From Brasilonema sp. CT11 (GTDB lineage Bacteria; Cyanobacteriota; Cyanobacteriia; Cyanobacteriales; Nostocaceae), in the NCBI RefSeq assembly GCF_017982655.1, contig NZ_JABXYX010000088.1:1-32420 (forward strand): DNA of 32,420 nt, read 5' to 3'. A program made the position numbers and the translations under genes. The notes under the pieces are model-generated. The model had not been told where the DNA came from and ran no database searches. It worked only from the letters and a program-made list of their open reading frames with translations. The first letter of the stretch is position 1, and every line of letters starts with the position of its first letter. Shown piece by piece: positions 1 to 32,420 of this stretch.

Positions 1-63
1 TTCACCACGGTCGATGGCTGCCATCACTTTTGAGCGTAAGTCATCACTGTAGGGAGCGGGCAT
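1..63 (-). CDS. IS630-family transposase, N-terminal fragment cut by window edge
   Basis: Reading the minus strand from the ATG at 61-63 gives 21 residues, MPAPYSDDLRSKVMAAIDRG followed by E, with no stop before the window ends. This is the usual opening of the helix-turn-helix region of IS630/Tc1-mariner-type transposases in cyanobacteria; the catalytic DDE domain would lie outside the window. Whether the element is intact cannot be judged. Its outer terminus should lie somewhere right of position 63, but no convincing inverted repeat could be paired with it from one end alone. Confidence 0.7.
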   Translation of the reverse strand, partial: MPAPYSDDLRSKVMAAIDRGE

Positions 64-351
64 AGGAATATTTAGGATGTTCTGGATCTTCCTTAGTATG
101 CCGCAACCCGAGTGGCAATAACTATATCAAGGATTTTGTGAAATGGTATAAGGAGTCATATCATGTCAGGTAAAAGACTTATCATTAAGATCTCACACTT
201 ATATCAAGTCCGGATCACTCATATTTTGCACCTATCCGTAGAAAACCGTACAAGCTAAAAAGATGTGCGATAAAGCTACATAATTTTTATTAGCTTTTCT
301 CGATCAATAAAGGATTATTGGTTTAATACTGAGTGACTAAGATGATCACTT
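64..351. other. Intergenic stretch between IS630 fragment and repeat cluster
   Basis: No convincing gene was found here. At 201-213 lies ATATCAAGTCCGG, identical to the terminal arm of the palindromic element at 17968-18045, but without a matching second arm nearby, so it is a solo end or a fragment. A 31-codon frame at 163-258 follows an AAGGAG box but has no recognisable content and is not called. Part of this stretch probably belongs to the end of the IS630 element. Confidence 0.5.
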
Positions 352-536
352 GTCATTGCGTTAGCGCAGCGTGCCCGGAGGGCATACGGAGTGCCAGCGC
401 AGTGAAGCAATCTCAAAGTTTTGCGATTGCTGAGTCCCAAGGGGACACGCTGCGCGTTCGCTCCACTTCGTAGCAGAGGCAAGGAACGAGAAAAGCGTTC
501 GCGTAGCGGCTGCTTTGCAGCATCGCCCTACACCTG
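352..536. repeat. Cluster of short GC-rich cyanobacterial repeats
   Basis: The segment is built of short imperfect palindromes such as GCGTGCCCGGAGGGCATACG and GTCCCAAGGGGAC, and opens with TGTCATTGCG as in the inverted-repeat element at 10380-10466. The phrase GCTGAGTCCCAAGGGGACAC recurs at about 23389. The cluster ends exactly at the coaT stop codon. Translated frames across it are shadows. Confidence 0.7.
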
Positions 537-2447
537 TCACTTCCTCAGCAATCGTAAACCACTCAGAGTCACCAACACCGTAGAACCTTCATGCCCAATC
601 ACACCGAGAGGTAAGTTAATACCCCCGACAAAATTACCAACCAAAAGCAAAACAATAAAACCCAAAGCAACAGTAATATTTTGCTTGACGATCGCCTGCG
701 CTCTTTTACCCAAACGCATCGCTGCTTCTATTTTCTCCAATCTATCTGCCATCAATATAATATCTGCGGTTTCCAATGCGACATCACTGCCAATCTTGCC
801 CATCGCAATTCCCACAGATGCTTGAGCTAAGGCTGGGGCATCATTGATACCATCCCCTACCATTGCCACAGTTTGATACTCTTTTTGTAAACGACGGATG
901 ACATCAAGCTTATCTTCTGGTAAAAGTTCTGCATACACTCGCTCAATTCCTACTGCTTGGGCGACGCTATGAGCAGTGCGCTTATTATCGCCTGTTAACA
1001 TGACGATTTGTTCAACTCCCAGTTTTTTCAAATGGGCGATCGCTCTTACAGCTTCTGCTCTGATTTGATCTGCGATCACTATCACACCCAGCACCTGCTC
1101 TTGTTGTGCAACCCAAACAACCGTTTTACCTTCCTGTTCTCGCAAGTCTGCTGCATCCTTCAACTCACTTGGTAAATGAGTCACATACTGTTGGACAAAA
1201 TCCGCTTTCCCGACAATTACCTCTTGGTGTCCGTTAATACCCAAAATTCCCTGCCCTGGTATTGCTCGTACTTCAACCGCTCTTGACCAATTCAAATCCT
1301 GAGCCGCCTGCACAATAGCCTCACCTATCGGATGTTCTGAAGAAGATTCTACAGATGCAGCCACCTTCAACACATCTGCTTCTGTATATCCACGAGTAGG
1401 AATGACTTGAAAGACTTGTACTTGTCCTGTTGTTAGGGTACCTGTTTTATCGAAGGCGATCGCCCGAACTTTAGCAATCATTTCCAACTGGGCACCATTT
1501 TTGAACAAAATCCCCTGTCTTGCACCATGAGCAATCCCAGAAAGCAGTGTGGGCATAATTGCAGCCATCAGCGCACAGGGAGAAGCAACCACCAAAAAAG
1601 TAAGAGCACGATAAATCGTCGTTTCCCAGTCCCAATTTAAGACAAATCGCGGCAAAATTGCCAGCAATAACCCAGCCACCACAATAACCAGCGCATATCT
1701 CCGTTCAAATCGCTCAACAAATTGTTGAGAAGGAGGTGCTTCTGTTTGTGCTTGTTCTACCAGACGAATCACACGCTGAAGTAAACTGCTTTCTGGTGGT
1801 TGATGCACTTTAAGCTTGAGCGCACCATAGCCGTTGAGTGTACCTGCAAAAACTTCCTCACCTACTGTCTTCTCTATAGGTACGGACTCACCTGTGATAG
1901 CAGCTTGGTTAAGGGTACTCAAACCAGAAACAATCATTGCGTCGGTGGGAATGAGTTCCCCTGGTTTGACAACAATTTCGTCTCCCACCTTTAGCTGACT
2001 GATGGAAATGATTTCCTCCCCTCCAGAACGCAAAACCCGTGCTGTATCTTGTGTCAAGCTCATCAAAGAGCGGATACTGCGCTCCGTTCGTTGCATAGCG
2101 TAGCCTTCCAGCGCCCCACTAATCGCAAAGATGAGAATTAAGATTCCGCCATCAAGAATAAGATGGTATTCCCTTTGCCACAAGCCCAAGATCGCAGCAC
2201 CCAACGCCGCCACAATCATCAGCAAATCTACATCCAGTTCTTTTTCTTTGAAAAGCGTTGTCAGTCCTTCACGGGCGCTTTCATAACCACCAATAACGTA
2301 AGCTGCAGGTAATAGTAGCAGCGCCCATCCTAAAAAATTGAGATGTAAGGCGAACCATCCGAAAAACAACAGCACTCCACAAAGGATGGCGGCGAAAGCT
2401 TCTGTATGTTCTTTGGTAAATTGAGTTAAACGTTGTGGGTAGAGCAT
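537..2447 (-). CDS. coaT: Cobalt-exporting P1B-type ATPase CoaT
   Basis: A 636-residue inner-membrane P-type ATPase that would pump divalent metal, most likely Co2+, out of the cytoplasm. Visible motifs in order are TGES (about 185-188, actuator), SPC in the metal-binding helix (289-291), DKTGT phosphorylation site (333-337), the P1B His-Pro pair (372-373), GDGINDAP (531-538) and HEGST in the last helix (619-623). The Ser-Pro-Cys motif, the HEG[GS]T tail and the lack of an N-terminal metal-binding domain mark the P1B-4 group (CoaT/CzcP type) rather than the CPC-type zinc or copper pumps. It is divergent from coaR, with a MerR-type operator between them, as in Synechocystis. Metal specificity is inferred from family and neighbour; zinc or iron transport cannot be excluded. 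Confidence 0.9.
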   Translation of the reverse strand: MLYPQRLTQFTKEHTEAFAAILCGVLLFFGWFALHLNFLGWALLLLPAAYVIGGYESAREGLTTLFKEKELDVDLLMIVAALGAAILGLWQREYHLILDGGILILIFAISGALEGYAMQRTERSIRSLMSLTQDTARVLRSGGEEIISISQLKVGDEIVVKPGELIPTDAMIVSGLSTLNQAAITGESVPIEKTVGEEVFAGTLNGYGALKLKVHQPPESSLLQRVIRLVEQAQTEAPPSQQFVERFERRYALVIVVAGLLLAILPRFVLNWDWETTIYRALTFLVVASPCALMAAIMPTLLSGIAHGARQGILFKNGAQLEMIAKVRAIAFDKTGTLTTGQVQVFQVIPTRGYTEADVLKVAASVESSSEHPIGEAIVQAAQDLNWSRAVEVRAIPGQGILGINGHQEVIVGKADFVQQYVTHLPSELKDAADLREQEGKTVVWVAQQEQVLGVIVIADQIRAEAVRAIAHLKKLGVEQIVMLTGDNKRTAHSVAQAVGIERVYAELLPEDKLDVIRRLQKEYQTVAMVGDGINDAPALAQASVGIAMGKIGSDVALETADIILMADRLEKIEAAMRLGKRAQAIVKQNITVALGFIVLLLVGNFVGGINLPLGVIGHEGSTVLVTLSGLRLLRK

Positions 2448-2474
2448 GAGAGTGAAATTATCAACACTCTCTCA

Positions 2475-2523
2475 AGCTAAACCTTGACATTACTGTTAAT
2501 GTCAAGCGCAAAAGTGCTATGAT
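2475..2523. promoter_or_regulatory. coaT/coaR divergent promoter with MerR-type operator
   Basis: A perfect inverted repeat, CTTGACATTA at 2483-2492 and TAATGTCAAG at 2497-2506 with CTGT between, lies in the coaR-coaT gap. On the minus strand TTGACA (complement of 2500-2505) and a -10-like TTAGCT (complement of 2475-2480) are separated by 19 bp, the over-long spacer typical of MerR-activated promoters, with the operator filling the spacer. Transcription of coaT would start about 20 nt before its ATG. On the plus strand an extended -10, TGCTATGAT (2515-2523), could serve coaR. Confidence 0.85.
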
Positions 2524-2552
2524 GGGATGCGAGAAAACAAAGTAGGTAATTA

Positions 2553-2624
2553 ATGTCTACAATTGCTGATTTGCAAACGACAAGTGACGCAATCAGATGG
2601 TTAAGGAAATTTTTGCAATGGTGA
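2553..2624 (+). CDS. Possible 23-residue leader ORF upstream of coaR
   Basis: An ATG at 2553 opens a frame that ends with TGA at 2622-2624, four bases before the coaR start codon at 2629, in a different frame. The product would be MSTIADLQTTSDAIRWLRKF then LQW. It lies downstream of the extended -10 at 2515-2523 and could be translated on the coaR transcript. There is only a weak AGTAGG box before it. It could equally be chance; no family is recognised. Confidence 0.25.
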   Translation: MSTIADLQTTSDAIRWLRKFLQW

Positions 2625-2628
2625 CAAA

Positions 2629-3738
2629 ATGACCAAAGCTCTTACTATCAAAGAACTTACGTCAGCAGTGGGAGGCGGAATGACTCCGCGCATGGTTCGC
2701 CACTATCATGAATTGGGGTTACTTCCTCAACCAGTGCGATCGCCCAGTAATTACCGCCTCTACACAGACATTGACGTACTCAGATTACAACGCATCGTCG
2801 CACTCAAGCAGCAAGGGTTTCAACTCAACCACATCCGCCAAATACTGGAAGTGGAACCACAAGAAGACACAACTGCTAACTTGATGACGCAACTGCAGCA
2901 ACAATATCGCGCAGTCATACAGCAAATTTCTCAACTACGGCAAACAGCATCTGCATTAGAAGGGTTACTGGGGCGCGATCGCGATTGTGAAATCATCCAA
3001 GCTGAAGTTTTAGCACAACTCAAGCTACTGGAGGTAGATACTCAAACAGGACTCGGCGGACTAGAAAAACTCTGGGATGGGTTGGATGCTGAAGTTCACG
3101 CTCACCCAGAAGCTTTTACTGAATCGTTGGAACGCTTGCTACCTGAGCTTTATAGCCGTTCTGAAATTGAACAAGACTTGATTTCAAACCTGGTTTTAGC
3201 TTGTGGAGATGTTAGTTTGGCGTCGTTTGTGAGGTTGAGTGATAAGGCGATCGCCACAAGTCGTGAAGTCCTCAAATCCGGCTGTCAGATAGTTGCGGAT
3301 ATTCCAACGGTAGCTGCTGCGTTGGATACAACTCGGTTAGCTCATTTGGGATGTCCAGTGGAAACATTGATTGATAACTCTCATATTACGACAGCCACAG
3401 AAGCAGAAAAAGCATTTTGGCAGGATCAAAAATGGCAGGAAAAATTACAGCAAGTCTCCCCAGGTTGTGTGTTGGTGATTGGCTATGCCCCGAGTGTGCT
3501 GCTTTCTGTATGTAAAGCCATCCAAAACCAAGAAATTCAACCATCGCTAGTCATTGGTATGCCCATTGGCTTTAGTCATGCTCCAGCTGCTAAGCGACAA
3601 CTGATGCAATCGAACGTGCCTTTTATTACAGTAGAAGGAACTTTGGGAGGCGGCTTGTTAGCGGCGACTGTCCTGAATTCTTTGGTTGAGTCACTTATTG
3701 AAAAACCTGACTGTCATTGTTACTTACGCCACTATTAA
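2629..3738 (+). CDS. coaR: Cobalt-responsive MerR-family activator CoaR
   Basis: A 369-residue regulator with an N-terminal MerR winged helix-turn-helix (about residues 5-75, including the RMVRHYHELGLL stretch), a coiled-coil dimerisation region (about 85-120), and a C-terminal domain of about 200 residues resembling precorrin-8X methylmutase (CbiC/CobH), which it probably uses for sensing rather than catalysis. It ends in CHCYLRHY, with Cys362-His363-Cys364; in Synechocystis CoaR a C-terminal Cys-His-Cys is required for cobalt sensing. It should bind the inverted repeat at 2483-2506 and switch on coaT when cobalt is in excess. The gene is about 180 bp from coaT and divergent from it. Confidence 0.9.
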   Translation: MTKALTIKELTSAVGGGMTPRMVRHYHELGLLPQPVRSPSNYRLYTDIDVLRLQRIVALKQQGFQLNHIRQILEVEPQEDTTANLMTQLQQQYRAVIQQISQLRQTASALEGLLGRDRDCEIIQAEVLAQLKLLEVDTQTGLGGLEKLWDGLDAEVHAHPEAFTESLERLLPELYSRSEIEQDLISNLVLACGDVSLASFVRLSDKAIATSREVLKSGCQIVADIPTVAAALDTTRLAHLGCPVETLIDNSHITTATEAEKAFWQDQKWQEKLQQVSPGCVLVIGYAPSVLLSVCKAIQNQEIQPSLVIGMPIGFSHAPAAKRQLMQSNVPFITVEGTLGGGLLAATVLNSLVESLIEKPDCHCYLRHY

Positions 3739-3841
3739 TACTTGTATCAAAAAGTTTTCCTGGCACTGTTTCCGAATTTTCTATTTGAGAATAAGATCCA
3801 ATATCGTTGTGAATCAAAAATAGGACAAAACAAAGTAAACG

Positions 3842-4862
3842 ATGAGATTAGCTGTTTATGGTAAAGGAGGAAGTGGAAAAACCACTATTAGTACCTGCCT
3901 TTTGCAATTTATGAACTATTTCTGTGACTTCCAAGTTTTAGGTATTGATGGCGATCACAATTTGCATCTAGCTGAAGAACTGGGTGCAACGCCTGTCGAA
4001 ATGCAGCGGGGAGATTCGGGAACTGCACGAGATCTTGGTAATGATTTAGATTGGTTGCGTTCTTACTTTGCTGGTACCAATCCCAGAATTACTGCTGATT
4101 TACCAATGATAAAAACAACTCCGCCTGGGGAAGGATCGCGTTTGTTGCGGTTAACAGAACCAGCCGAGTGGCGCGAGGCTCCAAAGGAGCCGCCCAAAGG
4201 GCGAACGCTATGTCACTCTCATTGATGGAGTTGAATTGATTCGGGTTGGTGATTTTACACAAGACGATTATCGCAAGAAGTGCTTTCACAGCAAAACAGG
4301 GGCGATTGAGATTTTCTTAAAGCACGTTTGGGAAGATCACAACGAGGCAATTATTGTTGATATGTCAGCTGGGAAGGATGTTTTCGCTTCACCCTTACCA
4401 AGCTTGTTCGATAGAAATATCTATGTTGTCAAACCAACGCGCAAGTCAGTCAGCAATGCAGGGGATTTTCTAGCACATGCCAAAAACTTTGGTATTGAAA
4501 TGCTAGTGGTGGCGACTGACATCCGTTCCCGTCAGGAAGTCCCAGCAATTGAAAATTATCTGATGCGAACTGTAGATGCAGTCATTCCCCACGACGCATT
4601 TTTTGTCCAACGGGACTCATTAGTTCTGTCTCGTCCACCTCATGTGCGCGAAGCCAGCTTCACGGTGTTGGATGCATTTTATAGCCTTACCGATTTATTG
4701 CGTCAGCTCCCATCACATAACTGGGAAAACCGACTCACTCGAATGCTTTACCATCACGAAGAAACTGCACATGATTGGGCAGGAGTCAACTTTACAGCAC
4801 AAATTCAACCTGGTTTCAATCCATTTGAGCGCTTTCAAACCAATAAACTCGCCACAGCTTAA
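3842..4862 (+). pseudogene. CooC/MinD-like P-loop ATPase, frame broken by a repeat insertion
   Basis: The first segment (3842-4225) begins with the deviant Walker A motif GKGGSGKTT, followed by IDGDHN, typical of SIMIBI ATPases such as CooC, MinD and ArsA. The second segment continues the same protein in another frame (YVTLIDGVELIRVGD onward, including IIVDMSAGKD) and ends at 4862. The two are separated by a 34-bp double-hairpin sequence (4175-4208). Removing it gives one continuous frame of 328 residues through TGG-CGC-TAT-GTC. As it stands the first frame terminates at 4225; the second could at best restart at the TTG at 4236 without the P-loop. A pseudogene is the simplest reading. The client metal or protein of this family member is unknown. 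Confidence 0.8.
4175..4208. repeat. 34-bp double-hairpin repeat inserted in the CooC-like gene
   Basis: Two adjacent perfect hairpins with AAA loops make up the insert: GGCTCC/GGAGCC (4177-4191) and CGCCC/GGGCG (4191-4203). CGC flanks it on both sides (4172-4174 and 4206-4208), as expected for a short target duplication. The length of 34 is not a multiple of three, which causes the frameshift. Confidence 0.75.
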
Positions 4863-4893
4863 CAGTTATCAGTTATCAGTTATCAGTTATCAG
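4863..4893. repeat. CAGTTAT heptanucleotide repeat, 4 copies
   Basis: Four perfect tandem copies of CAGTTAT plus CAG start directly after the stop codon of the broken ATPase gene. The same heptamer recurs at 11360-11390. This is a classic short tandemly repeated repetitive sequence of heterocystous cyanobacteria. Confidence 0.95.
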
Positions 4894-4920
4894 GTAGGAA
4901 ACGGACAAAGTCCACCCCTT

Positions 4921-4980
4921 GTTCCCTGTTCCCTGTTCCCTGTTCCCTGTTCCCTGTTCCCTGTTCCCTGTTCACTGTTA
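4921..4980. repeat. GTTCCCT heptanucleotide repeat, 7 copies
   Basis: Seven perfect tandem copies of GTTCCCT (4921-4969), then the degenerate copy GTTCACT and a partial GTTA. Copy number is likely to vary between strains. Confidence 0.95.
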
Positions 4981-5024
4981 ATGGTAGAATAACTCAGAAA
5001 AATATAAAAAGGAATTCATTTACT

Positions 5025-6119
5025 GTGATTGGCGTTGCTGTTATTGGCACGGGATTTGGTCAGAAAGTGCATATTCCTGGATTTCTGGCTCATCCTCAGA
5101 CACAGATCGTTGCTGTATATAACCAAGATTTAAATAAAGCTAAAGCGATCGCACAATCCTACAATATTCCTCACGCCTGTAACACAATCACAGATATCGT
5201 TGGGTTGCAAGAAGTCCAAGCAGTAAGCATTTCTACACCGCCATTTTTGCATTACGAAATGGCAAAAGCAGCGCTGCAAGCAGGAAAACACGTATTAATC
5301 GAAAAACCCACAACTCTAAATGCAGCCGAAGCTAAAGAACTTTACCAGTTAGCCCAAAAAGCAGGCGTGATTGCAGTTGTAGATTTTGAATTTCGCTTTG
5401 TACCAGGATGGCAATTCTTTTCGGAACTGCTGTCACAAGGTTATGTGGGTTCAAAGCGTTTGATTAGAATTGATTGGCTAGGTTCTTCTCGTGCTGATGC
5501 TGGACGCCCTTGGAACTGGTATTCTCGTAAAGACCAAGGAGGCGGTGCATTGGGATCTTTGGGTTCTCACACTTTTGATTATATTCATTGGCTGTTTGGT
5601 CCTGTACGCAAGTTAAACGCCCATTTCACTACGGCGATCGCCGAACGACTAGACTCCAAAACTGGAGTTTTAAAGCCAGTAGAAACCGATGACACCTGTA
5701 TGCTGATGTTAGAGTTGGCAGATGGGACACCTTGTCAAGTTTCTATCAGCGCTGTGGTTCATGCATCGCGTACTCATTGGATAGAAGTGTATGGCGATCG
5801 CGCGACTTTAGTATTAGGAAGTGAAAATCAAAAAGATTACGTACATGGCTTTCGTGTTTTGTCTTCTCAACCAGGTAAAACATTAACTGAAATTGAAATT
5901 CCCAATCGGTTATTGTTTCCAGAAAATCACTCCGATGGTCGCATTTCTGCGTTTGTGAGAGTTGTAGATGAATGGGTGCAAGGAATTGAATCAAAAAAAC
6001 AAATTGTTCCATCCTTACGAGAAGGGATTTACTCTCAGTTATTAATGGATTTATCCCATGAATCTAATAATAGTTCAAGTTGGGTAAATGTACCAAGCTT
6101 GGAAGAATTTCTTGCTTAA
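5025..6119 (+). CDS. Gfo/Idh/MocA-family NAD(P)-dependent oxidoreductase
   Basis: A 364-residue soluble dehydrogenase. The N-terminal Rossmann fold carries GTGFGQ (residues 8-13) for NAD(P), the family EKP motif is at 93-95, and the C-terminal alpha/beta domain includes GGGALGSLGSHTFDYIHWLF, whose His and Asp are at the usual substrate-side positions. Such enzymes oxidise or epimerise sugars, inositols or related polyols; the substrate cannot be told from sequence. The start is the GTG at 5025, giving MIGVAVIGTG; an AAGGAA box lies about 12 bases upstream. It stands alone, after a heptamer repeat tract and before the sRNA-like units. Confidence 0.85.
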   Translation: MIGVAVIGTGFGQKVHIPGFLAHPQTQIVAVYNQDLNKAKAIAQSYNIPHACNTITDIVGLQEVQAVSISTPPFLHYEMAKAALQAGKHVLIEKPTTLNAAEAKELYQLAQKAGVIAVVDFEFRFVPGWQFFSELLSQGYVGSKRLIRIDWLGSSRADAGRPWNWYSRKDQGGGALGSLGSHTFDYIHWLFGPVRKLNAHFTTAIAERLDSKTGVLKPVETDDTCMLMLELADGTPCQVSISAVVHASRTHWIEVYGDRATLVLGSENQKDYVHGFRVLSSQPGKTLTEIEIPNRLLFPENHSDGRISAFVRVVDEWVQGIESKKQIVPSLREGIYSQLLMDLSHESNNSSSWVNVPSLEEFLA

Positions 6120-6194
6120 TAGTAGGATAATTAACGTTTCATCGTGAACCTTACTTCATGACTTATTAAATAAAAAATCATAAACTAACAGCAT

Positions 6195-6208
6195 GTATAC
6201 ACCATCAC
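6195..6208 (+). promoter_or_regulatory. NtcA-like box of sRNA-like unit 1 (one mismatch)
   Basis: GTA-N8-CAC, one base off the NtcA consensus GTA-N8-TAC, embedded in ATGTATA. GGATGG begins 36 bases after the box start, the same distance as in unit 2. Regulation is inferred. Confidence 0.4.
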
Positions 6209-6242
6209 GATTTTCAGCTTTCTATCTTTTGGATGGGGTACG

Positions 6243-6328
6243 AGAGCTTGTTTGTAGATCAAAATAGAAACGTCACAGGAAACCTGTTTTGGCAAAGACC
6301 TTCATCCCCGACTTGCTCGGGGTTTTTT
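6243..6328 (+). ncRNA. Candidate sRNA, unit 1 of a tandem pair
   Basis: No protein is encoded here. If the NtcA-like box at 6195-6208 is centred near -41.5, a transcript would start near 6243. It would contain a small hairpin, ACAGG-AAA-CCTGT (6275-6287), and end at the terminator at 6306-6328, making about 86 nt. The 5' end is an inference. The element is paralogous in layout to the unit at 6479-6570. An alternative is that the terminator simply ends the oxidoreductase transcript. Confidence 0.45.
6306..6328 (+). terminator. Rho-independent terminator, unit 1
   Basis: Stem CCCCGA (6306-6311) and TCGGGG (6317-6322) with loop CTTGC, followed by six T. Confidence 0.9.
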
Positions 6329-6430
6329 ATAATTGATAGGATTTAGTCATTCCCGCTATTTTTTAAAATTGAATCTAGTTTTTCGTAAACAATTTCGGCT
6401 TTTTCTTAAACTTTCATTTTCCAAAAATAT

Positions 6431-6444
6431 GTATATTCAGTTAC
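6431..6444 (+). promoter_or_regulatory. Perfect NtcA-type box of sRNA-like unit 2
   Basis: GTATATTCAGTTAC matches the NtcA consensus GTA-N8-TAC exactly, within the wider palindrome ATGTA...TACAT. Downstream, GATGGT (6468-6473) sits 23 bases after the box at a -10 position; it is a poor TAN3T match, so the site needs testing. Confidence 0.55.
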
Positions 6445-6478
6445 ATATTTACGTTTTACTCCTTTGGGATGGTGTGAA

Positions 6479-6570
6479 ATTGTTTTCTTCAAATGAAAAT
6501 ACAATACAACACTGGAATACGCTGCATAAATAAAAGCACAGCATACCCCGACAAGATCGGGGTTTTTTTT
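6479..6570 (+). ncRNA. Candidate sRNA, unit 2 of a tandem pair
   Basis: A perfect NtcA-type box (6431-6444) is followed 36 bases later by GGATGG and 79 bases after that by a terminator whose stem is identical to that of unit 1. A start near 6479 would give about 92 nt. The body is A-rich and unstructured before the terminator, as expected for a trans-acting sRNA. Known NtcA-controlled sRNAs of this group (for example NsiR4, NsrR1) are possible homologues, but I cannot match the sequence from memory. Confidence 0.5.
6546..6570 (+). terminator. Rho-independent terminator, unit 2
   Basis: Stem CCCCGA (6546-6551) and TCGGGG (6557-6562) with loop CAAGA, followed by eight T. The stem is identical to that at 6306-6322. 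Confidence 0.92.
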
Positions 6571-6617
6571 GGATATCTACAGTAGCTTCCAACTGCGTCA
6601 AACAAAGATACAAAAAA

Positions 6618-7883
6618 CTATTTTCTTACCAAGTTAAGAATTTGTTGTGCAGCACGTTGACCACTGCTAATTGCACCCTCCATATAACCACGATACTCCA
6701 CAGGAGCAGTATGCTCACCAGCAAAGAAAACTCGACCAGCAGGCTGCGTTAAATGTGACTCAAAACGATGCAACTCTCCTGGTCTAAAGTAGCAGTAGGC
6801 ACCTCGTGCCCATTCATCAGCACTCCAATCATATGAACGAGAGGCGATAATCTCGGGTGCATCAGGGTGGATTATACGCACTGTTGCTGTCGCTAACTCA
6901 GTTGCTTGCTCACACAGCTTTAAACTCCGAGTACCTCCACTGAAACAAGAAAGGATTTTTTCTGTCCCCATCTGAGCAAAGGTTGGTTCCCAGATAGCTT
7001 GGTACTCGCTGTCAAGTGAGACAATTCCAAAATTAGGCTTTGACCAAAAACGGTGCGGGTATTGCAGTAGAGTCTTAACAACACCACCGTAAGGTAAGCT
7101 AGAAATCGCTTCTCGCTGTGCATCAATAAGCGGTGCTTCTATGGGGATATGATGCAGTACACTCCAGGGGAGTGTCACTATCACGCTCTGAGCTATAACT
7201 TCAACCAAACCGTTTGCTGTTTCAACACTGACAGTCACACTGTCATCTATCTGTTGGATACGACGCATAGGAGTACTAGTATGAACTCGCTTCCCTAGAT
7301 GTTTCGCCAAAGCATCTACTAAACGCGAAACACCACCACGAACTCGCATATTGCTTTTATTGTCCATACCTGCAACTGAAGCAAAAAAACCCACACCAAT
7401 AAACTCTGGATCAGTAGCAAATAATGAAGAAGCCATCCGACGGGCCATTTGACGAGCAAAAGGTGCAATTGGTTCTGTATTCAACCACTCATCTAACGTC
7501 TGTTGCGGATCTTTTTGTTCTTCAAGCAAGCTGTAGAGTTTTGTGTAGAAATTCTCCACGCCAGTATTTTGTTCTTTTGTCAAGGACATAGCGTTACGAA
7601 GCATTCCATCGATGAACCAGTAGAGGTCATCAGGAAATTTGCAGGCTGGGTCAAGTTCGATACCGAATTGGGTTGCATAACTTTTCAAAGCAGTGTGGTT
7701 ATCGTCCACAAACTCAGCACCTAATTCTCCATATTGTGCTGCATTCAGTTGAACAGTATAAGCCCGACCGCCCACGCGTTCACGCGCTTCAAAAACTTGG
7801 ACATCTATTCCTAAGCGTACAAGTTCATAAGCTGCACTCAGTCCTGCTAGTCCTGCACCAAGGATAATAGTTTGATGTGCCAT
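6618..7883 (-). CDS. Flavin-dependent amine oxidase
   Basis: A 421-residue FAD enzyme of the monoamine/polyamine/L-amino-acid oxidase superfamily. The N-terminus has the dinucleotide-binding GAGLAGLSAAYEL followed by FEARERVGGRA, and the C-terminus has the second FAD motif GRVFFAGEHTAPVEYRGYME. The middle part is the variable substrate domain, so the amine oxidised is not predictable. No signal peptide is visible; the protein should be cytoplasmic. The ATG at 7883 is well supported by AAGGAG seven bases upstream. It converges on the sRNA-like units and is probably a single-gene transcript. Confidence 0.88.
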   Translation of the reverse strand: MAHQTIILGAGLAGLSAAYELVRLGIDVQVFEARERVGGRAYTVQLNAAQYGELGAEFVDDNHTALKSYATQFGIELDPACKFPDDLYWFIDGMLRNAMSLTKEQNTGVENFYTKLYSLLEEQKDPQQTLDEWLNTEPIAPFARQMARRMASSLFATDPEFIGVGFFASVAGMDNKSNMRVRGGVSRLVDALAKHLGKRVHTSTPMRRIQQIDDSVTVSVETANGLVEVIAQSVIVTLPWSVLHHIPIEAPLIDAQREAISSLPYGGVVKTLLQYPHRFWSKPNFGIVSLDSEYQAIWEPTFAQMGTEKILSCFSGGTRSLKLCEQATELATATVRIIHPDAPEIIASRSYDWSADEWARGAYCYFRPGELHRFESHLTQPAGRVFFAGEHTAPVEYRGYMEGAISSGQRAAQQILNLVRK

Positions 7884-7986
7884 CGCTTAACTCCTTAAAA
7901 AGATGAATTGCCTATAAATAAGAACAACTCCATAGGCAAACTTTATCTCAAAGCAAGTGCACTGGTTTACACATCAGATCGCTTTT

Positions 7987-8070
7987 AACCTCACCCTCGC
8001 TTTTTGCTACCTAAAAATCTTTCCCTCTCCTTACTAAGGAGAGGGATGCCCGGTAGGGCAGGGTGAGGTT
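7987..8070. repeat. 84-bp inverted-repeat element, family A copy 1
   Basis: Bounded by AACCTCACCCT (7987-7997) and AGGGTGAGGTT (8060-8070), with an internal hairpin CCCTCTCCTT-ACT-AAGGAGAGGG. A copy of the same length lies at 10496-10579, and a diverged reverse copy at 23762 onward. This is a MITE-like or REP-like unit; no transposase of its own is present. Confidence 0.85.
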
Positions 8071-8583
8071 CCGTAAGTCGCCAAGCCCCGCACCATCAAT
8101 GATTTTCGGTGCGTTAGGGCCTTCCGTCCATAACGCAACGCCAGATGCTACAACGGGGGTAACCCCCCTTCTTTCAAGGGTAGGTTTTTTGGAATCTCGA
8201 AAATAGTTGAGAAAATTCTCAGGTATTTAACGTAGTTTGGTCGTTTCAGGATTTAAGGGTCGGCTGAAATCGTCAAAAAATGACCAAATCCAAAATACCT
8301 ACCTTTGTAAGTAACCCCCCTTCGGGTTCACCAGTCGCCTACGGAGGGAAACCCTCCTGCAGCGCTGGATTCACCGCACCGCACTGGCTTCCCTACCTGA
8401 TTAAAGCTAATGTGAGGCACGATTTTCCGACTAGTGTGTACACCCTAGGTTGCTCCTCACCCGGAATTCACACCTAGCAGACTGTATGTAATATAGAATT
8501 ATTCACTTATCAAACAGAATTTCCTGCAACCGCGCCAACTATGGCAAGCGGAAAGTTGTTAAAACTTAAAATAAGCAACTATA
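8071..8583. repeat. Composite repeat region upstream of the TIR-GUN4 module
   Basis: No gene is supported. CAAGGGTAGGTTTTTTGG (8175-8192) and CCAAAATACCTACCTTTG (8290-8307) are inverted repeats matching at 16 of 18 positions and bound a 133-bp element, inside which TTTGGTC and GACCAAA also pair. On either side lie GC-rich pieces (CAACGCCAGATGCTACAACG, AACCCCCCTTCGGGTTC) related to the cluster at 30411-30687, which looks as if the 133-bp element was inserted into an older GC-rich repeat. Confidence 0.65.
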
Positions 8584-8607
8584 TATATAGTGACATATAT
8601 AGTGACA
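8584..8607 (+). promoter_or_regulatory. Two adjacent 12-bp direct repeats before the TIR-module start
   Basis: TATATAGTGACA occurs twice in tandem (8584-8595 and 8596-8607), ending eight bases before the ATG at 8616. It lies where a promoter or repressor site would be expected for the two-gene module. Function is inferred from position only. Confidence 0.4.
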
Positions 8608-8615
8608 ACAAACTC

Positions 8616-9120
8616 ATGCCTAGAATAGACCCCGCCAAACTAAAAAAAGTCTCTGTCAGCCTTCCCTTTGGCATCGGTTCCGCTGAATGGGAAGCCGATC
8701 CAACTGAACGTCGGGCTGCATGGTCGTTGTATGTTGAACTTGTTACCCGGATTGCTGTTCAACCTCTGGAAGTTGATGAAGGACTGTTGCGTGAGGCGCT
8801 GACATCTTTCATCTTTATATAGTCTGTTTGGCATAACACGGGAAGTCCTCAAACAAGCTGGACCAGATGTTGGTGCATCCCGCGAGTCAGTGGGAGGTGT
8901 TGCTATAGCCTTGCTGAATAAGGGTTTGCGTCCTTTTCTTGCCAAATGGCATCCACTGTTGCAGACATGGGAAGCACAGCGTCCTCCTCACCTGAGTCTA
9001 AAAGAGCATGAGCGCAATTGGTCGCAAGAAGCGAAATTGCGACATGAGTTGGAAGCGTTGAGAAGGGATTTGGAACAATATGCCAATGCATTGGCAATTA
9101 TTGCTGGTGTAGAACAGTAG
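8616..9120 (+). pseudogene. Small partner protein of the TIR-GUN4 gene, frameshifted by a 7-bp duplication
   Basis: The first frame starts at ATG 8616 (MPRIDPAKLKKVSVSLPFGI...) and stops at 8822 after LREALTSFIFI. The next frame continues SLFGITREVLKQAGPDVG and ends at 9120 with a predicted coiled coil (LRHELEALRRDLEQYANALA). The break is explained by CATCTTT occurring twice in a row (8803-8809, 8810-8816): with one copy the DNA reads EALTSLYSLFGITRE and gives one 165-residue protein. The second half is rich in helix formers. I cannot name the family. It lies 23 bp before the TIR-GUN4 start and is probably co-transcribed with it, so a regulatory, adaptor or immunity role is plausible but unproven. 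Either a recent pseudogene or a slippage-controlled switch in the off state. Confidence 0.75.
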
Positions 9121-9143
9121 TAGAGAAAAGCTGAGGTATGACG

Positions 9144-10091
9144 ATGTCCGAATATAAAGTGTTTCTTTGCCACAACAGTGAAGACAAGCCAGAGGTAAGA
9201 AAAATTAAGGATAAGCTACTGGTGCAAGGTATTGAAACCTGGATGGATGAGAAAAATCTCTATGGCTTTGACGATTGGAAGAAAAAGATAACAGAAAATA
9301 TTCCTCAAATGGATGCTGTTGCTGTATTCCTTGGTTCGTTAGGGTTTGGAGAGTGGCAAAAGTGGGAAATAACACGCACTGACGAAGAAATAAATGGGCC
9401 TAAACAGAACAAACTTCGCGCAGGATTGGTTATACTACCTAGTTGCAAACAAAAATTGCAAGAGATTCAGAATCAGTACTACAAAACACCGTATGGGTGG
9501 TTATTTAAGCATCACGTGGTTGATTTGCGCGAATCTAAAGCTCCAGTCCAAGAACTAATTCGAGCTATAACAGGAGAGGCGTGGGAGGTAGATGACCTCA
9601 GCAGTAAAGGTGATGTAGACTACACCCGATTGCGAGATTTACTAAAAGCAGAAAACTGGAAAAAAGCGCATCAAGAAACTGTCGATGTCATGTCCGAGGC
9701 AGCTGGTAGAGAACAAGACTTTGGGCTGGATATCCAATCCATCAAAAACTTTCCCTGCACTGACCTCCGCACAATTGACCAACTTTGGGTAAAATACAGT
9801 GGTGGGCGCTTTGGCTTTAGTGTGCAAAACCGCATTTGGGAAAGCGTGGGTAAAGACTACGAAAAGTTTGCCTTACGCGTGGGTTGGCGCTATGGAAAGC
9901 CTTTTAGTCCGTCTTTAGGTTTAAAGTCGTTTATGGCCCGCCCTAGTACAATGTTATTAACCTTCTCCACAAATGTCCCCCAGGGACATCTCCCTTGTGT
10001 TATCGGGACGGCATCGTTTGGGGGGGAAGCAGTTTGGGTGGGCAGTGAGTTCTCTGCTCTCGCGTCCAGACTTGTAAACTGTAACATATAA
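9144..10091 (+). CDS. TIR domain-GUN4 domain fusion protein
   Basis: About 315 residues. The N-terminal TIR domain (about residues 3-145) opens with YKVFLCHNSEDKPEVRKI and carries WQKWE, whose Glu fits the catalytic position of NAD-cleaving TIR domains. The C-terminal GUN4 domain (about 155-315) has the signature stretches IKNFPCTDLRTIDQLWVKYS, RFGFSVQNRIW, FSTNVPQGHLP and SLASRLVNCNI-like ending (here SALASRLVNCNI). GUN4 domains bind porphyrins such as protoporphyrin IX and, in the stand-alone protein, stimulate Mg-chelatase. The fusion suggests a porphyrin-sensing or other ligand-sensing effector that degrades NAD, perhaps in defence; this is inference. ATG 9144 is chosen over 9138 because GAGG lies seven bases before it. 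The preceding partner gene is frameshifted. Confidence 0.85.
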   Translation: MSEYKVFLCHNSEDKPEVRKIKDKLLVQGIETWMDEKNLYGFDDWKKKITENIPQMDAVAVFLGSLGFGEWQKWEITRTDEEINGPKQNKLRAGLVILPSCKQKLQEIQNQYYKTPYGWLFKHHVVDLRESKAPVQELIRAITGEAWEVDDLSSKGDVDYTRLRDLLKAENWKKAHQETVDVMSEAAGREQDFGLDIQSIKNFPCTDLRTIDQLWVKYSGGRFGFSVQNRIWESVGKDYEKFALRVGWRYGKPFSPSLGLKSFMARPSTMLLTFSTNVPQGHLPCVIGTASFGGEAVWVGSEFSALASRLVNCNI

Positions 10092-10151
10092 GGCTTACAC
10101 AGAATTGTAAAGATTCGCAAACAAGTGATTTTCCACGAAGTATTGCGGTTT

Positions 10152-10307
10152 CTACGTTTTCGTTACCTGGCACTGTATCCAATTTGGATCTTCTTCTTGT
10201 GCTTGTAGTACGATGCTGGCGAATTGTGGGTTATAACAATTCGCGAAGATAAACTTGCACGCTACTTCTTCTATTTCTTGGTTCGTTGCTTCCCAGTCAT
10301 TTTGCAT
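10152..10307 (-). CDS. Small hypothetical protein, 51 residues, next to an antitoxin remnant
   Basis: ATG at 10305-10307 opens a minus-strand frame reading MQNDWEATNQEIEEVACKFI... and ending at 10152. The composition is protein-like (acidic N-terminus, mixed Cys, Trp, Tyr). It begins eight bases after the stop of the XRE-type fragment (10316-10378), an operon-like spacing, so it was probably the last gene of that operon. No family is recognised. Confidence 0.45.
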   Translation of the reverse strand: MQNDWEATNQEIEEVACKFIFANCYNPQFASIVLQAQEEDPNWIQCQVTKT

Positions 10308-10315
10308 CTACGCAC

Positions 10316-10378
10316 TTATTGAATTTCTACATAAAGTTTCTTCCCCAAGGCATTTGCATATTTTTCTAAAGTAGAGAT
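10316..10378 (-). pseudogene. C-terminal remnant of a HigA/XRE-type antitoxin
   Basis: The minus strand encodes ISTLEKYANALGKKLYVEIQ followed by a stop. This is the characteristic end of HigA-like helix-turn-helix antitoxins (final helix, then a beta strand). The rest of the gene is missing: directly upstream begins the inverted-repeat element at 10380-10466. The toxin gene is not in view. Confidence 0.55.
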
Positions 10379-10379
10379 A

Positions 10380-10466
10380 TGTCATTGCGAGCGCAACGAA
10401 GACAAGCGTTACAATCGCAAGGGCTGGAGATTGCTTCACTGCGCGATCGCTACGTTCGCAATGACA
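10380..10466. repeat. 87-bp inverted-repeat element with 11-bp ends
   Basis: TGTCATTGCGA (10380-10390) and TCGCAATGACA (10456-10466) are perfect terminal inverted repeats. The interior includes a HIP1 octamer. The element abuts the broken antitoxin gene. A related end, TGTCATTGCG, opens the cluster at 352. Confidence 0.8.
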
Positions 10467-10495
10467 GGCATTCAAGCGGACATGATATGACTCAA

Positions 10496-10579
10496 AACCT
10501 CACCCTCGCTTGAATCGGCGCTAAAATCTTTCCCTCTCCTTACTAAGGAGAGGGATGCCCGATAGGGCAGGGTGAGGTT
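10496..10579. repeat. 84-bp inverted-repeat element, family A copy 2
   Basis: Same ends (AACCTCACCCT, AGGGTGAGGTT), same length and same internal hairpin as 7987-8070. The left interior between about 10507 and 10527 differs, so variation is concentrated in the spacer. Confidence 0.85.
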
Positions 10580-10903
10580 CAACTCTCACTTCATTGCCAG
10601 ACAGTCGGAACCCCAAAATCCAGAAAAAACCAACCTATCTTAACCAGGAGATCAAATATACAGCTTGAGTTGTGTCCCAGCAAATCCGCACATAGTCTTA
10701 TGTTGTTTACAACCAAACTATGACTTCTGTTAGAAGAATAATTGCGTTTTTACAGCTAGTCTTGACTTATATTCAGGACGGCTCATTCGCTTGAAGATAG
10801 GTTGATTTTGACTCCTTTTCCGGAGCCAACCTGTGATTGAGGCGAGTTTGCTCAGGTTCTGAAACTGTAAAAAGTGTTGAAAATTAACGAATGGAGTCTT
10901 GTA
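10580..10903. repeat. Intergenic stretch with an 11-bp inverted repeat
   Basis: CAACCTATCTT (10631-10641) and AAGATAGGTTG (10794-10804) form a perfect inverted repeat about 150 bp apart, possibly another small element. The remainder (10805-10903) is leader for the next gene, with GGAG eight bases before its ATG. No gene is seen in between. Confidence 0.4.
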
Positions 10904-11254
10904 ATGATAAATTTGATTTCTAAGGCATTTGCTCAGATCAATTCTCTATTTAACCAACTTCAGGTAAAACGTTTTTTCGCTGTAGTCCTAGCTGGGTTGC
11001 TAGTGCTGACAACAAATGTTACTAATGAGAGTAGTGACAAAAACTTAACCAACAGAGTTAACCAAGCCCTAGAGCGGAACTCTTCCGACAGACCGCAAAC
11101 AGTAGGAGAATGGTTTAAAGAAGCTCGCGAAACTGAAGGTGCTCCTGGTGAACGCGCCAAAAGAATTGCCGGACAATCAGGAGAAGCTGTAAAAGACTTG
11201 GGTAAGGTGTACCCAGATACTGCTGAAAGAACTGCTGACAGTATAAAGGACTAG
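10904..11254 (+). CDS. Small membrane-anchored protein, cyanobacterial low-temperature-induced type
   Basis: 116 residues. An N-terminal segment with one hydrophobic helix (FFAVVLAGLLVLTTNV, about residues 24-39) is followed by a hydrophilic tail with the conserved phrases RPQTVGEWFKEARETEGAPG and YPDTAERTADSIKD. This layout matches small cyanobacterial proteins annotated as low-temperature-induced; their biochemical function is unknown. The ATG at 10904 is preferred because GGAG precedes it; a longer TTG-started form is unlikely. A strong stem-loop with a T run lies about 57 bp downstream. Confidence 0.75.
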   Translation: MINLISKAFAQINSLFNQLQVKRFFAVVLAGLLVLTTNVTNESSDKNLTNRVNQALERNSSDRPQTVGEWFKEARETEGAPGERAKRIAGQSGEAVKDLGKVYPDTAERTADSIKD

Positions 11255-11310
11255 TATAAAGGACAAAACAAACTAGGCAGATAAACGGGTAAACAGAGAT
11301 TTTAGAAGAC

Positions 11311-11358
11311 AGGTGACAGGGTACAGGCAAACTGTAACCTGTCACCTATTGCTTTTTT
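11311..11358 (+). terminator. Long stem-loop with T run after the low-temperature-type gene
   Basis: The left arm (11311-11326, AGGTGACAGGGTACAG) pairs with the right arm (11332-11347) at 15 of 16 positions around a GCAAA loop, followed by ATTGC and six T. It may also be a repeat of the GGTGACA heptamer type. Confidence 0.7.
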
Positions 11359-11359
11359 A

Positions 11360-11390
11360 CAGTTACCAGTTATCAGTTATCAGTTATCAG
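11360..11390. repeat. CAGTTAT heptanucleotide repeat, second locus
   Basis: CAGTTAC followed by three CAGTTAT copies and CAG; both loci are followed by a GGAAACGGAC phrase and then TCCACCCC, so a larger composite unit has been copied. Confidence 0.9.
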
Positions 11391-11415
11391 GAGGAAACGG
11401 ACTCGTCCACCCCAA

Positions 11416-11546
11416 ATACGGTTCGGTTAAGGAGGTTATCTCAAAGGAGATCCCCCCAACCCCCCTTAAAAAGGGGGGCTATCTTATCCATTTACCCCCT
11501 TTTTAAGGGGGTCGCCGCAGGCGGGGGGATCTTATCCGAACCGTAT
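11416..11546. repeat. 131-bp inverted-repeat element with nested poly-C/G hairpins
   Basis: ATACGGTTCGG (11416-11426) and CCGAACCGTAT (11536-11546) are perfect terminal inverted repeats. Inside are CCCCCCTTAAAAAGGGGGG and CCCCCTTTTTAAGGGGG hairpins. MITE-like; the flanking sequence TCCACCCC occurs on both sides. Confidence 0.8.
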
Positions 11547-11571
11547 AGCGTCCACCCCTTGTTCACTGTTC

Positions 11572-11664
11572 ACTGCGATGCACTGAGCTTGTCGAAGTGT
11601 TTACTGCGATGCACTGAGCTTGTCGAAGTGTTCACTGCGATGCACTGAGCTTGTCGAAGTGTTC
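11572..11664. repeat. 31-bp tandem repeat, three copies
   Basis: The unit ACTGCGATGCACTGAGCTTG plus TCGAAGTGTTC recurs with a period of 31 bp, with one base change between copies. It runs up to the stop codon of the R3H gene on the minus strand. The core, GAGCTTGTCGAAGTG, is a widespread bacterial interspersed motif. Confidence 0.9.
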
Positions 11665-11670
11665 ACTGTT

Positions 11671-13416
11671 TTAAGCTGGATAAATCCGCAAACGCCGATT
11701 TGGTTCTTCCCCAAAGCTATTAGATTTCAGCCGATAGTGTTCTACCAACTCGTGCTGCATTTTCCGCACTTGAGGAGAACGGGGCAATAATTCGACTGGC
11801 TGTCCTTTGGGAATCACGATTTGCTCTACAGCAAGTCTTGCTTCTTCCAGCGCGTCCATTTCATCATCACTGGCGCTGTGGAGAAACAGTTGCATTTCGC
11901 GATCGTCGTTAACTTCCGGATCGTCCATATTCAGCAACCGCCGCAAGCCTCGGGTAATCTGCGGTAGGGTGCTGGACTTGATCATATGAATTGGTATTTG
12001 ACGTGCTCTAGCCATTTGCCTTAGTTTGGCGTGGTTTTTGACGTGCGATCGCAACGCCAATATAGCATCAGCACTATCAAGATCTTTTGTCAATGCCACT
12101 GGTAAAGAAAGAACCCCAACTACCTGTTCCAATTGGCTGCGGCTAACGCCATAGGGATATACGTGCAGTGGCAAATCTTCGCCGTTAGGTCCTGCATGTC
12201 TAGTAGTGGTGGAGTCGAAATCAAAGCCATCAAAACCGTTAAAGGATTCATCGAGTAAGCGGTCAAACTCACTAACTCCAGAACTCTTTTGGCTTTGTTG
12301 ACCAGACAATGTCGGTAGGGGTATCATTTGCCCAGTTGCACGCCAGCCGTTTGTCTGTCGTGCTGGTGCTGGGAAAGATTCTTCTCCCCCGAGTGTTTGT
12401 CCACGACCGTTGATTGCGGTAAGCTGACGAGTGACGTTCACATTGCCATTGTCATCCACAGTTCTGACTTGCGGACTAGGCTGACGCCCCCGTAGGAGAG
12501 TATCAACTGTGTCAGCGACGCTGTCGTGAACTACCCAGCGTTGCCGTTCTAACATTTCCACGGCAATCTCGAAAGTGGGAGGTGCTTTGCGTTCTAAAAC
12601 TGTCTTTTGAGTTCCTCGCCGTCTGGCTTCATCGTCTCCCAGTGTCACAGCCTGGATACCACCAACCAAGTCAGCAAGCGTCGGATTTTTGATCAGGTTT
12701 TCAATCTGATTACCATGAGCAGTTCCTACCAACTGGACACCTCGTTCGGCAATAGTACGAGCTGCTAAGGCTTCCAGTTCTGTACCAATTTCATCAATAA
12801 CGATGACTTCTGGCATATGGTTTTCCACAGCTTCAATCATCACTTGATGCTGTTGTTCTGGATGAGCCACTTGCATCCGCCGTGAGCGACCGATCGCGGG
12901 GTGGGCAACGTCACCATCTCCGGCGATTTCGTTAGAAGTGTCAATGATCACTACTCGCTTTTGGAAATCATCCGCTAAAACACGGGCAATCTCCCGTAGT
13001 GCAGTGGTTTTACCCACACCAGGGCGTCCTAGCATGAGAATTGATTTTCCAGTTTCTACCAAATCGCGGATCATGCCAATTGTGCCGAATATTGCCCGAC
13101 CAACACGACAGGTTAAGCCGATAATCTTACCACTGCGGTTGCGGATGGCACTAATCCTGTGCAGGGTTTGCTCAATTCCTGCTCGATTATCCGCGCCAAA
13201 GGTTCCCACTCTCTTGATGCAATCATCTATCTGTTCTTGCGTAACAGGTGTTTCGCCCAGATACTCTGCTTGATTGGGAAAGCGAGCTTCAGGACGACGA
13301 CCCAAATCCAAGACCACTTCTACTAGGCTATCTCGTTGAGGATGCTTTTCTAGTATCTGCTGCAAATCTTGGGGTAAAATGTCCAACAATTTTTGAAGAT
13401 CGTCTTTAATCGTCAT
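11671..13416 (-). CDS. R3H-domain AAA-type ATPase (Ycf45-like)
   Basis: 581 residues. A SpoIIIAA-like AAA domain carries Walker A GRPGVGKTT (about 130-138), IIDTSNEIAGDGD, and Walker B VIVIDEIG (204-211). After a low-complexity linker (about 320-395) comes a second domain and, near the C-terminus (about 510-575), an R3H-type single-strand nucleic-acid-binding segment. Orthologues are found across cyanobacteria and in some plastids as ycf45. A role in binding RNA or single-stranded DNA is likely; the exact process is unknown. ldpA lies 107 bp upstream on the same strand and may be co-transcribed. Confidence 0.88.
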   Translation of the reverse strand: MTIKDDLQKLLDILPQDLQQILEKHPQRDSLVEVVLDLGRRPEARFPNQAEYLGETPVTQEQIDDCIKRVGTFGADNRAGIEQTLHRISAIRNRSGKIIGLTCRVGRAIFGTIGMIRDLVETGKSILMLGRPGVGKTTALREIARVLADDFQKRVVIIDTSNEIAGDGDVAHPAIGRSRRMQVAHPEQQHQVMIEAVENHMPEVIVIDEIGTELEALAARTIAERGVQLVGTAHGNQIENLIKNPTLADLVGGIQAVTLGDDEARRRGTQKTVLERKAPPTFEIAVEMLERQRWVVHDSVADTVDTLLRGRQPSPQVRTVDDNGNVNVTRQLTAINGRGQTLGGEESFPAPARQTNGWRATGQMIPLPTLSGQQSQKSSGVSEFDRLLDESFNGFDGFDFDSTTTRHAGPNGEDLPLHVYPYGVSRSQLEQVVGVLSLPVALTKDLDSADAILALRSHVKNHAKLRQMARARQIPIHMIKSSTLPQITRGLRRLLNMDDPEVNDDREMQLFLHSASDDEMDALEEARLAVEQIVIPKGQPVELLPRSPQVRKMQHELVEHYRLKSNSFGEEPNRRLRIYPA

Positions 13417-13523
13417 GCTTTTTATGGTGACGTTTTTTAGAGATACTTGGACACTTGTAGTACGAGGAGGATCACCCCGCCACCAGAAAGTGTCCGCAAC
13501 GCGCGAATCGGGAACAGTGTTCC

Positions 13524-14645
13524 CTACTGCTGTGACTTGAGCTGGGAAACGAGAGAATGTGCAAGCGAAACCGCTTGAGCGAGCAATTCTGGTTCTTCTT
13601 CTAAGCGGACAGTTGTTTTAAGACAAGCATTTTTCACCTCCCTTGCTTCTAATTGCTCAAGAATTGGTGACAGTAGTACCCGGGCGTAACTACCGTAAGC
13701 GATACCAGCAATGGAAGAGGACGAAGAGGACGAAGAGGAATAAGCTTCCCCCGCTCTCTTCAGAAGATCCATTGCCTTCAACTTGGCAACAGTGTAGCTG
13801 TTGGTTCCACCAGCTAATTGCACATATCCCGGTAATTTAGCTGCCAAGACTTTTTGCCCTAATTTTACGGCGGCCTGAGTGGTACCATCACCAATATCCC
13901 CACTCATCGGACGACCGTCAGTCTGCCAAATTAAAGCACACGGTATGGGGGCAATTACGTTATAAAGGGCGTGAAGATAGTCAATCAGACCGTCTCCATC
14001 TGGACAACTGATGGCGACTAACTTCAAACGATCAACCCAAGGTAAAATCGCTTGCCACAATCTTTTAAATTCTGTCAAACGCCCAACATTTGTATGAATT
14101 TCTACGGCATCTACTCCTGATGACAGGATCAATGGTGCGATCGCTCCTGGCGTTGATACATATGATCTTGTATAAATTATATTGTATGGACAAACGGGTA
14201 TGCAACGACCACACCCGTAGCATTTTTGTGATATAATCCCTGATGATTCGTTTTTTATACTATTAAAAACAATTGCTTGGGCTGGACAAATCCTTTCACA
14301 TGGTCTATCACATTCCTTGGGGCATTCTGTAGAATTAAACTCAGCTTTGCGGAAATGTGGATCTTCCCCGTCGTTGAGACTAACCATCAACAGGGGAGAC
14401 CTTCCAGGCAAGCCAAATCCTTGCTGCCCAGCAACCTCTGATAAGGCAGAGGCAGCTTGCAGCCCATCTTTGGCTGCGGCAATAACAGCTGGATCAGCCG
14501 CAACATCTATGCAGTCAGCGCCAGCCAAAGTGTAGGCTAGTGTTAAACTTCTAACCGCAGGCAGATGTTGGTAGCTGGCCCCGCAGATGAGCTTGAACCA
14601 GTGACCTTGTTTGAGGGATCGTAAAGGGTTTAACAGATGAGTCAC
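13524..14645 (-). CDS. ldpA: LdpA, Fe-S protein of the circadian input pathway
   Basis: 373 residues. Two ferredoxin-like 4Fe-4S motifs are visible: C108, C112, C116, C120 (CPKECDRPCERICP) and C142, C145, C148, C152 (CYGCGRCIPVCP), followed by a TIM-barrel-like C-terminal domain. In Synechococcus LdpA senses redox state and adjusts clock period in response to light. Residues 303-311 are nine consecutive Ser coded by a 9-bp tandem repeat, TCCTCTTCG, which looks like a local expansion. The start is the GTG at 14645, which gives the conserved-looking opening MTHLLNPLRSLKQGHWFKLI. The R3H ATPase gene follows on the same strand. Confidence 0.85.
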   Translation of the reverse strand: MTHLLNPLRSLKQGHWFKLICGASYQHLPAVRSLTLAYTLAGADCIDVAADPAVIAAAKDGLQAASALSEVAGQQGFGLPGRSPLLMVSLNDGEDPHFRKAEFNSTECPKECDRPCERICPAQAIVFNSIKNESSGIISQKCYGCGRCIPVCPYNIIYTRSYVSTPGAIAPLILSSGVDAVEIHTNVGRLTEFKRLWQAILPWVDRLKLVAISCPDGDGLIDYLHALYNVIAPIPCALIWQTDGRPMSGDIGDGTTQAAVKLGQKVLAAKLPGYVQLAGGTNSYTVAKLKAMDLLKRAGEAYSSSSSSSSSIAGIAYGSYARVLLSPILEQLEAREVKNACLKTTVRLEEEPELLAQAVSLAHSLVSQLKSQQ

Positions 14646-14865
14646 ATCTCTATTATGCTATGGGACGGAAAAATGTAAGAGGTGGCTCACAAAAGTTTTG
14701 ATGATTATTTTTTTCTATTTCAATGAAGAAAACTCTTGTTTTCAAGTCTTGCGTAAGATTTTGTTGAGAAGCTGTATTTTGGGAGTTTGATGACGATATT
14801 GGTTGTGTTGTGAAGGGCTGAGCAGTTGAACAGGTTAATTGTATTTATAATCACCCAGTAGTTGA

Positions 14866-16431
14866 TTATGTATTTGGATGCTTGACTGGGATTTCGATGA
14901 TAAACTCTGCTCCTTCTCCTGGTAAGGAGTTGCAACTAATTTGTCCTTGATGTTTTTGTACCACAATCTGATGGCTGATTGCTAATCCCAGTCCACTGCC
15001 TTTACCAACAGGCTTTGTCGTAAAAAATGGGTCAAAGGTTCTTGCTCGCACTGACTCATCCATACCAAGTCCATTGTCAGTGATACTAATCTTGACTATA
15101 TCATCTGCCAACTCTGTACGAATACGAATCACAGGAGCACAAATTGTGGAGCTAACGTCATGAGTTGGTGAGTTGGTAAAGTGTAATGGTCTTATCCTTA
15201 GGCCATCTTCCCATTGGCAGATGTGTTGCTCACAAAACTTGTGCTCATCTTCCCCTATTAGGTGAAATTTTGGATGGCTTTTGCTACTAAGACTTGTGTT
15301 CATTTCTCCACCAGAAGGAGAGCACATCTGGGACTCACTGTGCCAGTGTGTTGACTCCAAAGCATCGATCGCATTATTCAAGATATGCAGAAACACTTGG
15401 TTCAGTTCGCTAGCATAACAAGTGACAGGCGGCAAATTGTCATATTCTTTTACGACAACAATGGGACAACGATATGTTGTTTCCTTGAGTCGATGCTGCA
15501 ACATCACCAAAGTACTGTCTATACCTTCATGAATGTTTACCGACTTCATCTGGGCTTCGTCAACCCGAGAAAATTTTTGTAGCGCTAGTACAATGTGCCG
15601 AATGCGATCGGCACCTCTGTTCATAGCACCTAATAAGTTTTTCAGGTCATACATCAAAAAATTTAGGTCTATCTCCTGAACAATTTGCTCAATCTTTGGT
15701 GTAGGATGTGGATATTCTTGCTGATAGAGCGAAATCACACCGACCAGTTCTTGCATATATTGCGCAACATATTCAAGATTGCCATAAATAAAACTGATTG
15801 GATTATTCACCTCATGGGCAATTCCGGCAACCAATTGCCCCAATGCGACCATCTTCTCATTTTGAATTTGTTTAACTTGAGCAGCTTTTAAATCGTCAAG
15901 AGCATTTTGCAACAAAAGATTTTTTTCTTGAAGTTTAATTTCTAATAGACGCAAGTTAATCTGATTTTCAATTCGTAAGATAACTTCCGCCACAGAAAAA
16001 GGTTTAGTGATATAGTCTACACCTCCCACATCAAAGGCTTTTACTTTATCTATCACATCATCTAAAGCACTAATAAAAATCACTGGGATTTCACAAGTTC
16101 TCTCGTCATCCTTAAGTTGCTGACAAAGCTCATACCCATTTACTCCTGGCATGTTAATATCAAGCAATATGACATCAGGCAAAACCATTTGACACGCCAT
16201 CAGTGCCATTTTGCCATTTAAGGCTTTACGAACTTCATAACCTTGTGTAGTCAGCATTGCTGACAACAGACGTAGGTTGTCTGGTGTATCATCAACGACT
16301 AGAATATTGCCTTTATATTCTTGACCTTGATTTCTATGCATTTCAAAAAAACTGATATGGCAATTTGAGAGATATTTGGCACGCAAGACAAATTTCAGCT
16401 TAGTCTGCTGAAATCTGTCTGTTACCATCAT
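14866..16431 (-). CDS. Response-regulator receiver plus histidine kinase protein
   Basis: 521 residues in the longest form. A receiver domain (about 42-160) has VVDD and the phospho-acceptor Asp91 in DINMPG; a coiled coil leads to the HisKA-type phospho-acceptor His206 in GIAHEVNNP, and the ATPase domain has N box LNNAID (351-356), G1 TDNGLGM, F box and G2 GKGSGLGL. About 70 residues (361-431) of low-complexity, Ser/His-rich sequence separate the N box from the rest of the ATPase domain, more than usual. No sensor domain: input comes through the receiver. The ATG at 16431 overlaps the stop of the upstream gene (ATGATG over TGA); an internal ATG at 16341, just before the receiver, is also possible. 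Confidence 0.88.
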
Positions 16432-17384
16432 GCATCAAATTTACCACCAAGAGTGGTCCAAGTTAGTTTACCCACCTCTCCATCTACAGTTAAACCAGCT
16501 TCTTTCTGAAATGCTTTGACAGCAGCTTCCGTTTGAGGACCAAAATTTCCATCTGCGCTTCCTGCGTTGTACCCTCTTGCATTCAGCACTTTTTGCACAG
16601 CCTTGACATCATCTCCTATCCTTCCTTGACGAACATTACGTCTAAGTATTGGTAATACAAAGCCAGAATATGTCAAATTCCAAGCTTCACTCCGTTCTCC
16701 TTCCTTAGGAATACGCCAAATTGATGAGCCAGGATAGTTATTCAGGTAATCTTGAAGTTCTGCGGCTGTTGCAGGTTTTGCTGTATCACTTTCCGAATCC
16801 CAAACGGGTAAGATTGGTTTTTTCAAACCCAAATTTTTGTAAGCATCTAGACAATCTTTAACTTCTTCTGGAGTCGTAGGTTTGAAAGTGAACTTCTCAA
16901 AATAGATTTGTAGGAACGCTAAGTCGCAATACTTATCCAAAATCTGCCAAGGAACATTCGGGTGGAGTCGAGGATTTCCAAAAGTTGTATATCCTAAAGT
17001 TCCTTCCTTAACGATCATACGCACAGCAGAAAGAAGCTTGTCTACATTTGTATGTGTGCTCTTGTCTTCTACTTCTTTTTCTAAATCAACAATATAGCCA
17101 TCCAGTCCACAGTTAAGAGCTTGCCTAACCTTTACAATTTGTCTGGCAATATCAGCAGTACCATAGTGATATCCCCATCCATACACTTCGATCTCACGAG
17201 ACTTAAATTCCTGAATAATTTCTGGAGAACACTGCCAATTCCAAAAAGTTGGTTTACCTTGATATTTCCCATCAAAAACCTTAAGATAAACACGCTGTAC
17301 TTTTCGTTCAACAAGCTTGTCCAGATAATCAGCGCGAATCTCTGAAAGCTTCCAAATCCAAACTCCGTTGGGATATTGTGCCAT
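16428..17384 (-). CDS. Glycosidase-like domain with C-terminal peptidoglycan-binding domain
   Basis: 318 residues. Residues 1-245 resemble a TIM-barrel glycoside hydrolase of the GH25-like or DUF1906-like kind; YIVDLEKE (97-104) at a strand end supplies acidic residues as in such active sites. Residues 250-312 are a PG_binding_1 domain (IGDDVKAVQKVLNARGYNAG...DGNFGPQTEAAVKAFQKEAG). No signal peptide is seen, so export would need another route or lysis. The stop codon overlaps the start of the histidine kinase gene, implying coupled translation. Possible roles are cell-wall turnover or a phage-type lysin; the link to a kinase favours the first. Confidence 0.75.
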   Translation of the reverse strand: MAQYPNGVWIWKLSEIRADYLDKLVERKVQRVYLKVFDGKYQGKPTFWNWQCSPEIIQEFKSREIEVYGWGYHYGTADIARQIVKVRQALNCGLDGYIVDLEKEVEDKSTHTNVDKLLSAVRMIVKEGTLGYTTFGNPRLHPNVPWQILDKYCDLAFLQIYFEKFTFKPTTPEEVKDCLDAYKNLGLKKPILPVWDSESDTAKPATAAELQDYLNNYPGSSIWRIPKEGERSEAWNLTYSGFVLPILRRNVRQGRIGDDVKAVQKVLNARGYNAGSADGNFGPQTEAAVKAFQKEAGLTVDGEVGKLTWTTLGGKFDA

Positions 17385-17597
17385 ATTCTTTAGTTCTTTA
17401 TTTCGTAAAAATGACAGGCAAGTAAAGTATACCCATAGATTTTATAGATTGTTTCCTAGAGTATCGTCTACAAGCTTTGCCTGTAACTGCTTCAATAATT
17501 TATCTATTAATTCCAGACGATTTCAAAAATTTGTTGTGCAATTGGGTCATTATATGGCATATTGCTTTTTCTGCTTCAGTTTTGGTGATAATCAGCC

Positions 17598-17807
17598 ATG
17601 AGAACTATCTGGGTAAATGAACAACTTGATCCATCTGGAATGATTTATGCCTGTATTGCTTGCTGTAACGAGTCCCAAGCCAAAGACTGTCATGAGTCCT
17701 TTAAGCAAAATTTAACTGAGGAGCAAAAGGCATGGGGGTGGGTGGCGCGGTTGCGAACAGTTAATTCTTGGGATGACGTTCCGGTGAATGCTTTAAAGTT
17801 GGATTGA
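17598..17807 (+). CDS. Small hypothetical protein, 69 residues
   Basis: MRTIWVNEQLDPSGMIYACI... contains a CIACCNESQAKDCHE stretch with four Cys, a conserved-looking WGWVARLRTV segment, and ends NALKLD. The composition is protein-like and the frame lies alone between a minus-strand gene and a repeat. There is no strong ribosome-binding site. Clustered Cys could bind metal, but spacing fits no known motif. Confidence 0.5.
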   Translation: MRTIWVNEQLDPSGMIYACIACCNESQAKDCHESFKQNLTEEQKAWGWVARLRTVNSWDDVPVNALKLD

Positions 17808-18299
17808 AGCCGCAAGTCAGAATTCGGAATTCCGACGATTGCAAATCATCCACAGAAAACCGATAAATGAGCGCACGGAAATTACGACGCTCTTGCAGCA
17901 TGCTCTTGGGGTTCGCCGATTCCCCAGGTTTCCCCTGTTGTGAGGAAACCTAGTCGAGGACTGGCTCATATCAAGTCCGGATGATCACAAGTCAATTGCG
18001 AAGCGCGCAGCGGACTTGTGATAACTAATTAACCGGACTTGATATCACTTTTGACGTGAGTTCGATGCGCAAGAGCGTCTGACAATTCAAATAGGACTGC
18101 CATAGGACAGTGAAAATCAAAAACATATCATAAAAGGTAAAAGAAAGATTAAAGATTTATTAAAGATAAGTAGAATACTAGAAACAGCTTAAAAGTATCT
18201 CTTCTAGTAGGAAAAATTGATATTTATTTTGACTATTTAAGAGTTATCATCAAAAAAAAAGATCGATGTCAAAAACTTGTAAAAACCAAATAAAGTTGA
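17808..18299. other. Intergenic stretch holding a palindromic element
   Basis: Apart from the element at 17968-18045 no feature stands out. GAATTCGGAATTCC near 17820 is a short palindrome. The last 180 bases (18110-18290) are AT-rich and are the likely promoter region of the following gene. Confidence 0.4.
17968..18045. repeat. 78-bp palindromic MITE-like element
   Basis: ATATCAAGTCCGG (17968-17980) and CCGGACTTGATAT (18033-18045) are perfect 13-bp inverted ends; ATCACAAGTC and GACTTGTGAT pair inside. The ends include TA, compatible with TA-targeting IS630/Tc1-type mobilisation; an IS630 transposase and a solo copy of this end lie at the window start. Confidence 0.8.
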
Positions 18300-18854
18300 G
18301 TGCAATATCCGACAGTTTACACTTCTGCTGGAGGCTGTCCCATTAATTTGGTTGGCAAAAGGGGACAAGCAGTTCAAATTTCAATTCATGTTCCTAGTCT
18401 GTATATCTGTGCCAACCGCGAGCAGATATTACCAGATTGGAAAAAACAGCTTTTCTTGTGGGTGGTGATTGTTTTACAGCAATCAAGATATGAACTTGTA
18501 GAAAGTACACCGAAAATTGAGACAGAAAAACAAAGGTTGCGGGAAAAGTTTATGAGATTTGGCTGTGATGTGGCATTTAATCTGCGCGATCGCCATTATT
18601 TAACAGACCTAATCGACCCCCGCACTGGTTATCCTTTGCTTTCCCGTCCAGGGAAAATTCTGCACGATGATACCGCAGCTGTAAAAGCTTTACTGCATTA
18701 TCCGGTTATTCAGAACAAATGCCGTTTATTAGTCCACCCGAAGTGGGGAATGGCAGTTTATCCTGGAATTTTGATATCACAAGCTCCCCCAATGATCATA
18801 GAGTGGGTTATCAAGAGCATAGCCCCCCTGCATGACTGGAAGATAAAAGATTAA
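18300..18854 (+). CDS. MMADHC-like protein (methylmalonic aciduria and homocystinuria type D homologue)
   Basis: 184 residues starting at GTG 18300. The stretches ICANREQILPDWKKQLFLWV, LREKFMRFGCDVAFNLRDR, DLIDPRTGYPLLSRPG and LLVHPKWGMAVYPG match the cyanobacterial proteins annotated as type D cobalamin-trafficking homologues. In animals MMADHC routes cobalamin to its two target enzymes; in cyanobacteria, which use pseudocobalamin for methionine synthase or ribonucleotide reductase, the role is not established. The first 28 or so residues are less typical, so a later start is possible, but no good internal ATG exists before the conserved part. Confidence 0.7.
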   Translation: MQYPTVYTSAGGCPINLVGKRGQAVQISIHVPSLYICANREQILPDWKKQLFLWVVIVLQQSRYELVESTPKIETEKQRLREKFMRFGCDVAFNLRDRHYLTDLIDPRTGYPLLSRPGKILHDDTAAVKALLHYPVIQNKCRLLVHPKWGMAVYPGILISQAPPMIIEWVIKSIAPLHDWKIKD

Positions 18855-18874
18855 GGATGAAAAATTTATACTTT

Positions 18875-19870
18875 CTATTCAGCTTGTTTGTACTCTTGAT
18901 ACCATTGCACAAAGCAATTTATACCTTGTTCCAGGGGTGTACTGGGCTTAAATCCAACATCACGCATCAGGTCATCTACATCGGCATAAGTTGCAGGAAC
19001 ATCTCCCGGTTGGATCGGTAATAAGTTTTTCACGGCTTTCTTGCCAAGCGCCTTTTCTATTACTTCAATGAACGTCATCAATTCCACAGGATTATTGTTA
19101 CCAATGTTATAAAGCCTGTAAGGAGCATTACTGTTTGCTACGTTGGCTATGTTGGGTTGAGGTGGTTTAAGCATCACCCGAAAGACGCCCTCGACAACAT
19201 CGTCAATGTATGTAAAATCTCGCTGCATTTTACCGAAGTTGTAGACATCAATGGGCTTGCCTTGTTGTATCGCTTTTACAAATTTAAAATATGCCATATC
19301 TGGTCTTCCCCAAGGACCATAAACTGTAAAAAAGCGTAGCCCGGTTGTTGGAATGTGATAAAGATGACTATAAGTATGGGCAATCAGTTCATTTGCTTTT
19401 TTAGTCGCAGCATACAGTGAAATAGGATGGTCAACATTATCATTGACAGCGAAGGGAACTTTGGTGTTGATGCCGTAAACAGAACTTGAAGATGCAAATA
19501 CTAGGTGCTTGATTTGACTTTGGCGGCATCCTTCTAAAAGGTTAACAAAGCCTGTAACATTGCTATCTATATAAACCCAAGGATTTTGTAAAGAGTAGCG
19601 TACGCCTGCTTGGGCTGCAAGATTGACGACATAATCAAAAGTGTAGTTTTGAAAGAGTTTCGCAACCTCAAGGCGATCGCTTAACTCCAAAAACTCAAAC
19701 GTAAACCCAGACTGCGGGATAAGCTGCGCCAAACGAGCTTTTTTTAGGTTGACATCATAATAGTCATTTAAGTTGTCAATGCCTATCACCTCGACACCTT
19801 CTTTCACAAGACGTTGTGCTAAGTGATAGCCAATGAATCCAGCAACACCAGTAATCAGTACCCTCATCAT
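18875..19870 (-). CDS. NAD-dependent sugar epimerase, UDP-glucuronate 4-epimerase type
   Basis: About 331 residues of an extended short-chain dehydrogenase. The NAD site is GVAGFIG near the N-terminus, the catalytic pair is Tyr and Lys in YAATK (about 154-158), and Ser in FASSSSVYG is the third member. The stretch DNLNDYYDVNLKKARL is characteristic of UDP-glucuronate 4-epimerases (CapI/GAE type), which supply UDP-galacturonate for polysaccharides. The start at 19870 is chosen since GAGGG lies six bases upstream; an in-frame TTG just before it is less likely. No glycosyltransferase neighbours are in view. Confidence 0.85.
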   Translation of the reverse strand: MMRVLITGVAGFIGYHLAQRLVKEGVEVIGIDNLNDYYDVNLKKARLAQLIPQSGFTFEFLELSDRLEVAKLFQNYTFDYVVNLAAQAGVRYSLQNPWVYIDSNVTGFVNLLEGCRQSQIKHLVFASSSSVYGINTKVPFAVNDNVDHPISLYAATKKANELIAHTYSHLYHIPTTGLRFFTVYGPWGRPDMAYFKFVKAIQQGKPIDVYNFGKMQRDFTYIDDVVEGVFRVMLKPPQPNIANVANSNAPYRLYNIGNNNPVELMTFIEVIEKALGKKAVKNLLPIQPGDVPATYADVDDLMRDVGFKPSTPLEQGINCFVQWYQEYKQAE

Positions 19871-20591
19871 CAATATCCCTCAAAAGTCTATAACAGCCAT
19901 GATAATCATTGCTTCAACTACAGCCATCGCTGTAGCCAGGAATTCTAGTGGGGGGATTTTCACTAGCAGGCTGACGTAGTTTTTAGTCTGGGTGTGCTAT
20001 TCGCCGAAGCAGAAAAATCATATGAAAAAATAAATTGTGTGAAGGTGAGGACTATAGCGCTTGATGGTTTTGGGTGCAATACACCGTCAAGCTTCAGTTA
20101 TAGGCGATACATACAAGCTAAAGTCTCCAGCTTATCGCCGTTCGCGTGGTTGCGTTCTTGAGAATTGTGCAAGATTTCAGTCTAATGAACTTCAATCAAA
20201 TTGATGTCAGATTTAAACTTATAATAATTTCAGAAAAAAATTGAAGAAATTTTTTCTCTTATACTCATGAAAAATGACAATGTCGTAGTTTATCATTACC
20301 ATAAAAAATAGCAATGTGCAACAACTTAAAGTAATATCTGAGACTTGTTTGCTTAACCAAACCTGATAATTTTCACTAAAAAATCTATAAGGGTTCTGGC
20401 TCGAATGAAAGACAGATTCATCTACTACAGCCTGCGTATTCTCTGACAAGTTACTCAGAGAGTGTTTATATCTGTGGTTGTTTAAGTCTTTGATGTACTG
20501 GACTCAATTGAAAACTCTTATAGTGATTTTCCCTGCATAAACAGGATACGAAAAAAACGCTCATTAGACATATACCCGAGGAAGAATTTAT
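19871..20591. other. Long intergenic region before treY
   Basis: No gene is supported. A TTG-started 76-codon frame on the minus strand (20219-20449) has no recognisable content. Short inverted pieces such as CTACAGCCATCGCTGTAG (19918-19935) are visible. The 3' part (20200-20590) is AT-rich and should hold the treY promoter; TATAGT near 20520 is a possible -10 with no good -35. GAGGAAG eight bases before the treY ATG is the ribosome-binding site. Confidence 0.4.
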
Positions 20592-23384
20592 ATGCGGATT
20601 CCAGCAGCAACTTATCGAATTCAATTCAATTCAGAATTTGGTTTTGATGCCGCAAAAGCAATTACAAACTATCTGGTAGAGTTGGGAATTTCTGACCTCT
20701 ACGCTTCTCCTATTTTCAAAGCCAGACCCGGAAGTAGTCATGGATATGACGTTGTTGATCCCACTCGGTTAAATCCAGAATTAGGAACTCAAGAAGCTTT
20801 TGAAAGTTTAGTCCAAGAATTACAACAGCATAAGCTCGGTTGGTTACAGGATATTGTCCCTAATCACATGGGTTATGATAGCCAAAATAAATATTTGATG
20901 GATGTGTTGGAATACGGTATACATTCCAACTATGTTGATTACTTTGATATTCCTTGGAATGCTCCTTTTGCTAGAAACTACGAACCAATATTGGCTCCAT
21001 TACTGGGCAACTTTTACGGAGAGTGTTTAGAAAATGGCGACATTCAACTTAAGTATGACGAGACAGGACTAAGCGTTAACTATTTTAGTTTAAAGATTCC
21101 TCTTAAATTAGAATCTTACGCCAATTTGTTGAGTGAGAATTTAGATAAATTGGCTCAAGCTTTAGGAAGAGAGCACCCGATATTTGTGAGGTTGCTTGGT
21201 GTCTTGTATATAGTAAAAAGTCTTCCTTCAGAAACAGTAGCACAGCAAAGACAAGACCAAGCAGCTTTTGTAAAAGGACTTCTTTGGGAATTGTATACAG
21301 AAAATCCGGAAGTAAAAACGTTTATTGATGAAAATCTCCAACTTTTTAATGGTGAACCAAGAAAGCCAGAAAGCTTTGATCTTTTAGAAAGTTTACTTTC
21401 GGAACAGTTTTTCCGCCTCTGTTACTGGAAAGTTGGGGCGGAAGAAATGAATTATAGAAGATTTTTCGCTGTGAATGAGTTGATATCAGTCAGAGTAGAA
21501 AATTTCAAGGTTTTTGAAAAGACTCATAATTTGATTAATAAGCTAGTCAGTGAAGGTAAGTTTACAGGCTTGCGAATTGACCACATTGATGGTTTATACG
21601 ATCCAAAACAGTATTTAGACAGGTTGAGAGAAAAGACGGGAGATACATATATTACTGTTGAAAAGATTTTACAGCCTGGAGAAGACTTACCAAATAACTG
21701 GTCAGTTCAAGGTACATCTGGCTATGATTATCTGAATTACATCAACGGAATTTTTTGTAAAACTGAAAACGAAGATAAGTTTACTGAAATATACTCAGGT
21801 TTTACAGGGCTAACAACATCTTTTGAGGAAATGGTTGCCGACAAAAAGCACCTCATTCTAGAGAGAACGTTAGCCGGGGATATTGATAATATCACTTCTC
21901 TTTTAAAGAAAATTGCGAGTAAGCATCGGTATGGAAATGACTTTACAATCAATGGTTTAAAGCGAGCACTTGCAGAAGTCCTTAGTCGCTTTCCTGTTTA
22001 CCGGACTTACGTTACTAAAGAGGGTATCTCTGAAATTGATCGCGCTTATGTTCATGAAGTGATTGAAGCGACAAAACCACACACACCATTCTTGAACCAT
22101 GAATTAAACTTGATCGAGAAATTGCTGTTGCTGGAATATGATGATGATACTACTCAAACTGAGAAAGACCAGTGGCTTTACTTTGTCATGAGAGTGCAAC
22201 AGTACACAGGACCATTGATGGCGAAAGGGGTCGAAGACACTGCTTTCTATGTTTATAACCGTTTTATTTCTTTAAACGAAGTCGGTGGCGAACCGAGTCA
22301 TTTTGGTATTAGTACTTCAGAATTCCATGAGTTTAATCAAAAACGCCAGAAGCAATGGTCTGGTGCTATGAGTACTACCTCTACTCATGATACTAAACGA
22401 TGTGAAGATTCTAGGGCAAGGCTGAATGTTCTTTCCGAAATTCCAGAGGAATGGGAAAAACAAGTTCGCAAGTGGAGCGAAATTAATAGTTCCCACAGAA
22501 AGACAGTTGACCAGTTAACAATGCCAGATAGGAATGATGAATATGTTTTGTATCAAGCACTTGTAGGAGTCTTTCCATTTAAGGAAGAAGAGTTTCCCTC
22601 TTGTATTGAACGGGTCAAAGATTATGTGATTAAAGCTATCAGAGAAGCGAAAGTTCATACGGAATGGCTACGAGAAAATAGCGTTTACGAAAATGCTTTT
22701 ACTGATTTTGTCACGGCAGTTTTTGAACCCTTGAAAGACAATCCATTCTTAAAAGAGTTTTTGCCTTTCCAAAGATGGGTTGCTGAGTATGGTATCTACA
22801 ATACTCTTTCTCAAACGCTACTGAAAATTACTTCGCCTGGAGTTCCCGACTTTTATCAAGGAACTGAACTATGGGATTATAGCTTAGTTGATCCTGATAA
22901 TCGCCGTCCGGTTAACTTTAAAACTCGGCAATCTTATCTCAAAGCAATAAAGGAACAGGCAAAGACAGATATTCTCAAGCTAATAGATGAGTTACTTGCT
23001 AATAAGGAAGATGCCAGAATTAAACTGTTCCTCGTTGTCCAAGCTTTGAAAGCAAGGACAGAATATTTACAAGTTTTTCAGCAAGGCGACTATTTACCTT
23101 TAGAAGTGAGTGGCAAGTTTAAAGAGAATATCATTGCCTTTGCAAGGAATGATGGAAATAAGACGATTATTACCATTGCTCCCCGCTTTTTTACAAGCTT
23201 AATTCAACCGGGAGAGTACCCGCTAGGACAAGATATTTGGAATGATACGAGCTTGAAGTTACCTACACAAGTCACATCGTGGAAAGATGCGATAAGCGAG
23301 CAAACTGTTGAAGCTAATGGCACTTTGCTGATTGGCGAAGCGCTGAAATACTTCCCTGTGGGTTTGTTGGTTAGTCAAGGCTAG
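20592..23384 (+). CDS. treY: Maltooligosyltrehalose synthase TreY
   Basis: 930 residues, GH13 family. TreY converts the reducing-end linkage of malto-oligosaccharides into a trehalose linkage, giving maltooligosyl trehalose, from which TreZ releases trehalose. Motifs visible are PNHMGYD (90-96), GLRIDHIDGLYDP with nucleophile Asp330, ITVEKIL with acid/base Glu357, and the late GH13 motif STTSTHDTKR. The length is typical. Trehalose is a desiccation and salt protectant in terrestrial filamentous cyanobacteria, where treZ, treY and treH often form a cluster. Here the flanking regions hold only repeats, so treY is alone in the window. Confidence 0.93.
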   Translation: MRIPAATYRIQFNSEFGFDAAKAITNYLVELGISDLYASPIFKARPGSSHGYDVVDPTRLNPELGTQEAFESLVQELQQHKLGWLQDIVPNHMGYDSQNKYLMDVLEYGIHSNYVDYFDIPWNAPFARNYEPILAPLLGNFYGECLENGDIQLKYDETGLSVNYFSLKIPLKLESYANLLSENLDKLAQALGREHPIFVRLLGVLYIVKSLPSETVAQQRQDQAAFVKGLLWELYTENPEVKTFIDENLQLFNGEPRKPESFDLLESLLSEQFFRLCYWKVGAEEMNYRRFFAVNELISVRVENFKVFEKTHNLINKLVSEGKFTGLRIDHIDGLYDPKQYLDRLREKTGDTYITVEKILQPGEDLPNNWSVQGTSGYDYLNYINGIFCKTENEDKFTEIYSGFTGLTTSFEEMVADKKHLILERTLAGDIDNITSLLKKIASKHRYGNDFTINGLKRALAEVLSRFPVYRTYVTKEGISEIDRAYVHEVIEATKPHTPFLNHELNLIEKLLLLEYDDDTTQTEKDQWLYFVMRVQQYTGPLMAKGVEDTAFYVYNRFISLNEVGGEPSHFGISTSEFHEFNQKRQKQWSGAMSTTSTHDTKRCEDSRARLNVLSEIPEEWEKQVRKWSEINSSHRKTVDQLTMPDRNDEYVLYQALVGVFPFKEEEFPSCIERVKDYVIKAIREAKVHTEWLRENSVYENAFTDFVTAVFEPLKDNPFLKEFLPFQRWVAEYGIYNTLSQTLLKITSPGVPDFYQGTELWDYSLVDPDNRRPVNFKTRQSYLKAIKEQAKTDILKLIDELLANKEDARIKLFLVVQALKARTEYLQVFQQGDYLPLEVSGKFKENIIAFARNDGNKTIITIAPRFFTSLIQPGEYPLGQDIWNDTSLKLPTQVTSWKDAISEQTVEANGTLLIGEALKYFPVGLLVSQG

Positions 23385-24103
23385 TACCGCTGAGTCCCAA
23401 GGGGACACGCGCAAGGAACGCGGAATTCAAAATTCAAAATGGACTGCGTCCCGCTGCGCTAACAAAATTCAAAATGCTGATTATGTGGACTTTTCGTTGA
23501 TTTTGAATGGTAGGTTTATTTCCGCCGCGTTGTACTAGCGGGACTTAAACATTTTTGAGGTAGAAATAAGCCCCAAACCCATGCAGGACAAGGCAAATAC
23601 ACCAAATGCTAAAAAATGCCTGAAACCCAGATATATCAAGAAACTAGACAAAACGATGTCAAAGTCCCTCTATATATAGATTTGAGGTTATTTTCTGGCT
23701 ACTTTTTGTCTAAGTCCCACTAGTTTAAGTTAACTTATCATTCTTGCTCAAAATCCTTTGAAACCTCACCCTGCCCTATCGGGCATCCCTCTCCGCGATT
23801 TCGGAGAGGGATATATTTTAGATTTTAGGTTGGGTTAAGCGAACGCGAGTGCGTGCGCCTTGCGCTTACAAGGAGGGCATTGCCGCCCACAGCGCTGCCT
23901 CCTTATGACTCAGGAATTGCTACTGTATCTCTAACCCATGACATTAGTCACACTTAGGATCGTAATAAAGTAACAGTCAAGTCAGTCACATTTTCTCTAC
24001 TGTATGACAGCTTCCTATTCCTACTATAGATATCAAGTCGGTTAAATTCTTAAGCCGATTGAACCAAAGATAATTGATCAAAGTGGTCAAAGGAAGTTTA
24101 TTA
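23385..24103. other. Intergenic region with scattered repeats after treY
   Basis: Contains GCTGAGTCCCAAGGGGACAC (shared with position 431), AATTCAAAATTCAAAAT-type repeats (23425-23475), the family A element from 23762, and a GC-rich piece (23845-23905). No gene is seen. The last 150 bases form the leader of the small secreted-protein gene and include TATCAAGTCGGTTAA, loosely like the ATATCAAGTCCGG end. Confidence 0.5.
23762..23840. repeat. Inverted-repeat element, family A copy 3, reverse and diverged
   Basis: Begins AACCTCACCCTGCCCTATCG and matches the reverse complement of the right half of 7987-8070. Its hairpin CCCTCTCCG-CGATTT-CGGAGAGGG has compensating base changes relative to the other copies, so the stem is conserved. 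The far end has decayed (AGGTTGGGTTAA). Confidence 0.75.
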
Positions 24104-24328
24104 ATGAAAAAGATAATTGCAGGTACATTGCTAGCTTTACCCTTGGCTGTTGCCTCCATACCAACACAGGCTTCAGCATTAGAGATTCGCGTAGATCCTG
24201 GCTTTCACAGACCTATACGACAAGAGGTAATAGCTAGCCGATATGATCGACGTCGATGGGTTCCTGCACATTGGGAAAGACGAAATGGCCGTCGGGTATG
24301 GATTCGTGGTTACTATCAGCGTTACTAG
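24104..24328 (+). CDS. Small secreted basic protein
   Basis: 74 residues from ATG 24104, which follows AGGAAG at the right distance; a longer frame from 24074 would spoil the signal peptide. The signal peptide is MKKIIAGTLLALPLAVASIP with a TQASA-like cleavage site. The mature part of about 45 residues is rich in Arg and aromatic residues (DRRRWVPAHWERRNGRRVWI then RGYYQRY), resembling the W-x-x-G-x-W/Y type motifs of small periplasmic proteins in cyanobacteria and proteobacteria. Function unknown. Confidence 0.75.
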   Translation: MKKIIAGTLLALPLAVASIPTQASALEIRVDPGFHRPIRQEVIASRYDRRRWVPAHWERRNGRRVWIRGYYQRY

Positions 24329-24440
24329 GAGCAAATACCGTTCCAGTTAAGCTACTTTTCAGTTGAATAAGGTGAGAAAAGTAAGGTGAGTTATCAAGAG
24401 TGCAACTACCTGGTTACAAGAAGGTGAAAAAAATCTACTT

Positions 24441-25394
24441 CTAAAGCGAAGGAATGGCATTTTTGTCACAAGATGACAAGTTATTCAACCATTCCTCAGC
24501 TTCTTTGTACAATTTAAACTTACGTTCATCCCGGCGAAAATCTGCTGTATGAACCATTCTTCTGCCATTTATCCATGTTGCACCGTGGTACTTGTGCAGC
24601 AGTTCATGATACAAAACAAATTCTACCACAAACTTAGGAATACTTGCATTGTCAAGAGTCAAAGCAATCATTACCTTGTCTCTTGCTGACTCATAATGAC
24701 CAAATTTGCGATAAGTGTTAATCCTGCCCCAAATCAGACGTGGTTTGACTAAAGAAGAAGCAAAATATTCATGATTGACTTTGTGAAATAACTCATTCAG
24801 GTCGTAGTACTTTCCTTTGGCATTTTCTACAACGACTTCAGTAATGACATCAAGTTCTGTCAAGACATAACTGTATTCTTCACTTTCTGCATAATTTCTA
24901 ATAAGTCTTGTACTATGTTGACATTTCCCAAATAAAGCCAATTTCACTAGCGCTTCTAAGGTTTCATCGCTAGCGTTGATGAAACCTTCACTCAGGATAA
25001 TAGTCATACCTACTAAAGAACGTTTGTATTTACATAACCCGGCTATTTGGGTTAATTCAACAACAATATTGACCAACTGTTGCTGATGCGTTTCACAGAG
25101 CGTTTGAGCAATTTGCTTTATTTTATAAGTCGTTTGTAGGTGAAGTTGAAGGTTGCTTTCATGAGTCAAAAACTTCATCCATGCATAAATGTGACGTGAG
25201 CACTTTGTAAGATTAGCTGGTGTTGCTTGCGATTGCGCACAGATTTTTTCAATCGTTGCAACAACTTGAGTTATGGTTTGAGTCAGTTCTTGTATTTGAA
25301 TCGTGTTTGGTGTCGCAGTTGAGGCTAAATTGGAAATCCTGTCCAAGACTGCGCGTTGTTGCGTCTTGATGTTCTTAAGGTGGATTGTCTGCAT
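24441..25394 (-). CDS. SprT-like zinc metalloprotease domain protein
   Basis: 317 residues. The C-terminal third carries LYDLNELFHKVN-like opening (DLNELFHKVNHEYF) and the zinc site FVLYHELLHKYHG with HELLH at 263-267; His282 in RRMVHTADFRRDE fits the third ligand. This matches the SprT/WSS1-like fold, whose members cleave proteins or remain as DNA-associated peptidases. The first 190 residues are helical and of unknown function, Gln- and Thr-rich. No signal peptide or membrane segment is evident. Confidence 0.7.
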   Translation of the reverse strand: MQTIHLKNIKTQQRAVLDRISNLASTATPNTIQIQELTQTITQVVATIEKICAQSQATPANLTKCSRHIYAWMKFLTHESNLQLHLQTTYKIKQIAQTLCETHQQQLVNIVVELTQIAGLCKYKRSLVGMTIILSEGFINASDETLEALVKLALFGKCQHSTRLIRNYAESEEYSYVLTELDVITEVVVENAKGKYYDLNELFHKVNHEYFASSLVKPRLIWGRINTYRKFGHYESARDKVMIALTLDNASIPKFVVEFVLYHELLHKYHGATWINGRRMVHTADFRRDERKFKLYKEAEEWLNNLSSCDKNAIPSL

Positions 25395-25800
25395 TTGAAT
25401 TTATCGCCTTGCTGACTCATAATTTGCTACCCTGTTTTTAAGATACAAGGTTAAGTAGAGCGATCGCTCTATTGCTCTACTCAAGAAACCTCTGATATTA
25501 AGTTCGTTTGATTACTTATCATTCTTGAAAAAGCGTCACTCTGCAGGCACATCGAAGACTGTTCCATCTACCGCCATCACCTACAGTCCTCCATAAACGC
25601 TCAAGGATTGCTTGTTGAAATAAACTACAGATACAAGTTAGTAATAAATAAAACTATTAGTGCTGGGTGGAATGCGCCACTAGCATCCATGATCGCCTCA
25701 TAAAAACGCAGTGCATGAACATCGCCTTTGGCGATCACAAAGAACAAGTCCTTGAAAAAGGACTTTAGCTTAAAGACAGGGAACTTATTCACTGTATGCA
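25395..25800. other. Intergenic region with decayed mobile-element sequence
   Basis: Holds the transposase remnant at 25542-25622 and, at 25747-25766, a perfect hairpin AAGTCCTT-GAAA-AAGGACTT downstream of the minus-strand gene ending at 25801, perhaps a weak terminator. No intact gene is seen. Confidence 0.45.
25542..25622 (-). pseudogene. IS4-type transposase remnant
   Basis: The minus strand reads VMAVDGTVFDVPA (25580-25542), matching the first catalytic Asp region of IS4-family DDE transposases. Just upstream QQAILERLWRTV is in another frame, fitting the preceding helix. At least one frameshift and a stop right after the Asp motif show a dead fragment. Confidence 0.5.
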
Positions 25801-26670
25801 CTAATACGGTGGATAAGCATAATCATCTTCATCCGGATAAACGTAGGAACTAGAAACTCCTGCCATCTCCATCCGAGGTGTCTCCGCTTTCATAGTTTCC
25901 TTTCCAAAGTCTTTGTACTCTTCAAAAGTCTTAGAGATAATTTCAGACTCTTGGGAATCGGAAGCAATCAGGTAGTCTGTTAAACTGGCAACTGTGGGAT
26001 GTTTGTAGTCTACAGTTGAAGCTACCAAAACTGTGTTCGGTTCAATTCCTCTTTCTTCACAATTGATAATAGGGCAAAAAATTCCGTGAGCGTGGAATAG
26101 TGCACCTTTTGGTGTCAGAGGCTGCTTGCGGTATCCAGCATAAGCCCTTTCTAGTTCAGCAGCGAACCCGCTAGTGACTTTACCTTGTTGGTACTCAGAG
26201 TAAGCCTTGCTGAAACTTGCTCCTGCTGCTCCATTAAGAGTTAACTGTAGAGGGGATTCATGTAAAAACTTTTTATTTTCTCCTATTAAATAAATTAAAT
26301 AGCGAGTAAATGTTTTAAATTTAAGTTTGTCTGCTAAAAAAGCATCATAATTGTCTTTGAGTGTACCCAATTTCACACCAGTTTCTCGGTCTTTAACAGA
26401 TAATGGTCCCCGACGCACGACGACTATCCGAGGAGTGGTAGTGATAAACACCGTTTCGACTCCAGAGCTAAATTCATGCTCTAGCTCATGCCAATTGTCA
26501 TCGGGTTGAAAACCCACTAACGTAGCATTATCCGGTTTAATTGCCAAACCGTGAGGCTGTAAGCCATTTGTGCCATAGCGAGGATTAATCATCTGACACC
26601 AAGGGATGACTTGAGAAGCAGGTGCATTATACTTCTCATCCTCAAAGTCGAATTTTACAGATAATTTCAT
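25801..26670 (-). CDS. Cyanobacterial protein of unknown function with acidic Tyr-rich tail
   Basis: 289 residues, soluble. It opens MKLSVKFDFEDEKYNAPASQ and continues with stretches such as QVIPWCQMINPRYGTNGLQP and FITTTPRIVVVRRGPLSV. The overall shape resembles cyanobacterial proteins grouped as DUF5895, which I recall only loosely. The last 20 residues are acidic and aromatic (YVYPDEDDYAYPPY), a likely flexible tail that could bind a partner. One Cys-containing segment (HGIFCPIINCEERG) might hold a metal or disulfide. No neighbours give context. Confidence 0.6.
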   Translation of the reverse strand: MKLSVKFDFEDEKYNAPASQVIPWCQMINPRYGTNGLQPHGLAIKPDNATLVGFQPDDNWHELEHEFSSGVETVFITTTPRIVVVRRGPLSVKDRETGVKLGTLKDNYDAFLADKLKFKTFTRYLIYLIGENKKFLHESPLQLTLNGAAGASFSKAYSEYQQGKVTSGFAAELERAYAGYRKQPLTPKGALFHAHGIFCPIINCEERGIEPNTVLVASTVDYKHPTVASLTDYLIASDSQESEIISKTFEEYKDFGKETMKAETPRMEMAGVSSSYVYPDEDDYAYPPY

Positions 26671-26903
26671 CGTCTTAGGCGCTTGTCAGTGTTTTGCAGA
26701 TCAAGTTTACATGGTTTAGCAATGCTTGAGGTTTCAATTCACTTAGTGGCTTGAAACACAATCAATGTTATGAGTAAAAGCACTCAATAAGTTTCTTCAG
26801 CAAGTCATGCATAATATACTCAAAATTTTAACAAATGCCGGTCATTGCGGCTATTTGGGGTATTTGGTTAAAATGGGCACATGTGCGACAACACGTCTAA
26901 AAT

Positions 26904-26936
26904 GAGGTGAAAACAGGCTTAACCTGCTTTCAACTC
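26904..26936 (-). terminator. Likely terminator of panC-cmk
   Basis: Inverted arms GAGGTGAAAACAGG and CCTGCTTTCAACTC pair with two mismatches around a short loop; on the minus strand the stem is followed by ATTTTAG. It lies 15 bp after the panC-cmk stop codon. Confidence 0.6.
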
Positions 26937-26950
26937 ATGGTCTTTTATAA

Positions 26951-28549
26951 TTATCGCAAATTGGTGTAAAAGTCAACAATTTGTTCTGTGATTTCAGAAA
27001 CACTCATACCATCTGTCGTTATTTCAACAGCATCTGGAGCTTTTTGTAGGGGGGATACTTTGCGAGTGCTGTCTTTCCAGTCACGTTCAGCGATATCCTT
27101 TTCCAGCTGCTGTATACTAACTTCTGGTTGACCAAGTCTATGAAAGTCTTGCTGGCGTCTACGAGCACGCTCGCTGACAGAGGCGGTGAGAAAGATTTTT
27201 ACTTCTGCATCAGGGAAAACTTGGGTACCTATGTCCCTGCCTTCTGCAACTAAACCACCTTTTTTACCCCAATTCTGCTGTTGTTTGAGCAGTGCTTGAC
27301 GTACAGCACTTTGAGCGGCGATCGCTGATACTTTAGATGTCACCTCGTGAGTACGAATTGCTTGGGTAACATCAATATCGTTAATCCAAACCTGTACTGG
27401 CGTTTGTAAGTCTTTGCTAGGGGTTAGTTCAATCACACACTGGCTGACTAGTTCTGCGATCGCACACTCATCGTCTAAAGCCATTCCCTTTTGCAGCACT
27501 AACCAAGTGACAGCACGATACATTGCTCCTGTATCTAAATACACTAAACCCAGGTTTGCTGCGACTTGACGAGCAACAGTAGATTTTCCAGCTCCGGCAG
27601 GTCCGTCTATGGCGATGATGGGTTGGCGAGCGCGCAGAATGATGTTATCAATCAAACGTGTAGAACCAAGACGAGCAGCGATCGCGAGCATTCCTTCTTC
27701 CTCAATTTTTTCTTCTATAAGCATCAACGTATTTGGTTCAACCAATTCAATATATTCCACTAAAACAGAACTGAACATTGCCACTTCTTGCCGTACCGCC
27801 GCTATGAGGGCTTTTGCATCACGAACTCCTGCGCTAAAAGCTGCTTGAGCGTTTTGCAAACCACGATACAACACTGATGCTTGTTGCTTTTGTGTTGCGG
27901 TCAAATATTGGTTACGAGAGCTTACGGCAAGACCAGATGCTTCTCGCACCGTAGGACAAGCAACAATCTCTATTGGAAAATTCAAATCAGCTACAAGCCG
28001 TTTAATAATGGCAAGCTGCTGACCGTCTTTTTGACCGAAATAAGCTCGGTCAGGCTGCACCAAGTTGAAAAGCTTGGTGACAATTGTGGCTACACCTTGG
28101 AAATGACCCAGCCGAGTACGACCACACAAGCCTGATATCATAGCAGATGGCGGGATAACTTGTGTAACTTTTGATTCTTGTACAATCTTCTGGGCAACTC
28201 CCATCTCTTCCGGAGTAGGAGCAAAAATTGCATCGACTCCTGCTTGTGAGCAAAGTAATTGGTCTTGCTCTGTTGTACGAGGATAGCGTTGGTAATCTTC
28301 GTTTGGACCAAATTGCAGCGGATTTACGAAGATACTGACAATCACTATGGCATTTTCTTGCCGTGCCCGTTGAATTAAGTTTAAATGACCTTGATGCAAC
28401 GCTCCCATCGTAGGAACCAAACCAACAGCTGTGTGGGATCGAGCAGTGACCTCAAATGCTAACAGCTGCGCTTGATCCACAAGCTGGTTTTCAAAACGGT
28501 GTTGAGCTAAATAGCAGCGTAAAGCTGCGACTGTTGTTAACAGGCGCAC
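26951..28549 (-). CDS. panC/cmk: Bifunctional pantoate-beta-alanine ligase/cytidylate kinase
   Basis: 532 residues, a fusion typical of cyanobacteria. The N-terminal PanC part (1 to about 300) has VPTMGALHQGHLNLI, the HIGH-type ATP motif, and VSIFVNPLQFGPNEDYQRYP; it joins pantoate and beta-alanine to make pantothenate. The C-terminal Cmk part (about 310-532) has the P-loop GPAGAGKST, DTGAMYRAVTW and AEGRDIGTQVFPDA, and phosphorylates CMP and dCMP. The two activities belong to unrelated pathways (coenzyme A and pyrimidine nucleotides). The start is GTG at 28549. Confidence 0.95.
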   Translation of the reverse strand: MRLLTTVAALRCYLAQHRFENQLVDQAQLLAFEVTARSHTAVGLVPTMGALHQGHLNLIQRARQENAIVIVSIFVNPLQFGPNEDYQRYPRTTEQDQLLCSQAGVDAIFAPTPEEMGVAQKIVQESKVTQVIPPSAMISGLCGRTRLGHFQGVATIVTKLFNLVQPDRAYFGQKDGQQLAIIKRLVADLNFPIEIVACPTVREASGLAVSSRNQYLTATQKQQASVLYRGLQNAQAAFSAGVRDAKALIAAVRQEVAMFSSVLVEYIELVEPNTLMLIEEKIEEEGMLAIAARLGSTRLIDNIILRARQPIIAIDGPAGAGKSTVARQVAANLGLVYLDTGAMYRAVTWLVLQKGMALDDECAIAELVSQCVIELTPSKDLQTPVQVWINDIDVTQAIRTHEVTSKVSAIAAQSAVRQALLKQQQNWGKKGGLVAEGRDIGTQVFPDAEVKIFLTASVSERARRRQQDFHRLGQPEVSIQQLEKDIAERDWKDSTRKVSPLQKAPDAVEITTDGMSVSEITEQIVDFYTNLR

Positions 28550-28763
28550 AAAAATACCCCTAGTGTTGTCTATCTCTCCCCAGTAGTTTATATCTGAATT
28601 TGAGGAGTAGACCAGCAGCTAGGGGGATTGATGAGGAGGTATGGAGCACAGGAGAATAAATCACTTCCTGACGTTTTCTCATCTTCCTCATTCCCCTCAT
28701 TTCCACGGCAGGTACAAAGGGGAGAACTCCCAAGGACGCACTCTGCCTCCTCATCCCCGGTTC

Positions 28764-29879
28764 TTACCTTCCTAACACTTCTATCCGCACAGGTGCAACA
28801 CCGCTACCCATCATTCCTAAAATCCGCGCTGCACCAACAGAAATGTCAATCATTCGACCTCGAATATATGGTCCTCGATCATTAATTCGCACTACTACTG
28901 AACGACCATTACGCGTGTTGGTAACACGGACTCGCGTTCCAAAAGGTAAGCTGCGATGGGCAGCAGTCATCCCTTCTGGATTAAATCTTTCACCAGTAGC
29001 AGTGCGGTTGCCAGAACCATCATAGCCATAATAGGAAGCTACTCCTTTTAGTCCTTTGACTATCTGTCCTGGCAAATCTGGCACGGATATTTTTGGTATT
29101 TGTACCAGGGTTTTTGCGGGTAAGTTAGCAATTTCATTCAGGGGAGATGCCTGACCTACTAATCTTCGCAGACGATTTGTGGCTTGCAGAGCATCTTTAG
29201 CTCGATCTTTGGTTGTATCTGCTAGCCATGTATGATCATCAATTTCCACGATTTCGTCGCCATTTGCCTTGATGATATAGCGACCTTGTACTGATTGCTG
29301 ACCAGCTTGGCCATTTTTCTGCTGGCTCTGATTTGCTGTGGACTCACCTGCTGCTATCCAACTCACCGTAATCTTGTTGGCGTCCACTTTGTCCCAGATC
29401 AGCTGGTTTATCTTAGCGGCTACGACCGAAGCCCTCTGAACCGGGTCATCTTTAGTTGAGTTAGGTTGGTTTTTGACATCTATGCTTTCCCCAATTGATA
29501 CTACCTTTGTTGGGCTGCTTGTATTTGTGCTGCCAAGCTTTGTGCCATTTTCATCACTAAATGCACCAACTTTTGTCTGGGCACTTGCAGTTGGCTGCTG
29601 ACCAACATTTTCACCCACAAACGTAAGAACCGGAATTTTACGAATATAGAGTGTTGCCGCTTGACGTCCTGCGACTTCATGAGCCTGAATTTCAGTCATC
29701 ACAGCATTAGAAGCAGGGTTTTCCGCTGGGGATTTGTATTCTCCTACTTTCACCACGTCACCAGAAGGAAGTGACGAACTTGGAGACGTTTCCTTGGTCG
29801 TTTGGGCGCGACCTACAGATTGTGTCCCGAAAACAGTAGAAAAGATAGCGACAACAGTCCACAAATGTTTTTGATTCAT
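28764..29879 (-). CDS. RlpA-family double-psi beta-barrel protein, secreted
   Basis: 371 residues from the ATG at 29879. This start gives a clean signal peptide (MNQKHLWTVVAIFSTVFGTQ then SVGRA-Q); the longer frame from 29963 adds 28 unlikely residues. The long middle part is low-complexity and Ser/Thr/Gln-rich. The C-terminal RlpA domain (about 280-371) has GVASYYG, TATGERFNPEGMTAAHRSLP, GTRVRVTN, and VRINDRGP with the Asp/His residues of the family. RlpA proteins act on or bind denuded peptidoglycan glycan strands at septa. No lipobox Cys is seen, so it is periplasmic rather than a lipoprotein. Confidence 0.85.
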   Translation of the reverse strand: MNQKHLWTVVAIFSTVFGTQSVGRAQTTKETSPSSSLPSGDVVKVGEYKSPAENPASNAVMTEIQAHEVAGRQAATLYIRKIPVLTFVGENVGQQPTASAQTKVGAFSDENGTKLGSTNTSSPTKVVSIGESIDVKNQPNSTKDDPVQRASVVAAKINQLIWDKVDANKITVSWIAAGESTANQSQQKNGQAGQQSVQGRYIIKANGDEIVEIDDHTWLADTTKDRAKDALQATNRLRRLVGQASPLNEIANLPAKTLVQIPKISVPDLPGQIVKGLKGVASYYGYDGSGNRTATGERFNPEGMTAAHRSLPFGTRVRVTNTRNGRSVVVRINDRGPYIRGRMIDISVGAARILGMMGSGVAPVRIEVLGR

Positions 29880-30410
29880 GCGTCCGAATGTTAAAGCGAC
29901 TGAAGAACAGAGGTTTATAAATTTGCACCACTGATGAGTGATAGATCTTAAAAAAAATTTCAACTCGTTCTGCGTTCACTTTTTGCGTAACTGCAACAGA
30001 CTATCACAAACCTAGATGTTTGCGGATCAGGTTTTTGATTAATCCTTGGTCAATTTATCAAAATTTAACTCTCATTTCAAGTCACAAACCTTACAAATAT
30101 GACCATTTTGGCTATGTGACAGTTTTTTTATCATTAGAAATTTTATTATCAAAACCTCATAATAATTTAGTAATTAAATTGATTGCAGTAGCATATACGC
30201 TTGTCTAGAAACATAATTGATGCTAAAGAAAGGTCATGAAAACTGCTGAATATAACATACTTTTACTTTATTTACAGTAGTTTTTTTTTACAAAAAGTTT
30301 AAATAAACAATAAGTATATTTAGTATTCTTTATAACTACGAAGAAAGATTTTTTTGAACAAACTAACTTTTTGGTCTTAATTTGTGAATAGATTTGTAAA
30401 CAACTAACTA
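29880..30410. other. AT-rich intergenic region upstream of the RlpA-family gene
   Basis: No gene is supported. The first 100 bases are the leader and promoter region of the minus-strand RlpA gene. The rest, about 30010-30400, is very AT-rich with T and A runs and without clear repeats. Confidence 0.4.
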
Positions 30411-30687
30411 GCCGCCAGCCCCTGAGCCGCTGCCTTGCCCGCTGCGCGTTAGCCTCCGGCGTGCGCTCTGCGGATACGCTTAATTCAAAAGGAGCCAGCG
30501 CCGGTTGTCGTCACCTCCTGCACAGCGCTGTCTCACCGCCTCCGGCGTCTACAAGTCGCAAAGCTCGCCGGACGGAATCTTCCGCCCGGCAACGCCAGAC
30601 GCCTCAACGGGGGGAACCCCCGCACGGCGCTGGCTCGACTTTGCGGGCAACTCTAGCCGATCACTGGCTCCTGAATCCAGGGGCTTG
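30411..30687. repeat. GC-rich composite repeat island
   Basis: A sharp GC jump inside AT-rich DNA. Outer arms AGCCCCTG and CAGGGGCT pair, inner arms AGCCAGCGCC and GGCGCTGGCT pair, and GCCTCCGGCGT occurs twice. The phrase CAACGCCAGACGCCTCAACG with GGGGGGAACCCCC resembles that near 8140-8170. Frames across it on both strands are artefacts of base composition. Confidence 0.7.
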
Positions 30688-30982
30688 AATAAAGTTGCTC
30701 CGTATTTTTCTCCATAAATGAATAATGGTGCTAGTATCTTTTTTTTTTGGTCATCAACAAAACACATGAAAATATTTTTGTCTTGCTCTCTAATTTCTTC
30801 CTTCCATCCATAGGCGATTTTATCGGTCAATAAGGCGAATTTGTTGAGAATGAACCGCCTATGACCTCTCCACGCGCAGTTAGGAGAAAATTCCCGTCGC
30901 ATTCTCCGTAAAAAATGGTTTTCGTATAATAATGTTTATTTTTTCATACGTTATTCTTTACGTATATTTTGAGGGTATAGAT

Positions 30983-32146
30983 ATGGTGATACCGTTAAAA
31001 CTAAGGGCTAACCCTGGAGGGCAAATTTCCCCAAATGAGGTGATTGGACGAGATCAACTTATTCAGCAGTTTTGGGAAATTTTGGACAGACAAAGCCTGA
31101 TGCTGAATGCGGAACGGCGGATGGGTAAAACTTGCATCATTAAGAAAATGCAAGCAGAAGCTCCAGAGGATAAGCTCCCTATCTATCATGACTTGGAGAA
31201 AGTACGCTCGCCCCTAGAGCTTGTCGAGACTATTTTGCAAGATGTTGAAGAATACTTAAGCGGTTTGCGACGAACAGCAAGACGCACGCGCCAGCTATTG
31301 ACACAAATAAGTGGTACAGAAGCTATGGGTGTTAAGTTACCTGAATTTGCTGCTCCCCACTGGAAAACATTACTCACAAAAACTATAGGCGATTTAGTTG
31401 AGAATCAAGAACGCAAAGTCATTCTGCTTTGGGATGAAGTGCCGTATATGCTGGGTAATATCGGCAATCAAGCGGCTATGGAAGTTTTGGATACATTGCG
31501 TTCTATCCGTCAGACGTATCCCGATGTCAGGATGGTGTTTACAGGTTCTATTGGCTTACATCATGTGATTGCTTCTTTGAAAAAAGAAGGATACACCAAT
31601 GAGCCGACAAATGATATGTATTCAGCAGATATTCCGCCATTATCCCATGTTGATGCTACAGGTTTAGCCCATAGGTTACTTCTAGGAGAAAATATTTCTA
31701 CGACTGATTCATGGGTAACTGCTGCTGCAATAGCTCAAGCAATGGATAACATTCCCTTCTACATCCACCACTTGATTATTAAACTAAAAATGCGGGGCAG
31801 TACTGTCAATGAAGCAACTATAACTAAAACTATCGAAGATTGTTTATTAGATCCGCTCAATCCTTGGAAAATGGATCATTATCGAGAGCGAATTGATAAT
31901 TACTATAATGACGAGCAACGCCCTTATGCTCTAAATTTACTGGATATTTTGGCAGTTTCAAACGAGCCTTTGTTGTTTGATGAGTTGTTTCACAATTTGA
32001 AACAAGAGCCAGAAACACAAAACAAAGAAATAGCACGGACTGTATTAAGACTTTTAGAACGTGATTACTATATTCTTCGACAAAGTGAAGGATATGGTTT
32101 TCGCTATGGGCTGATTCAACGTTACTGGAACTTATTGAGAGGTTGA
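30983..32146 (+). CDS. AAA/STAND-like P-loop ATPase
   Basis: 387 residues from ATG 30983, chosen for the GAGGG box eight bases upstream; a frame from 30932 adds a hydrophobic stretch unlikely to be real. The P-loop reads LNAERRMGKTCIIKKM, where the usual first Gly of Walker A is Ala, as in part of the archaeal-ATPase-like (GxRRxGKTSL) group. Walker B is VILLWDEVPYML, and TGSIGLHHVI is sensor-like. The last 100 residues form a winged-helix-like region (YALNLLDILAVSNEPLLFDE). No effector domain is attached, so it may work with a product encoded beyond the window. Role unknown; conflict-related functions are common for such ATPases. Confidence 0.75.
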   Translation: MVIPLKLRANPGGQISPNEVIGRDQLIQQFWEILDRQSLMLNAERRMGKTCIIKKMQAEAPEDKLPIYHDLEKVRSPLELVETILQDVEEYLSGLRRTARRTRQLLTQISGTEAMGVKLPEFAAPHWKTLLTKTIGDLVENQERKVILLWDEVPYMLGNIGNQAAMEVLDTLRSIRQTYPDVRMVFTGSIGLHHVIASLKKEGYTNEPTNDMYSADIPPLSHVDATGLAHRLLLGENISTTDSWVTAAAIAQAMDNIPFYIHHLIIKLKMRGSTVNEATITKTIEDCLLDPLNPWKMDHYRERIDNYYNDEQRPYALNLLDILAVSNEPLLFDELFHNLKQEPETQNKEIARTVLRLLERDYYILRQSEGYGFRYGLIQRYWNLLRG

Positions 32147-32420
32147 TACCAATTCTGTATGATAGCTTGCCCGTAAAGTGCCATAGATGCGCCCAATTAT
32201 ATGAGGAACGAACCGCAAAGGCGCAAAGGACACAAAGAAAGAAAAAAAGAAGAAGTCAAGAAAATTTGGCGCAGCCTCACAAAGAAATGGTATCAGGACT
32301 TACGCAACTGGCACAATGCGAGCGCTATTTATAGTAGATAAGTATTAATAAGTGGAATGCACGAAGAGGCTTCTGCCGCCTCGTGCAACAGTGATTGATA
32401 GTAGTGAAGCACGGTGCAAA
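32147..32420. other. Non-coding end of the window with short repeats
   Basis: Contains the common cyanobacterial phrase CGCAAAGGCGCAAAGGACAC (32215-32234 region) and a hairpin TGCACGAAGAGGC/GCCGCCTCGTGCA near 32357-32386. No gene is supported before the window ends. Confidence 0.5.

Follow-up and report, generated by a model that had tools for sequence, protein, structure and literature searches.

Sibling small RNA (sRNA) families of other bacteria consist of paralogous sRNAs that share a control region and carry diverged bodies. In the portions of the literature available to us, nitrogen-linked sRNAs come from Nostoc 7120, Nodularia and Synechocystis. As far as the accessible sections of the reports go, NsiR1 of Nostoc sp. 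PCC 7120 is about 60 nt long and occurs upstream of hetF in 12 copies, seven of them identical, with a DIF1 motif (PMC9045159). NsiR3 is intergenic, is given as 99 or 115 nt depending on the paper, has an NtcA-type site (PMC4734099, PMC3610870) and has homologues in 27 of 27 heterocystous genomes (PMC4734099). NsrR1 has an NtcA-type box (GTRN8TAC) at its promoter, overlapping the -10 element (PMC6166021). According to the same accessible sections, sites activated by NtcA lie at -41.5 and are combined with a TAN3T -10 element, and repressed ones lie over the core promoter (PMC6166021, PMC3898017).

We analysed a window of 32,420 nt (the whole stretch of DNA, which is contig C46 of genome G000, here called the own genome) that contains two candidate sRNA units, U1 and U2, with the following layout.

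5025-6119, plus strand: Gfo/Idh/MocA oxidoreductase gene just upstream of U1/U2, used as the syntenic anchor
6195-6208, plus strand: U1 NtcA-type box, GTA-N8-CAC (6 of the 7 subfamily A members compiled have GTAN8YAC)
6221-6238, plus strand: U1 block 1 (TCTATCTTTTGGATGGGG), holding TATCTT (6223-6228) and GGATGG (6231-6236)
6261-6269, plus strand: U1 A-rich block 2 (AAAATAGAA)
6272-6294, plus strand: U1 core GTCACAGGAAACCTGTTTTGGCA, with a predicted hairpin ACAGG-AAA-CCTGT
6306-6328, plus strand: U1 predicted intrinsic terminator and T run (hairpin 6306-6322, stem CCCCGA/TCGGGG, loop CTTGC)
6431-6444, plus strand: U2 NtcA-type box, GTA-N8-TAC, a perfect consensus
6455-6472, plus strand: U2 block 1 (TTTACTCCTTTGGGATGG), with GGATGG at 6467-6472
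6496-6504, plus strand: U2 A-rich block 2 (AAAATACAA)
6506-6528, plus strand: U2 core ACAACACTGGAATACGCTGCATA
6546-6570, plus strand: U2 predicted intrinsic terminator and T run (hairpin 6546-6562, stem CCCCGA/TCGGGG, loop CAAGA)
6618-7883, minus strand: amine oxidase gene downstream of U1/U2

U1 and U2 resemble NsiR1, whose diverged copies have partly different targets according to the accessible part of the report, in being tandem small-RNA-like units with individual putative promoters (PMC9045159). They differ from it in their neighbours, which are Gfo/Idh and amine oxidase genes and not hetF, and in that their family forms unlike pairs at several loci instead of 12 copies by hetF. TCCGGA, which we take to be the DIF1 motif, was not found within 4 kb of U1/U2, the nearest copy being 4.2 kb away. 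Like NsiR3, as far as its reports could be consulted, each unit is intergenic and has an NtcA-type site, but U1 and U2 were each found in 10 of 217 family genomes, and it is this distribution, not sequence, that sets them apart from an RNA reported in 27 of 27 heterocystous genomes. The NtcA-type box at a (predicted) sRNA promoter recalls NsrR1; whereas the NsrR1 box is placed over the -10 in the sections consulted, the U1 box ends 14 nt before TATCTT (6223-6228), the best -10-like hexamer of U1. What distinguishes this family from sibling sRNA families is that dissimilar units are paired in tandem at several loci and that the control block is conserved more strongly than the body. We found no such sRNA family in the literature searched, in which subscription papers were thinly covered.

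The initial annotation had described two similarly laid out units, and its coordinates and spacings hold: in both, GGATGG begins 36 bases from the start of the box, the predicted terminator follows 75 (U1) or 79 (U2) bases from the start of GGATGG with identical stems and unlike loops, 236 bp separate the units and the second box is a perfect GTA-N8-TAC. The pattern GTAN8YAC-N22-GGATGG matched twice in the window, at U1 and U2, as did the CCCCGA/TCGGGG terminator pattern, and neither was found in 100 shuffles. The joint layout is far beyond chance. The 7 copies of GTAN8TAC in the window, taken alone, do not exceed chance (4.4 expected). The box followed by GGATGG after 18-26 nt occurs 9 times in the own genome versus 8 in the reversed control, and among those nine only U1 and U2 have the N22 spacing. 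Neither unit appears to encode a protein, again as annotated. U2 reads ATG GTG TGA, and the U1 frame from the ATG at 6233 runs into a stop behind an indel in L026, and in L022-L024 its end lies in another frame. A small protein from this ATG was rejected, the open frame not being kept among orthologues.

We read U1 and U2 as tandem paralogous sRNA genes of a clade-specific, multi-locus family, under NtcA- or CRP-type control and acting by base pairing, and give this reading a probability of roughly 0.68. In each unit a CRP/NtcA-type box stands about 21-22 nt ahead of a T-rich CTTTTGGATG block; an A-rich block comes about 29 nt after that, followed by a subfamily-specific body and a predicted terminator of the unit's own. 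We infer transcription, the regulator and the mode of action: most likely, each unit would yield an RNA of roughly 85-100 nt, NtcA or a related CRP-type factor would control both predicted RNAs, and each of the two would work in trans, pairing with a different set of mRNAs.

The paralogy of U1 and U2 is established by sequence comparison. With box and terminator included, the U1 profile matched U2 copies at E 4e-7 to 1e-4, and the U2 profile matched U1 copies at E 1e-10 to 3e-4. Alignment of the two window copies (W_U1 and W_U2) gave z-scores of 12.6 (local) and 8.2 (global) for the full units, and 6.5 and 5.3 after removal of box and terminator, a score reached by 0 of 2,000 shuffles. The similarity of the bodies taken alone is weak (z 2.5 local, reached by 62 of 2,000 shuffles; 3.8 global, 0 of 2,000). 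These comparisons bear out the proposal of duplicated units with their own terminators, and the bodies differ, as had been said of a diverging pair.

To the conservation of the units several searches bear witness. A DNA search of 59 genomes, the own genome counted, found U1 in six and U2 in seven; six of the U2 matches were in genus g1, and the seventh (G011) covered 25 bases and proved on reading to be no unit. Among the seven genus-g1 genomes in that search, G005 gave a match for U1 alone and G006 for U2 alone. When 80 named loci that have the Gfo/Idh gene were scanned with profiles of U1 and U2, eight matched: L022-L024 and L027-L029 carry both units in the same position, L025 has U2 as its own unit and L026 has U1. 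The remaining 72 loci gave nothing better than E 0.48, although at least three of them (L037, L072 and L098) are no evidence of absence because each has <300 bases downstream. G220 also has both units at the same place, its upstream gene being read by eye. Covariance models, run with strict filters on 217 family genomes, matched 11 genomes for each unit; 10 were true on reading for U1 (the G117 match is another family member) and 10 for U2 (the G005 match is its U1). The initial annotation had tied its proposal to the presence of the units in close relatives, and six relatives carry both at the locus.

In those six, identity to the window was 80-99% for U1 and 82-97% for U2, compared with 20-84% for the 90 bases upstream (partly gene end), 8-58% for the 90 bases downstream and 28-82% for the U1-U2 spacer (counted over the longer spacer). 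Unit identity exceeded that of spacer and flanks in six of six, with a narrow margin in L023 and L024 (upstream flank 84 and 82% versus U1 90 and 89%). The U1 core has the same letters in all 10 orthologues read, G220 among them; the U2 core has a single substitution (L025) across nine orthologues, and its letters in G220 are identical. The distance between U1 and U2 varies from 159 to 405 bp across eight genomes. Because Scytonema NIES-4073, HT-58-2 and G220 have this pair too, the duplication would predate the splits among these, assuming vertical descent.

The closest named relatives of the Gfo/Idh protein are from Brasilonema angustatum (97%), B. bromeliae (95%) and Scytonema tolypothrichoides VB-61278 (94%), followed by Brasilonema sp. 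UFV-L1 (88%) and Scytonema sp. RU_4_4 (86%). The window would thus come from a Brasilonema. The gene 3' of the pair is on the minus strand in the window, and in G005 and G006 a different gene stands there on the plus strand (by eye). We rejected a leader or attenuator because the downstream gene differs in this way.

Judged by sequence, the U1/U2 pair is one of several loci of a larger family that the initial annotation did not contain. Weak covariance matches at other loci were, on reading, further units of the same plan, and a control-region pattern allowing at most three mismatches matched 12 times, in 8 of 208 genomes, while the reversed control did not match at all. R3, a sequence-only model of 22 family members, gave 50 matches at E <= 1e-3 on 13 genomes picked for earlier matches, 40 of which have a same-strand neighbour no more than about 500 bp away, although not all 50 were read (G111:4629320, for instance, was not). 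Run on 208 family genomes with strict filters that lose weak matches, R3 matched 18 at E <= 1e-3; we accepted 14, in five genera (G000-G006, G011, G023, G111, G117, G119, G120 and G220), and by eye judged the weak matches in G026, G083, G127 and G137 to be chance (E 1.6e-4 to 5.3e-4). With the same filters, 291 genomes of the order gave only G000 and three weak matches (G263, G296 and G390, in the same range of E), also judged chance by eye.

By their bodies, the members can be grouped into four subfamilies, A (which holds U1), B (U2), C and D, and a mixed remainder called E. A C unit and a D unit stand together as a second tandem pair, which in G000 lies at C86:8267-8487 (minus strand; locus L191), divergent from purB; the neighbouring purB was identified by family search in L191 only and by eye in L120, L136 and L196. 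The C unit of G011 looks truncated and that of G000 lacks a clear terminator. The subfamily D core, near ATGCTTCTCCAGCATTTCTCTTCTCAAT, recurs in L120, L136 and L191-L196. ATGCTTCTCCAGCATTTCTCTTCTCAAT is a predicted hairpin with a pyrimidine-rich loop, which could pair with Shine-Dalgarno sequences, as in an anti-Shine-Dalgarno-like sRNA. The D core pattern was found in 1 of 291 genomes of the order sample, G000, which says little because that sample held only G000 of the 14 accepted genomes. The G120 pair and one G220 member adjoin psaJ-like frames that score below the curated family cut-off.

At L121:1204-1353 and L197:2458-2607 (both minus strand), small psaJ-like frames (photosystem I subunit IX, below the curated cut-off) and family members are neighbours.

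That three blocks keep a nearly fixed spacing in paralogues whose bodies are unlike would also suit a DNA-level element, such as a mobile cassette or a protein-binding array, instead of RNA genes. We consider this very improbable: many units end in a terminator-like hairpin and T run on the same strand, and the stem letters differ by subfamily (by eye).

A 22-row alignment of the control region has five invariant letters in and near GGATG: T(-10), C(-5), T(-3), G(0) and G(7). G(1) and T(3) were also invariant in 10 chosen paralogues, G(1) being broken in L024 and T(3) in L027. An A-rich block follows GGATG after about 28-30 nt in most members; it is altered in G220_U1 and G000_C and missing in the truncated G011_C. 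Of 33 members that we compiled by hand, orthologues among them, 24 have a GTRN8YAC box 20-22 nt upstream of the GGATG anchor (500 shuffles: mean 0.05, maximum 1). At this distance GTAN8YAC occurs in 21 of 33 and GTAN8TAC, with varied N8, in 11 of 33 (shuffle mean 0.03). The counts are partly selected because R3 was trained on 22 of the 33 members and scores box columns; of the 11 members outside its training, eight have the box, five of them perfect. The box is present in 6 of 7 members of A, 2 of 5 of B, 4 of 5 of C, 2 of 6 of D and 10 of 10 of E, and missing at the expected distance in nine (one of A, three of B, one of C and four of D). A U2-type box keeps its distance in 2 of 5 compiled B members, with the box of a third 11 nt further upstream, and the U2 orthologues of L027, L028, G220 and, by reading, L029 have lost or displaced it.

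Because the box stands at 20-22 nt in 24 of 33 members, the arrangement suggests NtcA or a related CRP-type factor acting there, and the annotated NtcA-type boxes (W_U2 perfect, W_U1 with C for T) are kept as candidate sites. A canonical class II promoter would have its TAN3T -10 about 22 nt past the site, where GGATGG is found here, and TATCTT, the U1 hexamer most like TAN3T, is 8 bp too near the box for canonical geometry; canonical NtcA activation of U1/U2 is not supported by these sequences. Simple activation is disfavoured because start sites at 6243/6479, as the -41.5 rule gives them, call for a TAN3T at the place taken by GGATGG, and because some U2 orthologues have lost or displaced the box. 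A -10 at the A-rich block was not adopted (T at position 6 in 18% of members). Transcription could start near GGATG (from TATCTT), at 6243/6479 or after the A-rich block; we favour the first, which would give RNAs of about 95-100 nt.

As to the sign of control, activation is favoured by the kept spacing and the lack of an evident -35, and repression by the position of the box, which covers part of the -35 region belonging to the best -10-like hexamer. If U1 and U2 were real sRNA genes repressed by NtcA, with the sign of NsrR1, TATCTT (6223-6228) would be the -10, the box would cover the -35 and the RNAs would appear under plentiful combined nitrogen. NtcA-repressed promoters carry the box over the -35, the -10 or the start site in the parts of the reports available (PMC6166021, PMC3898017), and 14 of 33 members have TAN3T at offset -8, while all 33 have its last T (the anchor is off by one in some). 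Yet A is at the second hexamer position in only 42% of members, W_U2 has CTCCTT where U1 has TATCTT, no -35 is seen by eye, and the 20-22 nt box-to-block spacing, which a roadblock would not need, is kept in very diverged members. We regard repression as unlikely.

Similarly improbable, in our estimate, is that the box serves another CRP-family factor, or no regulator, with U1 and U2 being sRNAs under other control. The loss of the box in several B and D units fits this, as does the chance-level frequency of lone GTAN8TAC in the window, and we take the TCACA right half of the box to be as CRP-like as NtcA-like. The perfect GTAN8TAC with varied N8 at 20-22 nt in 11 of 33 members (shuffle mean 0.03) argues against it.

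Returning to a clade-specific sRNA family under NtcA- or CRP-type control, a bolder version, which we hold as a tentative and somewhat doubtful possibility, is that box, CTTTTGGATG and A-rich block, set at nearly constant distances, may constitute a distinct promoter class without ordinary -35 and -10 elements, spread as a cassette in one clade and driving freely evolving sRNAs. The unlike tandem pair would then be the unit of duplication and inheritance, and the control that of a nitrogen-controlled regulon, not of single sRNAs. A Brasilonema/Scytonema family with a stereotyped control region, several loci in each genome and freely diverging bodies would show sRNA regulons growing by paired duplication, and it would test how NtcA, or a relative, works on RNA polymerase because the control region misfits the standard NtcA rule.

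Searches for RNA structure and targets gave the following. Folding compared with shuffles, terminator included, was no better for U1 (z 0.21) and better for U2 (z -2.86). The pairs of the U1 core hairpin never vary among orthologues, and so show no covariation; a 5' hairpin in U2 was rejected, its inner stem not being kept in all orthologues and showing no covariation. Rfam 15 gave no match above gathering score in the window and 10 other loci, and a 361-base stretch of L191 had no match at E <= 1. Of six sub-threshold matches in 6100-6650, the best was Trp_leader, taken as chance at 25.3 bits against a threshold of 41. With own sites excluded, the U1 antisense 16-mer matched 40 times in six genomes versus 42 in the control, giving no target. 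That of U2 matched 17 times versus 9, a modest excess in which no target was found. The single U2 match common to G111 and G119 falls where a small frame begins (by eye) and was rejected because it is on the strand opposite to the frame, so that this mRNA would not pair with U2.

Elsewhere in the window, 3842-4992 (plus strand) holds three short ORFs, with a partial ParA/CobQ-type match in the first only, and may be a broken gene. A protein with an N-terminal TIR domain and a GUN4-like domain is encoded at 9138-10091 (plus strand), and 26951-28549 (minus strand) encodes one protein with pantoate-beta-alanine ligase and cytidylate kinase domains.
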